Below are positions 1-64,000 of a DNA stretch of 64,000 nt, piece after piece. This DNA comes from Mycobacterium sp. SMC-8. GTDB taxonomy: Bacteria; Actinomycetota; Actinomycetes; Mycobacteriales; Mycobacteriaceae. The stretch is taken from assembly GCF_025263565.1 (NCBI RefSeq), contig NZ_CP079865.1, positions 1,984,001 to 2,048,000 of the forward strand. The letters run 5' to 3'. Under the pieces are notes generated by a model that saw only the letters and a program-made list of their open reading frames with translations, had not been told where the DNA came from and ran no database searches. The translations under genes and the position numbers were made by a program. Positions within the stretch are counted from its first letter, which is position 1; every line of letters starts with the position of its first letter.

Positions 1-697
1 CGGTGTAGGGGTCGCGGTGCTGATGCTCGCGATGATCAGGGCGATACCTGCCACCGCGGGGCGCCGTCGCGACACCGGCTCCATCCAGGTGCTGGGCACC
101 CACCTGCGCGACCGCACCATCTGGCCGGTCGTGCTCGTCGGGATGCTGCTGTCCGGCGCGGTGATGACGGTGTTCAACTACCTGCCGTTCCGGCTGGCCG
201 ACGCCCCCTACGGGCTGGAACCGGCGGCCATCTCGCTGATCTTCCTGACCTACCTCGGCGGCACCGCCGGGTCGCGGGCCACCGGCCGACTCGGCGCCCG
301 GTACGGCCGGTCCACGGTGCTCGGCGTCGCCGCGGTGATGGTTGCGGCCGGGGCGGCTGTCACCGTGGCGAGCCCGTTGCCGCTGGTCGTGGCCGGGGTC
401 GCGCTGCTGACCGCCGGGTTCTTCGTCGGGCACGCGGTCGCGTCCAGCCTGGTCGCGGCCCGGGCAGCGACGGGCCGCGCGCAGGCCACCGCGCTGTACA
501 CGATCGGCTACTACGTCGGGTCGAGCCTGTTCGGATGGTGGGGCGGAGCGGCCTGGTCCGCCCACGGTTGGCTCGCGGTCGCGGCGCTGGTGGCGGTGCT
601 GGGGATCGCAGCGGCGGCGTGCACCACGGCCGCCGCGGGTTCGCCGGGATCGCGATTGCGGCGGCAGTGTTCCGGGGTGAGGCGCGATTGCCCGTAA
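1..697 (+). CDS. MFS transporter, C-terminal part (5' end outside window)
   Basis: The frame is open from the first bases of the window without a stop, so the true start lies upstream and about 231 C-terminal residues are visible. They contain about six hydrophobic helices, with an MFS-like loop (TGRLGARYGRS) after the second visible helix, as at the start of the second half of a 12-helix permease. The product is probably a drug or sugar efflux protein of the plasma membrane, but the substrate cannot be told. The last ~20 residues are Arg-rich and hydrophilic. The gene overlaps the likely start of the downstream TetR gene by about 10 bases, so that regulator may control it. I am confident of the superfamily and unsure of the function. 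Confidence 0.85.
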   Translation, partial: GVGVAVLMLAMIRAIPATAGRRRDTGSIQVLGTHLRDRTIWPVVLVGMLLSGAVMTVFNYLPFRLADAPYGLEPAAISLIFLTYLGGTAGSRATGRLGARYGRSTVLGVAAVMVAAGAAVTVASPLPLVVAGVALLTAGFFVGHAVASSLVAARAATGRAQATALYTIGYYVGSSLFGWWGGAAWSAHGWLAVAALVAVLGIAAAACTTAAAGSPGSRLRRQCSGVRRDCP

Positions 698-1340
698 GAT
701 CACCGGAGTTGACACCCGTCGTAAGCACAATGCCGCTGAGCGGCGTCATCTGTTGTGTGACGCTGCGATCGCTTTGCTGGCCGAAGAAGGCCCACGCGGG
801 CTGAGCCACCTGAAGGTCGACCGCCGCGCCGGGGTGGCCGACGGGACGACATCGTTCTACTACCGCACCCGCGCGGCACTGCTGCACGGTGTCGCCGAAC
901 AACTGGTCCGCTACGACGCCGAGGCGTTCACCGAGTCCTTCAAGGACGCCCCCAACAGTGCCGGCGAGGTGGTGTTGACGCTGCTCGCCGAGCAGGTGCT
1001 GCGCATCCGCAGCGAGCCGCAGATGTCGCGCACGCGCGCCCGGTTGGAGCTGACCATGTTGGCGCGGGGCGACGCCGACCTCGCCGCCGGATTCCAGCAG
1101 GTCTCCGAGAGCTATCGCGGGCTGGTGGAGCGGCTGGTCATCGCGATGCAGAACGACGAGGGCGCCGCACTGGACCGCGCCCTGCTCGACGAGCAGGCCT
1201 CGGTGGTGCTCACCTACCTGGGCGGGCTGGTGTTCGCCTTCGCCAACGATTCATCCGAAAGCCTGAGCCGGGACGACATCGCACGGCAGATCCGCGCGGT
1301 GGTGCTGGGCGTGGCCGCAGAGCGCGCCGAGTCCCGCTGA
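687..1340 (+). CDS. TetR-family transcriptional regulator with a probable ATT start
   Basis: A TetR/AcrR repressor with an N-terminal helix-turn-helix (LAEEGPRGLSHLKVDRRAGV then a DGTTSFYYRTRAALL recognition region) and a helical ligand-binding C-terminus ending VVLGVAAERAESR. The frame opens after a TGA at 678-680. The conserved-looking N-terminal basic stretch ARKITGVDTRRKHNAAERRH is encoded upstream of the first conventional start (TTG 753). The only plausible initiator that keeps it is ATT at 687, with a GGTGAGG ribosome-binding site at 676-682 five bases away, giving 217 residues. Starting at TTG 753 would remove the leading basic arm and give 195 residues. It overlaps the MFS gene and probably controls it. 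Confidence 0.85.
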   Translation: MARKITGVDTRRKHNAAERRHLLCDAAIALLAEEGPRGLSHLKVDRRAGVADGTTSFYYRTRAALLHGVAEQLVRYDAEAFTESFKDAPNSAGEVVLTLLAEQVLRIRSEPQMSRTRARLELTMLARGDADLAAGFQQVSESYRGLVERLVIAMQNDEGAALDRALLDEQASVVLTYLGGLVFAFANDSSESLSRDDIARQIRAVVLGVAAERAESR

Positions 1341-1352
1341 CCCCAACGCCGG

Positions 1353-1409
1353 CGAAATCGCATTCCACGCGGGCGCTAGCGCGAAAGTGCCGCGTGGAAT
1401 GCGATTTCG
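1353..1409. repeat. Perfect 20-bp inverted repeat between convergent genes
   Basis: The arms cgaaatcgcattccacgcgg (1353-1372) and its exact reverse complement (1390-1409) flank a 17-base spacer that itself contains the palindrome gcgctagcgc (1373-1382). It lies between the stops of the TetR gene and the converging permease gene. It could form a long hairpin acting as a bidirectional terminator or a REP-like element. There is no T-tract. The first 14 bases of the arm recur at 17819-17832. Confidence 0.8.
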
Positions 1410-1422
1410 GCGAAGGCAGCCG

Positions 1423-2832
1423 CTAGCCGATCAGCGATTCCAGCGGTGTACGGGCGAAGTACACCGCGAAACCGGCTGCCACCACCCACAGCAGCGGGCT
1501 GACCTCACGGGCCTTGCCTGCGGCGGCGCGCATCACCACCCAGCTGATGAAGCCGACGCCGATGCCGTTGGCGATCGAGTAACTGAAGGGCATCACCGCG
1601 ACGGTCAGCACGACGGGCAGCGCCACCGAGAACTCGGACAGATCGATGTGGCGCAGATGCGACACCATCATCGCCCCGACCACCACCAGGGCGGCCGCGG
1701 CCACCTCGGTCGGCACGATCGAGGCCAGCGGCGAGATGAACATCGACGCCAGGAACAGCACACCGGTGACCACGTTGGCCAGGCCGGTGCGGGCGCCCTC
1801 TTCGATGCCGGCGCCGGATTCGATGAACACCGTGTTCGACGACGACGACGTCGCACCGCCGACGACCGCCCCGGCGCCCTCGACCACCAGGGCGGCGCGC
1901 AGGCGCGGGAACGTGCCCTTGTCGTCGGACAGTCCGGCCTCGCGCGACAGACCGGTCATCGTGCCCATCGCGTCGAAGAAGTTCGCGAAGACAAGGGTGA
2001 ACACCAGCATCACGGCCGCGAGGATGCCGATGCGGCTGAAGCTGTTCAGGCTGAACTCGCCGACCAGCGACAGATCCGGAAGCGAGAACGGCGATCCCGA
2101 CAGCGTGGGCACCGACAGGCTCCAGCCGCCGGGCTTGTCGACCGCCGACCCGAGATGCCAGATCGCCTCCACCACGACCGCGATCACGGTGCCGGCCACC
2201 AGCCCGATCAGGATGCCGCCGCGCACCTTCCTGGCCACCAGGACCCCGGTCAGCAGCAGCGTGAACACGAAGATCAACGTCGGGATCGTGCTGATCGAGC
2301 CCTCACCGCCGCTGCCCAGCCCCACCGGCGGCGACGGCGCGCCCGTTGAGGAGATGAACCCGGCGTCGACCACCCCGATGAACAGGATGAACAACCCGAT
2401 GCCCGCGGTGATCGCGAGCTTGAGCTGCATCGGCACCGCGTCGAACACCAGACGCCGCAGCCCGGTCACCGCCAGCAGCACGATGATCAGGCCGTTGATC
2501 ACGACCAGGCCCATCGCCTCGGCCCACGTCAATGACCCGACCACGGTGGTGGCAAGGAACGAGTTGATGCCCAGCCCGGCGGCCAGCGCGAACGGCAGCC
2601 GCGCGATCAGCCCGAACAGGATCGTCATCACGCCGGCGGCCAGCGACGTCGTCGCCGACACCTGCGCGAAGTCCAGCCGGTTGCCGTCGACGTCCGCCGA
2701 TCCCGACAGGATGATCGGGTTCAGCACGATGATGTAGGCCATCGCGATGAACGTGACGAGACCACCGCGGATCTCGGTGGCCACGTTGGACTGGCGGGCC
2801 GTGATCTCGAAGAATCGGTCCACTGCGTTCAC
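1423..2832 (-). CDS. NCS2-family purine permease (guanine/hypoxanthine/adenine type)
   Basis: A 469-residue integral membrane protein with 12-14 predicted helices. The N-terminus (FFEITARQSNVATEIRGGLVTF then MAYIIVLNPIILS) and the FANFFDAMGTMTGLSREAGL and ESGAGIEEGARTGLANVV segments are typical of AzgA/PbuG-like permeases, which import purine bases by proton symport. The start is GTG at 2832, nine bases after the small secreted protein gene. It is the last gene of a leftward run whose earlier members are acyl-CoA dehydrogenases, an unexpected partnership. The exact base transported is not decided by sequence. Confidence 0.9.
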   Translation of the reverse strand: MNAVDRFFEITARQSNVATEIRGGLVTFIAMAYIIVLNPIILSGSADVDGNRLDFAQVSATTSLAAGVMTILFGLIARLPFALAAGLGINSFLATTVVGSLTWAEAMGLVVINGLIIVLLAVTGLRRLVFDAVPMQLKLAITAGIGLFILFIGVVDAGFISSTGAPSPPVGLGSGGEGSISTIPTLIFVFTLLLTGVLVARKVRGGILIGLVAGTVIAVVVEAIWHLGSAVDKPGGWSLSVPTLSGSPFSLPDLSLVGEFSLNSFSRIGILAAVMLVFTLVFANFFDAMGTMTGLSREAGLSDDKGTFPRLRAALVVEGAGAVVGGATSSSSNTVFIESGAGIEEGARTGLANVVTGVLFLASMFISPLASIVPTEVAAAALVVVGAMMVSHLRHIDLSEFSVALPVVLTVAVMPFSYSIANGIGVGFISWVVMRAAAGKAREVSPLLWVVAAGFAVYFARTPLESLIG

Positions 2833-2841
2833 GGGCGGATC

Positions 2842-3081
2842 CTAGAACCGCGGCGCGGGGGCAGGAGGCGGCGCCGCGATCGGCATGCAGAGCCCCGTCT
2901 GGGTGTCGAGGAACTTGCCCTCCACACAGAACGGCGCACAGCCGTAGATCACGCCCGTCTGTCCGGGCGGGCACTGCGCGGTCGAGGTCGCCGGGGCTGA
3001 GGAAGCGGACGCCGCGAATGGCGCCGCCACCGCGGCGGCGGCCGCCGCCGCCCCCAGATAGCGCGAAATCCTCTGTGTCAC
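2842..3081 (-). CDS. Small secreted Cys/Pro-rich protein (79 aa)
   Basis: The reading frame is open further upstream, but the start is set at GTG 3081. There a GAGAGGA site lies about six bases upstream, and translation gives a typical signal peptide (VTQRISRYLG followed by an Ala/Val-rich core and ASASSA). The mature part has four cysteines (residues 37, 48, 52 and 65) in CPPGQTGVIYGCAPFC and GLC contexts, which suggests two disulfides, and ends in a Pro/Ala tail. I do not recognise a family. It sits 11 bases after the acyl-CoA dehydrogenase gene and 9 before the permease gene, so it is co-transcribed. Confidence 0.7.
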   Translation of the reverse strand: MTQRISRYLGAAAAAAAVAAPFAASASSAPATSTAQCPPGQTGVIYGCAPFCVEGKFLDTQTGLCMPIAAPPPAPAPRF

Positions 3082-3092
3082 TTCGCTTCCTC

Positions 3093-4265
3093 TCAACTCG
3101 GCATGCCGGTGGCGACGCGCGGCGCGGACTTGTCGGGCGCGGCGTCGAGCACCAGCTCGGCGATCCTGGCCCGGTGTTGCTCGGCGCTGCCCAGCAGGGC
3201 GGCGTCGGTGTAGGCCCGCTTGTAGTACAGGTGCGCCTGGTGCTCCCAGGTGAAACCGATACCACCGTGTACCTGGATGGTGTCGGTCGCAACTTGAACC
3301 AGCGCCGCCGTGCAGGTCGCCTGCGCGATGCTGACCGCCAGCGCCGGATCGTCGGGAACCTCGGCCTCGTGCGCCAGCGACCACACCGCGTGGTACGCCG
3401 TGGAGCGGGCATGCTCGATCGCGACCAGGTCGTCGGCGAGACGGTGCTTGACCGCCTGGAACGACCCGATCGGCCTGCCGAACTGCAACCGGTTCTTCGC
3501 GTAGTCGACGGTCAGATTCAGCAGATGCTGTGCGGCGCCGACCTGTTCGACCGCCAGCAGCGCCGCACCCACGGTCAGCGCATGGTTGATCACCCGCACC
3601 GCCTCGGCCGGACCCGCGACCAGCCGGGCCGGGGCGTCGAACAGCCCGACCGTCGCCTGGCGCCGTGTCAGGTCGAGGGTGGTCAGCGGAATGCGTTGCA
3701 CACCAATGTCATCGGCGTCGACGGCGTAGAGGCCAGGTCCGTCCGGCCCGATCGCGGCCACCAGCAGCAGGTCGGCGGTGCCGGCGTCGACCACCCGCTC
3801 GACGGTGCCGGTGAGGGTCCAGCCCGCACCGGTGTCGACCGCATGGACGGTTACGGTTGCGGGGTCGAACGCGGCGGTGTCGTCGGGGACGGCGAACGCC
3901 GCGGTGCGGGTGCCCTCGATCAGGTCGCCGAGCAGCTCCCCGGGCTCCGAGGCGGCGACCAGCGCGGGAATGGCCAGGTAGACAGTGCCGAACAAGGGGC
4001 CGCAGGCCAGCGCGGCGCCGAGCTCTTCGACCGCCACCGCCTGGTCGATCAGGGTGCCGCCCACTCCGCCCACGGACTCCGGGGCAGACAGCCCGAGCAC
4101 GCCGAGCTCCGCACCCAACCGGGCCCACACCTTCGCGTCGTAGGGCGGATCGGCCATCATCGCGGCGCGGACGGCGCTCTCGTCGATGTGGTCGGCGCAG
4201 AACTTGCGCACCGCCGCGCGCAGCTGTGCCTGCTCCTCGCTGAACCCGAACTCAGCCTCAGCCAC
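3093..4265 (-). CDS. Acyl-CoA dehydrogenase (390 aa)
   Basis: An FAD-dependent acyl-CoA dehydrogenase: N-terminal helical domain (FGFSEEQAQLRAAVRKFCADHI), a beta middle domain, and a C-terminal helical domain with VHGGIGFTWEHQAHLYYKRA, where the Glu sits in the active-site region of this subgroup. The start is GTG 4265, whose codon overlaps the end of the upstream dehydrogenase gene by 8 bases. A longer frame back to 4301 would add a non-homologous Arg-rich leader. The pair probably forms a heteromeric enzyme, as adjacent acyl-CoA dehydrogenase genes in mycobacteria often do in sterol or branched-acid degradation. The substrate is unknown. Confidence 0.9.
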   Translation of the reverse strand: MAEAEFGFSEEQAQLRAAVRKFCADHIDESAVRAAMMADPPYDAKVWARLGAELGVLGLSAPESVGGVGGTLIDQAVAVEELGAALACGPLFGTVYLAIPALVAASEPGELLGDLIEGTRTAAFAVPDDTAAFDPATVTVHAVDTGAGWTLTGTVERVVDAGTADLLLVAAIGPDGPGLYAVDADDIGVQRIPLTTLDLTRRQATVGLFDAPARLVAGPAEAVRVINHALTVGAALLAVEQVGAAQHLLNLTVDYAKNRLQFGRPIGSFQAVKHRLADDLVAIEHARSTAYHAVWSLAHEAEVPDDPALAVSIAQATCTAALVQVATDTIQVHGGIGFTWEHQAHLYYKRAYTDAALLGSAEQHRARIAELVLDAAPDKSAPRVATGMPS

Positions 4266-5442
4266 GCGGGATCTCCTTCCACGGCATCCCCGCATCCGCA
4301 CGGAGGTCTCCCGGCAGGCCGAGCACCCGCTCGGCCAGAATGTTGCGCATCACCTCGGACGTGCCGCCCTCGATGGTGTTGGCCCGGCTGCGCAGGAACC
4401 GCTGCTGGATCGGGCCGCGGTAGTCCTCGGGATCCCCGTCGTGCATGGCGTAGCCGTCGTACAGGATTCCCTCGGGGCCCAGCAGATCCATGCAGAACTC
4501 GTAGATGTGCTGGTTGAGCTCCGCCCCGACGAGCTTGCCGATCGAGGCCTCCGGTCCGGGGCCGCCGATGGTCGCCGCCGCGCGGGACCGCTCGGCCGTC
4601 AACCGCTGCGCCTCGGCGCGCAACCACAAACTCGTCAGCCGGTCCCGCAGCACCGGGGTGTGTAGGTCGGGTCGGGACGCCCACAGCGCGACCGCGTCGG
4701 AGATGGTGCCGGCACCGCGCCGGCTGCCGCTGCCGCCGAGGGCGCTGCGCTCGTTCATCAACGTCGTCATCGCCACGCGCCACCCGTCGCCGACTGCGCC
4801 GAGGCGGTAGGTGTCGGGGATCCGGGCATCGGTCATGTAGACCTCGTTGAACTCGGCGTGCCCGGTCAGCTGCCGCAGCGGCCGGGTCTGGACACCAACG
4901 CCGTGCATGTCGATGACGAAGTACGTCAACCCCTTGTGCTTGGGCACCTCGGGATCGGTGCGGGCCAACAGCAGACCCCATTTCGCACGGTGGGCGAGGC
5001 TGGTCCACACCTTCTGACCGTTGACCACCCAGGTGTCACCGTCGCGCACCGCCGAGGTGGCCAGCCCCGCCAGATCCGAACCTGCGCCGGGCTCGGAGAA
5101 CAACTGGCACCAGATCTCCTCGGTGGTGGCCAGCGGCCGCAGCAGCCGACGACGCACATCGTCGGTCTGGGCGTGCTCGCGCACCGTGGGGGCCGCCATG
5201 CCGTAGCCCATCGGGTTGAGGCCCAGCGGCACCGGGCCGCCGGCCCCCTGCAGGATGCGGTCGGCGACGGCCTGCAGACCCCGGGACAGCCCGAGCCCGC
5301 CGAAACCTTGGGGGAAATGCACCCAGGACAGCCCGGCGTCGAAACACGCGCCGAGGAACCGCTGGACGGGAACGGTCTTGGGATCGTGGTCGGCGACCAC
5401 CTGGTGGGCGATCTCGGCGACCCGGTCGGCATCAGTGCCCAT
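4258..5442 (-). CDS. Acyl-CoA dehydrogenase (394 aa)
   Basis: The first gene of the leftward operon. Recognisable segments are WVHFPQGFGGLGL, WCQLFSEPGAGSDLAGL (FAD-binding middle domain), TGHAEFNEVYMTDARIP, NERSALGG and, near the C-terminus, EGGTSEVMRNILAERVLGLPGD. These are standard for the family. It is translationally coupled to the second dehydrogenase gene by an 8-base overlap, consistent with an alpha2beta2-type partner. The 171 bases upstream should hold the promoter, but I see no convincing operator there. Confidence 0.9.
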   Translation of the reverse strand: MGTDADRVAEIAHQVVADHDPKTVPVQRFLGACFDAGLSWVHFPQGFGGLGLSRGLQAVADRILQGAGGPVPLGLNPMGYGMAAPTVREHAQTDDVRRRLLRPLATTEEIWCQLFSEPGAGSDLAGLATSAVRDGDTWVVNGQKVWTSLAHRAKWGLLLARTDPEVPKHKGLTYFVIDMHGVGVQTRPLRQLTGHAEFNEVYMTDARIPDTYRLGAVGDGWRVAMTTLMNERSALGGSGSRRGAGTISDAVALWASRPDLHTPVLRDRLTSLWLRAEAQRLTAERSRAAATIGGPGPEASIGKLVGAELNQHIYEFCMDLLGPEGILYDGYAMHDGDPEDYRGPIQQRFLRSRANTIEGGTSEVMRNILAERVLGLPGDLRADAGMPWKEIPRG

Positions 5443-5613
5443 AGGTGCACACTAAATCAGGGTGTGCGGCCACCGACGACCAACTCGTCGGTCGGGGGCC
5501 CGGAGATCCGGGTGCGCGTCAGGCGCTTGTCAGGGCCAGGTGCTCGACGTGGGACCTGTGACGACGCTGGAGCAGGTAGCGGAGCCACCGAACATCAAGT
5601 AACACAGTGATCC

Positions 5614-6021
5614 TTACGCAGTCTTGGTCAGGAGGGGAAGCAGTTGACGGCGTGCGACGGCCGCGTCGGCGAAGTGGTTCAGCGCCTCGGGGACCGAACC
5701 CGCCTCGGGGAACTCGATGCCCGCCTCGCGCAGCGTCTGCTCGACCGCGCGGCTGGCGATCATCATCCAGTCCACGCCGGCGGCGGTGCACACGTCGTCG
5801 ACCGCGTAGAGCAGCGAAACGGCCTCGCGGGTAAACGAATCCACGCCACTGAGGTCGAGAACGAAGGGTTTCTCGGCGAGAATGAATCGGTCGGTGTATT
5901 CGCTGGCCCGCTCGACATTGGCCTCGTCGAGATGACCGGAGATCGTCACGACGGTGGCCAACTGGCGGCAATGGGCTCGAATACCTGCGCCATCGCAGTG
6001 AAACGTCGGATTGCCGTACAT
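5614..6021 (-). CDS. STAS-domain protein, anti-anti-sigma-like, atypical
   Basis: A 135-residue STAS-fold protein: beta strand VVTISGHLDEANVERASEY, then FVLDLSGV at about residues 53-60, then a long helix. In SpoIIAA-like antagonists DLSGV is followed by a DSSG segment bearing the phosphorylated serine. Here the equivalent stretch reads DSFTREAVSLL, so the usual Ser position seems lost. The C-terminal half (VDWMMIASRAVEQTLREAGIEFPEAGSVPEALNHF) fits the fold. The start ATG is preceded by a strong GAGGGAGG site. It is transcribed alone, and no anti-sigma kinase gene is adjacent. The role is inferred from the fold only. Confidence 0.75.
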   Translation of the reverse strand: MYGNPTFHCDGAGIRAHCRQLATVVTISGHLDEANVERASEYTDRFILAEKPFVLDLSGVDSFTREAVSLLYAVDDVCTAAGVDWMMIASRAVEQTLREAGIEFPEAGSVPEALNHFADAAVARRQLLPLLTKTA

Positions 6022-6134
6022 CGCAGCCTCCCTCGATCCAGTGGTGACACAGCGCGCCGGTGCGGCGCTACACAGATCAAGTTAGTGAGGCAATCTAAGG
6101 CCGCTGGGTGTATCTACTAATACTTCGGTAAGAA

Positions 6135-6181
6135 CTGCGGCGGCGGCGCGCAGCAAACTCGTCGGTAACTTACCGCCGCAG
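6135..6181. terminator. Possible hairpin at the end of polD2
   Basis: ctgcggcgg (6135-6143) pairs exactly with ccgccgcag (6173-6181), and a nested cggtaacttaccg palindrome covers 6163-6175. It overlaps the polD2 stop (6170-6172). It could terminate the leftward polD2 transcript, but there is no T-run and part of it is coding. Confidence 0.35.
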
Positions 6182-7408
6182 CTGTTGTTGCGCACCGGTG
6201 TAGTGGGCCCACGGGTTGTAGTCGGCCAGCAGCTCCTCCTGCGGGGGCCGCACATCCTCTTCGACGTGCTGCAGGTTGATCCGGATCCGGTACCAGATCG
6301 AACTGGGCCCGCGCATCCCGTCGACGAGCACATCGGCAGGGTGCAACTTCTCCGCCGCCGCGGGGTACTTCTCGCGCCACTGCTGCAAAGCCGCCATCGC
6401 CTCGTCGCGGGTCTTGGTCCGGGCGATCTCGATCAGCGGCATCGCCGAGACCCGGCGCCCGTCGTCGGACTGCCTGGCGCCCTTCGGCGCCTTCTCGGCA
6501 GGCCCGAGCCGGTCGGCGAGCTCGAGCAGCGCGTCCAGCCCTCCGGCGGTGTCGTCCATCCCCTCCCACGGATCGCCGAGATCGGCGAACCGTCGCGGCA
6601 CCGTGTGCACGGTGAACTCCTCGGGCCGGCAACCGGCCACCTCGTCCCAGAACAGCGGCGTGGACACCCGCGCGTCCGGGGTGGCCCGCACCGAGTACGC
6701 CGACGCGACGGTGCGGTCCTTGGCGTTCTGGTTGAAGTCGACGAAGACGCCGTGGCGTTCCTCCTTCCACCACCGCGCGGTCGCCGACTCCGGGGCCCGC
6801 CGTTCGACCTCGCGGGCCACCGCCTCGGCGGCGAGCCGGACGAGCTTGAACGGCCAGCGGCGGTGGATGCGCGCATAGATGTGGAAGCCGCGCGAACCCG
6901 ACGTCTTCGGCCACGCCACCAGCCCGTGGTCCTCCAGCACCTCCCGCGCGACCAACGCGACGTCGAGGATCTGCCGCCAGCCCACGCCGGGCATCGGGTC
7001 GAGATCGACGCGCAACTCGTCGGGGTGTTCGAGGTCGTCGGCGCGCACCGGATGCGGATTCAGGTCGACGCAGCCGAGGTTCACCGCCCAGATCAAGCCG
7101 GCTGGGCTGCGCAGCACCGCCTCCTTGGCCGACGTGCCCGACGCGTACTTCAGCTCGGCGACGTCGACGAAGTCCGGCCGCTTCTCGGGCGCGCGCTTCT
7201 GGAAGACAGCCTCCTGCGTGATGCCCTTGACGAAACGTTTCAGGATCATCGGGCGGTCCCGCACCCCGCGCAGTGCCCCGTCGGCCACCGCGGCGTAGTA
7301 GTGTATCAGGTCGCCTTTGGTCAGCCCGAGATCGGGGAAGACCACCTTGTCGGGGTTGGTGATCGGCACCTGTTGCCCGGCGATCTCGAACGACTCGCGG
7401 GCGGCCAT
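6170..7408 (-). CDS. polD2: LigD-type polymerase/primase (PolD2-like)
   Basis: A 412-residue archaeo-eukaryotic primase-type polymerase like the POL domain of DNA ligase D. Seen: VNLGCVDLNPHP, the metal-binding pair in RVDLDPMPG (D135 and D137), the SGSRGFHIYARI motif with its His, and the third acidic site in VFVDFNQN. Free-standing PolD enzymes of mycobacteria add ribo- or deoxynucleotides in DNA repair. Position next to fadD2 matches Rv0269c and the M. smegmatis gene described as PolD2. ATG 7408 is chosen because an upstream extension would run into the divergent fadD2 promoter. No Ku or ligase gene is in the window. Confidence 0.9.
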   Translation of the reverse strand: MAARESFEIAGQQVPITNPDKVVFPDLGLTKGDLIHYYAAVADGALRGVRDRPMILKRFVKGITQEAVFQKRAPEKRPDFVDVAELKYASGTSAKEAVLRSPAGLIWAVNLGCVDLNPHPVRADDLEHPDELRVDLDPMPGVGWRQILDVALVAREVLEDHGLVAWPKTSGSRGFHIYARIHRRWPFKLVRLAAEAVAREVERRAPESATARWWKEERHGVFVDFNQNAKDRTVASAYSVRATPDARVSTPLFWDEVAGCRPEEFTVHTVPRRFADLGDPWEGMDDTAGGLDALLELADRLGPAEKAPKGARQSDDGRRVSAMPLIEIARTKTRDEAMAALQQWREKYPAAAEKLHPADVLVDGMRGPSSIWYRIRINLQHVEEDVRPPQEELLADYNPWAHYTGAQQQLRR

Positions 7409-7463
7409 TTCTTCATCGTAGGTTCCAAACCGCGGTGCGACCGTCGTCACATAAGGTTGACGC

Positions 7464-9155
7464 ATGTCCAAGCTCAGCGATCTCCCGTTGCAGGCCGCCG
7501 CCAAGGTCCAGCAGACCGTTGGCAAGTATCTCGAACGGGGATCGGCCGAGCTGCACTACGCGCGCAAGATGTTCGAGGCTGGTGCGCTGAAGTTCGAACC
7601 GCCGCAGGACATCGCCGCGTTCGTCGCGGACATGCGGCGCTGGGGCGAGTTCGGCATGATCCCGGCGCTCAACGCGCGGCGCTACCCGACCCGCACCGCC
7701 GTCATCGACGATTTTGGCGAGATGACGTTCAAAGAACTCGACGACAGCGCCAACGCCGTGGCCAACGGCCTGCTCGCCAAAGGGGTCAAGGCCGGCGACG
7801 GGGTGGCCATCCTGGCGCGCAACCACCGGGGGTTTCTCGTCTCTGTGTACGCCGCCGGCAAGGTGGGCGCCCGCATCATCCTGCTCAACAGCGAATTCTC
7901 CGGACCCCAGATCAAAGAGGTGTCGGAACGCGAGGGCGCCAAGCTCGTCATCTACGACGACGAGTACACCGCCGCCGTCGCCGCCGCCGATCCCGAACTG
8001 GGCAAGCTGCGCTCGCTCGGGGTGAACCCCGATAAGCAGGAGCCCTCGGGCAGCACCGACGAGACCCTCGAAGAGCTGATCGCGCGCACCAGCGCCAACC
8101 CGCCGCCGAAGGCCGGCAAGCACTCGTCGATCATCATCCTGACCAGCGGCACCACCGGAACGCCCAAGGGCGCCAACCGCAGTGCCCCGCCGTCGCTGGC
8201 CCCGATCGGCGGCGTGCTGTCGGCGGTGCCGTTCAAGTCGCAGGAGGTGACGTCGCTGCCGGCCCCGATGTTCCACGCGCTGGGCTTCCTGCACGCGACC
8301 ATCGCGATGATGCTCGGCACCACGCTGGTGCTGCGCCGCCGCTTCAAGCCGACCACCGTGCTGGCCGACATCGAGAAGCACCGGGCCACCGCGATCGTCG
8401 TGGTGCCGGTGATGCTGTCGCGGATGCTCGACGAGCTCGACAAGACCTCCCCGAAACCGGACCTGTCGTCGCTGCGGATCGTGTTCGTCTCCGGCTCGCA
8501 ACTAGGCGCCGAACTGGCCACCAGGGCGCTCAAGGAACTCGGCCCGGTCGTGTACAACCTGTACGGCTCCACCGAGGTCGCGTTCGCGACGATCGCAGGG
8601 CCGCAACACCTTTCGATCAACCCGGCGACCGTCGGTCCGGTGGTCAAGGGCATGAAGGTCCGGATCCTCGACGACAATGGCAACGACGTGCCGCGCGGCG
8701 AGGTGGGCCGGATCTTCGTCGGAAACTTCTTCCCGTTCCAGGGCTACACCGGCGGCGGTGGCAAGCAGATCATCGACGGGCTGCTGTCGTCCGGCGATGT
8801 GGGCTATTTCGACGAGCACGATCTGCTCTACGTCAGCGGCCGCGACGACGAGATGATCGTCTCCGGCGGCGAGAACGTGTTCCCGGCCGAAATCGAGGAC
8901 CTCGTCAGCGGTCATCCCGAGGTGGTGGAGGCCACAGCGATCGGGGTCGAGGACAAGGAGTGGGGCCACCGGCTGCGCTGCTTCGTGGTCAAGGCCGACG
9001 GCGCGACGATCGACGAGGACGCGATCAAGGCCTACGTGCGCGACAACCTGGCCCGCTACAAGGTGCCGCGCGAGGTGGTGTTCCTCGACGAGCTGCCGCG
9101 CAATCCCACCGGCAAGATCCTCAAGCGCGAGCTGCGCGAGATGGAGATCGACTGA
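7464..9155 (+). CDS. fadD2: Fatty-acyl-CoA ligase FadD2
   Basis: A 563-residue member of the adenylate-forming (ANL) superfamily that activates fatty acids with ATP and CoA. The P-loop is ILTSGTTGTPKG at about residues 229-240, followed by YGSTEV, SSGDVGYFDEHDLLYVSGRDDEMIVSGGENVFPAEIE and the C-terminal catalytic Lys in PTGKILKREL. It is divergent from polD2, with only 55 bases between the two starts. Symbol by synteny with Rv0269c-Rv0270. It could feed acyl-CoA to the dehydrogenases nearby. Confidence 0.92.
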   Translation: MSKLSDLPLQAAAKVQQTVGKYLERGSAELHYARKMFEAGALKFEPPQDIAAFVADMRRWGEFGMIPALNARRYPTRTAVIDDFGEMTFKELDDSANAVANGLLAKGVKAGDGVAILARNHRGFLVSVYAAGKVGARIILLNSEFSGPQIKEVSEREGAKLVIYDDEYTAAVAAADPELGKLRSLGVNPDKQEPSGSTDETLEELIARTSANPPPKAGKHSSIIILTSGTTGTPKGANRSAPPSLAPIGGVLSAVPFKSQEVTSLPAPMFHALGFLHATIAMMLGTTLVLRRRFKPTTVLADIEKHRATAIVVVPVMLSRMLDELDKTSPKPDLSSLRIVFVSGSQLGAELATRALKELGPVVYNLYGSTEVAFATIAGPQHLSINPATVGPVVKGMKVRILDDNGNDVPRGEVGRIFVGNFFPFQGYTGGGGKQIIDGLLSSGDVGYFDEHDLLYVSGRDDEMIVSGGENVFPAEIEDLVSGHPEVVEATAIGVEDKEWGHRLRCFVVKADGATIDEDAIKAYVRDNLARYKVPREVVFLDELPRNPTGKILKRELREMEID

Positions 9156-9228
9156 CACCGGCCGGGCGTGTCCGGGGCCGCCGTACGCTCGCGGAATACA
9201 CGGCGCCGTGCGGTCGTCGTAGTTCAGC

Positions 9229-10008
9229 ATGAACATCGACTTGACCGGTAAGACCGCACTCGTCACCGGCTCGACGCAGGGCATCGGCTTGGCCATCGCG
9301 CACGGGCTGGCGGCCGCCGGCGCCCGCGTCGTGGTGAACGGACGCAGCCGCGACCGGGTCGACGCGGCCGTCGCCGAGATCGGCGGTGACGCCGCCGGGA
9401 TCGCCGCCGACGTGGCCACCGAGGCAGGCGCCCGGGATCTCCTCGCCGAACTGCCGGACGTCGACATCCTGGTCAACAACCTCGGCATCTTCGGCGCGGT
9501 CCCGGCCCGCGAGATCACCGACGAGCAGTGGCGCAGCTTTTTCGAGGTCAACGTGCTCGCCGCGGCACGGCTCATCCGGCACTACCTGCCCGGCATGGTC
9601 GACCGCGGCTGGGGCCGCGTGCTGCAGATCGCCAGCGATTCGGCCATCGTGACGCCGCTCGAAATGATCCACTACGGGGTGTCCAAGACCGCGCTGCTGG
9701 CGCTGTCGCGCGGTTACGCCAAGGAAGCCGCCGGCACCGGCGTGACTGTCAACTCCGTCGTCGCCGGCCCCACCCACACCGCCGGGGTGGAGGATTTCGT
9801 CTACCAGCTGGTGGACAAATCGCTGCCGTGGGAGCAGGCGCAGCGGGAGTTCATGCGGGCACACCGGCCGCAGTCATTGATCCAGCGGCTGATCGAGCCG
9901 GAGGAGATCGCCAACATGGTCACCTATCTGGCATCCCCGCTGGCGTCGGCGACCACGGGTGGGGCACTGCGTGTCGACGGTGGCTATGTCGACGCGATCC
10001 TGCCCTGA
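9229..10008 (+). CDS. Short-chain dehydrogenase/reductase
   Basis: A 259-residue classical SDR: TGSTQGIG cofactor-binding motif at residues 13-20, NNLG, catalytic Ser in IASDSA, and the YGVSK Tyr/Lys pair. The VNGRSRDRVD stretch after strand 2 has an Arg where NADP(H) enzymes often have one. The C-terminus ITGG-like stretch ASATTGGALRVDGGY is standard. It lies 73 bases after fadD2 on the same strand, possibly in the same transcript. The substrate is unknown. Confidence 0.9.
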   Translation: MNIDLTGKTALVTGSTQGIGLAIAHGLAAAGARVVVNGRSRDRVDAAVAEIGGDAAGIAADVATEAGARDLLAELPDVDILVNNLGIFGAVPAREITDEQWRSFFEVNVLAAARLIRHYLPGMVDRGWGRVLQIASDSAIVTPLEMIHYGVSKTALLALSRGYAKEAAGTGVTVNSVVAGPTHTAGVEDFVYQLVDKSLPWEQAQREFMRAHRPQSLIQRLIEPEEIANMVTYLASPLASATTGGALRVDGGYVDAILP

Positions 10009-10019
10009 TCCGCGACCGT

Positions 10020-10340
10020 CTACTCGGTGAACGCCGCGGAGCCCGGGACGGCCAGCGTCACCAGCATCAGCAGCAGCAGGAACCAGCCGGCGCCCTGCCA
10101 CGCGGTCCAGCCGACGCCGCTCTTCCACTGCCGGTAGGTGCGTAGCAGCGCCCCGACACCGCCCGCGAACAGGAATATCGGCACCAGGGAGGCACTGAAA
10201 ACGGAACTGCGGTCGCCGAAGGCGTAGACGGCGAACGCGATCGCCGCCAACACGACGACCACGAACGTGTAGGTCACCGCGGCCCGGTATTCCCCGGGGT
10301 GGTTGAACCGCTTCTCGGCGAAATCACGATCACTGGTCAT
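10020..10340 (-). CDS. Small membrane protein (106 aa)
   Basis: Three hydrophobic segments can be seen: VTYTFVVVVLAAIAFAVYAF, ASLVPIFLFAGGVGALL and WFLLLLMLVTLAVPG. A charged N-terminus (MTSDRDFAEKRFNHPGEY) precedes them. It converges on the SDR gene with an 11-base gap. I do not recognise a family or function. Confidence 0.7.
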   Translation of the reverse strand: MTSDRDFAEKRFNHPGEYRAAVTYTFVVVVLAAIAFAVYAFGDRSSVFSASLVPIFLFAGGVGALLRTYRQWKSGVGWTAWQGAGWFLLLLMLVTLAVPGSAAFTE

Positions 10341-10410
10341 GACGGTGGTGTTCCCCGGTTCTGCGGGGCTATGCGTGCGCCGCGCGTCCGATCGCCTCAG
10401 CCGATAAGGG

Positions 10411-11295
10411 TCAGGTGCTGATCTTGCGCAGCCGGAACGTGCGGACCGGGCCAGCGGTGGTCGCGCGGCACTGGGAGAACAGCGGCTCGGACATCACCAC
10501 GTCCAGCAGCACCTCGACCGTGCCGGTCTCCGCGGCCAGCACCACCCGGATCGTGTCGTCGGTGCTCTCCACGCTCAGTGGATGCAGGGCGTCGATGCGG
10601 TCCTCGCCGAGGGCTTCCCGGGCGAAATGCTGTGCGGCTTGCACGGCGGCGGGCAGCGAGGTCCGACCCCGCAGGAACCGGTCGTCGAGCCTGCCGTCGA
10701 GATACAGGCGGACCAGCTCGGCGCCGTCGGTGCTGTCGACCCGGCCGTAGCACAGCCCCTCCGGCAGGATGAGCATCGTCGCGGCGAACCGGTCGCCGCC
10801 CAGATGTGAGCACTCCCAGGTGTTCTCGGGATAGGCGGCGGCGATCGTGGCGGCCGCGGCCCGGCCGCGGACCGCACAGCACTGGTCGTGCCTGCCGTGC
10901 GCGCACACCGCCACCAGCGGGCCTTGGGTCTCGGTGCCGTCGGCGCCCTCGAGATCCAGATCGAGATAATCGGCCGGGCCGTCGACCTCGCCGTGGAACA
11001 GCGCCTCACGGCCGACATCGGATCGGGCCACGAACCACCGCCACCTCGGAGCCTGCCGGCGTCGGCCGTGCCGCCGGATCGCCGCGATGCGCATGCCCGC
11101 GGCTTCGGCGCGGCGCACGATGGCCCGCCCCAGGCCGGCGTCGATGACCGCCGGTGACTGCAGGAAGGCCGACGGACCCCAGCCTCCTTCCAGTTCCAGC
11201 AGCAGCCAGACCGACCCCGCCGAGGCCGTCCCGTACATGGGTTCGTCGCGCGCGAGCGATTCGTCGCTGCACGCCAGTCGCTGTGCGGACATCAC
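10411..11295 (-). CDS. Sucrase/ferredoxin-like protein (thioredoxin-fold, Fe-S candidate)
   Basis: A 294-residue protein matching the Suc_Fer-like family. The C-terminal thioredoxin-like ferredoxin part has VCAHGRHDQCCAVRGR followed by WECSHLGGDRFAATM; Cys residues in these two motifs are candidate [2Fe-2S] ligands. The family is poorly characterised, and electron transfer is the usual guess. It starts at GTG 11295 (or the next codon, ATG) and shares a 4-base GTGA overlap with the cupin gene, so the two are translationally coupled. In this operon it could supply electrons to the iron oxygenase. That is inference. Confidence 0.8.
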   Translation of the reverse strand: MMSAQRLACSDESLARDEPMYGTASAGSVWLLLELEGGWGPSAFLQSPAVIDAGLGRAIVRRAEAAGMRIAAIRRHGRRRQAPRWRWFVARSDVGREALFHGEVDGPADYLDLDLEGADGTETQGPLVAVCAHGRHDQCCAVRGRAAAATIAAAYPENTWECSHLGGDRFAATMLILPEGLCYGRVDSTDGAELVRLYLDGRLDDRFLRGRTSLPAAVQAAQHFAREALGEDRIDALHPLSVESTDDTIRVVLAAETGTVEVLLDVVMSEPLFSQCRATTAGPVRTFRLRKIST

Positions 11296-12497
11296 GCCGG
11301 AACCACGACACCTTCGCGGAGCAGGCGCCGGAGCAGGACGGCGCCGTCCGCGGCGTCCAGGCCGGGAAGGTCACCGGCGTGGGTGACCCCGCCGGCGAGG
11401 ATCTCCTCCAGCGCGGACGCGCACTGCGCGGGAAACGCGATGGTCTTGTCCGCCAGCCGCATGGACACGCGGCCGTCGACGCCGCGGTGAATCGTCGCCA
11501 GCAGGCCGCGGCGCCAACGCACCCAGACCGTGTCGGCCTGGTCGGCGGCCCGCAGCATCGCGAGCGGGCGGACGGCCTCGGGCCGGGTGCGGGTGTCGTG
11601 CCGGGCGATCAACCGCTCGGCCGCCGCGGTGCTCAGCATGGCGCCGTTGTCTCGGAGCCGGCCGACCACCTCTGCGATCACCTTGGCCGCGGTCGCGCTC
11701 ATCTCGTTCGGGTCGGCCGGGTCGATGCCCATCGGCAGCGAGGCCCGGAACTCGTCGAAGCGGCCCAGTTCGTCGACGACGGCACGTGCGACGTCCAGAG
11801 CCGTCGTCGCCGACACCCCGATCGTGAGGTGGATCGACGCGGTGTCCATCGCCTGCGCGGCGTGCACCCAGCCGCGCGGCAGGTACAACGAGTCTCCTTG
11901 GCAGAGCACGATGTCCAGTACCGGATCGCCGGTGACACGTTCGGCGATCCGGTCCCGATGGTCGGTCCACGGCTGGGTCGGCAGCGGGTGACGGTGCACC
12001 GGTTCGTGGACGATCCAGCGCTTGCGGCCTGACACCTGCAGGACGAACACGTCGTGCACGTCGTAGTGGAAGTCGAAGCCGCGGTTGTCGGGCGGGGTGA
12101 TGTAGGCATTGGCCTGGACGGGATGCCCGATGTCGGCCACGGCCTGAGCGACGAAATCGATCAGCGGCGGCCACAACCGGTGCAGGCCCTGCAGCACGAC
12201 CGTCGCGCCCGACCCCAGGTGGGACAGCACCTTCGCCGCGTCGACCTGATCGGCGATCTCCGCGCCGAAGCCGGCGGGGCCGAGGTAGGAGTCCTTGTCC
12301 AGGACCTGTCCCTCTTTGGCGAGCCGGATGAACGGCGCGCGTACCCCGCGCTCTGCGATGAGCTCGTCCACGGTGTCCGGGCAGAGCAGGTCGCAGAAGT
12401 CGCGGGGCAGCGCGTGAGCCGGGCTCAGCAGCGGCTTGCGCCCCCAGTACTCGGCGGCGAACACCTCGGCGTCGATGCCGATGCAACGGCTGAGCAC
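11292..12497 (-). CDS. JmjC-like cupin oxygenase (ribosomal-oxygenase/Cupin_4 type)
   Basis: A 401-residue protein of the bacterial JmjC-like cupin family that includes RoxA (YcfD) and human MINA53/NO66, Fe(II)/2-oxoglutarate hydroxylases of Arg or His residues in proteins. The cupin core shows FHYDVHDVFVLQVSGRKRW (HxD iron ligands) and DSLYLPRGWVHAAQAM (third ligand His), followed by a dimer helix region and a C-terminal winged-helix-like domain (GVTHAGDLPGL). The WGRKPLL N-terminal motif is also typical. The start is GTG 12497, nine bases after the repeat-peptide gene. A canonical ribosomal role is possible, but the neighbouring repeat peptide is an attractive alternative substrate. Confidence 0.85.
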   Translation of the reverse strand: MLSRCIGIDAEVFAAEYWGRKPLLSPAHALPRDFCDLLCPDTVDELIAERGVRAPFIRLAKEGQVLDKDSYLGPAGFGAEIADQVDAAKVLSHLGSGATVVLQGLHRLWPPLIDFVAQAVADIGHPVQANAYITPPDNRGFDFHYDVHDVFVLQVSGRKRWIVHEPVHRHPLPTQPWTDHRDRIAERVTGDPVLDIVLCQGDSLYLPRGWVHAAQAMDTASIHLTIGVSATTALDVARAVVDELGRFDEFRASLPMGIDPADPNEMSATAAKVIAEVVGRLRDNGAMLSTAAAERLIARHDTRTRPEAVRPLAMLRAADQADTVWVRWRRGLLATIHRGVDGRVSMRLADKTIAFPAQCASALEEILAGGVTHAGDLPGLDAADGAVLLRRLLREGVVVPA

Positions 12498-12506
12498 GGC
12501 CGGTTC

Positions 12507-12689
12507 TCAGGCGGTGCCGTCGGCGCCGCCGTCGTGCCCTTCGGGGTTGCTGCCGCCGTCGGCGGGACCCTCACCGCCGGCGGTGCCGTCGGCGCCGCCG
12601 TCGTGGCCCTCGGGGTTGCTGCCGCCGTCGGCGGTGCCTTCTCCGCCGCCTCCCGGCGTGGTGGTCATGTCATCGTCGTCGAGTGCCAT
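12507..12689 (-). CDS. Tandem-repeat Gly/Asp-rich peptide, candidate modified-peptide precursor (60 aa)
   Basis: The product is a 16-residue leader-like start (MALDDDDMTTTPGGGG) followed by a 23-residue unit and a second 21-residue copy. They share DGGSNPEGHDGGADGTA exactly. Each unit carries one His, one Asn and several Asp, with no Cys or aromatic residues. ATG 12689 has a GGAAGAGAGA purine-rich stretch upstream. It is the first gene of a three-gene leftward operon with the cupin oxygenase and the ferredoxin-like protein genes. Length, composition, repeats and position fit a ribosomally made, post-translationally modified peptide precursor. No homolog is known to me, so the role is inference. 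Confidence 0.7.
   Translation of the reverse strand: MALDDDDMTTTPGGGGEGTADGGSNPEGHDGGADGTAGGEGPADGGSNPEGHDGGADGTA
12510..12641 (-). repeat. Two-copy 69-bp tandem repeat inside the peptide gene
   Basis: Copy 1 is 12573-12641 (23 codons) and copy 2 is 12510-12572 (21 codons before the stop). They differ in amino acid sequence only at unit residue 3 (Thr against Pro). DNA identity is very high, so the copies arose recently or are kept alike by conversion. Confidence 0.85.
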
Positions 12690-12788
12690 GAGCGTCTCTC
12701 TTCCGCTGTGATCCCTTAAGGATTCTGCTTGCGCGGACTGCGCGCGATGGGATTGCCCGGCGGAAGTTCACCCGAAACGCGAACTGGG

Positions 12789-14975
12789 CTACGGATCCCT
12801 GGGCAGTCCCAGCAGGCGCTCGGCGATGATGTTGAGCTGCACCTCGGAGGTGCCGCCGTAGATCGTGGTCGCCCGGCTGGCCAGCAGGTACTCGGCCCAG
12901 CGGCCGGTGAGCTGCTCGGGATCACCGATGACGGCGTCGGTGCCGAACGAGGACACCGCGAACTCGGCGTAGCCCTGACCGGTTTTCATCGACAGCAGCT
13001 TCGAGATCGCCGCGGCCGGCATCGGATCGCCGCCTGCCAGCGTCAGCAGTGTCGACCGCATGTTCAGGATCTTGGCGGCATGGCCCTCGGCGATCAGCAC
13101 ACCGGCGTGGTTCTGCGCGATCTGGTCGAACTGGCCCTCGCCGACGAATTCGACGAACTTGTCCAGGCTGGGCAGGAACGGCGGCTCGCTGCTGCCGATC
13201 GACACCCGCTCGTTGGTCAGCGTGTTGCGGCTGACCTCCCAGCCGCGGTTCACCTCGCCGAGCACCATCTCGTCGGGGACGAACACGTCGTCGATGAACA
13301 CCGTGTTGAACATCGCGTTGCCGGTGAGCTCGCGCAGCGGCTTGACCTCCACGCCCTCGCTGTTCATGTCGAGCAGGAAGTAGGTGATGCCGTTGTGCTT
13401 CGGCGCGTTGGGATCCGTCCGGGCCAGCAGCGCGCCCCACTGGGAGTACTGCGCGCCGGTGGTCCAGATCTTCTGCCCGGTGATGCGCCAGCCGCCGTCG
13501 ACCTTGGTGGCCTTGGTGGTCAGGCTGGCCAGGTCGGATCCGGCGCCGGGCTCGGAGAACAACTGGCACCAGATCATCTCGCCGCGGAACGTCGGCGGCA
13601 GGAACCGCTGCTGCTGCTCGTCGGTGCCGAACGCGACGATCGACGGGATGATCCACGCCGCGATCCCCATCTGCGGTCGCTTGACCCGGCCCGTCGAGAA
13701 CTCCTGGGCGATGATGATCTGCTCGATCGGGGTGGCCGCGCGCCCCCACGGCACCGGCAGGTGCGGCTGCACCCAGCCGCCCTCGGCGATCGCGGCGTTG
13801 CGCTCCTCGCGCGGAATCTCCTTCAGCGCAGCCACTTCGGAACGGATCTCGTCACGCAGCTTCTCGGTCTCGGGGTCGAGGTCGATGTTCAGCGGCCGCA
13901 TCCCGCTGGTGGTTGCCAGGTCGACGACCCGCTGCGGGTAGTCCGACGCGCGGCCGAACGCCGCGGCCAGCACCAGCGCGCGCCGGTAGTACACGTTGGT
14001 GTCGTGCTCCCAGGTGAAGCCGATGCCGCCGTGCACCTGGATGCAGTCCTGGGCGCAGTGCTGCGCGGCGACCGGAGCCAACGTCGCGGCCACTGCGGCA
14101 GCGAATTCATAAGCACTGTCCGGGTTTTCGTGCATCTCGTCGATCGCGCGGGCGGCGTCCCAGACTGCGGCGGTGGCCCGCTCTGTCTCGGCGATCATGT
14201 TCGCACACTTGTGCTTGATGGCCTGGAACTGTCCGATCGGGCGGCCGAACTGCTCGCGGATCTTCGCATACCCCGAGGCGGTGTCGGTGGCCCAGCGCGC
14301 GACACCGATCGCCTCGGCCGACAGCAGCGTCGTGATCAGCGCACGGGCGTGCCCGCGGCTCAGGTTGGCCAGCACCCTGTCGTCGCCGACCTCCACGGCG
14401 TTGGCCCGCACGTGGGCCACCGGCCGCAGCGGGTCGACGCTGCGCACCGGCTCGATCTCCAGCGTGGCGGCGTCGAGCACCACCCACTCCTCGCCGGATT
14501 CGATCGCGACGGGCAGCACCAGCAATGACGCCTGCGCCGCGGCGGGCACCGCGCGCACCTCGCCGCGGATCACCAGCCCGTCACCGTGCCGCGTCGCGGT
14601 CAGGCCCGAGTCGATCGCGTAGGCGGCGATCACCTCCCCGGAGGCGAGGCCGCCCAGCACCGCGGCGTCCGGGTCGTTCGCGGCGATCAGCGCGCTGGCG
14701 ATCACCGACGGGACGAACGGTCCCGGTACGGCGCCGTAGCCGAATTCCGCGGCGACGATGGCCAATTCGAGGATCCCGAAGCCCTGCCCGCCGACCGATT
14801 CGGCCAGGTGCACGCCGTGCAGACCCTGCTCGGCGGCGGACTTCCAATAGGGCGGCGGATTGGGGACGGGGTTCTCGAGGGCTTCGTGCAACACCTCGGA
14901 CGGGGCCACCCGTGCGACGAAGGCGCGCACCGAATCGGCCAGGTCGTTGTGCTCTTCAAGGATCGCGATGGGCAT
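12789..14975 (-). CDS. fadE6: Fused two-domain acyl-CoA dehydrogenase FadE6
   Basis: 728 residues, about twice the usual length, made of two acyl-CoA dehydrogenase modules. The N-terminal module (about 1-355) ends IQVHGGIGFTWEHDTNVYYRRAL. The C-terminal module (about 365-728) has WCQLFSEPGAGSDLASL, TGNAMFNTVFIDDVFVP, NERVSIG and YGGTSEVQLNIIAERLLGLPRD. Such fusions are known in mycobacterial FadE6, FadE22 and FadE34. Symbol from its place between fadD2 and the Rv0272c-like hydrolase. Upstream lies a palindrome that could be a TetR operator (15010-15027). Confidence 0.9.
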   Translation of the reverse strand: MPIAILEEHNDLADSVRAFVARVAPSEVLHEALENPVPNPPPYWKSAAEQGLHGVHLAESVGGQGFGILELAIVAAEFGYGAVPGPFVPSVIASALIAANDPDAAVLGGLASGEVIAAYAIDSGLTATRHGDGLVIRGEVRAVPAAAQASLLVLPVAIESGEEWVVLDAATLEIEPVRSVDPLRPVAHVRANAVEVGDDRVLANLSRGHARALITTLLSAEAIGVARWATDTASGYAKIREQFGRPIGQFQAIKHKCANMIAETERATAAVWDAARAIDEMHENPDSAYEFAAAVAATLAPVAAQHCAQDCIQVHGGIGFTWEHDTNVYYRRALVLAAAFGRASDYPQRVVDLATTSGMRPLNIDLDPETEKLRDEIRSEVAALKEIPREERNAAIAEGGWVQPHLPVPWGRAATPIEQIIIAQEFSTGRVKRPQMGIAAWIIPSIVAFGTDEQQQRFLPPTFRGEMIWCQLFSEPGAGSDLASLTTKATKVDGGWRITGQKIWTTGAQYSQWGALLARTDPNAPKHNGITYFLLDMNSEGVEVKPLRELTGNAMFNTVFIDDVFVPDEMVLGEVNRGWEVSRNTLTNERVSIGSSEPPFLPSLDKFVEFVGEGQFDQIAQNHAGVLIAEGHAAKILNMRSTLLTLAGGDPMPAAAISKLLSMKTGQGYAEFAVSSFGTDAVIGDPEQLTGRWAEYLLASRATTIYGGTSEVQLNIIAERLLGLPRDP

Positions 14976-15009
14976 TGCTGCTGCACCTCTTCACGTCGTC
15001 GTGACTGGT

Positions 15010-15027
15010 CCCAACCGGTTGGTTGGG
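15010..15027. promoter_or_regulatory. Palindrome upstream of fadE6, possible operator
   Basis: cccaacc (15010-15016) and ggttggg (15021-15027) are exact inverted arms around ggtt. The centre ccaaccggttgg (15011-15022) is also a perfect palindrome. It lies 35-52 bases upstream of the fadE6 ATG and 7 bases downstream (in gene order) of the dehydrogenase stop. Its AAC-nn-GTT core resembles TetR-type lipid regulators, but the full KstR consensus is not met. The regulator is unknown. Confidence 0.55.
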
Positions 15028-15033
15028 TCGAGA

Positions 15034-15981
15034 TTACCTGGGCACCTGGTTCACCACGTTGGCGAGGTCGCGGCCGTCACGCAATCGTTGGCAGTTGTCG
15101 ACGGCGAAGTCCAGGTAGCGGCGCATGGTGTCCACGGTGTACCAGGTCACATGCGGGGTCAGCACCACATTGGGCAGGCTCAGCAGCGGGTTGTCGGCCG
15201 GCAGCGGCTCCACGCTGAACACGTCCAGACCGGCGGCGGCCAGCTTCCCGGCACGCAGCGCGTCGACCAGCGCCCCCTCGTCGACGATCGGCCCGCGGGA
15301 GGTGTTGACCAGCACCGCGTCATTCTTCATCCGGGCCAGTGCGTCGCGGCAAAGCAGGCCGGCAGTGTCGGGGGTGAGCGGCAGATGCAACGACACGATG
15401 TCGCTGTGGGCCAACAGGTCCGGCAGCGCGCACCAGCCGGGGCTGCCGTCGTCGCGGGTGCTGGTGTGGAGGACTTCGGCGCCCATCGCCACCAGGATCT
15501 GCTCGACCTGTCTGGCGATGTTGCCGTACCCGACGAGCCCGACGGTGCAGCCGCCGATGTCGCGCACCGTCTCGCCGAGCGTCGGATCCGACGGCCAGCC
15601 GCGGCCGTCGCGGGTGGCGCGGTCGAGTTCGGGCAGTCTGCGCAGCGCGGCCAGCATCAGCAGCAGGGTGCCCTCGGCGACCGACGGCGCGTTCGCGCCG
15701 GGCATGTTCGCCACCGCCACGCCACGCGCGGTGGCGGTGTCCACGTCGATGGTGTTGACTCCTGCGCCGAGCTTGTGCACCAGCCGCAGCCGCGGCGCCC
15801 CGGTCAGGTCATCGCCCGACAGCGGCCGCAGCACGTGCCAGAGCACATCGGCCTCGGGCAGCTCCCGGTAGAAGGTGGCGTCGTCGTCCTCGGCGCAGAA
15901 CCGGACATCGAGCCAATCAGTGTGCGGGGCAAGAAATCGCGCGACCTTATCTCCGGGAACGAAGTGGGCGAGCACTCTCAC
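15034..15981 (-). CDS. D-2-hydroxyacid dehydrogenase
   Basis: A 315-residue NAD-dependent enzyme of the D-isomer 2-hydroxyacid dehydrogenase family: substrate domain with KLGAGVNTIDVDTA, a Rossmann motif variant VGLVGYGNIARQVEQI, NTSRGPIVDEGALVDAL (catalytic Arg/Glu region) and the catalytic His in LTPHVTWYT. The start GTG 15981 forms a 4-base GTGA overlap with the hydrolase stop. A GTG at 15999 is a less economical alternative. It is the last gene of the leftward TetR-hydrolase-dehydrogenase operon. It is not part of the M. tuberculosis arrangement as I recall it. Confidence 0.9.
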   Translation of the reverse strand: MRVLAHFVPGDKVARFLAPHTDWLDVRFCAEDDDATFYRELPEADVLWHVLRPLSGDDLTGAPRLRLVHKLGAGVNTIDVDTATARGVAVANMPGANAPSVAEGTLLLMLAALRRLPELDRATRDGRGWPSDPTLGETVRDIGGCTVGLVGYGNIARQVEQILVAMGAEVLHTSTRDDGSPGWCALPDLLAHSDIVSLHLPLTPDTAGLLCRDALARMKNDAVLVNTSRGPIVDEGALVDALRAGKLAAAGLDVFSVEPLPADNPLLSLPNVVLTPHVTWYTVDTMRRYLDFAVDNCQRLRDGRDLANVVNQVPR

Positions 15982-17111
15982 CAGCGGCGTGCGATCCACT
16001 TGGCGATGGTATCGGCCTTCTCCGACCGCGCGCCCGGGGTCGTGAAGTAGTGATCGGTGTCGATCGAGCACATCGTCTTGTCGGCGCCGCCGAGCGCGTG
16101 GTGGATGCGCTGGGCGTCGGACGGATAGACGCCGGTGTCCTGTTCGGCGTTGATCACCAACGCCGGAGCGGTGATCCGGGCCAGGTGCGGTTCGGCCCGG
16201 GTCTGCGCGTGGCGCAGGCTCCACATGCTTAGCCAGTTGCGCAGGGTGCAGGCCGCGGCGATGCCGTGGGTGGACCGGTTGGCCTTGGCAGGCACACCGG
16301 CATAGCACATGTTGGCGGGCCGCTTCGTGGGTTCCAGTGTGGGGTCGACCATGCGCGGGTCGGCCCAGGTGCGCATGACGGTGAACGGCCGGTCGGAGAA
16401 ACCGGCTGCACGGACGCGGGTCAGTTCGGCCTCGGCCCAATCGGTGATGGCTTCGTTACGGGCGACCTGGGCGTCCCGGTACCGGGTGACGAACTCCTCG
16501 CTGAACGGCGGTCCGTTGCGTTCGTTGAACAGGTCCAGGTCGGGATCGGTTGCCACTGCGTCGTTCTCGTCGACGACGGAGGCATCCATCCATGCGGTGA
16601 GCACGTCGGGGCGGCCGGGATGGGCCGCGCTGGCGACGTAACCGTCGGCCGGGGGCAGGTCGTCGAGTCCGGCGGCGGGCCGCATCCCTTCCAGCGGGGT
16701 GACGTGCTGGTCGACGGCGTTGGCCTGATAGGCGGCCATCAGCGATCCGCCTCCCGAGTTGCCGAGCAGTATCACGGTTTCGATGCCCTGCGCCTCGCGC
16801 AGCCAGCGCACTCCCACCCCGATGTCGACGAGCGCGTGGTCGAGCAGGAAGCTGGATTCGAAGCCGCGGAAGCGGGTGTTCCAGCCCAGAAAGCCGATCC
16901 CGCGGGTGGCCATGTAGTCGGCGAGATAGTGCTCGGCGAAGTCGATCTGGTAATGCGTGGCGATCATCGCCACTTTGGGCTTACGGCCCATACCGCGGTG
17001 GTACAGGCCCTGGCACGGATGTCCGCCGGAGCCGGCACGTCGGGCGGTGGGCGAGTCCAGGCCGACGAATTCCCTTGTGACGCCGGGTGTCTGGGTGGCT
17101 GTGCGGCTCAT
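15978..17111 (-). CDS. Alpha/beta hydrolase (Rv0272c-like)
   Basis: 377 residues, the length I recall for Rv0272c. The nucleophile elbow is GNSGG in VILLGNSGGGSLMAAYQ, and late acidic/His candidates lie in VINAEQDTGVYPSDAQ and IDTDHYFTTPGA. No signal peptide is seen, so it is likely cytosolic. It shares an ATGA overlap with the upstream TetR gene, placing it directly under that regulator. It may act on an ester or thioester handled by the facing glyoxalase-like protein. The substrate is unknown. Confidence 0.85.
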   Translation of the reverse strand: MSRTATQTPGVTREFVGLDSPTARRAGSGGHPCQGLYHRGMGRKPKVAMIATHYQIDFAEHYLADYMATRGIGFLGWNTRFRGFESSFLLDHALVDIGVGVRWLREAQGIETVILLGNSGGGSLMAAYQANAVDQHVTPLEGMRPAAGLDDLPPADGYVASAAHPGRPDVLTAWMDASVVDENDAVATDPDLDLFNERNGPPFSEEFVTRYRDAQVARNEAITDWAEAELTRVRAAGFSDRPFTVMRTWADPRMVDPTLEPTKRPANMCYAGVPAKANRSTHGIAAACTLRNWLSMWSLRHAQTRAEPHLARITAPALVINAEQDTGVYPSDAQRIHHALGGADKTMCSIDTDHYFTTPGARSEKADTIAKWIARRW

Positions 17112-17770
17112 GACGGGCGGGCCTCCGGGTAGTAGATGGTCCGGTAGAAGATGTCGGCGAGGGTCTTGATGCAGGACTGGTCGTCGACGGCGCCGGGGCC
17201 GTCGGGATTCACACCCGAGAGTTGGGTGTAGCAGAACTGGTTGAGCATCGACACCAGCGCCACCGCGACCAGGCGGGCGTCGTTGTCTTCGCAGAAGCCG
17301 TCGCGCTGGGCGCGTCGGACCAGCGAGGTGATCAGCGCGATCGGCAGTTCGCAGATCTCGGTCCAGTACTCGGCGAAATCGTCGCTGATCATCGCCATCT
17401 GGCTGACCGCGATGATCTCGGCCAGCCGGTTGCGGTAGGTGCTCCAGTGGGCGGCGGCGGCCTGGTAGGACCGCTCCCAGTTGCTCAGACCCGGCTGCGC
17501 GGCGGCCAGTGACCGGGTGCGGGCCTCGTCACGGAAGCGCACCGCCCATTCGCGGACCATCGCCTCCTTGGAGTCGTAATAGTTGTAGAACGACGCGGTC
17601 GACTTCCCCGCCTCGCCGGCGATGTCGGCGATGGTGGTGGCCAGGATGCCCTTGCGGGCGATCACCGACCGCGCCGCGGCGTCGATCGCGGCCTGCGTCT
17701 GACGCCCGCGAACCGTCGGAAGCTCCTCACGGGGACTGACACTCACTCGTGCACGGCTCCTTGCGGTCAT
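17108..17770 (-). CDS. TetR-family regulator (Rv0273c-like)
   Basis: From ATG 17770 it gives 220 residues. The HTH region is RGRQTQAAIDAAARSVIARKG then TTIADIAGEAGKSTASFYNYYDSKEAMVREW, a textbook TetR N-terminus. The C-terminal domain is helical. It heads an operon with the hydrolase and dehydrogenase genes (ATGA overlap at 17108-17111) and faces the glyoxalase gene across a perfect palindrome that is probably its operator. A GTG further in is an alternative start that would still leave the HTH intact. Confidence 0.9.
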   Translation of the reverse strand: MTARSRARVSVSPREELPTVRGRQTQAAIDAAARSVIARKGILATTIADIAGEAGKSTASFYNYYDSKEAMVREWAVRFRDEARTRSLAAAQPGLSNWERSYQAAAAHWSTYRNRLAEIIAVSQMAMISDDFAEYWTEICELPIALITSLVRRAQRDGFCEDNDARLVAVALVSMLNQFCYTQLSGVNPDGPGAVDDQSCIKTLADIFYRTIYYPEARPS

Positions 17771-17776
17771 TGCTCT

Positions 17777-17806
17777 GAAACTGAATCTGATGTTAGATTC
17801 AGTTTC
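17777..17806. promoter_or_regulatory. Perfect 12-bp-arm palindrome, probable TetR operator
   Basis: gaaactgaatct (17777-17788), spacer gatgtt, then agattcagtttc (17795-17806), an exact inverted repeat of 30 bases in all. It starts 7 bases upstream of the TetR ATG and ends 59 bases before the glyoxalase start, in the shared divergent promoter. Size and place fit autoregulation and joint control of both transcripts. Confidence 0.8.
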
Positions 17807-17818
17807 GATTCCGCGCGC

Positions 17819-17832
17819 CGAAATCGCATTCC
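17819..17832. repeat. Half copy of the 1353-1409 inverted-repeat arm
   Basis: cgaaatcgcattcc matches the first 14 bases of the arm at 1353. Here it is single, without the inverted partner, between the operator and the glyoxalase start. It may be a dispersed element or coincidence. Confidence 0.4.
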
Positions 17833-17865
17833 GGCAGGTCACAGGGGTCGAAGGAAGGCGGGATC

Positions 17866-18450
17866 GTGATCAAGCCCAGCAACTCCAACTCCGAGTTCGA
17901 GCTCGGCGGCATCAACCATGTGGCCCTGGTCTGCTCTGACATGCAGAAGACCGTCGACTTCTACAGCGGTGTGCTCGGTATGCCCCTGGTGAAGTCGCTC
18001 GACCTGCCCGGCGGTATGGGGCAGCATTTCTTCTTCGACGCCGGCAACGGCGACTGCGTCGCGTTCTTCTGGTTCGCCGACGCGCCCGACCGGGTGCCGG
18101 GCATCTCCTCTCCCGAGGCCATCCCGGGTATCGGCGACATCGTGAGCGCTGTGAGCACCATGAACCACTTGGCCTTCCACGTTCCCGCCGAGAAGTTCGA
18201 CGAGTACCGGCAGCGACTCAAGGACAAGGGGGTGCGGGTCGGCCCGGTTCTCAACCATGACGAGAGCGCGGTCCAGGTGTCGGCGACCGTGCACCCCGGG
18301 GTGTACGTGCGGTCCTTCTATTTCCTGGACCCGGACGGAATCACACTCGAGTTCGCCTGCTGGACCAAGGAATTCGGCGAGTCCGACACCACCACGGTGC
18401 CCAAGACCGCCGCCGACCGGCGGGTGCCGGTCGCCGGTCAGTCGCGGTAG
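17866..18450 (+). CDS. Glyoxalase/dioxygenase-fold (VOC) protein (Rv0274-like)
   Basis: A 194-residue vicinal-oxygen-chelate protein with two beta-alpha-beta modules. Likely metal ligands are His in GGINHVALVCSD, His in STMNHLAFHVP and Glu in DPDGITLEFACW. A product of this type can be a glyoxalase, dioxygenase or epimerase. The start is GTG 17866. It is transcribed away from the TetR operon across the shared operator. Its end overlaps the converging second TetR gene by 13 bases. Confidence 0.88.
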   Translation: MIKPSNSNSEFELGGINHVALVCSDMQKTVDFYSGVLGMPLVKSLDLPGGMGQHFFFDAGNGDCVAFFWFADAPDRVPGISSPEAIPGIGDIVSAVSTMNHLAFHVPAEKFDEYRQRLKDKGVRVGPVLNHDESAVQVSATVHPGVYVRSFYFLDPDGITLEFACWTKEFGESDTTTVPKTAADRRVPVAGQSR

Positions 18451-19067
18451 AGCGCCGGATTGCCGAGCTGGTCGATCAGCGCGCCGAGCTGGTCGGCCAG
18501 CTCGGCCGGGGTGAAGTCGAGGTCGCCGGCCAGCCAGGCGCTCAATGTCTGGACCACGCCGCCGACGACGAAATGCCCCGCCGCCCTGATCCGCTCATTC
18601 TGTTCCAGCTGCAGCGCGGTGCCCGCGTGCCGACCTGACAGCAGCGCGAACAACGCGCCGGACTCCGCCCGCTTGCGCACCACCACCGGGTTGTCCAGCC
18701 GCACACTGAACAGCAAGCGGCCGACCCGGGCGTCGTCGGAGATGGTGCGCACGATGTTGGCCATGCCCTGGCGGCTCTGCTCGCGCGCCGGCGCGGCCGC
18801 GACCACGGCCTGGGTGGTGGTGGCGATCTGTGCGATCACCCAGTCGAAGACAGCGCCGACGAAGACGTCCTTGTCGGTGAAGCTCTCGTAGAAGTAGCGC
18901 GCCGCCAGGCCGGCCTGCGCGCAGATCGCCCGCACCGTGAGGTCCGGGGGCGCGTCCCGCCCACCGAGAAGATCCAGCCCGGCCTCCAGGAATCGACGGC
19001 GGCGCTCGGCGACCCGCTGCGCGGCCTGCACCCCGCGGTACGGACGGACCTGGGCCATGGCACCCAT
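18438..19067 (-). CDS. TetR-family regulator (Rv0275c-like)
   Basis: 209 residues. The HTH is RRRFLEAGLDLLGGR then LTVRAICAQAGLAARYFYESFTDKDVFVGAVFDW. The C-terminus carries a helical ligand domain. Two in-frame ATGs (19067 and 19058) are possible; the second leaves the inverted repeat at 19066-19098 wholly upstream, and I favour it slightly. It is divergent from the DUF2236 gene, which it probably controls. Confidence 0.88.
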   Translation of the reverse strand: MGAMAQVRPYRGVQAAQRVAERRRRFLEAGLDLLGGRDAPPDLTVRAICAQAGLAARYFYESFTDKDVFVGAVFDWVIAQIATTTQAVVAAAPAREQSRQGMANIVRTISDDARVGRLLFSVRLDNPVVVRKRAESGALFALLSGRHAGTALQLEQNERIRAAGHFVVGGVVQTLSAWLAGDLDFTPAELADQLGALIDQLGNPALYRD

Positions 19068-19098
19068 ATTGACACCTCCCGTGCCGGGGTACCAATAT
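19066..19098. promoter_or_regulatory. Imperfect inverted repeat, possible operator of the second TetR
   Basis: atattgacacctc at the left reads against atattggtacccc on the opposite strand at the right, matching at 10 of 13 positions. It lies between the divergent TetR and DUF2236 genes and covers the first of two possible TetR start codons. Confidence 0.45.
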
Positions 19099-19152
19099 CA
19101 GGAAACAGGCGTTCGCAGATTTGCGCCGCCACCGCCGAGAGGAGTGTTCGCT

Positions 19153-20067
19153 GTGACGCTGGACGAGACGATCAGTGCGCCGGTACCGCTTGTCGAACGT
19201 CCGGTGAGCGATACCGCGTCGCGGTCGCCCCGGCGCCGTGGCGTCCGCAGGAAGGCCGGTGCCGACGACGGCATGCTCGGGCTGGGGCTGCTGGCGGGGC
19301 CGGCGAACGTGATCATGCAGCTCGCCCGTCCGGGCGTCGGCTACGGCGTGGCGGAGAGCCGGGTGGAGAGCGGCCGGATCGACCGGCATCCGATCAAGCG
19401 GGCCCGCACCACGTTCACCTACCTCGCGGTGTCGACCAGCGGCACCCCCGAACAGCAGGCGGCGTTCCGGCGCGCGGTCAACCGCGCGCACGCGCAGGTG
19501 TTCTCCACCGACGAGAGTCCGGTGAAGTACCACGCCTTCGACAAGAACCTGCAGTTGTGGGTCGGCGCCTGCCTCTACAAGGGCGTGGTCGACGTGTACC
19601 GGCTGTTCGAAGGGGAGATGGACGACGAGACGGCCGACCGGCTCTACCTGCAGGGCCGCGCGCTGGCGACGATGCTGCAGGTTCCGCAGGACATGTGGCC
19701 CGCAGACCGGGCCGCGTTCGACCGCTACTGGCAGCAGTCGCTCGACGAGGTGCACATCGACGACACCGTGCGGGAGTTTCTGTATCCGATCGCGGCGTCC
19801 CGGCTGCCCGGCCTGGCGTTGCCCGGCCCGCTCCAACGGCAAGCGGAGAAGGTGGCGCTGCTGATCACGACGGGCTTCCTGCCGCAGCGGTTCCGCGACG
19901 AGATGGGGCTGCCGTGGGACCCGCAGCGGCAGCGCAGGTTCGAACGGCTGATGGCCGCGCTGGCGGCGGTCAACCGCGTCTCGCCCCGCGTCGTGCGGCA
20001 GTTCCCGTTCAACGTCCTGCTTAAAGACCTGGACTGGCGCATGCGCACCGGGCGGCCGCTCGTCTGA
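19153..20067 (+). CDS. DUF2236 / MpaB-like oxygenase (Rv0276-like)
   Basis: 304 residues from GTG 19153, which has GAGAGGAG about 8 bases upstream. Upstream in-frame codons would overlap the TetR promoter. The family (latex-clearing-protein/MpaB-like) contains heme-dependent oxygenases. Seen here are RHPIKRARTTFTYLAV, an NRAHAQV His segment, YHAFDKNLQLWVGACLY and WPADRAAFDRYWQQSL. No signal peptide is seen. It precedes the ESX-3 promoter region and is not part of that operon. Confidence 0.85.
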   Translation: MTLDETISAPVPLVERPVSDTASRSPRRRGVRRKAGADDGMLGLGLLAGPANVIMQLARPGVGYGVAESRVESGRIDRHPIKRARTTFTYLAVSTSGTPEQQAAFRRAVNRAHAQVFSTDESPVKYHAFDKNLQLWVGACLYKGVVDVYRLFEGEMDDETADRLYLQGRALATMLQVPQDMWPADRAAFDRYWQQSLDEVHIDDTVREFLYPIAASRLPGLALPGPLQRQAEKVALLITTGFLPQRFRDEMGLPWDPQRQRRFERLMAALAAVNRVSPRVVRQFPFNVLLKDLDWRMRTGRPLV

Positions 20068-20114
20068 CCGGTGACCCGGTTCACTCAACCGGGCCGCCCC
20101 GTGCATCTCGACAC

Positions 20115-20133
20115 TTAGGCCATGCAATGCTAA
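20115..20133 (+). promoter_or_regulatory. Candidate IdeR (iron) box 1 upstream of eccA3
   Basis: ttaggccatgcaatgctaa matches the 19-bp IdeR consensus TTAGGTTAGGCTAACCTAA at 13 positions, including both outer half-sites. ESX-3 is known to be repressed by IdeR with iron in M. tuberculosis and M. smegmatis. The site lies about 100 bases upstream of the eccA3 ATG. Confidence 0.6.
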
Positions 20134-20164
20134 CTTCAGCAAAAGTTAGCTTAGCCATACCGAA
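20129..20164 (+). promoter_or_regulatory. Candidate IdeR box 2 and overlapping palindrome
   Basis: ttagcttagccataccgaa (20146-20164) matches the IdeR consensus at 14 of 19 positions. It overlaps a perfect inverted repeat, gctaactt-cagcaa-aagttagc (20129-20150). Tandem IdeR sites are typical of strongly iron-repressed mycobacterial promoters. I see no good match to a Zur box. Confidence 0.55.
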
Positions 20165-20233
20165 GTCGTCGCAAGGAGATGCGGGGGAGCGCGATCCTGA
20201 CAGCACCAGGGTCCGGCACCGCGAACACAGTTC

Positions 20234-22081
20234 ATGGAATTCGGAAGTGACACGATCGCGGTTCCGGCCGGCAGCCTGCGCGTCGATCAAGAGATCGTCA
20301 GCCGGTTCGCGACCTGCTGCCGCGCGCTGGGGTTGTCCGTGCACGACCGTCGGCGACCGGCCGATCCGGCCGCTGCCCGGAGCGGTTTCGCGGCGCTGAC
20401 GCGCATCGCGCACGACCAGTGCGACGCGTGGGTCGGGCTGGCCGCCGCCGGCGACGACGCACCGCATGTCGTCGAGGCGGTGTGGCAAACTTCGGCGACC
20501 TTCGGGGTGTTGCAGCGGGAGACCCAGCTGGCTCCCGGCGCGCTCGGTTTCCACTACGACACCGGCCTGTACCTCCGGTTCCTCGCATGCACCCGCGACG
20601 ACTTCGCGCTGGCCTACGCGGTGCGGCTGTGCGACGCGACCCGCTACGAAGAGGCCGACGAGCTGATCGCCGGCCTGCTGGAACGCCGGCCGGGCTGGCT
20701 GGAGGCGCGGTGGGTGCGCGCAGTGCTGCACTACCGGACCGCGCGCTGGTCCGATGTGGTGCGCATGCTGACCCCGCTGGTGGCCGATCAGTCCCTCGAC
20801 GAGACGCCCGCACACGCCGTCCGCGTCGCGCTCGGCACCGCGCTGGCCCGGCTGGGCATGTTCGCCCCCGCGCTGTCCCACCTGGAGCGGCCCGAAGGGC
20901 CCGTGGCCGTCGCGGCCGTGGACGGACCGCTGGTCAAGGCGCTGGCGCTGCGCGCCCAGGGTGAGGACGAGGACGCCCACGAGCTGCTGCAGGAGCTCTA
21001 CGCCGCCAATCCGGAGAACGCACAGATCGAAGAGGCGTTGTCCGACAACAGTTTCGGGATCCCGACCACGACGGCGGCGCGCATCGAGGCGCGCAGCAAC
21101 CCGTGGGACCCGGACACCGAACCCGGCGAGGCGGACTTCGTCGACCCGGGCGCGAAGGACCGCAAGGCTCACCTGCTCGTCGAGGCCGAGGCCGAGCTCG
21201 CCGAGTTCATCGGTCTCGACGAGGTCAAGTATCAGGTGGCCCGCCTGAAAAGCTCGGTCGCCATGGCGATCCGCCGCCAGGAGCGCGGCCTGGCCGTCGC
21301 CCAGCGCACCAACCACCTGGTGTTCGCGGGCCCGCCCGGAACCGGTAAGACCACGATCGCCCGCGTGGTCGCCAAGATCTACTGCGGTCTGGGCCTGCTG
21401 AAGAAGGAGACCGTGCGCGAGGTGCACCGCGCCGACCTCATCGGTCAGCACATCGGTGAAACCGAGGCCAAGACCAACGCGATCATCGACAGCGCACTGG
21501 ACGGCGTGCTGTTCCTCGACGAGGCCTATGCGCTGGTCTCCACCGGAGCCAAGAACGACTTCGGTCTGGTGGCCATCGACACGCTGCTGGCCCGGATGGA
21601 GAACGACCGCGACCGGCTGGTCGTCATCGTCGCCGGCTACCGCAAGGACCTTGACACGTTTCTCGACACCAACGAGGGTCTGCGGTCACGATTCACCCGA
21701 AGCATCGACTTCCCGTCCTATTCAGGAAAGGAGCTCGTCGAAATCGCCACACGCATGGCCGAGAAGCGTGATTCGCGCTTCGAGGACGCGGCCCGCAGGG
21801 ACATGGAGCGTCTGTTCGAGTACCTGGCACAGGCCACCACGCCGGACGCCAACGGGGTGAACCGACGCAGCCTCGACATCGCCGGCAACGGCCGCTTCGT
21901 GCGTAACCTCGTCGAGCGTTCCGAGGAGGAGCGCGAGTACCGGCTCGATCATTCCGACCACGACGACTTCACCGACGACGAGCTGATGACGATCACCGCC
22001 ACCGATATGTCAAACTCGGCCGGCCCGCTGCTGCGCGGGCTCGGTCTGTCCATGCCGCAAGAGCTTTCGGAGCAGCGGTGA
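20234..22081 (+). CDS. eccA3: ESX-3 AAA+ ATPase EccA3
   Basis: A 615-residue cytosolic ATPase of type VII secretion: an N-terminal TPR-like helical domain (to about residue 275) and a C-terminal CbxX-type AAA+ domain. Walker A is GPPGTGKT at about 366-373 and Walker B VLFLDEA at about 424-430. It is thought to act on EspG-PE-PPE complexes or their recycling. First gene of the ESX-3 operon, overlapping eccB3 through GTGA. It lies directly downstream of the IdeR-like boxes. Confidence 0.97.
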   Translation: MEFGSDTIAVPAGSLRVDQEIVSRFATCCRALGLSVHDRRRPADPAAARSGFAALTRIAHDQCDAWVGLAAAGDDAPHVVEAVWQTSATFGVLQRETQLAPGALGFHYDTGLYLRFLACTRDDFALAYAVRLCDATRYEEADELIAGLLERRPGWLEARWVRAVLHYRTARWSDVVRMLTPLVADQSLDETPAHAVRVALGTALARLGMFAPALSHLERPEGPVAVAAVDGPLVKALALRAQGEDEDAHELLQELYAANPENAQIEEALSDNSFGIPTTTAARIEARSNPWDPDTEPGEADFVDPGAKDRKAHLLVEAEAELAEFIGLDEVKYQVARLKSSVAMAIRRQERGLAVAQRTNHLVFAGPPGTGKTTIARVVAKIYCGLGLLKKETVREVHRADLIGQHIGETEAKTNAIIDSALDGVLFLDEAYALVSTGAKNDFGLVAIDTLLARMENDRDRLVVIVAGYRKDLDTFLDTNEGLRSRFTRSIDFPSYSGKELVEIATRMAEKRDSRFEDAARRDMERLFEYLAQATTPDANGVNRRSLDIAGNGRFVRNLVERSEEEREYRLDHSDHDDFTDDELMTITATDMSNSAGPLLRGLGLSMPQELSEQR

Positions 22082-23622
22082 GTGCGCCCGAGGAGGAGCG
22101 CCGCTCGTTCGCCTCCCGCACCCCCGACAACGAGAATCCCGACCGCGTCGCCTACCGGCGCGGCTTCGTGACCCGTCACCAGGTCACCGGCTGGCGTTTC
22201 GTCATGCGCCGCATCGCATCCGGGGTAGCACTGCACGACACCAGGATGCTGGTCGACCCGCTGCGCACCCAGTCCCGCTCCGTGCTCGTGGGCGCGCTGA
22301 TCCTGGTCACCGGACTGATCGGCTGCTTCCTGTTCTCTCTGATCCGTCCGTCGGGGGCGGCGGGCACCGACGCGGTGCTGGCCGACCGCGACACCGCGGC
22401 GCTGTACGTCCGGCTCGGCGAGCAGCTGCACCCGGTGCTGAACCTGACCTCGGCCCGCCTGATCACCGGTCGTCCCGACAACCCGGCCATGGTCAAGAGC
22501 AGCGCGCTCGACCGCTTCCCGCGCGGGAACATGATCGGCATCCCGGGGGCGCCGGAGCGCATGGTTGCCAACACCACCCGCGACGCGTACTGGACGGTCT
22601 GCGACGCGGTCGCCGGCACGGTCACCGGTGTCACCGTGATCGCCGGCCGCCCCGCCGAGGGCGGCGAGCGTGCCGCCGCGTTGCCTGCCGGGCACGCGGC
22701 GCTCGTCGAGAACGGCGGCCGCACCTGGCTGTTGTGGGACGGCAGGCGCAGCCCGATCGACCTCGCCGACCGCGCCGTCACCGGCGGCCTCGGCATCGGC
22801 GTGGATGTCGCTGCGCCGCAACCGATCGCAACGGGGCTGTTCAACGCGATCCCGGAGGCGCCGCAGCTGACCGTCCCGGCGATCCCGGGAGCCGGTCTGC
22901 CGTCGGCCGCCCCGCTGCCCGAACCGCTTCCGGTCGGCGCGGTCGTCGTGTCCTACGACACCGACAACGCGATCCGCCACCATGTGGTTCTCGCCGACGG
23001 TCTGCAGCCGGTTTCGCCGGTGGTGGCCGCGATCCTGCGCAATGCGAACTCCTACGGTCTCGCACAGCCGCCGCGGCTCGACGCAGACGTCGTGGCCAGG
23101 ATCCCGGAGGCCACCGGCATCGACACCGGGGCCTATCCCACGCAGCGGATCACGCTCGTCGACGCGACCGCTGACCCGGTGATCTGTGCGGCGTGGTCCA
23201 AACCGGAAGGCGCACAGGAGAGTTCCCTGACTCTGCTGTCCGGAGCGGTGCTGCCGGTCGCCGACGGGGTGCGCACCGTGGAATTGGTCAGCTCCGGAAC
23301 CCCCGGCGGTCCCGCCGACCGGGTCGCGCTTGCGCCCGGCACCGGCTACTTCGTCGACAGCGGCGGCGCGCTGTTCTGGATCAGCGACACCGGGGTGCGT
23401 TACGGCATCGAGACGGGCGGCGGCGCCGCGGAAGGGGAAATCGACACCGTGGCCGCGCTAGGGCTGACCAGCGCGCCGCTGCCCATCCCGTCGTCGGTGC
23501 TGTCCCAGTTCGCCGCCGGCCCGACGCTGTCGCGCACCGACGCGCTGCTGGCCCACGATTCGCTGGCCCCCAGCCCGGCACCGGCCCGGTTGGAGACCAC
23601 CTCTGCGTTGGAGAAACCATGA
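22078..23622 (+). CDS. eccB3: ESX-3 membrane component EccB3
   Basis: 514 residues: a short cytosolic N-terminus with [19 protein letters not shown], one transmembrane helix at about 68-88 ([19 protein letters not shown]) and a large periplasmic domain. EccB forms the periplasmic part of the EccBCDE core complex. Start GTG 22078 overlaps the eccA3 stop, and the stop overlaps the eccC3 ATG. Confidence 0.97.
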
Positions 23623-26600
23623 GCAGGCTGATCTTCGAGCACCGCAAGCGGGTGCCGGCGCCGGCGGTCCCGAAAGGTACCATCACCATCGAGCCGCCCC
23701 CGGAGCTGCCGCGGGTGGTCCCGCCGTCGCTGCTGCGGCGGGCGCTGCCGTACCTGATCGTGATCCTGATCGTCGGCATGATCGTCGCGCTCGTGGCCAC
23801 GGGGCTGCGGATGATATCGCCGACCATGCTGTTCTTCCCGTTCGTGCTGCTGCTCGCCGCGACCGCGCTGTACCGGGGGACCGACAACAAGATGCGCACC
23901 GAGGAGGTCGACGCCGAACGCGCCGACTACCTGCGCTACTTGTCGGTGGTGCGGGACAACGTACGCGCGCATGCCGACGGACAGCGCGCGGCGCTGGAGT
24001 GGTCGCATCCGGAACCGGCTGCACTGGTGGCTGTCCCGGGAACCCGCCGGCAGTGGGAACGCGATCCGCACGACCCCGACTTCCTGGTGCTGCGCGCCGG
24101 ACTGCACGACCAGCCGCTGGCCACCACGCTGCGGGTCAAGGACACAGCCGATGAGATCGACCTGGAACCGGTGTCGCACAGCACGTTACGAAGCCTTCGC
24201 GACACCCAGCGCACCGTCCACGACGCGCCCACGGGCCTCGACCTGACCAGGGTCGCACGGATCACCGTGACCGGGGACGACGCCGCGGTCGTCGGCGCGG
24301 TGCGGGCCTGGCTCACCCAGGCCGTGACCTGGCACGACCCGTCGGTGCTCGGCGTCGCCTTCGCGGGTGCGCGGCTGGAGTCCGACTCGTGGTCATGGCT
24401 GAAGTGGTTGCCGCACACCGATATCCCGGGACAGGTCGACGGTGTCGGCCCGGCCCGCTATCTGGCCACCGACGCCGCCGCGCTGCGCGCGCTGCTGGCC
24501 CCGGCGTTGGCCGAACGGGGACCGTTCACCGGGGACGGCCCGGCCGACGCCAAACACCTGCTCGTCGTGCTCGACGACCCCGACGCCGACCCCGACCAGT
24601 TCATCGGTCGGGGGCTGGCCGGCGTGACGGTGATCCACCGCACCGACCGGGACCCCGACCGCGACCAGTATTCCGATCCGGAGCGGCCCGTCCTGCGCGT
24701 CGCCGCAGGACGGATCTCGCGCTGGCAGAACGGAAGCTGGGCGCCCTACGTCGACACCGCTGACCGGATGGCAGCCGAGGACGCCCGGCACGTCGCGCGA
24801 CGGCTGGCCCGCTGGGACTCCAACCCGCACCACGGCCGGTCCGCGAGCACCGGGGGCGCGGCGTTCACGACGCTGCTCGGCATTCCGGATGCGTCGGCGC
24901 TCGACGTCGCGGCACTGTGGGCGCCCCGCAACCGGGACGACGAACTGCGGGTACCCATCGGGGTGACCGCGACGGGAGAACCGCTGATCTTCGACCTCAA
25001 GGACGAGGCCGAAGGCGGGATGGGCCCGCACGGCCTGATGATCGGCATGACCGGGTCGGGCAAGTCACAGACCCTGATGGCGATCCTGCTGTCGTTGTTG
25101 ACGACTCACCCGGCTGACCGGCTGATCGTGATCTACGCCGACTTCAAGGGTGAGGCCGGTGCGGACATCTTCCGTAACTTCCCGCAGGTCGTGGCCGTCA
25201 TCTCCAATATGGCCGAAAAGCGCTCGCTGGCAGATCGATTCGCCGACACGCTGCGCGGTGAGGTGGCCCGGCGCGAACAGCTGCTCAAGGAGAGCGGCCG
25301 CCGGATCCAGGGCAGCGCGTTCAACTCGGTCACCGAGTACGAGAACGCGATCGCAGAAGGCCATGACCTGCCGCCGCTGCCCACGCTGTTCGTGGTCGCC
25401 GACGAGTTCACCCTCATGCTGGCCGAACACCCCGAGTACGCCGAGTTGTTCGATTACGTGGCCCGCAAGGGCCGCTCGTTCCGCATTCATCTGCTGTTCG
25501 CGTCGCAGACGCTCGACGTGGGGCGGATCAAGGACATCGACAAGAACACCTCGTACCGCATCGGTCTGAAGGTGGCCAGCCCGAGCGTGTCCCGGCAGAT
25601 CATCGGTGTCGAGGACGCGTATCACATCGAGTCCGGCCGCGAACACAAAGGCGAGGGCTTCCTGGTGCCTGCACCGGGCGCACTGCCGATCAAGTTCCGC
25701 AGCACCTACGTCGACGGCATCTATGAACCGCCGCGGGTCGACAGGTCCATCGTGGTGCACGCGATCCCCAAACCCCAGCTTTTCAGCGCGGGATGGGTCG
25801 ATCCCGAACCCGACACGGTCATCGTCGAAGACGGCGCAGACGTCGAGGTGCTGCCCCCGCGGAAGCTGATCACCACGATCGGCGAACAGCTCGCGCAGTA
25901 CGGGCCCCGCGCACCCCAGCTGTGGCTGCCCCCGCTGGACGAGCCGATCGCGCTGCGCGACGTGCTGGAGCGCTCCGGTGTCGGTGCGCGGCAGTGGCGC
26001 TGGCCGCTCGGCGAGATCGACCGCCCGTTCGAGATGCGCCGCGACCCGCTCGTCTTCGACGCCACGTCGGCGGCGGCCAACATGGTGATCCACGGCGGCC
26101 CGAAGTCCGGGAAGTCCAGCGCGCTGCAGACTTTCGTGCTGTCGGCCGCGGCGCTGCACGCCCCTGGCGAGGTGTCCTTCTACTGCCTGGACTACGGAGG
26201 CGGCCAGCTGCGCGCGCTGGAGAACCTGGCCCACGTCGGAAGCGTGGCCTCCCCGCTGGAGCCCGAGCGGATCCGCCGCACGTTCGGCGAGCTCGAGCAG
26301 CTGCTGCGGCTCCGTCAGCGACACGGCGCGACCACGGGCAACGGCGGATATCGCGACGGGTACGGTGAGGTCTTCCTGCTGATCGACAACCTGTACGCGT
26401 TCAGCCGCGACAACACCGACACGTTCAACGCACGGAACCCGTTGCTGGCGAAGGTGACCGAGCTCGTCAACACCGGTCTGTCCTACGGCATCCACGTCGT
26501 GCTCACCACTCCGAACTGGCTCGAGGTGCCGCTGGCGATGCGCGACGGCCTCGGGCTGCGGCTGGAGCTGCGGCTGCACGACGCGCGCGACAGCAACGTG

Positions 26601-27605
26601 CGTGTGGCGGCCAAGGACGCAGCGTTGCGCCGGCCCGCCGAGAGCGTGCCCGCCGATCAGCCCGGGCGTGGCCTCACCATGGCTGCCGAGCACTTCCTGT
26701 TCGCCGCCCCGGCGCTGGAGTCCATTCCCGCGCTCAACGCCCGCTACCCGGACCAGAGCGCGCCGCCGGTACGGCTGCTGCCCACCGACCTCTCGCCGGC
26801 CGCGTTCCCGACGCTGTACCCGGCAGCCGAGCGGGTGGTGGTCGGCCAGCGCGAAGAGGACCTGGCCGCAGTCACCGTCGACTTCGGCGACAACCCGCTG
26901 ATGATGGTGTTCGGCGACGCCAAGACCGGCAAGACCACCCTTCTGCGGCACCTGATCCGCACGATCCGGGAGAACTCCCACCCCGACCAGGTCGCGTTCA
27001 CCGTGATCGACCGGCGGCTGCAGCTGGTCGACGAACCGCTCTTCCCGGACAACGAGTACACGCCCAACATCGACCGGATCACCCCTGCCATGCTCGGACT
27101 GTCGGCGCTACTCGAAAAGCGGCGTCCACCAGCAGGTCTGAACCCGCAGGAGCTGAGTCGCTGGGACTTCCGGGCGGCGGATAACGGTGCGGGCAGCCAC
27201 CTGCACTACCTGATCATCGACGACGTCGACCAGATCCCGGACGGTCCCGCCGTCAGCGGCCCGTTCGCCGGGCACCGTCCCTGGACGCCGCTGATCGGAC
27301 TGCTGGCCCAGGCCGCCGACCTGGGCCTGCGGGTGATCGTCACCGCTCGCGCGGCCGGCTCGGCGCACGCGGTGATGACCGCGCCGTTACTGCGGCGCCT
27401 CAACGATCTGCAGGCCACCACGCTGCTGCTGTCCGGCAACCCCCAGGACAGCGGCAAGATCCGTGGCCACCGGTTCGCCCGGCTCCCGGCCGGGCGGGCG
27501 ATGCTGCTCGATGATGCAGACAGCCCGACGTTCATCCAGCTCGTCAACCCCCTCGCCGAGGACACGGCCGCCCGATCCGGCCACAGCGGAAAGGAATACA
27601 GCTGA
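23619..27605 (+). CDS. eccC3: ESX-3 FtsK/SpoIIIE-type translocase EccC3
   Basis: 1328 residues from ATG 23619; the frame is open further upstream but that part lies within eccB3. Two N-terminal transmembrane helices (about 42-62 and 67-85), then three ATPase domains. Their P-loops are GMTGSGKS at about 475, GGPKSGKS at about 825 and GDAKTGKT at about 1100. The first domain also has VVADEF. EccC is the motor that recognises and exports EsxGH and PE/PPE substrates. It is fused in one chain, as usual for ESX-3. The stop overlaps the PE5 start (TGATG). Confidence 0.97.
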
Positions 27606-27913
27606 TGACCCTGCGCGTAGTCCCCGAAGGCCTGACGGCGGCCGCCGCGGCGGTGGAGGCACTGACCGCCCGGATGGCCGCGGCGCACGCCGCCGCCGCG
27701 CCGCTGGTCACCGCGGTGTTGCCGCCGGCAGCCGACGCGGTGTCCCTGCAGACCGCCACCGGGTTCAGCGCCAACGCCGCCGAACACCAGACCGTGGCGG
27801 CCCAGGGCGTCGATGAACTCGGGCGGTCCGGCATCGGCGTCGGCGAGTCGGCCGCCAGCTACGCCGGCGGTGACGCGATGGCCGCATCGTCCTACCTGAT
27901 CGCCCGAGGCTGA
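27605..27913 (+). CDS. PE5: PE-family protein PE5
   Basis: A 102-residue PE-only protein ([20 protein letters not shown], with the PE signature at residues 7-8 and a helical hairpin). The C-terminus holds YAGGD, a YxxxD-type secretion signal (Y85). It is expected to pair with PPE4 and leave through ESX-3 with EspG3 as chaperone. It sits between eccC3 and the PPE gene with a two-base gap to the latter. Confidence 0.95.
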
Positions 27914-27915
27914 GC

Positions 27916-29502
27916 ATGACTTCGCCGGTCTGGATGGCACTGCCGCCCGAAGTGCACTCGGCGCTGCTCAGCAGCGGACCGGGGCCGGGGTCGATGCTCG
28001 CCGCGGCGGCGGCGTGGCAGTCATTGAGCACCGAATATGCCTCGGCTGCAGCGGAACTCAGCATGATTCTGGCCGGCGTACAGGCCGGGGCGTGGGAGGG
28101 CCCGAGCTCGGAACAGTACGTCGCCGCGCACACGCCGTACCTGGCATGGCTGGCCCAGCAGAGCGCGGCCGGCGCGGCCTCGGCGGTGCAGCACGAGACC
28201 GCGGCGGCCGCGTACTCGACCGCGTTGGCCACCATGCCCACCCTGCCCGAGCTGGCACTCAACCACACCACTCACGCCGTGCTGGTGGCCACCAACTTCC
28301 TTGGCATCAACACCATTCCGATCGCACTGAACGAGGCCGACTACGTCCGGATGTGGATCCAGGCGGCCACCACCATGGCGACCTACCAGGCGGTGTCGAG
28401 TGCGGCGCTGGCCGCCGCGCCGACCGCCACACCCGCGCCGTTCGTGCTGGCACCCGGCGTCGGGGAGGCGGGCAGGGCGATGGCGGACATGACGCAGATG
28501 GGGGCCCAGCTGCAGGCCGCCGAGGCCGGGTCGGCGCTCGACCTGTCCAACATCATCGCTGACCTCATCCGCGCCTACGGCGAAGTGCTGAGGTTCCTTT
28601 TCGAGCCGATCTTCGACTTCCTGAGCGACCCCCTGGGCAACACGATCAGGCTCATCACCGACTTCCTCACCAACCCGGCGCAGGCTCTGATCACCTGGGG
28701 CCCGTTTCTGGCTGCCGTGGCCTACCAGGCGGTCTCATGGGTCGGCGCGTCGATCCTGTACCCGTCGCTGATTCTTCTGCCGCTGGTGGCGACCACGCTG
28801 GCGATCGTGCTCGGCGTGGGTGCCTACCTCTTGGAAAGGCTTCCGGCGCCCGCCGCGGAAGTACCCGCCGAGGAACCCGCCGCATCGTCTGCGCCGGCTC
28901 CCAGCCGCGCCGACCAGCCGAATCCCGCGGTCGCCATCTCGGCTCCGCCGGCACCGAGCGGCGTTGCGGCGACGGCGGGCACGGTGGCGACGGGGACGGC
29001 ACCGGCACCGGGCGCTCCCGCCGCCGCGGCCGCGCCGTTTGTGCCCTACGCGGTGGCCGGCCGCGACCCAGGTTCGGGGTTCTCGCCGACAGTGCGCGAT
29101 TCCAGCAGTGCCAAAGCCCCGTCGTCGGGTATCCCGGCGGCGGCCTCGGGCATCGCCGCCTCGGCGGCCGAGCGTCGCAAGCGCCGGCGCAGACAGAAGG
29201 ACGAGATCACCGGCCGCGCTTATGCCGACGCGTTCGCCGACTATGAGCCTGAGCCCGACGACGAGCCGCCGGCACGACAGGAACCCCGCATCGCGGCGAC
29301 CGAGCGCGGCGCAGGGCCGATGGGTTTCGCCGGCACCGTGTCAAAGGACGGTGAACAGGCCGGCGGCCTGACCACGCTGGCCGGCGACGCGTTCGGCGGC
29401 GGCCCGAAAGCGCCGATGCTCCCGGGCACGTGGGACCCGAACACCGAACCCGACGAGCACCGCAACCACCACGATGGATCCAATGGAAAGGACTCTCAAT
29501 GA
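27916..29502 (+). CDS. PPE4: PPE-family protein PPE4
   Basis: 528 residues. The N-terminal PPE domain (about 180 residues) has the PPE motif at residues 10-12 and a WxG-like turn GAWEGPSS. Then come a hydrophobic region (about 255-310) and a Pro/Ala-rich tail with a basic RRKRRRRQK patch. PPE4 is the PE5 partner and has been linked to siderophore iron use in M. tuberculosis. Its last codons overlap esxG (ATGA). Confidence 0.95.
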
Positions 29503-29792
29503 GCATGCTGGACGCTCACATCCCGCAACTGGTCGCCTCCGAGGCGGCGTTCGGTGCCAAGGCCGCGCTGATGCGCAGCACGATTGCCCAGGCCGAACAG
29601 GCGGCGCAGTCTGCCCAGGCCTTTCACATGGGCGAGTCGTCGGCGGCGTTTCAGGCCGCGCACGCCCGTTTCGTGGAGGCCTCGGCCAAGATCAACGCCC
29701 TTCTGGACCTCGCGCAGGCCAACATCGGTGATGCAGCGGCCTCCTACGTGGCCGAAGATGCCGCCGCCGCAAGCAATTACACCGCCATCTGA
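29499..29792 (+). CDS. esxG: ESX-3 secreted WXG100-like protein EsxG
   Basis: 97 residues, the exact length of M. tuberculosis EsxG as I recall it. Two helices are joined by [10 protein letters not shown]. As in other EsxG proteins the Trp of WxG is absent, so this is not an anomaly. The C-terminus ([10 protein letters not shown]) holds the YxxxD signal. It forms a heterodimer with EsxH. ATG 29499 overlaps the PPE4 stop. Confidence 0.97.
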
Positions 29793-29828
29793 CCCGGCCG
29801 ACCGACACCTCAGCGGAAAGAGACCTCG

Positions 29829-30116
29829 ATGTCACAGATCATGTACAACTACCCGGCGATGCTCGCGCACGCCGGCGAGATGAACAGCTACGCCGGCGCC
29901 TTGCACGCGGTCGGTGCTGACATCGCCAGCGAGCAGACCGCGCTGCAGAGCGCCTGGCAGGGCGATACCGGTATGACCTACCAGGCCTGGCAGGCGCAGT
30001 GGAACGGCGCCCTGGAGGAATTGGTCCGGGCCTACCGCGCGATGGCCAGTACCCACGAGATGAACACAACGTCGATGGCCGCACGCGATCAGGCCGAAGG
30101 CGCCAAGTGGGGCTGA
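29829..30116 (+). CDS. esxH: ESX-3 secreted WXG100 protein EsxH
   Basis: 95 residues ([18 protein letters not shown], then [14 protein letters not shown] with the WxG turn WQG). It is the EsxG partner; the pair is the main ESX-3 substrate and in pathogens blocks host ESCRT. A GGAAAGAG site precedes the ATG. The 36-base gap to esxG is the second-largest within the operon. Confidence 0.97.
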
Positions 30117-30125
30117 CCGGTAGCC

Positions 30126-30986
30126 GTGCACGCTAATGCCGTCGAGCTGAACGCCGACGCGGCCTGGTTTCTCGCAGACATCCTCGGGGCGGGAACGTTC
30201 CCGTGGGTGCTGGCGATCACGCCGCCCTACAGCGACCACTCACAGCGGGCACAGTTCGAGCGGGAACAGTTCGAGCGGCTGGCCCGGCTGAGCGTCATGA
30301 CTGCCGACCGGGTGATCGATCCCGCGGTGGCGCGGTGGATCCGGGTGGTGTGCCGGCCCACGCAGTGGTTGGAGCTCCGATTCGTCGGGGAGCGCGGCGC
30401 GATGCTGCGCGGCATCATCGCCCGCGACGCCATGCGCACGGTCGTGGCGCTGCGCAGCGGCGGGCTGATCACCCTGACCGAGATGCAGATCGACCATCCA
30501 CAGGCATTGGTTCCGGTGCTGACCGTCGGCCTGTCGGGGCGCGCGCCCGCGCGGTTCACAGAGTTCTCGCTGCCCGCCCGGGTCGGGGCCAAGGCCGACG
30601 ACCAGATCCGCAGGGGTGCCACGGCGCGGGACCTGCTCGACTACCTCGGTGTCCCCCCGTCCGCGCGCCCTGTTGTGGTGGCCGCGTTCGAACAGGCCCG
30701 GACCTACGTCGAGATCGTGGCCGGTCAGCATCGCGACGGGCACCGCGTCAGCACCGACGTCGGTGTCAGCGTTGTCGACACCGCGGTGGGCCGAGTGCTG
30801 GTCAGTCCGACCAAAGCCCGTGACGGGGAGTGGATCTCGACGTTCACACCCGGGGAGCCGGTGGCCGTGGCCGCCGCCGTGGAGCGGCTGACCGCTGCGC
30901 TCCCGGACGGACCCTGGTTCCCCGACCAGTCCGTCACCAGAGACTTCGACAGCAGAAGCCAGAGAGAAGAGATATGCCACCGCTAG
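30126..30986 (+). CDS. espG3: ESX-3 PE/PPE chaperone EspG3
   Basis: 286 residues of the EspG fold (VELNADAAWFLADILGAGTFPWVLAI at the N-terminus, VVAAFEQARTYVEIVAGQH centrally). EspG3 binds the tip of cognate PPE proteins such as PPE4 and keeps them soluble for export. Start GTG 30126, nine bases after esxH. The 3' end overlaps eccD3 by 13 bases. Confidence 0.95.
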   Translation: MHANAVELNADAAWFLADILGAGTFPWVLAITPPYSDHSQRAQFEREQFERLARLSVMTADRVIDPAVARWIRVVCRPTQWLELRFVGERGAMLRGIIARDAMRTVVALRSGGLITLTEMQIDHPQALVPVLTVGLSGRAPARFTEFSLPARVGAKADDQIRRGATARDLLDYLGVPPSARPVVVAAFEQARTYVEIVAGQHRDGHRVSTDVGVSVVDTAVGRVLVSPTKARDGEWISTFTPGEPVAVAAAVERLTAALPDGPWFPDQSVTRDFDSRSQREEICHR

Positions 30987-32434
30987 ACACCAACACCCTC
31001 GGCCCGGCCGGCGCCGTGATGCCGATCGTCCGCGTCGCGGTCCTCACCGCCGCGGTGGGCGACGAGGACGCCGCGGACCGCGGCGGACGCATCACCGAGA
31101 TCGCGCTGCCCGCAGATCTCCCGCTGCGCGAGATCGTTCCGGCGGTGCAGCGCATCGTGACGCCGAGCGACGACGACGGCACGGCAGGCCGACTCAGCCT
31201 CGCACCGATCGGCGGTGCGCCCTTCAGCCTGGACGCGACCTTGAACACGGTCGGTGTCGTCGACGGCGATCTGCTTGCGCTGCAGCCGATTCCAGCAGGT
31301 CCGCCGGCGCCTCGCATCGTCGAGGACATCGCCGACGCGGCGATGATCTTCTCGGCGTCCCGTGAGAAGCCCTGGGGACAAGGGCACATCCGGCGCGGCG
31401 CCACCGCGGCGGTGATCGCCCTGACCCTGGCGGCCACCGCCCTCGCCGTCGCCCACCGGGTGTTCACCGATTCGATGATCGGCCTGTTCGCGGTCAGCGC
31501 GGTCGCAGTCGGCGCCGTGCTGGGCGCGCTGGTGGCCCGGGCCAACTCGCCGCGGTTGGCCGCCGCGCTTGCCGCTGCGGCGCTGCCCTCGGTGGCCGCG
31601 GCCTTCACACTGGCAGTGCCCGGCGAATTCGGCGCCTCGAATATCGTGCTCGGCGCAGCCGGGGTGGCGGCGTGGTCGATCATCAGCATCACGGTCGGTG
31701 AGCGGGCCATCGCGTTGTTCACCGCCGCGGCGGCGTCCGCGCTCGGCGTGCTGCTGGTCTCCGCGGCGGCTGCGATCTGGACCCTGACGCCGGTCCACAT
31801 CGGCTGCATCCTGATCGTGGTCGCGCTGATCGTCACGGTGCAGGCGGCGCAGTTGTCGGCCATCTGCGCCCGGCTGCCCGTGCCGGTGATCCCCGCACCG
31901 GGCGACCCCGCACCGTCGGCGCCGTCGCGCCGGGTGCTCGAGGACCTGCCGCGCCGCATCCGTGCGAGCGACGCGCACCAGACCGGGTTCATCGCCGCCG
32001 GTGTGCTGCTCGGTGTGGCCGGTTCGGTGTTCGTCGTGTGGCCCGGCGTCGCCGGCCAAGGCAGCACGTCGCCGTGGGCATGGTTCCTGGTCGGCGCGAC
32101 CGCGCTCGGTGCGGTGCTGCGTGCCCGCGTGTGGGATTCGTCCTCCTGCAAGGCGTGGCTGCTCGCTCAGCCGTTCCTGATCTCGGCCGTGCTGTCCGCC
32201 GTCTTCGCGGCGGCCGGCCGATACGATGCGGCGTGGTGGGCTGCGGGCGCGTTCGCCGTCGTCGTCGCGGCGTGGGTGGTGGCGGCGTTGAACCCGCGTA
32301 TCGCCGAACCGGAGACCTACTCCCTGCCGATGCGCCGACTGCTCGGCTTCGCCGCCGCCGCCGTGGACGCGTCGGTGATCCCGGTGATGGCCTATCTCGT
32401 CGGGCTTTTCGCCTGGGCGCTGAACGGATTCTGA
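30974..32434 (+). CDS. eccD3: ESX-3 membrane channel component EccD3
   Basis: 486 residues from ATG 30974, preceded by the purine-rich AGAGAGAAGAG. A ubiquitin-like N-terminal domain (about 16-105, with DGDLLALQPI) is followed by about eleven transmembrane helices ending VIPVMAYLVGLFAWALNGF. EccD dimers line the inner-membrane pore of the complex. It overlaps espG3 by 13 bases and mycP3 by one (TGATG). Confidence 0.95.
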   Translation: MPPLDTNTLGPAGAVMPIVRVAVLTAAVGDEDAADRGGRITEIALPADLPLREIVPAVQRIVTPSDDDGTAGRLSLAPIGGAPFSLDATLNTVGVVDGDLLALQPIPAGPPAPRIVEDIADAAMIFSASREKPWGQGHIRRGATAAVIALTLAATALAVAHRVFTDSMIGLFAVSAVAVGAVLGALVARANSPRLAAALAAAALPSVAAAFTLAVPGEFGASNIVLGAAGVAAWSIISITVGERAIALFTAAAASALGVLLVSAAAAIWTLTPVHIGCILIVVALIVTVQAAQLSAICARLPVPVIPAPGDPAPSAPSRRVLEDLPRRIRASDAHQTGFIAAGVLLGVAGSVFVVWPGVAGQGSTSPWAWFLVGATALGAVLRARVWDSSSCKAWLLAQPFLISAVLSAVFAAAGRYDAAWWAAGAFAVVVAAWVVAALNPRIAEPETYSLPMRRLLGFAAAAVDASVIPVMAYLVGLFAWALNGF

Positions 32435-33789
32435 TGCGGCGTGCGAGTGCCGCGCTGGCGGTGACGGTCACGATGCTGGCGGTCGGTGCAGCGCCGGCCG
32501 GTGCCATTCCGCCGCCTCAGGTCGACCCCGCCACCCCCACCCCCAACGGCAGCGCGGGCCCGATCGGGGCACTGGCGCAACGCAATCCGTGTGTGACGAG
32601 CACCGCTATCCCGGGGACCGAGCCCTTTGCCTCTGACGTGAATGCGTCCGCGCTGAATCTGTCCCAGGCCTGGACCCACAGCAGGGGCGAGGGGCAGACC
32701 GTCGCGGTGCTCGACACCGGGGTCAGGCCCGGACCCCGGCTGCCCGACGTCGAGGCCGGCGGTGACTATGTCGCCTCCGGGGACGGCCTGACCGACTGCG
32801 ACGGGCACGGCACGCTCGTCGCTGGACTGATCGCCGGACAGCCTGGCGCAGATGGCTTCTCGGGTGTCGCACCGGACGCACGCATCCTGTCGATCCGCGT
32901 GGCATCGCCGCGGTACGCGCCCCGTGATGGCGGTGAGGACCCGGCCCTCACCCGCGCGGCACTCGACACTCAGGCGATGGCGGCTGCGATTGTGCGCGCC
33001 GCAGACCAGGGCGCCCGGGTGATCAGCATCTCCGCGGTGACCTGTGTGCCGGTCGGCAAGAACTTCGATCAGGACGGGCTGGGCGCGGCACTGCGGTACG
33101 CCGCAGTCGACAAGGATGTGGTGATCGTCGCTGCCGCCGGCGACAACGGTCCCGCATGCGAATCCAATCCGCCCTCCGATCCGGCGCTGCCGGCGGATCC
33201 GCGCAACTGGTCCGGGGTTTCGGCCGTGTCGATACCGGCGTGGTGGCACGAGTATGTGCTGTCGGTCGGTTCGCTCGGATCCGACGGGCGGCCGTCGTCG
33301 TTCACGATGGCCGGGCCCTGGGTCGGCATCGCCGCACCGGGGGAGAACATCACGTCCGTGAGCAACGACGACACCGGCGGCCTGGCCAACGGCCTGCCCG
33401 CAGAACAGGACCGGATCGACCCCGTTCGCGGTACCGGCTATGCGACGGCATACGTGGCCGGCGTCGCGGCGTTGGTGCGCAGCAGGTTTCCGGAGCTGCC
33501 GGCACGGCAGGTGATCGAGCGTCTGACCGGTACGGCGCAGTCGGCGGCCCGATCCCCGTCGAACCTCGTCGGCGCCGGCCGGGTCGACCCCGTGGCAGCG
33601 CTGACCTGGAATGTGCCCGACACCAACGACATCGACCCCGCGGCGGTCAAGCCGATCGCCGCACCGCCGCCACCGCCGCCGCATGATCCCGTCCCGCGCG
33701 CGGTCGCGTTCACCGGGGCCGGGGTGCTGGCGCTCGTGGTGCTCGCCGTAGCGGTATCAAGCGCGAGAAGGAAGGAAACGTCGTCATGA
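32434..33789 (+). CDS. mycP3: ESX-3 mycosin MycP3 with a substituted active site
   Basis: 451 residues: signal peptide (to about 24), subtilase domain, Pro linker and a C-terminal transmembrane helix (AFTGAGVLALVVLAVAV). Catalytic Asp94 (VLDTGV) and His125 (DGHGT) are present. The serine motif GTS[YF]A reads GTGYATAYVAG, with Gly335 (GGC at 33436-33438) where Ser is expected. The oxyanion motif AAAGN reads AAAGD (Asp237). Both changes predict an inactive protease. Mycosin proteolysis is dispensable for secretion in studied ESX systems while its structural role is not, so secretion could still work. The reading frame is otherwise intact and in full operon context. Confidence 0.93.
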   Translation: MRRASAALAVTVTMLAVGAAPAGAIPPPQVDPATPTPNGSAGPIGALAQRNPCVTSTAIPGTEPFASDVNASALNLSQAWTHSRGEGQTVAVLDTGVRPGPRLPDVEAGGDYVASGDGLTDCDGHGTLVAGLIAGQPGADGFSGVAPDARILSIRVASPRYAPRDGGEDPALTRAALDTQAMAAAIVRAADQGARVISISAVTCVPVGKNFDQDGLGAALRYAAVDKDVVIVAAAGDNGPACESNPPSDPALPADPRNWSGVSAVSIPAWWHEYVLSVGSLGSDGRPSSFTMAGPWVGIAAPGENITSVSNDDTGGLANGLPAEQDRIDPVRGTGYATAYVAGVAALVRSRFPELPARQVIERLTGTAQSAARSPSNLVGAGRVDPVAALTWNVPDTNDIDPAAVKPIAAPPPPPPHDPVPRAVAFTGAGVLALVVLAVAVSSARRKETSS

Positions 33790-34670
33790 CCGTCCGGCTC
33801 ACCCTGGCCGCGTTGCTCGTCGTACCGGCCGTGATGGCCTACCCGTGGCAGACCGTTCCACACCGATGGCTGCTCGGTGTGGCCGTGGTTGCGGTCATCG
33901 TCTTGTTCGCCCGCTGGCGCGGCCGGTATGTGACGACCATCGTCGGCCGGCGGTTGGCGATCCTGCTGCGGGGCGGACGGATCCGCGACGACTCCAGGTC
34001 CGACGAGTACGTCACCGTCGTGCTACGGCTTGAACCATCGGACACCGCCGAGCCTGCATTGACATTGGTGGCCGGCTACCTGGACCGCTACGGCATCAGG
34101 TTCGACAAGGTCCGCGTGACAAGCCGGGAGGCGGACGGAACCCGGATCACCTGGGTCGGACTCACCCTCGGCGCGGCCGGTAACATCGCGGCGCTGTCGG
34201 CCCGGTCGGCTGCTATCCCGTTGCGCGACACCGCAGAATTGGCGGCTCGTCGGCTCGCCGACCACCTGCGTGAGACCGGGTGGGAGGTGTCGGTCGACGA
34301 TACCGCGGCGGTCCCGCTCCAGGATGAAGCCAAGGAGCGGTGGCGCAGTGTCGAGGACGGCCGGGGCTACCTCGCCGCATACGCGCTCGTCTCCGACGAA
34401 CCACTCGACGACATGCTCTCGGCGGTCCGGGACCTCGACGCGGTCGAGCTCTGGACCGCTGTGGAATTCACCGGGGACAGAACGCGACCCGAGTTCGCGG
34501 CGGCCTGTGCCGTGCGCACCGCTCAACGACCGGGAGCCCGGGCGCCGCTGCCGGGGCTGAGCCCGCAACATGGCCGGCACGCCGCGGCGTTGGCGGCGCT
34601 GGCACCGGCTTCGGATCAGCGGTTGCCCGGTCCCACCCGCCCGGTGCCGCCGGTGCTCAGTCGAACATGA
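33786..34670 (+). CDS. eccE3: ESX-3 membrane component EccE3
   Basis: 294 residues: two N-terminal helices (LTLAALLVVPAVMAYPW and WLLGVAVVAVIVLFARW), then a cytosolic/peripheral domain. EccE sits at the edge of the EccBCD core. It is the last gene of the operon, overlapping mycP3 by ATGA. It is somewhat shorter than the M. tuberculosis protein (331 as I recall). The end overlaps the converging hydrolase gene by 14 bases. Confidence 0.93.
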   Translation: MTVRLTLAALLVVPAVMAYPWQTVPHRWLLGVAVVAVIVLFARWRGRYVTTIVGRRLAILLRGGRIRDDSRSDEYVTVVLRLEPSDTAEPALTLVAGYLDRYGIRFDKVRVTSREADGTRITWVGLTLGAAGNIAALSARSAAIPLRDTAELAARRLADHLRETGWEVSVDDTAAVPLQDEAKERWRSVEDGRGYLAAYALVSDEPLDDMLSAVRDLDAVELWTAVEFTGDRTRPEFAAACAVRTAQRPGARAPLPGLSPQHGRHAAALAALAPASDQRLPGPTRPVPPVLSRT

Positions 34671-35853
34671 ACCCGCCGAGGAAGCGGGTCATCCGGCGCA
34701 GGTAGTCGGGTTGGCTGACATGGAGCACGTGGTTGCCCGGGAACCAGTGGAAGGCGCACTGATCCCAGTGCCGCCACAGCATCTCGGCCTGCTCGGGTGG
34801 CGCCAGCCGGTCGCCGAGGCCGGCGATGATCAGCCGCCGGTCCTTCGGGACCAGCGGCCGGTAGTTCAGCGGCGACGAGTACATGGTGGCCGCGTCGACG
34901 AGCTCGGTGTCGGTGCGGGCGATCCAGTCCCGCAGCGCCACCACCTTGTTCGCGGGGAACCACTCGTCCACGGTGCGGTCCGGGGTGACGACCGGGACGT
35001 TCGGGATGACGGCCTGGACGCGGTCGTCGACGCTGGCGATCAGCGCCGAGGTGTATCCGCCCAGCGACATCCCGGTCAGCGCGATCCGGTCCACGCCGGT
35101 GAACTCGAGATAGTCGATCACCGAACGGAAGTCGTGCACCGCCTGCGCCATCGCCTCGGCGAAGCCCGCCATGCCGTGCGCGAAGTAGCCGTGCCCGCTG
35201 AACGGTGAGTACTTCTCGGCGCGCCGGCCGTGGAACGGCAGCGTGTACAGCATCACGTCGTAACCGCTGCGGTAGAACCAGGGCAGCGAGAAGAACAACC
35301 CGTTGAACAGGTATGCCGATCCCATGAATCCGTGGATCAGACACAGCGTCGGGCGCGGGCCGTCGTCGTGGCGCCAGTGCTGAGCGTGGACGACGTTGTT
35401 GCGGACGAATCCCGCGCACTGGTCGCGCAGTGCGGGGTTGACGGCCTGGAAGCTGCTCTGGAAGCGGATGTTGCGGACGTTGCCGCGCGCGACCCATTCC
35501 GCGACCGGATTGGCGGGCCGCGACGACACCCGGGGCGGCGACTGCGGCGCCGGGAACGAGGTCTGCGGATCCTGGGCGGCGGCGAGCTCGGCGTAGAAGC
35601 GCAGATGCTCACGCTCGGCCCTTGTGTCCGATCTGCGCAGGGCGCCGGCCACCGACGGCACCATCGTGGCGCTGAGCAGCGACGCGATCGACGTGCGCAG
35701 CGCCAGGTCGGCGATCGCGGACGAATCCACGATCAGGCGTTGCTGCCACGTCAGGTCGACCCGGCGCGGCAGACCGCGGGCGGTGGCGTCGGCGCCGGGG
35801 ACGTCGGGAACCGGGATGAGCGGCGCCTCCACGGGAGCCTGCGATTCGGTCAC
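34657..35853 (-). CDS. Alpha/beta hydrolase (Rv0293c-like)
   Basis: A 398-residue hydrolase with LIHGFMGSAYLFNGLFF (oxyanion HG), the nucleophile elbow GMSLGG in IALTGMSLGGYTSALIA, a late Asp in LIIAGLGDRLAPPEQAE and a His in FPGNHVLHVS. It has no signal peptide. It forms a two-gene leftward operon with the amidohydrolase (ATGA overlap) and converges on eccE3. The substrate is unknown. Confidence 0.85.
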   Translation of the reverse strand: MTESQAPVEAPLIPVPDVPGADATARGLPRRVDLTWQQRLIVDSSAIADLALRTSIASLLSATMVPSVAGALRRSDTRAEREHLRFYAELAAAQDPQTSFPAPQSPPRVSSRPANPVAEWVARGNVRNIRFQSSFQAVNPALRDQCAGFVRNNVVHAQHWRHDDGPRPTLCLIHGFMGSAYLFNGLFFSLPWFYRSGYDVMLYTLPFHGRRAEKYSPFSGHGYFAHGMAGFAEAMAQAVHDFRSVIDYLEFTGVDRIALTGMSLGGYTSALIASVDDRVQAVIPNVPVVTPDRTVDEWFPANKVVALRDWIARTDTELVDAATMYSSPLNYRPLVPKDRRLIIAGLGDRLAPPEQAEMLWRHWDQCAFHWFPGNHVLHVSQPDYLRRMTRFLGGFMFD

Positions 35854-36782
35854 GGCGCCGCCTTTCTCACCGGTTGCGGCCCGATGGTAGCCCCGGTGTC
35901 GGGCCCAGTTGGGCCGAACAACCGAACCCCGTTGTCGTGGAACACGTTACGCAGCCAGGAATCGTCCACCCCGGGCAACTCGGTGAGTGCGGACAGTGCA
36001 TGTGCGTAGCCGTACGGGATGTTGGGGAAGTCGCTGCCGAACAGAATGCGGTGCCCCATGTCGCGGAGCCGGCCGTACTCGGCGTCCGGGAACGGCATCT
36101 TCTCCTCCATGAAGCCGGTGAACGCCATCGTCGTGTCCAGGTGCAGCTGCTCGAATTCGTTGCAGAGATCCAGGAACTCGCGATATTCCGGGCCACCCAT
36201 GTGGGCGATGATCAGCCGCAGCCGGGGATGCCTGTCGAGGACGGCCCGAATCGGAGCGGGCCCGGTGTGCTGGCCGGGGGCCGGGCCCGATCCGCAGTGG
36301 ATGACCACCGGGACGCCGGCGTCCTCGATCACGCCCCAGACGGCGTCGAGCAGAGGGTCCGCCGGGTCGTAGCCGCCGACCTGGACATGCGCCTTGAACA
36401 CGCGGGCGCCGGAGTCGAGCGCGGCGGTGACGTACCGGGCGGCGCCCGGTTCGGGGAAGAACGTCGCGGTGTGCAGGCAGTCCGGGGTGTCCGCGGCGAA
36501 GCCGGCCGCCCACTGGTTCAGCCACGCCGCCATCTCGGGTTTGTGCGGATAGACCAGCGACGTGAAGGCCAGCACGCCGAACGAGCGCAGGGTGCGTAAC
36601 CGGTCGTTCTCGTCGCTGCGGTAGGTGATCGGCCACGGCCTGCCGATCAGCGGACCCGCGTCGTCGAAGTACTGCCAGACCTTGTCCATCACGTTCTTCG
36701 GCATGAAGTGCGTGTGCACATCCACGATGCCGGGGAGGCCGAGAGCCTGCCATATCCGCCGGACCGATTCGGGTTCATCCAT
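35850..36782 (-). CDS. Metal-dependent amidohydrolase (TIM-barrel, Amidohydro_2 type)
   Basis: 310 residues with the N-terminal HxH metal motif in GIVDVHTHFMP, further ligands in VVIHCGSG and IIAHMGG, and the Asp in ILFGSDFPNIPYG. Members hydrolyse lactones or decarboxylate aromatic acids. It is co-transcribed with the following hydrolase gene, which suggests a small catabolic pair. It is divergent from tam, with a 44-base gap. Confidence 0.88.
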   Translation of the reverse strand: MDEPESVRRIWQALGLPGIVDVHTHFMPKNVMDKVWQYFDDAGPLIGRPWPITYRSDENDRLRTLRSFGVLAFTSLVYPHKPEMAAWLNQWAAGFAADTPDCLHTATFFPEPGAARYVTAALDSGARVFKAHVQVGGYDPADPLLDAVWGVIEDAGVPVVIHCGSGPAPGQHTGPAPIRAVLDRHPRLRLIIAHMGGPEYREFLDLCNEFEQLHLDTTMAFTGFMEEKMPFPDAEYGRLRDMGHRILFGSDFPNIPYGYAHALSALTELPGVDDSWLRNVFHDNGVRLFGPTGPDTGATIGPQPVRKAAP

Positions 36783-36826
36783 CGAGTCGATGATGACACC
36801 GCCGTGGGGGAGCAGAATCGGCGGGT

Positions 36827-37591
36827 ATGTGGGACCCCGACGTCTACCTGAGTTTCGCCGACCACCGCGGGCGGCCGTTCTTCGATCTGCTGGCCCGGGT
36901 CGGGGCCGACGCCCCGCGCCGGGTGGTGGACCTGGGCTGCGGCCCGGGCAATCTGACCGGGGTGCTGCCCATGCGCTGGCCGGACGCGCAGGTGGCGGGC
37001 TGGGACACTTCTGCGGAGATGGTGGCCGCGGCGTGCGAACGTGGGGTAGACGCGCGTCTGGGTGATATCGCGGACTGGGCGCCCGAACCCGGCACCGACG
37101 TGGTGATCGCCAACGCCGCGCTGCAGTGGGTGCCCGGACACCGCGATCTGCTGGTGCGCTGGGCCGGGCAGCTGGAACCCGGGTCGTGGATCGCGTTCCA
37201 GGTGCCGGGCAACTTCGAGGCCCCGTCGCACGCCGCGATCCGGGAGGTGGCCCGTCGCGACCTGTTCGCCGAGGCGTTGGCCGACATGCCGTGGCGGGAC
37301 GCGGACGTGGTGGGAACCCCGGCCGAGTACGCCGGTCTGCTCACCGACGCCGGTTGTGCCGTGGATGCCTGGGAGACCACCTATGTACACGAATTGCGCG
37401 GTGAAACACCGGTGTTGGACTGGATCACCGGTACCGCGCTGACCCAGGTACGGGAACGGCTGACCGAGGGCGCCTGGCAGCGGTACCGCGCCGAGTTGAG
37501 TCCGGTACTCGACGCGCACTACCCGAAACGCGCCGACGGAATCACGTTCTTTCCGTTCCGCCGGATATTCGTCGTCGCCCAGGTGAAGTGA
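36827..37591 (+). CDS. tam: Trans-aconitate 2-methyltransferase
   Basis: A 254-residue class I methyltransferase: SAM motif [14 protein letters not shown], acidic [10 protein letters not shown], and [15 protein letters not shown]. The length and the C-terminal [20 protein letters not shown] match Tam, which methylates trans-aconitate to prevent aconitase inhibition. Its place next to stf0 matches Rv0294. Confidence 0.92.
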
Positions 37592-37595
37592 CCGG

Positions 37596-38399
37596 TCAGA
37601 TCGGCAGCCCTTCCCTCTCCGCGTCGGCGCGGTACCGGTCGACCCATTCGTCAGAGCGTTGATCGGCCTGCCGTTCCAGTGCGGGCGGCGGGGCCAGACG
37701 CGGGTCCTGGCCGAGCTTCTCCAGCACCTCGGCGACGACCTGGGTCAGGTTGCGCCACAGCACCGGATACGGCACCTCCATCGGCTCGACGTTCTCCTCG
37801 GCGAACCAGTTACGCCACCCTGCCTCCTGCTCGCGCAGCATCCTGACGACGTGCGCGATGGCGCCGGCGTGGTATTCGGCGCGCGCGTCGCGGTTGGGGT
37901 CGGGCCGTCCGCGCCAGACCCGCGTCTGCACCGCGCGCCAGAACGAAATCGCTTGGGACACAACGTCGGGGCGGTGAACGTGAATCAGCACTGGGTCGCT
38001 ACCGACGACGTCACGGATCGCCGACAGCAGTCCGGTGCCGGAGCGGTCCGGCAGACCCGCGGCCCGCTGGAGCAGCAGCGGGGTCTGGTTCCACATCAGC
38101 TTGCCGCCCCACACCCCGTTCGGCGTACGCCCGACGGTGCGGATGTAGTCCCGCCAGATCTCCGGTGGCGCCAGGTCGGGCTTGCCTTCGTCGGTGGGAT
38201 CCAGCAGACGCAGGATCGACTCGTCCTCGACGCCTTCGAACCACTGCCGCGGCTGGGGTGACTGACTCGTGGTCGGGAGGTACTGGAAGAACTCGCCGGG
38301 CTCGCCGGCGACGCCGGTGGCGCGCAGGGATTCGACCAGCAACGTGCTGCCGCTGCGCTGAGACGCGAGCACGAGATACGCCGTCGAACTGGCTGACAT
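37596..38399 (-). CDS. stf0: Trehalose 2-sulfotransferase Stf0
   Basis: 267 residues, the length I recall for Rv0295c. The N-terminal PAPS-binding loop is [13 protein letters not shown] (about 13-25), followed by [10 protein letters not shown], and [17 protein letters not shown] with a candidate catalytic Glu in the E-P-GEFF region. Stf0 makes trehalose-2-sulfate, the first step of sulfolipid-1 in M. tuberculosis; fast growers have the gene but not SL-1. It lies downstream of a sulfatase gene on the same strand, 51 bases away. Confidence 0.93.
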
Positions 38400-38450
38400 G
38401 CGCGAGAGCTTAACCGGAAACCGGGAGCGCGGCAGCCCTGGTATTTGCGA

Positions 38451-39839
38451 TCAGCGTGAGTCGAACTCTTGCGTGGAGCTGCGAGCGTGGTCGATGCCGC
38501 GCTCAGCGGCATTCGCTGAGCGGCTTGGGATTTGGATCCCCTGAACTCGCGCATACGTCTGGGTGTAGCGGTCGGCGATACGGGTGCCCACGAAGTCCGA
38601 CGGAATGACGTCCTTGACCTGCTGTCGCCAGGCGTCGAGCAGAAGTGCCAACTCGGTGCTCACGGCGTCGGCGGTATCGCTGACCTCTGCGCCCAGCAAA
38701 TTGTGTTGCTCGGTGGGATCGTTGGTCAGGTCGTAGAGCTCACGTTCAGGACGCGGGGTTCGTACCCGCGGCCCGACTTCACGCCCCGGCGCGCTGTCGG
38801 CGATGTCCCACGGCAGGTCGAGAAGCGGTCGCGGCGCGTAGTTCTCGATGTAGCTGTACTCCTTGGTGCGGACGGCCCGGATCGGGTCGAACGAGTCGTG
38901 GTAGGTCTTCATCGTGTAGACCGCAGTCCTGACCGGCTGCTCGTCGGGAGCCGTCAATTGCATTGCGTGCGAGAGTCCTTCGACGTCCGGCGGAACGTCG
39001 AGGCCGAGCAGCTCGAGCAGGGTCGGGACCAGGTCGACACCGCTGAACAGTTCCTCGTAGACCCGAGGTGTGACGTCGGCGTTCCGGGGCGGCCGGACGA
39101 TCAGTGCGACGCCGGTGCCCGCGTCGTAGAGCGTGGACTTGGCACGGGGCAGCGCCGGCCCGTGGTCGGTGACGAAGACCACCCAGGTGCTGCGGTCCAG
39201 GCCGGTGGCTTCCAGCGTGTCCAGCAGCTGGCCGACGGCGGCGTCGGCGACGGAAATCGATCCGTAGAAGTCCGCGAGATCCTGGCGGACGTCGGCGGTG
39301 TCGGGGAGGTATTCGGGCAGGGAGACCGCGTGCGGGTCGGCCGGCTGGTAGCGGTCGTGGGGGTAGGGCCGGTGCGTCTCGAAGAACCCGGCGGTGAGCA
39401 GGAACGGCTTGTCCGGCGGGTCGGTGAGCCAGCGGGTGGCCTGCTCGACGACGTACTCGCAGTACGAGTTGGACACATCGAACTCCTCGAAGCCGAGCCG
39501 GTCCGGGAACGACGTCTCGTGCTGCATTCCGAAAAGAGCGGTGTACCAACCATTCTCACCGAGGATGTGCGGCAGGGTGCGGACTCCCGCGCGGTACTCC
39601 CAGCCGTGATGCGCGAGCCCGACCAGTCCGTTGGATTGGGGGTAGCGGCCGGTGAACAGCGACCCTCGGGACGGGCTGCACAGCGGGGCGGTTGCGTGGG
39701 CGGCGGTGAAAAGGACGCCCTCTTCGGCCAGTCGGTCAAGCCGGGGGCTATGGACGTCGGCGTGGCCGTAGGCGCCGAGATGGCGGCCGAGGTCGTGCCA
39801 GTGCACGAGCAGGACGTTGTCTCGGTGCGGTGTGGTCAC
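38451..39839 (-). CDS. Sulfatase (Rv0296c-like)
   Basis: 462 residues of the alkaline-phosphatase superfamily. The formylglycine motif is C54-S-P-S-R58 in APLCSPSRGSLFTGR. Metal site pieces are NVLLVHWHDLGRHLG and VVFVTDHGPALPRAKSTLYDAGTGV. The C-terminal LYDLTNDPTEQHNL is typical. No signal peptide is seen, so a cytosolic sulfatase. Operon order sulfatase-stf0 suggests turnover of the same sulfated sugar or lipid. It needs a formylglycine-generating enzyme encoded elsewhere. Confidence 0.92.
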   Translation of the reverse strand: MTTPHRDNVLLVHWHDLGRHLGAYGHADVHSPRLDRLAEEGVLFTAAHATAPLCSPSRGSLFTGRYPQSNGLVGLAHHGWEYRAGVRTLPHILGENGWYTALFGMQHETSFPDRLGFEEFDVSNSYCEYVVEQATRWLTDPPDKPFLLTAGFFETHRPYPHDRYQPADPHAVSLPEYLPDTADVRQDLADFYGSISVADAAVGQLLDTLEATGLDRSTWVVFVTDHGPALPRAKSTLYDAGTGVALIVRPPRNADVTPRVYEELFSGVDLVPTLLELLGLDVPPDVEGLSHAMQLTAPDEQPVRTAVYTMKTYHDSFDPIRAVRTKEYSYIENYAPRPLLDLPWDIADSAPGREVGPRVRTPRPERELYDLTNDPTEQHNLLGAEVSDTADAVSTELALLLDAWRQQVKDVIPSDFVGTRIADRYTQTYARVQGIQIPSRSANAAERGIDHARSSTQEFDSR

Positions 39840-39945
39840 GGATGCCCTTTCCGTCGCGACGGCGCGTTATCCCCAAACCCGAATCTATCCACAGCCGGAT
39901 AAGTTGGCCGTCTGGGTGGGCCTGAGGCCCACTACTATCGAAAGC

Positions 39946-41454
39946 ATGTTCGAAGAACTGGCGGCCGAAGCGCTGCGGTCGCGTGGTGCCGCGGCGATCG
40001 GCGCGTGGGCGCGCGCGGAGAACGCGGCGGTGGCGCGCCGGCTGTCCGCGATGGCGGACGTGCTGGAGTCGAAGCTCGCCGACAAGGACAGCGCCGAGCG
40101 CGAGCAGTGGTGCCTGGACAACTGGGATGCGGTGTCGGCCGAGGTGGCCGCGGCGCAGAACGTTTCGCCCGGCGTGGCCTCCAACGAGCTTCTCGACGCA
40201 TGGTCGCTGCGGCAACGGATGCCGCAGGTGGCCGAAGTGTTTGCTTCCGGCGCGATCTCGTACCGGCTCGCCAGAGCTGCGGTGAGACGCACCCGGCTGA
40301 TCGCCGACCCGGACGCCAGGGCGAAGGTCGATGTGGAGATCGCTGCTCAAATCACCGCGTGGGGATCGCTGTCGAAGGCCAAGCAGGAGAGCGAAATCGA
40401 CTACTGGGTCGACCGATTCGACCCTGCCGCTGTGGTGCGGGCGGAGGGCTCGTCGAGGTCGTGCCATGTCGATGTGACACCGGCCGAGAACGGTTCCGGA
40501 GTGTGTTACGTCGAGGCGGTCCTACATGAGCATGACGGAGAGGCTCTTGATCGTCGGCTCGACGAGTTGGCCGGCAGCGTCTGCAACCGAGACCCCAGAA
40601 ATAGGGATCAGCGACGAGCGGCGGCGATAGGGGCGATGTCGGCCAAGGCGGACCGCTTGACGTGTCTGTGCGGCACCGATGACTGCCCAGCCGCGGGGCG
40701 TGCCCCGAGCGCGGTGGTGGTACTTGTGATCGCCGAAGAAGAGAGCCTGAGCGACGACACCCCGTTCAGCGCCCACGGCGAGCACGTGCCCGAGCCCGAG
40801 CAACGAACGGGCCGGGATTTGCTTGCTTCTCCCGAGGGGTGGGGCCCGGCGAAGACCAATCCGGGGATGACCCTCGGGGGAGCGGTGCTGCCGGCGCCGC
40901 TGCTGGCGGCCGTGGTGGCCAAGACGGCGACGATCCGGCGGCTGATCCATCCGGGACAGTCACCACCGGAGTCGCGGTACGTCCCGTCGGCGAAGCTGGC
41001 CGACTTCGTTCGCTGCCGCGACATAACGTGCCGGTTCCCGGGCTGCGACGTGCCTGCCGATCGTTGCGATCTGGACCATACGATTCCCTATCCGGTGGGC
41101 CCGACACAGGCGTCGAACCTGAAAGCGCTGTGCCGAAAACACCACTTGCTCAAGACTTTTTGGGGCTGGCGCGATGTCCAGTCCCCGGACGGCACCGTCG
41201 TGTGGACGTCGCCGGGCGGCCAGGTGGTGACCACCCGGCCGGGAAGCAGGGTGCTGTTCCCGGCGCTGTGCCGGCCGACAGCTCCCGTCGATGTCGCCGC
41301 GTCCGATCGGGTGCCGACCCCTGGTCGGCTCTCCGGTCTGGGCATGCCGCGGCGCACCCAGACCCGCGTCCAGGCACGAGCCCAGCGGCTCGCCGAGCAG
41401 CGCCGCGAGAACGAGGCGCTGCTGGAACCCCGGAACGGGGGCCCGCCGTGCTGA
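39946..41454 (+). CDS. 13E12-family DUF222/HNH endonuclease
   Basis: 502 residues from ATG 39946, where the DUF222 homology begins (MFEELAAEALRSRGAAAIGAWARAENAA). A C-terminal HNH domain follows: CRDITCRFPGCDVPADRCDLDHTIPYP, then NLKALCRKHH. These repeat-family proteins occur in many copies in mycobacteria, often as mobile-like elements; their function is unknown. A longer upstream frame overlaps the sulfatase start and is unlikely to be used. Confidence 0.88.
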   Translation: MFEELAAEALRSRGAAAIGAWARAENAAVARRLSAMADVLESKLADKDSAEREQWCLDNWDAVSAEVAAAQNVSPGVASNELLDAWSLRQRMPQVAEVFASGAISYRLARAAVRRTRLIADPDARAKVDVEIAAQITAWGSLSKAKQESEIDYWVDRFDPAAVVRAEGSSRSCHVDVTPAENGSGVCYVEAVLHEHDGEALDRRLDELAGSVCNRDPRNRDQRRAAAIGAMSAKADRLTCLCGTDDCPAAGRAPSAVVVLVIAEEESLSDDTPFSAHGEHVPEPEQRTGRDLLASPEGWGPAKTNPGMTLGGAVLPAPLLAAVVAKTATIRRLIHPGQSPPESRYVPSAKLADFVRCRDITCRFPGCDVPADRCDLDHTIPYPVGPTQASNLKALCRKHHLLKTFWGWRDVQSPDGTVVWTSPGGQVVTTRPGSRVLFPALCRPTAPVDVAASDRVPTPGRLSGLGMPRRTQTRVQARAQRLAEQRRENEALLEPRNGGPPC

Positions 41455-41476
41455 ACCGCGGGCTAGCGTGACGAGC

Positions 41477-42382
41477 ATGCGGGTCTTCGTCACCGGCGGC
41501 ACCGGAGCAATCGGTGGGTATGCGGTGCCCGCGTTGGTCGCCGCCGGTCACGAGGTGACGGCCATGGCGCGCAGTGAAGCGAAAGCGCAGGCGCTGCAAC
41601 GGCAGGGCGCCACGGCGGTGCAGGTGTCGCTGTTCGACCGCGACGCGCTGACTGCGGCGTTCCGCGGGCACGCCGCAGTGGTGAACCTGGCGTCGTCGTT
41701 GCCGTCGACCGAGCGCTTCATGCTGAAGTCGGCATGGAAGGAGTGCCACCGGATCCGGATCCAGGGGTCGGCGACACTCGTCGACGCGGCGATCGCGGCG
41801 GGCGTCGAGCGCGTGGTGCAAGAGTCGGTGTCGATGATCTACCGCGACGGTGGCACCAGGTGGATCGACGAGACCTGGCCGGTCGACCACTACCCGATCG
41901 CGGTGGGAAACCACGGCGCCGAGGCGAGCAGTCGCAGGTTCGGCCAGAACGGCGGTGCGTCCATCATCCTCAGATTCGGGTTCTTCTACGGACCAGGTGC
42001 GGCCCACAGCGAGACGATCATGGCGCTGGCCCGCCGCCGCATCGCGTTTCAGGCGGGACGGCCCGACAGCTACATGTCCTCAATACACCTGGCCGACGCG
42101 GCCGCGGCGGTCGTCGCCGCCCTGGAGGCAGCGCCCGGCACCTACAACGTCGCCGACGACTGCCCCGTCACCGCGAAACAGAACAGCGCGGCGATGGCAG
42201 CTGCCGTAGGCGTCAAACCCTGGCTGCACCCGCCGGGCCGGACGGCACTGCTGGCGGGGGATCGCGCGACCTCGATGACCAGGTCACTGCGAGTGAGCAA
42301 TGCGCGGCTGCGCGCGGTGACACCGTGGCGGCCGAGATACCCGAGTGTGTGGGACGGCTACCGGGTGATGGCGGTGGCCTGA
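41477..42382 (+). CDS. NAD(P)-dependent epimerase/dehydratase-like protein
   Basis: 301 residues of the atypical/extended SDR group: FVTGGTGAIGGYAVPALVAAGHEVTAMAR at the N-terminus (GxxGxxG), VVNLASSLPS, and SSIHLADAAAAVVAALEA with NVADD in the C-terminal half. The canonical YxxxK is not clear (HYPIAVGNHGAE). A GTG nine bases upstream is an alternative start. It follows the HNH gene by 22 bases. Confidence 0.85.
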   Translation: MRVFVTGGTGAIGGYAVPALVAAGHEVTAMARSEAKAQALQRQGATAVQVSLFDRDALTAAFRGHAAVVNLASSLPSTERFMLKSAWKECHRIRIQGSATLVDAAIAAGVERVVQESVSMIYRDGGTRWIDETWPVDHYPIAVGNHGAEASSRRFGQNGGASIILRFGFFYGPGAAHSETIMALARRRIAFQAGRPDSYMSSIHLADAAAAVVAALEAAPGTYNVADDCPVTAKQNSAAMAAAVGVKPWLHPPGRTALLAGDRATSMTRSLRVSNARLRAVTPWRPRYPSVWDGYRVMAVA

Positions 42383-42389
42383 CGGCTGC

Positions 42390-42872
42390 CTACGGGTGGT
42401 ACGGCACCCCGACGGCACGGAACACGAATTCCGGCGGCACGTCATAGGCGAGCGTCCTCCGGGGCAGTCGCGCCAGTACGTCGGGAGGAATGCGCTCCTT
42501 GTAGTGCAGCGACAGCTCCCCGGAGCAGCGCGGGTCCACGGCGGCGACATCCACGTCCAGCATCAGCCCCGTTTCTGACAGTTCGGCGGTCACCGCGCCG
42601 GATTGCGGGGCGTCCCAACGCACGTCGATGGTCCGGCCCGCCAGCTTGGGCAGCGACGACAGCGTGGCCAGCACCCGTTCCTCGGTCACCACGAGTGAAC
42701 CGACATAGCTGGCGATGCTGCCGCTGGAGCGCAGCCCGGGCACGGCGCCCCGGAACCGGCGCGTCACAGCCACGTACTCGGACAGGAACAGCACGCCCTC
42801 GGCCTCGACCTCCGCGCGCAACGCGCTGGGAAGCTTGCCGATTCGGAACAGCTTCCGCAGAAATACGGCCAT
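42390..42872 (-). CDS. Conserved hypothetical protein (160 aa)
   Basis: From ATG 42872 (MAVFLRKLFRIGKLPSALRAEVEAEGVLFLSEYVAVTRRF) the product looks like a compact beta-rich protein: GSLVVTEERVLATLSSLPKL, IDVRWD, LSLHYKERIPPDVLARLPRRTLAYDV. It is soluble and has no signal peptide. The frame runs on upstream but crosses the divergent PAP2 gene. I do not recognise a named family. Confidence 0.7.
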   Translation of the reverse strand: MAVFLRKLFRIGKLPSALRAEVEAEGVLFLSEYVAVTRRFRGAVPGLRSSGSIASYVGSLVVTEERVLATLSSLPKLAGRTIDVRWDAPQSGAVTAELSETGLMLDVDVAAVDPRCSGELSLHYKERIPPDVLARLPRRTLAYDVPPEFVFRAVGVPYHP

Positions 42873-42914
42873 GTCCGAACGGTAGCTCAGCACGCCGGTG
42901 GTACAGCTTGTCAG

Positions 42915-43577
42915 GTGAAGTTGCGCACCGGATGGCTGCTCGCCAGTGCCGCCGCCGCCATCGCGGTGTATCTGCTGATGTGGGTGGGATTCGTCCAGGG
43001 CTGGCCGTGGCTGGCGGGCATCGACGCCGACGCGCTCGACCCCGCGTTCCGGTTCGGTGAGACCCGCCCCGGGTGGGTGACCGCCTGGGATGTCTTCTGT
43101 ACCGTCCTCGGCCCCGGGGCGTTCCGCCTGGTGGTACTGATCGTCATCGTGATCGCGCTGATCCGCCGCCACCTCCGGCTCGCGGTCTTCCTGCTGCTCA
43201 CCGTCGAACTCAGCGGCGTGCTCACCGAGCTCACCAAATACATCGCCGCCCGGCCGCGACCGGACACCGCGATGGTGTCCGCGCTGTCGTCGTCGTTCCC
43301 GTCCGGCCACGCCCTCGGAGTCATGGCGTCGGTCGCGGCGCTGTTGACCGTGGTGCTGCCGGTGGTCCGTCCGGTGTGGCGCGGCTGGCTGGTCGCCCTC
43401 GGCGTCCTCGTGGTGCTGACCGTCGGTGCCGGGCGGGTGGTGCTCAACGTGCACCACCCCTCGGACGTGATCGCCGGATGGGCTCTCGGGTACGCCTACT
43501 TCGTTGCGTGCCTGCTGCTGGTGCCGCCGTTCACGGCAGCGGCCGAAAGACCGGCAGAGCTCGATACTGCGCGCTGA
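42915..43577 (+). CDS. PAP2-type phosphatase, membrane bound
   Basis: 220 residues, about six helices. The three phosphatase motifs are KYIAARPRPD, SSFPSGHALG and GRVVLNVHHPSDVIAGW. Such enzymes dephosphorylate phosphatidic acid, polyprenyl diphosphates or similar lipids at the outer face of the membrane. Start GTG 42915. The end overlaps the converging PAP2-kinase fusion gene by 47 bases. Confidence 0.9.
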   Translation: MKLRTGWLLASAAAAIAVYLLMWVGFVQGWPWLAGIDADALDPAFRFGETRPGWVTAWDVFCTVLGPGAFRLVVLIVIVIALIRRHLRLAVFLLLTVELSGVLTELTKYIAARPRPDTAMVSALSSSFPSGHALGVMASVAALLTVVLPVVRPVWRGWLVALGVLVVLTVGAGRVVLNVHHPSDVIAGWALGYAYFVACLLLVPPFTAAAERPAELDTAR

Positions 43578-45024
43578 AGGTGGCCTCGGTCACCTCGGTG
43601 CCGACCTCCCCGTCGAGGGCCAGCACCGTCGGGCCGTCCACCGAGCGGAATGAGAACTTCGGCACCCGCATCTCGTGGTAGAGCGGACTGCGCTCCAGCC
43701 GGCCCAAGATCACCGCGGTCAGGATGCGCAGCCTGCTGAGCCGCTTGCCGGTCTCCAGGATCCGGACGTCCAGCAGGCCGTCGTCCATCCGGGTGCGTCG
43801 CGACGGCGCGAAGCCCGACGGCAGGTAGGTCGAGTTGCCCAGGAAGAACAACGACGTCTGCAGGGTTTTGTTGTCGTAGGCGATCCGCACCGGCTGACCA
43901 CGGCGCAGGGTGTGGAACATGGCGTAGATGCCGGCCAACGGCTTGCCGATCTTGTGCTCCAGCTTCTCCCGGGTGGCCACGAACTGCGGATAGGCGCCGA
44001 TGCTGGCGGTGTTGACCACCATCTGCTTCTCGTTCAGGCACACCAGGTCCACGCACGACACCGAGCCCTGCTGGATGGTCTGGATGGTCTTCGCCGCCGT
44101 GTCGCAGCCGATGTCCTTGGCGAAGTGATTGAACGTGCCCGCGGGGAACACCGCCAGCGGCAGGCCCGCGCCCGCCGCGACCGCCGCCGCCGTGGCGACC
44201 GTCCCGTCACCGCCTCCGACGCCGAGCACCTCGGCGCGCTGTGCGGCCGACTTCAGCACCTCCACCACGTCGTCGTCCTCTTCGAGTTCCACGATCTCGG
44301 CCTGCGGCAGCGCCTCGCGCACCTCGTCGAGCACCCGCGCACCCGTCCCGCTGCCCGACGCCGGGTTGATGACCAGGGTGACTCCCTTACCGTCCGGCCG
44401 GGCGGGCTGCTCGACCCGCAGCGGGTCGGCGGTGGGCAGTCGGGTCTCCACGACCGGCGGGACGACGCGCGCGCCGAGAACCGCGATACCCGCGCCGAGG
44501 CCCAGGCCGGCCAGCACGTCGCCGGGATAGTGCGCGCCGGTCGCAACCCGTGACATCCCGACCATCCCGGCCAGCAGCGCCAGCCCCAGCCCCAGCGGCG
44601 GGCTCTCCAAGCCGACCCCGACGGCGAACGCGGCGGCGCTGGCCGAATGCCCGGACGGCAACGAATTCGAGGTCGGATATCTGCGTGTCCGCCGCGCGAG
44701 CGGAATGATGATCCAGTTCGGCCGCTCCCGCTTCCAGATCCGCTTGGCGCCCTGATTGGTGACCAGGCTCGTCACCCCCAGGCTCAGCACCCCGCGGGCG
44801 GCCCCGCGCCGCGCCGCCGGTGTGCCGAACGCCGCCAGCCCGGCGGCGATGGCGAACCACAGCTTGGAGTGGTCGGCGGCCTTGGTCAGCGTTGGCATCA
44901 CCGCGTCGAGCAACGGGCTCGGCGACTCCGCCACGGCCTCGAAGACTTCGCGGTCCAGTGTGCCGAGGCCGGCCCCGATCTGACGAATCCCACGGCCGCG
45001 ACGTCGCACAGACAAAAGCTCCAT
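43531..45024 (-). CDS. Fusion of PAP2 phosphatase and diacylglycerol kinase-type domain
   Basis: 497 residues from ATG 45024. The N-terminal PAP2 part has KRIWKRERPN, NSLPSGHSASAAAF and SRVATGAHYPGDVLAGL. From about residue 215 the DAGK catalytic domain has VINPASGSGTGAR and LGVGGGDGTVATAA, and then FNHFAKD. One chain can thus both remove and add a phosphate on lipids, with kinase in the cytosol and phosphatase facing out. Related fusions are known in actinobacteria. It is divergent from the ArsR-like gene. Confidence 0.9.
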   Translation of the reverse strand: MELLSVRRRGRGIRQIGAGLGTLDREVFEAVAESPSPLLDAVMPTLTKAADHSKLWFAIAAGLAAFGTPAARRGAARGVLSLGVTSLVTNQGAKRIWKRERPNWIIIPLARRTRRYPTSNSLPSGHSASAAAFAVGVGLESPPLGLGLALLAGMVGMSRVATGAHYPGDVLAGLGLGAGIAVLGARVVPPVVETRLPTADPLRVEQPARPDGKGVTLVINPASGSGTGARVLDEVREALPQAEIVELEEDDDVVEVLKSAAQRAEVLGVGGGDGTVATAAAVAAGAGLPLAVFPAGTFNHFAKDIGCDTAAKTIQTIQQGSVSCVDLVCLNEKQMVVNTASIGAYPQFVATREKLEHKIGKPLAGIYAMFHTLRRGQPVRIAYDNKTLQTSLFFLGNSTYLPSGFAPSRRTRMDDGLLDVRILETGKRLSRLRILTAVILGRLERSPLYHEMRVPKFSFRSVDGPTVLALDGEVGTEVTEATFSAQYRALPVFRPLP

Positions 45025-45051
45025 GACGCCCAACCTACGTGGCACCCGCCA

Positions 45052-45071
45052 TTGACAAATAACTTTGTCAA
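45052..45071. promoter_or_regulatory. Palindrome in the ArsR-like/PAP2-kinase divergent promoter
   Basis: ttgacaaa (45052-45059), taac, tttgtcaa (45064-45071): perfect 8-base arms. It lies 15 bases upstream of the GTG of the regulator gene and 27 bases upstream of the PAP2-kinase ATG. Probable operator of the adjacent HTH protein. Confidence 0.65.
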
Positions 45072-45086
45072 GGTGACGATGGCGAC

Positions 45087-45683
45087 GTGCTGGACGTTGA
45101 GGTGATCGCCGACCCGTCCGCGGCGGCGTCAGCGCTGGACCCGATGCGCAGCAGATTGCTGGCGGAACTGTCCGAGCCGGCCTCGGCCGCGGCTCTTGCT
45201 GCGAAGGTCGGTGTCGCCCGACAGAAGGTCAACTACCACCTGCGTGCGCTGGAACGACACGGCTTGGTCGCTGCGGCCGGCGAGCGCCGCTGGGGCGGAC
45301 TGACCGAGCGGCTACTGGTCGCCACGGCCGCGTCCTACGTCGTCTCGCCGGCCGCGCTCGGTCCTGTCGCGGCCGATCCGGGCAGGGCGCGTGACCGGGT
45401 GTCGGCGAGCTATCTCATCGCGGTCGCGGCCCGCGCCGTCCGCGAGGTCGGCGACCTGTGCCGGGCGGCCCGCGACAACCAGAAGCGGCTTGCGACGTTG
45501 ACGATCGACACCGCTGTGACGTTCCGGTCGGCCGCGGACCGAGCCGCGTTCACCGAGGAGCTGGCGCGCGCAGTGACCGCACTGGCCGCGCGCTATCACG
45601 ACGAAACCGACCCCGGCGGGCGAGCGCATCGCGTGGTGCTCACCGCCTATCCGATGCCGGCCACCGAGCAGAAAAGGACGTAG
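45087..45683 (+). CDS. ArsR-like winged-helix regulator
   Basis: 198 residues. The HTH at about 17-70 (LDPMRSRLLAELSEPASAAALAAKVGVARQKVNYHLRALERHGLV) is typical of ArsR/HTH_20 proteins, and a helical C-terminal extension follows. AGGTGA lies ten bases before the GTG. It is coupled to the SRPBCC gene by a four-base gap; ArsR-SRPBCC pairs are common in actinobacteria, where the second protein may sense or bind a hydrophobic ligand. Confidence 0.88.
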   Translation: MLDVEVIADPSAAASALDPMRSRLLAELSEPASAAALAAKVGVARQKVNYHLRALERHGLVAAAGERRWGGLTERLLVATAASYVVSPAALGPVAADPGRARDRVSASYLIAVAARAVREVGDLCRAARDNQKRLATLTIDTAVTFRSAADRAAFTEELARAVTALAARYHDETDPGGRAHRVVLTAYPMPATEQKRT

Positions 45684-45687
45684 TCAC

Positions 45688-46503
45688 ATGGCATTGAAGA
45701 AGGACGGCGACGGACACCGCTGGGTCGAGATGGAGTTTCTTGTACCCGGCACGCCCGAGCAGGTGTGGCACGCGATCGCCACCGGTCCCGGGATGAGTGC
45801 ATGGTTCACTCCCACGTCGGTCGACGAACGTGTCGGCGGTGCAATCGAATTCGACTTCGGTGGCGGAGTCACCAGCTCTGCGGTGGTCACCGAGTGGCAG
45901 CCTCCCAGCCGACTCGGGTACGAGGAGCGTGACTGGAGCGGCGACGCACCGCCGCTGGCGACCGAAGTGGTCATCACCAGTCACTCCGGCGACCGCTGCG
46001 TGGTGCGCATGGTGCACAGTCTGTTCACCGGCCGCGACGACTGGGACGACGAGATGGAGACCTTCGAGACTGGCTGGCCCGGCTTCTTCGACGTGCTGCG
46101 CGTGTATCTGCGTGACTTCGCCGGGCAGCGCGCCGCCAACGTCTTCGCTGCCGTCGAGCATCCGGGAGACATGGTCCGGGCGTGGTCGGATCTGGCATCC
46201 GCGGTGGGTATCGCGGGACTCGACGTCGGTCACCGGTATGCCACCCCGCCGGGCGTTCCCCAGCTTGCCGGCACAGTCGAATGTGTGCATCACACCGCGG
46301 AGTTCCGCAACGTGATGGTCCGGCTGGATTCCCCCGCCCCCGGGGTCGCAGTGGTGGGCGGCTGCCTGTCCGGCGACCGGGTGAGACTCTCGGTCACCGT
46401 GTACCTGTACGGCGACACCGCGACCGACATTGCAGGCGCAGAAGCGCCGCGCTGGCGGTCATGGATGGCACAGTTGGTGCATGCCGACAGCGTCGCACCC
46501 TGA
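45688..46503 (+). CDS. SRPBCC (AHSA1-like) protein
   Basis: 271 residues. The N-terminal half is a START-like domain (RWVEMEFLVPGTPEQVWHAIATGPGMSAWFTP; GGAIEFDFGGG; VVTEWQPPSRLGYEE; ETGWPGFFDVLRVYLRDF). The C-terminal ~110 residues form a second, less clear domain. It is probably a ligand-binding or Hsp90-activator-like protein and is co-transcribed with the ArsR-like gene. Confidence 0.88.
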   Translation: MALKKDGDGHRWVEMEFLVPGTPEQVWHAIATGPGMSAWFTPTSVDERVGGAIEFDFGGGVTSSAVVTEWQPPSRLGYEERDWSGDAPPLATEVVITSHSGDRCVVRMVHSLFTGRDDWDDEMETFETGWPGFFDVLRVYLRDFAGQRAANVFAAVEHPGDMVRAWSDLASAVGIAGLDVGHRYATPPGVPQLAGTVECVHHTAEFRNVMVRLDSPAPGVAVVGGCLSGDRVRLSVTVYLYGDTATDIAGAEAPRWRSWMAQLVHADSVAP

Positions 46504-46516
46504 CCGACTCCGAAAC

Positions 46517-47182
46517 ATGCTGCGCTGCCTGACGGTTGCGCTGGGCGTCGTCGCGCTGCTAGCTGCACCTGCCGCGCCGCGCGTTTCGGCCGAATTCGCG
46601 CCGTGGTTCGCAAACTCGGTCGGCCCGGCGACCCAGGTGCTCGCCGTCACCGGCACCGGCGGCTCGGACGCCAAACTCGACGTGTGGGAGCGCACCGCGG
46701 CCGGCTGGCAGCCGGTGGCCGGCGGTGTCGGCATCCCCGCCAAGATCGGCGCAAAAGGCATGTCGCCCAACCACTTCGACGGTTCGATGATGACGCCGAA
46801 AGGCATCTACACGCTCGACTTCGCCTTCGGCACCCAACCGAACCCCGGCGGCGGTCTGCGCTACGTCCAGGTCGGGCCCAACCACTGGTGGGACGGCGAC
46901 ATGAAGAGCCCCACCTACAACACCATGCAGGTGTGCGACAAGGCGAACTGCCCGTTCGACACCTCGCTGAGCGCCGGCACCGAGAACCTCGACATCCCGC
47001 AGTACGCCCACGCGGTGGTCATGGGAGTGAACAAGGAACGCATCCCCGGCAAGGGCGGCGCGTTCTTCGTGCACAGCACCGATGGGGGACCCACCGCGGG
47101 CTGCGTGGCCATCGACGACGGCACCCTGGTCAAGATCATGCGCTGGCTGCGGCCCGGCGCGATGATCGCGATCACGCAGTGA
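46517..47182 (+). CDS. Secreted YkuD-fold (L,D-transpeptidase-like) protein
   Basis: 221 residues from ATG 46517. A signal peptide is evident (MLRCLTVALGVVALLAAPAAPRVSA). The catalytic-like motif FFVHSTDGGPTAGCVAIDD carries the His and Cys of the YkuD family; residues FDGSMMTPKGIYTLDFAFG precede it. It could cross-link or edit peptidoglycan, but this short single-domain subgroup lacks the Ig-like domains of mycobacterial LdtA-type enzymes. An ATG further upstream overlaps the preceding gene. Confidence 0.82.
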   Translation: MLRCLTVALGVVALLAAPAAPRVSAEFAPWFANSVGPATQVLAVTGTGGSDAKLDVWERTAAGWQPVAGGVGIPAKIGAKGMSPNHFDGSMMTPKGIYTLDFAFGTQPNPGGGLRYVQVGPNHWWDGDMKSPTYNTMQVCDKANCPFDTSLSAGTENLDIPQYAHAVVMGVNKERIPGKGGAFFVHSTDGGPTAGCVAIDDGTLVKIMRWLRPGAMIAITQ

Positions 47183-47194
47183 CCCGTCGGACGA

Positions 47195-47662
47195 TCAGAT
47201 GTTGAGCGCGCGCCCGGCCTTGACCTTGAAATTCAGCGCCTCCAGGCTCATCGACGCGTCATAGGTGCGGTCGTAACCGGTCTCGCAGATCCGCCAGCCG
47301 GCCGGCGTGCGGCGGTAGCGGTCGTGATAGAAGCCGGCGCCGATCAGCATGAAGTTGAAGTCGGGTGCGATCACCCGGTCCTGCAGGTACCAGATCGCGC
47401 TGGCCTGGTCACCGTCGACGGTGATCTCCGGGTGGTTGACCCGGTGCTCGGTGAGGATCTCCGGGCCCAGCGAGTTGCGCATGAAATTCACCAGGTCGTC
47501 GCGGTTGGTGAAGTGGTGCTCCTCACCGATCGATTCGCCGTAACGGCCGATGACATCCTCGGTGAGCGTGTCGGCGAACTCGTCCCAATGCTTGGTGTCC
47601 AGGGCACGGAGGTAGCGGTACTTGACCTGCTTGATGTCATCGATGTCACTCATGAGCGTCAT
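47195..47662 (-). CDS. SnoaL-like (NTF2-fold) protein
   Basis: 155 residues (or 152 from the ATG at 47653). The N-terminus SDIDDIKQVKYRYLRALDTKHWDEFADTLTEDV is the usual opening of this fold, followed by HRVNHPEITVDGDQASAIWYLQD and FYHDRYRRTPAGWRICETGYDRTY. The family covers steroid isomerases, dehydratases and binding proteins. Function is not set. It is divergent from the Hsp70-like gene across 63 bases. Confidence 0.85.
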   Translation of the reverse strand: MTLMSDIDDIKQVKYRYLRALDTKHWDEFADTLTEDVIGRYGESIGEEHHFTNRDDLVNFMRNSLGPEILTEHRVNHPEITVDGDQASAIWYLQDRVIAPDFNFMLIGAGFYHDRYRRTPAGWRICETGYDRTYDASMSLEALNFKVKAGRALNI

Positions 47663-47725
47663 TGCAGCACACGCGGCGGTGCCTCGGTGGTTGCGGTGGG
47701 CAAATCGTTTAGGGTGGCCTGAATC

Positions 47726-49453
47726 ATGAGCGATGCGTTGGGGCTGTCCATCGGAACCACCAACCTCGCGGCGGCGACAGTCGGCCGGCAGCCGGTGATC
47801 CGGCGTTCAGTGCTCACCCTGTACGGCCACGCCGCCCCCGAGGTCGGTGTGTCCGGCAACCGCCCCGGCGGGGTGGTGCTGTCCGGGTTCGTCGAACGCG
47901 TCGGGGACACTGTTCCGCTGGTCGCCCCCGACGGCGCCTCCTACCCGGCCGCACAACTGGTGGTCGAAGCACTCGAAGCCATGGCCGCGCTTGCCGCGCC
48001 GCAGCCGCCGTCGGACGTCGCGATCTCCGTGCCGTCCTACTGGGGTGCCGAGGCGAGCGCCGCGCTGGCCGACACGCTGCGGGCCAGCGCCGTGCTGACC
48101 CCAGGTGGCGCCGTCCCGCGTCTGATCCCGGACGCCGAGGCGGCGCTGACCGCGCTGAACGCTTACCCGGGCTTGGACCGTCGCGGAGTGGTGGTGCTGC
48201 TCGACCTCGGAGGCGGCGGCACCGGCATCACCCTCGCCGACGCCGCGTCGGCGTTCACGATCATCGGAGGGACCGAACGGTTCGCCGAGCTCGCCGGGGA
48301 CCAGATCGACCAGGCGGTGCTGAGTCACGTACTCGGCGGCGTCGGGGGCGGGGTGGATCCCGAGCAGACGGCGGCGGTCGGGTCGCTGAGCGCGCTGCGT
48401 GAGCAGTGCCGCGCCGCCAAGGAACGCCTGTCGGCGCAGACCGCCACCGAGCTGAGCGTTGCCCTGCCGGGCTATCAGGGCGAGGTCCGTCTGACCCGCG
48501 CCGAACTCGAAGAACTCATCGCGCGTCCCGTCGACGGGCTGTTCGCCGCGCTCGAGCAGGTTCTGATGCGCGCCGGCATCGGCTGGAACAGCGTCTCGAC
48601 GGTTGCGCTCGTCGGCGGCGGATCGGCGATCCCATTTGTCGCAGAACAGGTTTCGCAGCGGTTTCGGGTCCCGGTGGTGGCGACGCCGCGTCCCGCGCTC
48701 GACGCGGCCGCCGGCGCCGCGCTGATCGCCGCGTACGGACGCAGCGCCCAGACAGCCACCGTGGCCACCCCCGAGCAGGACAGCACGTATGCCTTGGCGT
48801 GGTCGCAGGACGACTCGACCGACGACGACGTCGTCCCGTTCACCGGCGAGATCCCCGAACAGCGGCCCAATCCGTATGCGCTGTCCGGCGCCTACGAGAC
48901 CGAGGTCATCCCGCCGGGCGACGGGGACAGCCACGCCGCGGCCGGTCCGCGGCTGCCGCTGTCGGTCACCGGCGTGGTCGCCGCGCTGGCCCTGCTGGCC
49001 GTCGGCGGGGCGGCGATCGCGCTCACGAGCGTGGACACCTCGGAACCCACCACCCCGACACCCGGCAACGTGCCGCTGAGCAGCGCACTGGTGCCCTCGG
49101 CCGAGCCCCCTCCCGCCCCGCCCGAGACGGTCACCCTCTCCCGACAGCAGCCGCCCCCGCCGGAGACGGTCGTTCCGCCGGTGGTGACCACTGCGCCGAC
49201 GGTGGCGCCGACGACCACGACCACGTCGCCGACCACAACCACGACCACGACCACCACGACAACGACGCCGACCACGACGACTCAGCCGACCACCACCACG
49301 ACGCAGCCGACGACTACTCAGCCGACCACGACCCGCCCGACGACGGTGCCGCCGACGACGGTGCCGCCGACGACCAACCCGATGACGACGACCTACGTGG
49401 AGGTGCCGTTCGTGCCGGTCCCCATCCCGATCCCGGTCCCTGACGGCTCCTGA
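47726..49453 (+). CDS. Hsp70/actin-like membrane protein with Thr/Pro-rich tail
   Basis: 575 residues. An N-terminal Hsp70-like ATPase domain (LGLSIGTTNLAAATV phosphate-1 loop, VVLLDLGGGGTGITLAD phosphate-2 loop, VALVGGGSAIPFVAEQV adenosine motif) runs to about residue 345. It lacks the peptide-binding domain of DnaK. After an acidic linker comes one transmembrane helix (VTGVVAALALLAVGGAAIAL, about 412-431), then about 140 residues rich in Thr and Pro outside the membrane. Such tails are often O-mannosylated in mycobacteria. An inside-out ATPase-linked sensor or wall-associated protein is possible. Confidence 0.85.
   Translation: MSDALGLSIGTTNLAAATVGRQPVIRRSVLTLYGHAAPEVGVSGNRPGGVVLSGFVERVGDTVPLVAPDGASYPAAQLVVEALEAMAALAAPQPPSDVAISVPSYWGAEASAALADTLRASAVLTPGGAVPRLIPDAEAALTALNAYPGLDRRGVVVLLDLGGGGTGITLADAASAFTIIGGTERFAELAGDQIDQAVLSHVLGGVGGGVDPEQTAAVGSLSALREQCRAAKERLSAQTATELSVALPGYQGEVRLTRAELEELIARPVDGLFAALEQVLMRAGIGWNSVSTVALVGGGSAIPFVAEQVSQRFRVPVVATPRPALDAAAGAALIAAYGRSAQTATVATPEQDSTYALAWSQDDSTDDDVVPFTGEIPEQRPNPYALSGAYETEVIPPGDGDSHAAAGPRLPLSVTGVVAALALLAVGGAAIALTSVDTSEPTTPTPGNVPLSSALVPSAEPPPAPPETVTLSRQQPPPPETVVPPVVTTAPTVAPTTTTTSPTTTTTTTTTTTTPTTTTQPTTTTTQPTTTQPTTTRPTTVPPTTVPPTTNPMTTTYVEVPFVPVPIPIPVPDGS
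49187..49399 (+). repeat. Low-complexity ACS-codon tract (Thr/Pro repeats)
   Basis: A tract of acg/acc triplets mixed with ccg and cag, coding runs of Thr with PTTTTQ- and TTVPPT-type repeats in the Hsp70-like protein. It is prone to slippage, so its length may vary between strains. Confidence 0.8.
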
Positions 49454-49477
49454 GCTGCGGTTTCGCCGCGTTCTTAG

Positions 49478-49495
49478 TTCTTCCTGCGGGAAGAA
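49478..49495. terminator. Short perfect hairpin after the Hsp70-like gene
   Basis: ttcttcc (49478-49484), loop tgcg, ggaagaa (49489-49495). It begins 25 bases after the stop. With arms of seven pairs it may act as a weak terminator. The remaining 132 bases to the next gene contain a ggggtacccc palindrome and no clear promoter. Confidence 0.4.
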
Positions 49496-49627
49496 ATAGG
49501 GATTTCCCCGATTCCTCAGGGGGGTACCCCACGCATATGTTTGCAGCGTCGGTTCGATCGGCTGCGGAGGGGACAGCCGATCGGGCCGATTCTTTTCGTT
49601 TGAACCAGCTTTCGTCTGAACCAGAAT

Positions 49628-50587
49628 GTGACCATGCCCGTCGAACGGAACACCAAGGTCTCGATAGTCGGCATGGGCAGCGTGGGCACCGCGATCGCCT
49701 ATGCCTGCCTGATCCGCGGTTCAGCCGGAGCGCTGGCGCTGTACGACGTCAACGCCGCCAAAGTGCGCGCCGAGGTGCTCGACCTCAACCACGGCAGCCA
49801 GTTCGTTCCGCACTGCCGGATCACCGGCTCCGACGACATCGCGGCGACGTCGGGTTCGGCGGTCGTCGTGGTGACCGCGGGCGCCAAACAGAAGCCGGGC
49901 CAGAGCAGGCTGGATCTCGCCGCGGCAAACGTCGTGATGGCCCAGACACTCACGCCGCAACTTCTCGAGCACTCGCCCGACGCTGTCGTCGTGTTCGTCA
50001 CCAACCCTGTCGACGTGGTCACCTTCGCCGCCACCCGCGCCGTCGACGCCGCCCCCGGCCACATCTTCGGATCCGGAACGGTGTTGGACTCCAGCAGATT
50101 CCGGTATCTGATCGCCGAACATGCCGACCTGGCCGTCGGAAACGTGCACGGCTTCATCGTCGGCGAGCACGGAGACTCGGAGATCTCCTTGTGGTCGAGT
50201 GTGTCGGTAGGCGGTGTGCCTGCCGCGCGGTTCCGCCGCGACGGTGTACCGGTGTTCGACGAGGACAGCCGGCGCCGCATCTCGGCGGAGGTGGTCAACG
50301 CGGCCTACGAGATCATCGCAGGCAAGGGAGCGACCAACCTGGCGATCGGGCTGTCGTCGGCTCGGATCATCGAGGCGATACTCGGCGACCAGCACCGGGT
50401 GCTGCCCGTGTCCACCGTGCAGCAGGGCGCGCACGGCATCTCCGGCGTGGCGCTCTCGCTGCCCACGGTGGTCACCGCGCACGGCGCAGGCGAGGTGCTG
50501 GAGGTGCCGCTGTCGGATTCGGAACTGGCCGGGCTTCAGGCGTCGGCGGGCACCCTGCTGCAAGCGCAGCAGTCGCTAGGACTTTGA
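49628..50587 (+). CDS. ldh: L-lactate dehydrogenase
   Basis: 319 residues: NAD motif VGMGSVGTAIAYA, the specificity loop AGAKQKPGQSRLDL with Gln where malate dehydrogenases have Arg, TNPVD, GSGTVLDSSRFR and the catalytic His in GEHGDSE. This reduces pyruvate to L-lactate. GTG 49628 or the ATG six bases later may be the start. Its end overlaps the converging gene by 12 bases. Confidence 0.9.
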   Translation: MTMPVERNTKVSIVGMGSVGTAIAYACLIRGSAGALALYDVNAAKVRAEVLDLNHGSQFVPHCRITGSDDIAATSGSAVVVVTAGAKQKPGQSRLDLAAANVVMAQTLTPQLLEHSPDAVVVFVTNPVDVVTFAATRAVDAAPGHIFGSGTVLDSSRFRYLIAEHADLAVGNVHGFIVGEHGDSEISLWSSVSVGGVPAARFRRDGVPVFDEDSRRRISAEVVNAAYEIIAGKGATNLAIGLSSARIIEAILGDQHRVLPVSTVQQGAHGISGVALSLPTVVTAHGAGEVLEVPLSDSELAGLQASAGTLLQAQQSLGL

Positions 50588-51292
50588 CTGCCGTTCGATC
50601 CAGCGCTGCCCCATCTTCGCCGCCCGTGCCAGCGCTCCGCACTCGCCGAAGTAAGCAGCCAGCGCTCCGATCCCGGGCAGCAAGTTGAGCAGCCGGAACG
50701 GCGCACGGGGGTGCGGGCGTTTGGCGACCTCATCGCCGATCGCGTCGAAGAGACCGACGAGGTTCCACACCGCTGTGACGATGCCCGCCGGATTCTGCGG
50801 GATCCGGGCCAGGCGACGGTCTGTGCTCGGCTCGTAGACGATCACCGAGAGGTCGCGGTCGCACAGCACCGACGCCAGCATGCGCACCTGGGTGCGGTGA
50901 TCGGTCACGCCAAGTTCCCGCGCCACCGCGCACAGCACGGTGGCCTGGCTGACGAATCCGAGCAGATCCTGGATCGGCAGCCGGCGGGCCAGGATTCCCA
51001 ACGCCCCGGGGAACGCGACCGCCACGGTGTTCAGCGCACCGACCCGCCAGACCCACCAGTTGATCCGGTCGTGGGCGTCCATGTCGTCCCAGGACCGGGT
51101 GCCGGGAAGGTCGACCGCGTTGAGCAGTTGGCCGATGCCGTCGTCCCGGCGCTTCAGGTCGAGCGGATCGGTGCCCCACAGCACGTCCAGCAGCGGGTTG
51201 ATGATCCGCACCGCGGCGCTCAGCGCGGCGTCCACCCCGGCATCGGTGATCTGCACCGCGGGTGTCGGGATCGTGCTCGGCAGCATGCTCAC
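50576..51292 (-). CDS. Conserved hypothetical protein (238 aa)
   Basis: A mostly helical protein, Trp-rich in the first half (SWDDMDAHDRINWWVWRVGALNTVAVAFPGAL), with moderately hydrophobic stretches (LLGFVSQATVLCAVAREL; LLNLLPGIGALAAYFG) that may be membrane-associated. No family is recognised with certainty. It is transcribed alone, converging on ldh. Confidence 0.7.
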   Translation of the reverse strand: MSMLPSTIPTPAVQITDAGVDAALSAAVRIINPLLDVLWGTDPLDLKRRDDGIGQLLNAVDLPGTRSWDDMDAHDRINWWVWRVGALNTVAVAFPGALGILARRLPIQDLLGFVSQATVLCAVARELGVTDHRTQVRMLASVLCDRDLSVIVYEPSTDRRLARIPQNPAGIVTAVWNLVGLFDAIGDEVAKRPHPRAPFRLLNLLPGIGALAAYFGECGALARAAKMGQRWIERQSKS

Positions 51293-51342
51293 GGTTCCTT
51301 TGATGTCCGGCGAACCTTCAATTCAAACGTGGGCACCGACAG

Positions 51343-52128
51343 CTAGAACTTCAGATAACCGCCGTCAAGACGCAGCACGTCGCCGGTGTGGTACGCGCTG
51401 GCCGGGCTGGCCAGATAGACCGCGACACCGGCGACGTCCTCGGCAGCGCCCCACCGTCGCACCGGCACACGCGGCAACACCCGCGCACGGAACCGTTCGT
51501 CGGTCATGCCCTCGGCGGTCATCTCGGTGACGAACCATCCCGGCGCGATGGTGTTGGCGCGGATGCCGTGCCGCGCGAGCTCGACCGCGAGGCTGTCCAT
51601 CAGCGAGGTCACCCCCGCCTTGGACGCGGCGTAGGCGGGCTGGCGGGGCATACCCTGCAGCGCGCCCAGGCTTGACACCCCGACCAGGCTGCCGCCGCGG
51701 CCGGCCGCGATCATCTGCCGTGCCGCCTCGCGAAGTGTCACGAACACGCCGTCGAGGTCCACCCGCGTCACCTCACGGAACTCCTCCAGTGAGGTGTCCA
51801 GCACCGGGGTGAACGTGCCGCGAACTCCGGCGTTGGCGAAACATGAATCGAGATAACCGAACTCGCTGCGGATGCGCGCCATCGCGTCGGTGACGGCCTG
51901 CTCGTCGGTGACGTCGCAGACCACCGGCAGCACCGGATTGCCGTGACCGCGCAACGAGGCCGCCGCGGCCTCCAGACGCTGCGTGGAACGGCCGAGGATC
52001 GCGACCGTGGCCCCGGCGCGCGCCAGACCCGCGGCCATGCCGAGCCCGAGGCCGGAGCCGCCGCCGGTCACCACGGCCACATGGCCGGTGAGGTCGAACG
52101 GGTTGCGCGGCGCGGCGGTGTCGGTCAC
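51343..52128 (-). CDS. Short-chain dehydrogenase/reductase
   Basis: 261 residues from GTG 52128. Motifs: VTGGGSGLGLGMA, NAGVRG, VSSLGALQGMPRQPAYAASKAG (Ser, Tyr, Lys), TIAPGWFVTEM and LRLDGGYLKF. The frame continues far upstream but there overlaps the monooxygenase gene, so the GTG 11 bases past that gene's stop is taken. Probably one operon with the FAD monooxygenase. Confidence 0.9.
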   Translation of the reverse strand: MTDTAAPRNPFDLTGHVAVVTGGGSGLGLGMAAGLARAGATVAILGRSTQRLEAAAASLRGHGNPVLPVVCDVTDEQAVTDAMARIRSEFGYLDSCFANAGVRGTFTPVLDTSLEEFREVTRVDLDGVFVTLREAARQMIAAGRGGSLVGVSSLGALQGMPRQPAYAASKAGVTSLMDSLAVELARHGIRANTIAPGWFVTEMTAEGMTDERFRARVLPRVPVRRWGAAEDVAGVAVYLASPASAYHTGDVLRLDGGYLKF

Positions 52129-52139
52129 GGGGGGTGACC

Positions 52140-53372
52140 CTACGCGGGCGGCCGCCTCGCGAATTCGGGTGCACGCTCGGGGCGGAGCCCGACCCCGACG
52201 AGGTAGGCCGGGATGACCGTCAGCCAGGGCATGCGTTCTACCGCGCGCACCAGCCCCGGCGGCGGGCCGGCGAGGTTGCCGCGCAGGATCGGGCCGAGCA
52301 GTCGCCGGTCGATCAGGCGCTGCAGGGCCTGGGTCAGTGCGGTCGCGATCACCCGTCGGCGTCGCACCCCGGCCAGCTGCCGCGCGGTCACCGTGCCGGC
52401 GCGCAACGGCTCGGCGAGCAACCGGGCGGCGGCCACCCCGTCCTGGATGGCCACGTTGATGCCGACCCCACCCGCCGGCGACATCGCGTGGGCGGCGTCG
52501 CCCAGGAACAGCAGCCCATCGCAGTGCCAGCGGCTCAACCGGTTCATCTTGACGTCGAGATGCTTGACCTGGTCGAGATCGGTGATCGTGTCCACCACGG
52601 CAGCTGCCTCGGGCAGCAGCGCCCGCACGTCCGCGCGGAACGCATCCAGGCCGCGGGCCCGCTGCGCGGCGTCGGTGCCTTTCGGGATCAGCAGCGCGAT
52701 CTGCAGGTACTCCTCGCGCGGGATGACGATCATCGCCTTGCCGAGGGCCAGCCGGGGAAACAGCGTGTACATCGTGTCGTCGTCGGGGCGGGGCAGCCGG
52801 AACCACCATGCGTCGAAACTGACCGGGAACTCCCGGACCCGCAGTCCGGTCTGCTGCCGCAGCACGGAGTTGCGGCCGTCGCAGGCGATCGTCAGGTCGG
52901 CGTGCAGCTCACCGAAGCCGTCGTCGTCCCGGTAGCGGACGCCTACGACCCTGTCCACGTCGCGGATGAGCCCCACGGCCTCGGTGCGCATCCGCAGGGT
53001 GAACGTCGGCTCGGCCTCACCGGCCTCGGCGAGCAGATTGAGCAGATCCCACTGCGGCACCATCGCGACGTACGGATGGGGCAGCCGGCGAAGCCGGCCG
53101 AAATCGACCATGGTGACGCGCCGGCCGGGCGCCACGTCCACGGTCGCCCGCTGCAATCTGCTGTGGGGCAGCGCGGAGAACTTCGGCCACAGCCCCAACT
53201 CGTCGATCAACCGCAGCGTGGTGGGATGCACGGTGTCGCCGCGGAAGTCGCGCAGGAAGTCCTCGTGCTTCTCCAGCACCGTCACCTCGACACCGGCCCG
53301 GGCCAGCAACAGCCCCAGCACCATGCCGGCCGGGCCACCCCCCACGATCGCGCAGGTGGTTCGTGTGCTCAT
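52140..53372 (-). CDS. FAD-dependent monooxygenase (PHBH type)
   Basis: 410 residues: Rossmann motif IVGGGPAGMVLGLLLARAG, DG motif ACDGRNSVLRQQTGL and GD motif LLFLGDAAHAMSPAGGVGINVAIQD. This is the aromatic-hydroxylase group, which uses NAD(P)H and oxygen. It is the first gene of a pair with the SDR. The substrate is not identifiable. Confidence 0.9.
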   Translation of the reverse strand: MSTRTTCAIVGGGPAGMVLGLLLARAGVEVTVLEKHEDFLRDFRGDTVHPTTLRLIDELGLWPKFSALPHSRLQRATVDVAPGRRVTMVDFGRLRRLPHPYVAMVPQWDLLNLLAEAGEAEPTFTLRMRTEAVGLIRDVDRVVGVRYRDDDGFGELHADLTIACDGRNSVLRQQTGLRVREFPVSFDAWWFRLPRPDDDTMYTLFPRLALGKAMIVIPREEYLQIALLIPKGTDAAQRARGLDAFRADVRALLPEAAAVVDTITDLDQVKHLDVKMNRLSRWHCDGLLFLGDAAHAMSPAGGVGINVAIQDGVAAARLLAEPLRAGTVTARQLAGVRRRRVIATALTQALQRLIDRRLLGPILRGNLAGPPPGLVRAVERMPWLTVIPAYLVGVGLRPERAPEFARRPPA

Positions 53373-53399
53373 CTGGTCATGGTGACAGCCGAACCGTGT

Positions 53400-53711
53400 T
53401 CAGTCGATCGAACTCCGGAAGTCGATGCCCCCCTGGGCGGCCTGCGCCCAGTCGTTCATGTCGACGACGGGATGGATGTTGAAGGTGTTGAACGGCGCGA
53501 ACTTCATTGTTTCCGTGAGCAGTTCGGTGGCGTTGTCGGTCTCCACGATGGCGAAGCCGCCTTCTCCGTCGATGCGGCCGACGAATTGGTGGAATGTGGT
53601 GCCTGCCGGCGGCTGCCATTTGGAGAACAGTTCCAGCGCGCGACGGAGCGCTTCCTCATTCTCCTTGCCCGAGCCGCCGAGCCGCGACGTCCAGGTCATG
53701 GCGTACTTCAT
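53400..53711 (-). CDS. DUF3303-like small protein (103 aa)
   Basis: From ATG 53711 with a good GAGGAG site. The sequence (MKYAMTWTSRLGGSGKENEEALRRALELFSKWQPP, then FHQFVGRIDGEGGFAIVETDNATEL) has the ferredoxin-like dimeric alpha/beta-barrel pattern of DUF3303. Function is unknown. It lies 27 bases upstream of the monooxygenase gene on the same strand, so probably in that transcript. Confidence 0.8.
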   Translation of the reverse strand: MKYAMTWTSRLGGSGKENEEALRRALELFSKWQPPAGTTFHQFVGRIDGEGGFAIVETDNATELLTETMKFAPFNTFNIHPVVDMNDWAQAAQGGIDFRSSID

Positions 53712-54021
53712 GGGTAACTCCTCGTTTGAAGCTGAATCAGACGGGCTCGAGTGTGCGCCGGGGGGCGGCGGTGTACTGGCGAACCGGCGAGGCTCGAAGT
53801 AGCTAGTTGAAGGGCCAAAAGATAGCTCTTGCAATGTGTTTTAGCTGCCAATGTGACCGGCCCACTCGCCGACTGCGGGTGCGTGGGGGCCCACGTGATC
53901 TTGTGGTTTGCCCGGGCGCGCAGCCCGCCGCCGCGGCGGTGGCATTCGGGTTTCCCGGTACCCGCGACAACAGCGTCCCCGGCGGGGCACAATGTAGTCC
54001 GTTGATTCGGAGACCCGGTCG
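53712..54021. other. 310-bp intergenic region, divergent promoter of the regulator cluster
   Basis: No gene is supported here. It holds two perfect palindromes: cgtggg-gg-cccacg (53882-53895) and ccgccgcggcgg (53928-53939). The middle part (about 53800-53860) is AT-richer than its surroundings and is the likeliest place for promoters in both directions. A small RNA cannot be excluded. Confidence 0.5.
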
Positions 54022-54624
54022 GTGACGTCACCAGGGGGGCCCGTGGAGGCGAGAAACGATCGATCCGCCGTCGATGGCCGCCGGGCGATTCGCGTGGCGG
54101 TGGTCGACGAGAACCACATCTTCCGCCGTGGAGTTCAAGCCTGTTTGGAGGGCAGCGACGTCATCAGCATCGTGTTCGAAGGGGCGGCCGGACCGGTGCC
54201 CGAGGCCGTTGACGTGGTGATCGCCTCCGATCGGACCGCTACCGGAATTTGTTCGGCCAAGCCCACATTGGTGTGCAGCGACGCGCCCCGCCGAGGTGCC
54301 ACGGCGGGCGCGAACGTGGTGGCCGTGCTGCCCCGGGGTCGACTCACCGAGAGTCAGCTCGGTGCAGCCGTGCAGGCTGCAGCGAGCGGACTCCAAGTCG
54401 GTGTCGCCGCCGGCGGGCCGAGCCCCGCGCCGGGCGGCCTGCCCGAACGATCGCTGCACGTGCTGCGACTGTTGGCCGCGGGCTACGGAACCAGAGAGAT
54501 CTCCGACACCGTCGGGTGCTCCGAGCGGACCGTCAAGTACGCCATTCGCGATGCCGAACGCCACCTGGACGCGCGCAGCCGAGCCCAGGTGGTCGCAGAG
54601 GCGATCCGCCAGGGCATGATCTGA
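54022..54624 (+). CDS. LuxR/NarL-type regulator with degenerate receiver (200 aa)
   Basis: Receiver-like half (RVAVVDENHIFRRGVQACLEG at about 24-44) joined to a C-terminal LuxR HTH (ERSLHVLRLLAAGYGTREISDTVGCSERTVKYAI). The acidic pocket residues DE are present, but the strand normally ending in the phosphoacceptor reads DVVIASDRT, so Ser69 stands in its place. Hence it is probably not phosphorylated. Start GTG 54022. It is the first of three related genes upstream of the unusual operon at 55.8-60.0 kb. Confidence 0.85.
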   Translation: MTSPGGPVEARNDRSAVDGRRAIRVAVVDENHIFRRGVQACLEGSDVISIVFEGAAGPVPEAVDVVIASDRTATGICSAKPTLVCSDAPRRGATAGANVVAVLPRGRLTESQLGAAVQAAASGLQVGVAAGGPSPAPGGLPERSLHVLRLLAAGYGTREISDTVGCSERTVKYAIRDAERHLDARSRAQVVAEAIRQGMI

Positions 54625-54634
54625 CGTACCGAAA

Positions 54635-54655
54635 GGGCAACACCAACGGGCAACC
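54635..54655. promoter_or_regulatory. Paired GGGCAAC motifs between the two LuxR-type genes
   Basis: gggcaac at 54635-54641 and gggcaacc at 54648-54655, 13 bases apart start to start, in the 105-base gap before the second regulator gene. The same motif recurs upstream of the operon at 55353-55397. Candidate binding sites of one of these regulators. Confidence 0.5.
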
Positions 54656-54729
54656 GGTCTGCGGCGATGGCCCGAAGGTACGCACCACAACCCAGTCCGG
54701 TGAGCCGTCGATGTTGGTTCAATGGACGG

Positions 54730-55344
54730 ATGGATCGGAGGGTCGCCCTCTGGGTGGATGACTCCAACGCGATCTTTCGGCGGGGGCTCGCGGAGTGCCT
54801 GACCACGTCCGGTTTCGAGGTCGTGGGGGAGAGCGCGCATCTGACTCCCTCGCCGGATCTGACCGCCGCCGAGATCCTGCTGCTGGAACTGGACGGCCCG
54901 GCGGTGTCGGCGGCACCCGATTTCGTCGCCGCCGGGACGAGGTGTGTGGGGGTGGCAGAGACCGGCTCGGTGGTGTTGATGGAGGGGGCCGTCAAGGCCG
55001 GATTCGCGGGGCTGTTGCTCCGTGCGGAGATCACCCCGGCCAGCCTGGTGGCCGCGTGCCGGGCTGTCGCCCATGGGTTGGGCTCGATACCGCCGTCGGT
55101 GCTGTCGCCCCTGCTGGGGCACGGGAACGGCGCAGGTTCACTGGGCGATCGTGGTGTGCTCGCCTGCCGAGAGCTCAGCGTGCTGCGACTGCTCGCTCAG
55201 GGCAGCACGACCAGGGAGATCGCGGGCGAGCTGTGTTATTCGGAACGCACGGTCAAGAACATCGTGCACGACACCCTCGCCAAGCTTCACTGCCGCACCC
55301 GGGCCGAGGCGGTCGCGGTGATGGCCCGGCAGGGTGCGCTATAA
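54730..55344 (+). CDS. LuxR/NarL-type regulator with degenerate receiver (204 aa)
   Basis: From ATG 54730. Receiver-like part VALWVDDSNAIFRRGLAECLTTSGFEVVGE, and an HTH at about 145-204 (RELSVLRLLAQGSTTREIAGELCYSERTVKNIVHDTLAKLHCRTR). The expected phosphoacceptor strand reads EILLLELDGP, with Glu53 in place of Asp, a constitutive-mimic type change. The switch Lys is replaced by Arg (GLLLRAEI). Paralogue of the preceding gene. Confidence 0.85.
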   Translation: MDRRVALWVDDSNAIFRRGLAECLTTSGFEVVGESAHLTPSPDLTAAEILLLELDGPAVSAAPDFVAAGTRCVGVAETGSVVLMEGAVKAGFAGLLLRAEITPASLVAACRAVAHGLGSIPPSVLSPLLGHGNGAGSLGDRGVLACRELSVLRLLAQGSTTREIAGELCYSERTVKNIVHDTLAKLHCRTRAEAVAVMARQGAL

Positions 55345-55352
55345 GCCGCACC

Positions 55353-55397
55353 GGTTGCCCCGAAGGTTGCCCGTCGGCCTCTCGTGAAGGGGGCAAC
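55353..55397. promoter_or_regulatory. Cluster of three GGTTGCCC/GGGCAAC motifs before the operon
   Basis: ggttgccc at 55353-55360 and 55365-55372 (12 bases apart), then the reverse-oriented gggcaac at 55391-55397. They lie in the 93-base gap upstream of the third receiver-like gene, where the operon promoter should be. Confidence 0.5.
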
Positions 55398-55437
55398 GTC
55401 TGACTAGCGTCGGTCTCCGGAAGGTAGGAGGCCACAT

Positions 55438-55767
55438 GTGCTCCAGATTCTGCTGGCAGGTTTCGGCGAGGTGGCACGGCGGGGGATCCGCGCGATCCTG
55501 TCGTCGCCGGAGCTGGTCATCGATGAATGCGCACTCGAATGTGTGATGACCGTCCTGGTCACCCGGACCCCGAACGCCGTGGTGATCGAAGCCGGGACAC
55601 GCGATCTCACCCGTGCCGAGCGGGTCGCCGCGGCATGTCCGGCGGTCACCGTGGTGGCGTGTTCGGCCGACGAGGAGACGATCCGCATCTTTCCGAAGTT
55701 CTGCGGCGGGCAGTGCCGGGCGCAGCCCTTGAGCGCCGAAGCGCTGCGCGCGAGTGTGTGGAGTTGA
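55438..55767 (+). CDS. Stand-alone receiver-like protein without HTH (109 aa)
   Basis: LQILLAGFGEVARRGIRAILSSPELVIDE aligns by eye with the start of the two upstream LuxR-type proteins, and NAVVIEAGTRDL with the phosphoacceptor strand, where Glu51 replaces Asp. The DNA-binding domain is absent. Five Cys are present, two in FCGGQC. Start GTG 55438 has a good AGGAGG. It is separated by one base from the transglutaminase-like gene, so it heads the operon. It may compete with or modulate the two full-length regulators. Confidence 0.7.
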   Translation: MLQILLAGFGEVARRGIRAILSSPELVIDECALECVMTVLVTRTPNAVVIEAGTRDLTRAERVAAACPAVTVVACSADEETIRIFPKFCGGQCRAQPLSAEALRASVWS

Positions 55768-55768
55768 C

Positions 55769-56773
55769 ATGAGCGTCGCGTGCGCCAACGGTACTGCGCT
55801 GGCCGAAACCGAAGCGCCACTGCGGATTACAACGACCCGAATCCCGTCGGGATCACGCGGAACGGATTGGACGGTCGAGCGGATCCGCTCGTTCATCCTC
55901 GACGGCGCCAAGGACTTCACGGTACGCCGGAGGGTGGTCGACATCCTCAGAGCTCAACGGATCCGCGCCAGGGACTATCTCGGCGAGATCAAGGCGCTGT
56001 TCGAATGGGTGCAGAGCAACATCCGCTACACCCGCGACCCGCACCGCGTGGAGCTGCTGCACTCGGCGCGCAGAATGCTCGAGCTGCGCGCCGGCGACTG
56101 CGACGACATGACCATCCTGCTCGGCGCCATGCTCCAATCCATCGGGCATCCGGTACGGATCGTCGTCATCGGCCCGAACCCTCGGCGCCCCAATCTCTTC
56201 ACCCACGTCTACCCGGAAGTCCGGTTCCGGGGGCGCTGGATCGCCGTGGATGCCACGGTGTCACACCCTATGGGCTGGAAGCCCCGGGCGATCGTGAAGA
56301 AAGTCATCTCGCTGCAAAGGAGACCGGGCATGAGCCTGCATGACTTCGACGACGGCCTCGGCCAGTCGTATGGGGCCGCGGATCTGGTGGAGGCGGTGCG
56401 GACCATGGGTCTGCAGCCGCGCGATCCGCGGGTGAAGGAGGTTTGGGACGCACTGCGGGCGCGGGGGATGCTGTCCCGCGATCTTTGGGTGCGACGGCTG
56501 CTGCTGCGACTCTGGCGGCAAGGGCTGCCGCCGGGCAACCGGCCGCGCAGTGCGGGCCGGCTCGACGCCGTGATACGCGGCTCCGACCAGCCCGGGTACC
56601 AGGCACCGGCCGCGTCGGCCTTTTATCCCTCCGCTTACACCTCCGCCACGCCCTACTACCCCCGCGCGCGTTATTACCCGCTTCCTTCATTGTGGCGGCC
56701 GGGCTGGGTGCGGCCGCGGCCGGTGCCCGCGCCGGCACCCCGATACTACCGGCCGACGGTACGGCGGCACTGA
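55769..56773 (+). CDS. Transglutaminase-like cysteine protein
   Basis: 334 residues from ATG 55769. The transglutaminase/papain-fold core has Cys111 in LRAGDCDDMTILLGAML, His146 in NLFTHVYPEV and Asp161 in GRWIAVDATV, a complete triad. The preceding IKALFEWVQSNIRYTRDPHRVELLHSA is typical. Such domains cleave or cross-link proteins. The C-terminal third is basic and Tyr/Pro-rich (YYPRARYYPLP; RPVPAPAPRYYRP), perhaps for binding. No signal peptide. It is part of an operon of small probable structural proteins, so a maturation or cross-linking role is suggested. Confidence 0.8.
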   Translation: MSVACANGTALAETEAPLRITTTRIPSGSRGTDWTVERIRSFILDGAKDFTVRRRVVDILRAQRIRARDYLGEIKALFEWVQSNIRYTRDPHRVELLHSARRMLELRAGDCDDMTILLGAMLQSIGHPVRIVVIGPNPRRPNLFTHVYPEVRFRGRWIAVDATVSHPMGWKPRAIVKKVISLQRRPGMSLHDFDDGLGQSYGAADLVEAVRTMGLQPRDPRVKEVWDALRARGMLSRDLWVRRLLLRLWRQGLPPGNRPRSAGRLDAVIRGSDQPGYQAPAASAFYPSAYTSATPYYPRARYYPLPSLWRPGWVRPRPVPAPAPRYYRPTVRRH

Positions 56774-56803
56774 AAGCCGTACAGAGAAAAGGAGATTCAG
56801 ACC

Positions 56804-57379
56804 ATGGCACGTGTGACAGGCGTCAAGGAGAAGCTGCACAGCCCCCTTTACGATGCCATTTTCATCAACGAGGGCGAGACGCTCGCGGATGTGATGCGAG
56901 ATCCGAGCGTCATCCGGTTCTTCGTCGACGTCCAGAACAAGACCAGGCTGGAGACCAATCTGCAGGCGTCCGGGGTGCTTCCGAGCCTCAATACCTTCGA
57001 AGCCAGAGCCATGCGTGTAGTCATCAGCGGTCCGAACCCGGACCGCTACGACACCCGTGATCTGTTCATCCCTGAGCTGATCTACGGCTCGGTGGTCTCA
57101 CTGCTGGTCGGTGAGAAGGAGGCCATCACCGCTCCGACGTACATGTTCCCGTCCGGCGCGGGCGTGCTCGGTGCCAGCGGTGAGATGCCGCTCAGTCACG
57201 GTGAGCCCGACCCGCTTTCGACGTTCCGATTCGCCGAGCCGGTATTCATCGACCCGCAGCAGAACTTCCGTGTCGAGATGCTCTTCCCGCGCGGTGTCAC
57301 TTCGTTGCTGCTCGACGAGATCGGCCCTCGGCATATTTGGGTGGTCCTCGACGGCTACCTGACCCGCGATGTGCAGTGA
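56804..57379 (+). CDS. Uncharacterised beta-rich protein A (191 aa)
   Basis: No family recognised. ATG has AAAAGGAG upstream. The protein is rich in alternating hydrophobic strands (RFFVDVQNKTRLETNL; AMRVVISGPNP; IYGSVVSLLVGE) and ends NFRVEMLFPRG, DEIGPRHIWVVLDGYLTRDVQ-like. The end pattern, a strand after a Pro/Gln loop and then a strand closing with GY, recurs in the 194-aa protein encoded at 58136. No signal peptide or membrane helix. A structural (shell, tube or capsid-like) role is possible but unproven. Confidence 0.7.
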   Translation: MARVTGVKEKLHSPLYDAIFINEGETLADVMRDPSVIRFFVDVQNKTRLETNLQASGVLPSLNTFEARAMRVVISGPNPDRYDTRDLFIPELIYGSVVSLLVGEKEAITAPTYMFPSGAGVLGASGEMPLSHGEPDPLSTFRFAEPVFIDPQQNFRVEMLFPRGVTSLLLDEIGPRHIWVVLDGYLTRDVQ

Positions 57380-57391
57380 CGGAAGACAGGG

Positions 57392-58123
57392 ATGGCAATG
57401 GTTGACAACGGTCTTGACGGATTCGGTGATGAGGAACTGATGACCGTTCAGGGTTTGGACGACGTCGCAGACTACGGTGCGCTCTACCAGGCTCCGGACG
57501 GGTCACTGTTCCAGGTGCAGGGATTCGACGACGATCTGCAGAACGGCGCGGACGCGGTACCGGGTGAGGTACGGCTGGGCGACGACGGCAGGTTGTATCA
57601 GTGGGTGCAGGGTTACGACGGACTCGGTGATCCGGTCGGCTTCTGGTCGTTGCTGCCCGGCATCGCCAAGACGGTGCTGCCGATGGTGGCTTCCCGCGTC
57701 GTGCCCAGATTGCGGCGGTTCCTGGCGCCGGCAGTGCGGCCGGCGCCGGTCGTCCGACGGGCGCCGGTGGCGCCTCCACCCGTCACGCAGCAGGACCCCC
57801 AGGTTCCGGTGCCCGACGACACCGGCGAGGATCTGACGGGCTTCGCTGCGCTGTATCAGGCACCCGACGGGGGCCTGTACCAGATGCCGGGTGTCGGTGA
57901 CGACGAGCTGTACGGCAGCGACGAACTGGACGGCAGCGACGAACTCGACGGCGACGACGATGAACTGCGCGGTACCGAAGGCTACGTGCGGGAGCCCCGC
58001 GGGGGTGTGTGCTCGTGCTCCGGCCTGCGGGGGATCGACGCGTATGTCCCCGCCGAGCCACCGCAGACCCCGCAGTTCGTGCGGCCCGTGAACGCGCCCG
58101 ACATGTGGCGCCCGCTCTGGTAG
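57392..58123 (+). CDS. Acidic repeat protein (243 aa)
   Basis: No family recognised. A short motif recurs: YGALYQAPDGSLFQVQGFDDD (about 28-48), LGDDGRLYQWVQGYDGLGD (about 62-80) and FAALYQAPDGGLYQMPG (about 151-167). Between them lies an amphipathic stretch and a Pro/Arg linker (about 85-135). After the last repeat comes an Asp/Glu run (GSDELDGSDELDGDDDEL), then CSCS and a Pro tail ending MWRPLW. The acidic run could bind cations or the basic transglutaminase-like protein. Gaps of 12 bases on both sides place it inside the operon. Confidence 0.7.
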   Translation: MAMVDNGLDGFGDEELMTVQGLDDVADYGALYQAPDGSLFQVQGFDDDLQNGADAVPGEVRLGDDGRLYQWVQGYDGLGDPVGFWSLLPGIAKTVLPMVASRVVPRLRRFLAPAVRPAPVVRRAPVAPPPVTQQDPQVPVPDDTGEDLTGFAALYQAPDGGLYQMPGVGDDELYGSDELDGSDELDGDDDELRGTEGYVREPRGGVCSCSGLRGIDAYVPAEPPQTPQFVRPVNAPDMWRPLW

Positions 58124-58135
58124 GAGGCGGCTGAC

Positions 58136-58720
58136 ATGCAGGACGAACAGCTGGGAGCGGCACGGCTGCTCGGTCCGCGGCAGGAGCTGCGGACCAACGG
58201 GTGGGGAGCGCCCGTGCGGCTCAAAGAGATCCCCTATGACCACGTGGCGGTCTTCACTCTGGCCGGGCGACGGGGCGCGCGGGTCGAGGACGTCATCAAC
58301 GTCTCCGTCGACGGCGTGCTCATCGCGACGTCGATCGGGTACAGCTTCGTGCCCGCCGAGCCGCCCGGGTCGGTGATTTTCAGTCAGCCGGATGTCAACC
58401 AGCTGTTGGCCGGACTCTTCACCGATCCGCGGGTTGGGATACGGGCGCTTGCGGCAAAGGTGTTCGGGATCGACTTCACCTACAGCATCATCGACAGCGG
58501 TACCGGCCGCGAACTGCAGAACCGGGCTATCCACAACACCGCCGGGCTCGGCAGCCCGGATGGTCGGCGCCCGTTCCGGCCGATGGCCAAGCCGATGCTG
58601 TTTCAGCCCCGGTCCACCATTCGGGTGGTGGTCGACGAGATTTCGGAGGGGCCGCTGTACCAGGGTGCACAGCTGTTCATCGCGCTGCACGGCTACAAGA
58701 TCCTCGGCGCCGGGACATGA
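58136..58720 (+). CDS. Uncharacterised beta-rich protein B (194 aa)
   Basis: No named family. Strong site TAGGAGG. Strand-rich sequence: YDHVAVFTLAG, VINVSVDGVLIATSIGYSFVP, IDFTYSIIDSGTGRELQNRAIHN. The end is PMLFQPRSTIRVVVDEISEG then YQGAQLFIALHGYKILG. The final strand-loop-strand block resembles that of the 191-aa protein and, less clearly, the 159-aa protein that follows. Cytosolic by composition. Possible building block of a particle or fibre. Confidence 0.7.
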   Translation: MQDEQLGAARLLGPRQELRTNGWGAPVRLKEIPYDHVAVFTLAGRRGARVEDVINVSVDGVLIATSIGYSFVPAEPPGSVIFSQPDVNQLLAGLFTDPRVGIRALAAKVFGIDFTYSIIDSGTGRELQNRAIHNTAGLGSPDGRRPFRPMAKPMLFQPRSTIRVVVDEISEGPLYQGAQLFIALHGYKILGAGT

Positions 58721-58723
58721 CCG

Positions 58724-59203
58724 ATGCCGGTGCACCAGGATTGCGGATGTCCGGGTGCAGGCCAGTGCGAGGTCTGCGACAACCCGCTTGACACGGCGCC
58801 GTTCGACAACAGCGCTGTGCTACCCGCCCCCGAACCGGGGCAGGAGATTGTGCTGGCGCGGTACTCGCTGCGGCCCCAATACTGCGGAATACTGCGCTAC
58901 TTCATGCAATTCACCGACCGGTACGCTGCCGATCCGACCAGGATCCGCACACCGGGTTACCAATGGCAGATTCGTTCCGGGGCGTATCCGCTGGACCCCT
59001 ATCTGACTTTCGATCACATCATCAATCCGTGGGGTTCTTCGGCTGTGCCGGTGGACATCCGGCTCGCCGAATCGGTAACCATCGAGTTCGTTGTCCGCAA
59101 TGTCGGCGCCACCGGCACCGACATCCTGTCCGAGGTCGGCGGTCGGATCATCGGACGGCATTGGTACGACACCCGTTTCGGTGGCGCACCGCGGTTGCTG
59201 TGA
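58724..59203 (+). CDS. Uncharacterised beta-rich protein C (159 aa)
   Basis: No named family. The N-terminus is a Cys cluster (HQDCGCPGAGQCEVCDNPL, four Cys within ~14 residues) that could bind zinc or a cluster. Then comes a strand-rich part (LRPQYCGILRYFMQFTDRY; YQWQIRSGAYPLDPYLTFDHI; VPVDIRLAESVTIEFVVRNVG; VGGRIIGRHWYD). It starts 3 bases after the preceding stop. The layout suggests it belongs to the same fold group as proteins A and B with an added metal-binding arm. Confidence 0.7.
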   Translation: MPVHQDCGCPGAGQCEVCDNPLDTAPFDNSAVLPAPEPGQEIVLARYSLRPQYCGILRYFMQFTDRYAADPTRIRTPGYQWQIRSGAYPLDPYLTFDHIINPWGSSAVPVDIRLAESVTIEFVVRNVGATGTDILSEVGGRIIGRHWYDTRFGGAPRLL

Positions 59204-59234
59204 GCCAATCACTGCACTGATTAAGGAGGCGGCC

Positions 59235-59996
59235 ATGTATCTGAGCGATCAACCGGTGCCGGCCGGCATGCAGAAGCTGGTGCACCGGCGCAAAGCCGGA
59301 CGTGTCGCGGCCGGAATGGCGGGGGTGAGCGCAGAGGATGAGCTGCTGGGCGCCCCGATCTTCGACTTTCCGGCGTGTGCTCCATGTCCGCTGCCGACGG
59401 CCGAACAGTGTCTCACCGCGCTGCGGCAAGCGATCGTTCGCGCGATCAGGCTGGCCAACAACGCAGCCGACAAGGTCGATGCCTCGATCAGCGTGGCGCC
59501 TGCTGCGCGGGGCGCGGATGCCGTACGCACCGCAAGGATCTTCCGCAGCTTCTTCGGACACGACCCGTCGCGGCCGGTCCCATGGGCCGGCAACGAGGCG
59601 TCGGGAGTCAGCGTCGCCAAACGATTGCGGGCGGTGGCCAGGGAGCTCGACGGTGGACGTCGCATCACCTTCGAATGCCGGCCGGCGGTGGCCGGATGCG
59701 CAGACAACGATCTGACGTGCTGCACACCGTGCGACAACGCCTGGGTGCATGCGAACGTCGGACGCAACACCGTGGTGCTGTGCCCGATGTTCTGGGCGGC
59801 CACCCGAGATATCCGGGCCGGGATCATCATCCATGAGATGTTGCATCTGCTCTACGGGCATCTCCGGGACGTCGGCGAGGGCAGGATCCGGAACGCGTGC
59901 TACGAGGCATTCGCGTTGCGGCTGGCGGGGATCACACCGGATCCGTTCGACGTCTGCAACTGCCGGGCCACGCCTTGCCCCGCGGCGGTCTGCTGA
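59235..59996 (+). CDS. HExxH zinc metallopeptidase-like protein (M35-like)
   Basis: 253 residues from ATG 59235, preceded by AAGGAGG. The active-site helix IIIHEMLHLLYGH gives His200-Glu201-His204, with His209 and later acidic candidates. The preceding TVVLCPMFWAATRDIRAG and the following RNACYEAFALRLAG resemble the deuterolysin/M35 (aspzincin) layout. Eleven Cys, several in CADNDLTCCTPC and CNCRATPC, suggest disulfides or metal binding outside the cell, yet no signal peptide is seen. Last gene of the rightward operon; 8 bases separate its stop from the converging gene. Confidence 0.8.
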   Translation: MYLSDQPVPAGMQKLVHRRKAGRVAAGMAGVSAEDELLGAPIFDFPACAPCPLPTAEQCLTALRQAIVRAIRLANNAADKVDASISVAPAARGADAVRTARIFRSFFGHDPSRPVPWAGNEASGVSVAKRLRAVARELDGGRRITFECRPAVAGCADNDLTCCTPCDNAWVHANVGRNTVVLCPMFWAATRDIRAGIIIHEMLHLLYGHLRDVGEGRIRNACYEAFALRLAGITPDPFDVCNCRATPCPAAVC

Positions 59997-60004
59997 CGCG
60001 CGGT

Positions 60005-60868
60005 TCACCTCTGGTAGGCGGCGGCGCTTCCCGGCGTGATCGGTCGCAGGGTCGTCGCGTCGACGACGATCTCGAACCGGTTGCCCAACTTGGACATCGT
60101 TATCTTCTGGATCGGTGGGTCAAACAGCGGATCGTTGGCCCAGAGCTCGCCGCGCGGCGAACGCCTGACCATCACCCAGTGCCGACCTCCGACGAGATCA
60201 GCCAAGACCGGTGAGCCCGCCCTGAGCGCGTCGAGCGCCCGCGCTCTGTCCACCGTGACGACTTTGACGTTGGTGACGCCGTATCGGTCTGCGAGGTCCT
60301 GGTTGTATTGCGCCAGCGAGCCCGGATCGGCCGAATGGCTCACGATGCGGCTAATCAGCAGTCGCGCCTCGGTCGGTGTGTCGCCCTTCGACTTTGCCGC
60401 AAGGATGTCCTTGTTCAACGCGGCGAGAACCTGGCGATAGGTCGGCTTGGCGATTCCGAATATCGACCGGAGTGCCATGCTCCGCGCGGAACCGAGGCAG
60501 AAGCTGCCCGCGGCCTCCGATCGGTCGAACTGCTGCCGCTGCGGTGTGAAGCGCCACGGGGTGCTGCGTCCGGAACGGCCCTGCGGGTCCTTCTTTGTGA
60601 CCGGGAACCTGGTGTAGTTCAACGGAACTCCCGACTGGTTCTCGTACACCGTCTTCAAGTTCTCCAAGAATTCGGCTTCGCGCGCCCACAGTGAGAACCT
60701 GCCGAAGTCCCGGAGGACCGAAGCCACCGTATGTCCTTGCCGCGACTTCGCTCGGTGGCGGACGCTCTCGGCTTTCATCTGCCGTCTGGCGTGCCGGATC
60801 GCAGTGTCGATCGCGCTGAGCGGCGTGCGAACAGCCTGGCCGATCTCGGATACGGTGTGCAGGTACAT
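60005..60868 (-). CDS. C39-like papain-fold cysteine peptidase candidate (287 aa)
   Basis: The second half fits a C39-like peptidase: Cys124 in AAGSFCLGSARSMALRSIFG, His230 in LVGGRHWVMVRRS, and Asn245-Asp246 in LWANDPLFDPP. The first ~110 residues are basic and helical with no homology seen by eye. C39 peptidases mature secreted peptides or proteins, often at Gly-Gly sites. It follows the 410-aa gene by 21 bases and faces the metallopeptidase gene. No signal peptide or membrane helix is visible. Confidence 0.7.
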   Translation of the reverse strand: MYLHTVSEIGQAVRTPLSAIDTAIRHARRQMKAESVRHRAKSRQGHTVASVLRDFGRFSLWAREAEFLENLKTVYENQSGVPLNYTRFPVTKKDPQGRSGRSTPWRFTPQRQQFDRSEAAGSFCLGSARSMALRSIFGIAKPTYRQVLAALNKDILAAKSKGDTPTEARLLISRIVSHSADPGSLAQYNQDLADRYGVTNVKVVTVDRARALDALRAGSPVLADLVGGRHWVMVRRSPRGELWANDPLFDPPIQKITMSKLGNRFEIVVDATTLRPITPGSAAAYQR

Positions 60869-60889
60869 CTGCTCCCTCGGCGAAAACGA

Positions 60890-62122
60890 TTACGGCAGCT
60901 GGACTTCCACCCGGGTGCCTGCCTTGCCGGTGCCGAAGAGGATCACAATGCTGCGTACGCCTTGGGCGCGGCTGGGCAGGAACTTGCGCACGGTGAGCGC
61001 GATCCGCCGGATCTCACCGGCGATCGCCTTTCGGCTGCTCAAATCTCCTCGTCCGTACTGAGGCAGAGGCACTGTCACCGACGTCGCCTTGGCTTGGTGC
61101 GCGTGTTCGAGCTGCTCGGCGAGGCTCAACGCCAGCGCCTGGGCGTCGGGATAGGTTTGCGCTTCCTGCTCCGCGGCGTCGCGGGCGTACCGCGCCGCGG
61201 TCTCCTCGGTGGGTCCCGCGGTCTCCAGGGCTCGCCGTGTTCTGGTCAGACGTACCCGCACATGTGAGGGAAGCAGGGCTTGCGGACTGACCTGCTCCTT
61301 GACTGCGCGTTCGATGCGGGTCACCACGTCGACCGGCAGCACCGGGCCCGCCGGTCGGGGTGTGCGCTGCCCGGGCGCGCGTCGGGCACCCTGCCATTCG
61401 ATCTGCACGATGTTGGGCGTGACCGGCTCCTGCCGTGGCGACGGCGGACTCGGGGGCGCTGCCGATGGCTCCGGAAAGACCTGTACCCCAGGAATTCCCG
61501 TCACCTTGCGGAAGCCTTCGGGAAACACCTCGCGGCCGATGTGAGCGACTGCGGCGGTCGAAGGACGATTCGAGCAGAAGCTGCTGCCGGTGTGCTCGGG
61601 GGTCGGCGAGTACAGGTCGATGTGAGCGTCGAACTCGTCTCGCGATCGCGGTGATCCGACCGAGATGTGCAGGCTGTCGGATTTCGAGATCTCCCGCAGC
61701 GTGGTCTGTCCTTTGTGCAGGCTCGCGCCCACACCTTGGGCCATGCAGAACCGGCCGGTCGCCATGAGGGATTGGATCAGTGCGTCGCCGGACTGTGCGG
61801 TGAAGTACACCGCCGGTGTGACCCCGGGAACCCGAAGTGCGCGATCGGCGACCAGGAACGGCGCCTCGCCGGCGGTGACCTTGACGATCCGCCGGACCTG
61901 AGGCCACACTCCGTATCGGCACATCCGATTGAAGATCGCGGTCAGTGCGAAGCGGATGTCACGGTCCAGACCGTCGAACCATTCGGCAGGCCTGGTCACC
62001 GACGCGGACACCACCCGCCTGAGATCGGCCGGTTGCTTCTCGAAGCGGTCGAGCGAGACCGCCGAACAGTCGGTCGGCGCACCCTGAGGCTGCCCCAGGC
62101 CGGCACTGGTCATGACGTACAT
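60890..62122 (-). CDS. Uncharacterised protein (410 aa)
   Basis: Start ATG 62122 is set by an AGGAG site about 8 bases upstream; in-frame codons further up (for example 62173) lack one. The N-terminal ~245 residues look globular (WFDGLDRDIRFALTAIFNRMC; DEFDAHIDLYSPTPEHTGSS; VAHIGREVFPEGFRKVTG). A Pro-rich linker and an Ala/Glu-rich helical region (EETAARYARDAAEQEAQ) follow. The C-terminus is a beta-rich piece (VRSIVILFGTGKAGTRVEVQLP). No family is recognised. It is the first gene of the leftward pair and so probably shares a function with the facing operon. Confidence 0.7.
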   Translation of the reverse strand: MYVMTSAGLGQPQGAPTDCSAVSLDRFEKQPADLRRVVSASVTRPAEWFDGLDRDIRFALTAIFNRMCRYGVWPQVRRIVKVTAGEAPFLVADRALRVPGVTPAVYFTAQSGDALIQSLMATGRFCMAQGVGASLHKGQTTLREISKSDSLHISVGSPRSRDEFDAHIDLYSPTPEHTGSSFCSNRPSTAAVAHIGREVFPEGFRKVTGIPGVQVFPEPSAAPPSPPSPRQEPVTPNIVQIEWQGARRAPGQRTPRPAGPVLPVDVVTRIERAVKEQVSPQALLPSHVRVRLTRTRRALETAGPTEETAARYARDAAEQEAQTYPDAQALALSLAEQLEHAHQAKATSVTVPLPQYGRGDLSSRKAIAGEIRRIALTVRKFLPSRAQGVRSIVILFGTGKAGTRVEVQLP

Positions 62123-62234
62123 GGCTGGTCTCCTGCCGCATTCGCCGGCCGCGCGCGATGCGCGTCCGGTCATGACGCCATCTTTCGCGCCGGACAAGGT
62201 GTGTCGGCAGAGGTGACAGGGCAGTCTTTGGGGC

Positions 62235-63707
62235 ATGTGTGCGGATGCGACGGGGCTGAGGATGGGCACGGCGGCGGGCCGGTGGGTGCTGCTGGCCACG
62301 GTGCTCGGATCCGGCCTGGTGATGGTCGACGGCACGGTGGTCAACATTGCGCTGCCGCACATCGGCAGCGACCTCGGAGCGGGATTCCGCAGCCTGCAGT
62401 GGATCGTCAACGCCTACACGCTCACACTGGCTTCGCTGATCCTGCTCGGCGGGTCACTCGGTGACCGGTTCGGGCGGCGACGGGTCTTCCTGATCGGCGT
62501 GGTCTGGTTCGCGCTGGCCTCGCTGGCCTGCGGCCTGGCTCCGAGCACCGAGGTGCTGATCGCGGCGAGAGCCCTACAGGGCGTCGGCGGTGCCCTGCTC
62601 ACGCCCGGCAGCCTGGCCCTGATCTCCGCGTCGTTCCACCCCGGGGACCGGGCCGCGGCCATCGGCGCGTGGTCGGGTCTCGGCGGGATCGCCGGAGCCA
62701 TCGGCCCGTTCCTGGGTGGCTTCCTGGTCGAGTGGAGCTGGCGCGCAGTGTTTCTCATCAACCTGCCGCTGGCTGTGATCGTGGTGGCGGTGACGGTTGC
62801 GCGGGTGCCCGAAAGCCGGAACCCGGAGGCTCCGAGGGATCTCGATCTCGCCGGTGCCGCGCTGGCCGTCGCCGGTCTGGGGGCGTTGACCCACGGGCTC
62901 ACCGCGCTGGGAGGCGGCGATGTGAGCTTCGGGTCGGTGGCGAGCATCGGCGTCGGGGTGCTCGCCCTGATCGCGTTTGTCATCGTCGAGCGCCGATCCG
63001 ACCATCCCCTGGTGTCACCGAAGCTGTTCGCCGACAGAAATTTCCGGGTGACCAATGCGATGACGCTGCTGATCTACGGTGCGCTCGGCGCGGTGTTCCT
63101 GTTGCTGGTGCTGCAACTGCAGATCGTGGCCGGCTTCAGTCCGGTCGCCGCAGGTACCGTGCTGCTGCCGTTCACCGCGGTGATGCTCGTCTTCTCGTCG
63201 CGTGCGGGAGCGCTGTCCAGCCGGATCGGTCCGCGGCTGCCGATGACGGTCGGCCCGTTGATTGCCGCAGTCGGCTTGTTGTTGATGATGCGGATCGATG
63301 CCGACGCGTCGTGGGTGTTCGACGTCGCACCCGCGGCCATCGTCTTCGGTGCGGGCATGGTGCTCGTCGTCGCGCCTTTGACTGCGACGGTGCTGGATTC
63401 GGCCCCGGAGAGCATGGCCGGATCCGCCTCCGGCGTGAACAACGCGGTGGCCCGGGCCGGTGGGCTGCTGGCGGTGGCCGTGCTGCCCGGGTTGGCCGGG
63501 ATCAGCGGCGGGGACTACGCCGCGCCCGACGCCTTCGCGGCCGGCTTCCGCATCGCGGTGCTGATCTCGGCCGTGATGATGGTGATCGCTGCGGTGATGG
63601 CCGGCGTCGGAATCCGGCGCGCGCCGGCCGGCCATGCCGAGCGGATCGCGGTCGAGAACTGCACCCATTGCGCGCTTTCGGGATTACCCCCGCACCCGGT
63701 GGAGTAG
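62235..63707 (+). CDS. MFS multidrug exporter, DHA2 (14-helix) type
   Basis: 490 residues with about 14 helices. Landmarks are MVDGTVVNIALPHIGSDLG (helix 1, motif D1), GGSLGDRFGRRRVFLIG (motif A), ARALQGVGGALLTPGSLALI and motif C in GGIAGAIGPFLGGFLVEWSWRAVFLINLP. This is the EmrB/QacA group, which exports drugs or lipophilic metabolites by proton antiport. It is transcribed away from the 410-aa gene across 112 bases with no clear operator. Confidence 0.92.
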   Translation: MCADATGLRMGTAAGRWVLLATVLGSGLVMVDGTVVNIALPHIGSDLGAGFRSLQWIVNAYTLTLASLILLGGSLGDRFGRRRVFLIGVVWFALASLACGLAPSTEVLIAARALQGVGGALLTPGSLALISASFHPGDRAAAIGAWSGLGGIAGAIGPFLGGFLVEWSWRAVFLINLPLAVIVVAVTVARVPESRNPEAPRDLDLAGAALAVAGLGALTHGLTALGGGDVSFGSVASIGVGVLALIAFVIVERRSDHPLVSPKLFADRNFRVTNAMTLLIYGALGAVFLLLVLQLQIVAGFSPVAAGTVLLPFTAVMLVFSSRAGALSSRIGPRLPMTVGPLIAAVGLLLMMRIDADASWVFDVAPAAIVFGAGMVLVVAPLTATVLDSAPESMAGSASGVNNAVARAGGLLAVAVLPGLAGISGGDYAAPDAFAAGFRIAVLISAVMMVIAAVMAGVGIRRAPAGHAERIAVENCTHCALSGLPPHPVE

Positions 63708-63736
63708 GCAACCTCTGTGGCGGGTATCGACGGGTC

Positions 63737-64000
63737 ATGGCCGACATCATCGAGCTCATCTACGCCGATCACGACTGGTTGCGCCGTCAGTTCTTCCGGC
63801 TCGACGACGCGACGACCACCGACGAACTCGCCGCGATCTGGGAGGTGCTTGGCCGGCGGCTCGACGCCCACGCCGATGCGGAGGAGAAAGTCTTCTACCC
63901 GGCGCTACTCAAACACGGCGGTCGTGACGATCCCGGTAATCCCGAGGGAGACCCCAAGGACGAAGCCGAGGACGCCATCACCGACCACAACGCGATCAGG
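63737..64000 (+). CDS. Hemerythrin-domain (HHE) protein, 5' part (runs off window)
   Basis: 88 codons are visible from ATG 63737 without a stop. IIELIYADHDWLRRQFFRLD and RLDAHADAEEKVFYPALLKH carry the His/Glu iron ligands of a hemerythrin-like four-helix bundle, and DAITDHNAIR starts the third helix. Such proteins bind oxygen, NO or peroxide and are common in mycobacteria. Confidence 0.9.
   Translation, partial: MADIIELIYADHDWLRRQFFRLDDATTTDELAAIWEVLGRRLDAHADAEEKVFYPALLKHGGRDDPGNPEGDPKDEAEDAITDHNAIR

Follow-up and report, generated by a model that had tools for sequence, protein, structure and literature searches.

A chromosomal island in Mycobacterium sp. SMC-8 that may encode a capsid-like particle or coat carrying hydrolytic enzymes

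The cargo proteins of encapsulins carry a short targeting peptide, which is mostly C-terminal. Encapsulins are chromosomal, capsid-like shells that enclose cargo (a section of PMC8987985). The payload proteins of extracellular contractile injection systems have N-terminal addresses, which in PVC are 50–70 residues long (a section of PMC11495950). Salisaeta icosahedral phage 1 (SSIP-1) is a tailless phage; it is listed as possibly having a single jelly roll (in part of PMC6260650). Jelly rolls are also found in cellular proteins, e.g. DUF2961 and PHM, and even the double form of the fold is not confined to viruses (part of PMC8812541).

The window is a 64,000 nt stretch of DNA from Mycobacterium sp. 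SMC-8 that is close to Mycobacterium sp. 4D054 and M. vaccae. It contains an island with the following features.

53713–62248 (about 53.8–62.2 kb), no strand: island of 11 genes, limits from comparison with mycobacteria that lack it
54022–54624, + strand: LuxR-type regulator 1, 200 aa, GerE/LuxR helix-turn-helix (Pfam, 3.7e-10)
54667–55344, + strand: LuxR-type regulator 2, 225 aa, GerE (2.3e-12)
55438–55767, + strand: R3, 109 aa, no family match
55769–56773, + strand: TG, transglutaminase-like protein, Pfam PF01841, C/H/D triad
56804–57379, + strand: P191, candidate shell protein, predicted single jelly roll
57392–58123, + strand: P243, acidic repeat protein, candidate scaffold or filler
58136–58720, + strand: P194, candidate second shell protein, predicted jelly roll
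58724–59203, + strand: P159, conserved, CxxC near the N-terminus
59235–59996, + strand: M35-type metallopeptidase, candidate payload, Pfam PF14521, N-terminus MYLSDQPVPAG
60005–60868, − strand: C39-like protein, candidate payload, weak C39_2, N-terminus MYLHTVSEIGQ
60890–62122, − strand: P410, candidate payload, N-terminus MYVMTSAGLGQPQG, tag pattern seen in the M. vaccae copy

Related mycobacteria display the same chromosomal site without the island. In one of these (L062) the flanks are collinear by blastn and 617 bases lie between them, and in three others (L059–L061) the site is occupied by other genes. An earlier note, made from the sequence alone, had described a rightward operon with short gaps, and its gene starts and ends agree with the rechecked coordinates. 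The gaps that follow 55438–55767 are 1, 30, 12, 12, 3 and 31 bases, in gene order to 59235–59996, and the 8-base gap between the convergent genes 59235–59996 and 60005–60868 is likewise as described. An in-frame GTG at 55754 gives a longer form of TG than the ATG at 55769. Both LuxR-type genes are part of the island and extend the gene set of the earlier note; each has a relative in two other loci (L001 and L002), that of regulator 1 being at the same place. R3, which has relatives in these two loci only, is possibly a remnant of a receiver-like regulator.

The operon is genuine and beyond chance, because the identical core gene order, i.e. TG, P191, P194 and P159, recurs in 20 loci from approximately eight phyla. 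All missing core genes are at contig ends; e.g. P159 is found in 15 of the 20 loci and its absences are at such positions (its alignment holds nine sequences). Distances correlate with r of 0.43–0.88, values that none of 999 permutations reach. The gene set is thus conserved and co-inherited; rare co-occurrence of the genes, which had been named as evidence against a common system, was looked for and was not found. The spread of the island across genomes is patchy. The island is without description in the databases searched, none of Pfam, NCBIfam, PHROGs and PADLOC has a name for the core structural proteins, and word searches of open-licence full texts gave no paper on the system.

TG matches Transglut_core at 51.2 bits (cut-off 23). 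The triad C111/H146/D161 (counted from the ATG at 55769) does not vary among the 19 relatives aligned, and both the profile and the Cys/His/Asp triad that mark PF01841 are therefore present. Proteases are among the proteins with transglutaminase-like folds, and TG may either process or cross-link an assembly. Of 50,697 phage records, the one that TG matches best is gp34 of SSIP-1, which is annotated as structural (profile search against 55 proteins, E-value = 2.4e-19; tblastn 9e-8).

The P191 model has a pLDDT of 76.6 and a pTM of 0.70, and its fold matches are mostly viral capsid proteins. The aa sequence is very strongly conserved along its whole length, with 48 invariant positions in alignment A1. 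It has 2,319 homologous clusters, and a Pfam domain is found in none of the 120 listed. No relative was found in the PDB by sequence (one chance-level row, E-value = 0.39), nor among phages, plasmids and IMG/VR contigs. The best BFVD match is I1ZBH9 (E-value = 2e-5), an entry without a name which, by its numbering, may be an SSIP-1 protein. P191 shares a weak C-terminal motif with SSIP-1 gp45/gp46, structural proteins of about 210 aa; the profile comparison scores 25.3 against 9.7 when reversed, and 0 of 100 column shuffles score as high. Gp46 has one further homologue besides itself among 5.8 billion proteins, and in IMG/VR it matches SSIP-1 itself and no other.

The P194 model is of similar quality (pLDDT 77.9, pTM 0.68). 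Its top fold match is the jelly-roll domain of PHM, which is about level with capsids. In the long island type, P194 is present as two genes and/or as fused copies. Comparison of the P191 and P194 profiles is suggestive (E-value = 0.0011, probability 20), and the P159 profile matches neither. Of the three small proteins from which a particle had been suggested, two thus appear as capsid-type jelly rolls in predicted models of moderate pLDDT (77–78), and P159 may be a vertex or minor shell protein. The small proteins had been described as lacking signals and helices; the first holds by hydropathy and the second does not, as the models show two helices of 10–12 residues in P194 and short ones in P191. 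Membership in known enzyme families, named beforehand as contrary evidence, is absent by sequence, while by fold P194 resembles the jelly-roll domain of the enzyme PHM about as closely as it does capsids.

The predicted folds agree with the single jelly roll of tailless viruses, with matches that are modest and common to cellular proteins. P191 and P194 probably resemble viral capsid proteins, as far as the models tell, and cellular proteins also possess jelly rolls. Cellular jelly-roll proteins such as DUF2961 and PHM have this general fold too (part of PMC8812541), but the island proteins have no sequence match to them and a different gene context. The PHM match and the occurrence of such folds outside viruses would suit a system without any assembly, in which binding proteins with PHM-like or carbohydrate-binding domains and peptidases digest an outside substrate. 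We consider this quite improbable, since export signals are absent, P191 is conserved over its full length, TG is related to a virion protein and end peptides are conserved.

A remnant or satellite of an SSIP-1-like tailless virus that still moves DNA, with the hydrolases as entry and lysis enzymes, would account for the TG of the same type in SSIP-1, for the weak likeness of P191 to gp45/gp46 and for the patchy spread. However, phage genes such as those for an ATPase, a primase or an integrase are absent from the island, in contrast to SSIP-1. The packaging ATPase and replication genes typical of tailless viruses (SSIP-1, helvetiaviruses) are found in none of the 11 island proteins, no long att-like direct repeats flank the island, viral contigs hold no relative and the island is single copy in 17 seed genomes. 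This origin is therefore very improbable. The view that the locus is not an ordinary prophage agrees with the gene content, as integrase, portal, terminase and tail genes have no match among the island proteins, and with the flanks. An ordinary prophage or plasmid element is ruled out by gene content and by searches of phages, plasmids (other than with P194 and P159) and IMG/VR.

The products of genes behind the core frequently have an N-terminal tag in common, of the approximate form MY[LIV]xTxxGLGQ; those of the last three genes of this island are among them. This tag was not part of the earlier note. It is about 11–15 residues long and is missing from some islands. The domains that follow it are unrelated, i.e. 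M35, trypsin, M23, peptidoglycan-binding, OmpA and extensin-like. Within 8 kb behind the core the tag is on 26 of 100 open reading frames, and elsewhere it is on 1 of 89 (Fisher p = 2.8e-7), with spurious frames remaining in both groups and P410 of the window scored as untagged because its frame was taken from an upstream TTG. The sole tagged frame elsewhere (L017 6042) is directly before TG in its own island. A stricter DNA pattern of the tag occurs at 11 places in 19 genomes; eight are at starts of island genes (6 genomes), and the remaining three show no convincing tagged gene. Among 55 SSIP-1 proteins, in contrast, none starts with MY[LIVM] or MF[LIVM].

The protein with the HExxH site is an Aspzincin_M35 peptidase (33.1 bits against a cut-off of 30) with the motif HEMLH; profile and motif both place it in M35. 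It has 14 Cys residues, and AAGGAGG is found upstream of its start codon. The C39-like assignment is weaker, as Pfam C39_2 scores 15.9 bits against a cut-off of 24; the M. vaccae copy begins MYLRTDSGLGE. P410 has no relative in the PDB by sequence, and its first part aligns with tagged proteins of 111–130 aa in other islands. The two peptidases had been viewed as trimming enzymes. They are more likely payload, because they and P410 carry the tag found on unrelated enzymes of other islands.

P243 (243 aa) contains 31 D, 11 E, 14 Q and 1 K. It terminates in WRPLW, and the RPLW end is conserved. A protein ending in [LI]W adjoins P191 in 15 of the 18 loci whose contig reaches there. The RPLW peptide may dock P243 to a shell, which its repeats would fill or scaffold.

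The same proteins could form a surface coat, fibre or matrix, where jelly rolls polymerise on the cell, TG cross-links them and tagged hydrolases are displayed. Jelly-roll proteins do form bacterial appendages, and one of them, Ena3A, turns up among the structures that Foldseek matches to P191 (weak, E-value = 1.6e-2); Ena-type endospore appendages have a jelly-roll subunit with an N-terminal connector. The acidic and tyrosine-rich repeat proteins, and the tagged proteins that have OmpA or peptidoglycan-binding domains, suit an envelope structure. However, simple hydropathy scans show no obvious N-terminal signal stretch in any of the 11 island proteins and no membrane stretch, the fold matches are mostly to capsids and TG is tied to a virion protein. 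A coat of this kind is unlikely.

Promoter and terminator scans of the island gave nothing above chance. An RNA element was rejected, as there is no Rfam match within 53300–62600, and an anti-phage defence system was rejected, as PADLOC profiles matched none of eight proteins, seven of them from the island. A tRNA-Val call falls inside a coding gene and was set aside.

Virus-coat-like proteins together with tag-bearing enzymes may therefore build an enzyme-carrying particle. The chances are about even that this horizontally spread chromosomal island encodes a capsid-like particle or coat with hydrolytic enzymes. The more specific reading, to which we give a probability of about 0.4, is a new jelly-roll particle device, chromosomal in approximately eight phyla and with ancestry common to the structural module of a tailless phage, where the tag docks diverse hydrolases and RPLW docks the scaffold. 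The dedicated regulators would turn the island on. P191 and P194, as two single jelly-roll proteins, would form the shell, with P159 as an extra structural part, and the tag would recruit the M35 peptidase, the C39-like protein and P410. Release, perhaps through lysis, would put the enzymes outside the cell and presumably at a target. The particle proposed earlier is supported in part, by the jelly-roll predictions and the co-inheritance, with the peptidases given a changed role.

Such a device would work like the encapsulins, with a short peptide at one end of the cargo protein bringing it into the shell. However, it differs in the predicted jelly roll in place of the HK97 fold, in its several shell proteins, in hydrolase cargo and in the N-terminal position of the tag. 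The P191 and P194 models are all-beta jelly rolls, and no encapsulin profile match was found. Compared with the addresses of contractile injection systems the tag is far shorter, and sheath, tube, baseplate and AAA ATPase are absent among the island proteins.

If this reading is true, the island would be a jelly-roll counterpart of the encapsulins and of tail-derived injection machines, with modular enzyme cargo addressed by a tag. The tag is a simple handle for testing the carrier idea. It would also become testable whether single jelly-roll capsids became devices owned by cells, as HK97 capsids may have, or the reverse.

The gene positions that the earlier note gave for nine genes at 55438–62122 were borne out, and the same island extends upstream of them:

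54022–55344: two LuxR-type genes

The closest named relative as judged by P194, one of two predicted jelly-roll proteins of the island, is Mycobacterium sp. 4D054 (99% identity). The other close named relative is Mycolicibacterium vaccae, where the other predicted jelly roll, P191, displays 96% identity to the window sequence. Window positions 49634–63676 are collinear with the M. vaccae locus at a DNA identity of about 81–82%. The G+C content is 0.66 at 56–62 kb and 0.67–0.72 in the rest of the window. ARAGORN calls a tRNA-Val at 52166–52256 on the opposite strand, within a monooxygenase gene, which is probably false.

Both flanking genes were sought in 98 mycobacterial-group genomes, and five sites were opened, four with both flanks on one contig and one with the left flank alone. 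The flanks, which in the window are separated by about 8.9 kb, lie 617 bases apart in L062, and 8–12 kb of different DNA occupies the site in L059, L060 and L061. None of the five sites has a match to any of the 11 island proteins at E 0.001. The island behaves as one unit, gained or lost as a whole.

A search for P191 picked out 1 of 198 mycobacterial-group genomes, 1/296 of Actinomycetota, 1/246 of the Streptomyces group, 2/198 of Nitrospirota, 1/200 of Gemmatimonadota, 1/247 of Acidobacteriota and 2/82 of the KSB1 group, where groups are named after their centre genomes, each centre genome is counted and the draws partly overlap. Since P191 is scarce in every group, the island is rare and scattered. 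This contrasts with the number of homologues, as 2,319 of 2,496 candidate protein clusters match P191. All 17 seed genomes have a single copy.

Twenty loci were compared (17 from a genome-contig scan, the window and two further genomes). They represent Actinomycetota, Pseudomonadota, Nitrospirota, Acidobacteriota, Gemmatimonadota, Calditrichota, Verrucomicrobiota and KSB1, but individual host names may be wrong because 15 of the 17 named loci are metagenome bins. The transglutaminase-like protein (TG) is present in 19 loci, P194 in 18 and the conserved CxxC protein P159 in 15, and every absence coincides with a contig end. Pairwise distances of the four core proteins correlate (r 0.43–0.88; none of 999 permutations was as high). 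A short island type is found in actinobacteria, Nitrospira, Gemmatimonadetes, Methylotetracoccus and one acidobacterium. The long type mostly has a longer P191, carries repeated P194 and places the repeat protein ahead of P191. Upstream regulators vary: LuxR type in the window, sigma-54 activators in L004, L010, L012, L016 and L017, and BTAD/SARP-type regulators in L006 and L008. Other genes seen are listed below.

Other genes in the islands
L002 7259–7906, L012 17002–17772, L010 16158–17078: class I methyltransferase (Methyltransf_25) downstream of the core; the three islands are distant from one another
L034 9347–10533, minus strand: spermidine-synthase-like and S-adenosylmethionine-decarboxylase genes, between the core and tagged genes
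L012 7892–8236, L017 8178–8447, L034 15887–16435 (minus strand), L011 4410–4766: small conserved protein of long-type islands, end QLYI[VI]GGRYR[IV]T...GI.G
L012 5787–7834, L010 7673–8221: small ML[VY]QD... proteins of long-type islands, TG–P191 interval, with Y-D-G-[LF]-G-N-P and arginine-run C-termini

Next to P191 lies a repeat protein, either acidic or rich in tyrosine. Of the 18 loci whose sequence reaches its place, 15 have it terminating in [LI]W (RPLW in most cases); 17 of 1,826 ORFs overall have such an end. L017 ends in KSPW, L034 has FKPYF at this place, and no [LI]W-ending protein was seen there in L011. The bodies of these proteins vary yet the end is kept, which suggests that it may be a docking peptide.

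Many islands display similar protein starts behind the core, a proposed address tag, e.g. MYLRTAEGLGQ, MYLRTAGLGQP, MYIRTHNGFGQ and MYVVTGPGLGQ. The last three genes of the window island each have a plausible ribosome site ahead of the start:

M35 peptidase gene: MYLSDQPVPAG
C39-like gene: MYLHTVSEIGQ
P410 gene: MYVMTSAGLGQ

These account for three of the five ATGTAYNT sequences in the 64 kb. Among ORFs of at least 90 residues in 14 loci, with the start sought within 60 residues, an in-frame MY[LIVM] start is found in 26 of 100 lying up to 8 kb behind the core vs 1 of 89 elsewhere (p 2.8e-7). A stricter pattern gave 11 matches in 19 genomes (about 104 Mb); eight are island gene starts (six genomes), and the other three lie in frames that are internal or do not convince. 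The reversed control gave three. Among 32 hand-collected N-termini, Thr is at position 5 in 17 and G-[LFIVY]-G is present in 17. Counting against this, no tag was found in L009 or L010, and it is sparse in L012, L013 and L016; in these three islands part of the downstream enzymes lack it, e.g. PLD in L012.

The tagged proteins bear unrelated Pfam domains from island to island.

Domains of tagged proteins
Above the Pfam cut-off: M35 (window); trypsin (L008, L017); M23 with peptidoglycan-binding (L034); OmpA (L006, L013, L017); extensin-like (L017); DUF2515 (L004)
Below the cut-off: beta-lactamase-2 (L004); M35 (L012); phospholipase A2 (L013)

A tagged Streptomyces protein (L002 5947–7254) starts with MVYVRTPGYG and matches nothing in Pfam or PADLOC; its C-terminal part looks by eye like an E-x-K type nuclease.

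TG has four matches at E 0.01 among 50,697 phage records. The best is gp34 of the tailless Salisaeta icosahedral phage 1 (SSIP-1), which is annotated as a structural protein and appears under two records (E 9e-8); the remaining matches are to a Geoglobus virus and to a phage that lacks annotation. Against 55 of the 57 annotated SSIP-1 proteins, the TG profile gives gp34 at E 2.4e-19, with the runner-up at 0.12. A P191 profile aligned with a gp45/gp46 profile (three sequences) scores 25.3, as compared to 9.7 reversed and 20.9 for the best of 100 shuffles, and the alignment falls on the same C-terminal strand pair. Single-sequence comparison was no better than reversed decoys, for P194 three of 100 shuffles scored as high, and nothing related to P191, P194 or P159 turned up in IMG/VR or the phage records.

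No obvious export signal was found in the window's proteins. The simplest reading of the island is a shell, which the modelled jelly-roll proteins would form, with the acidic scaffold protein docked to it and the virion-type transglutaminase-like enzyme belonging to the same assembly. A coat or fibre in place of a particle is a less probable alternative, and plain enzymes belonging to no assembly are less probable still. Enzyme loading, shell closure, release and a target are what we infer. The tagged hydrolases would join the shell, and their targets may be mostly walls, proteins or lipids.
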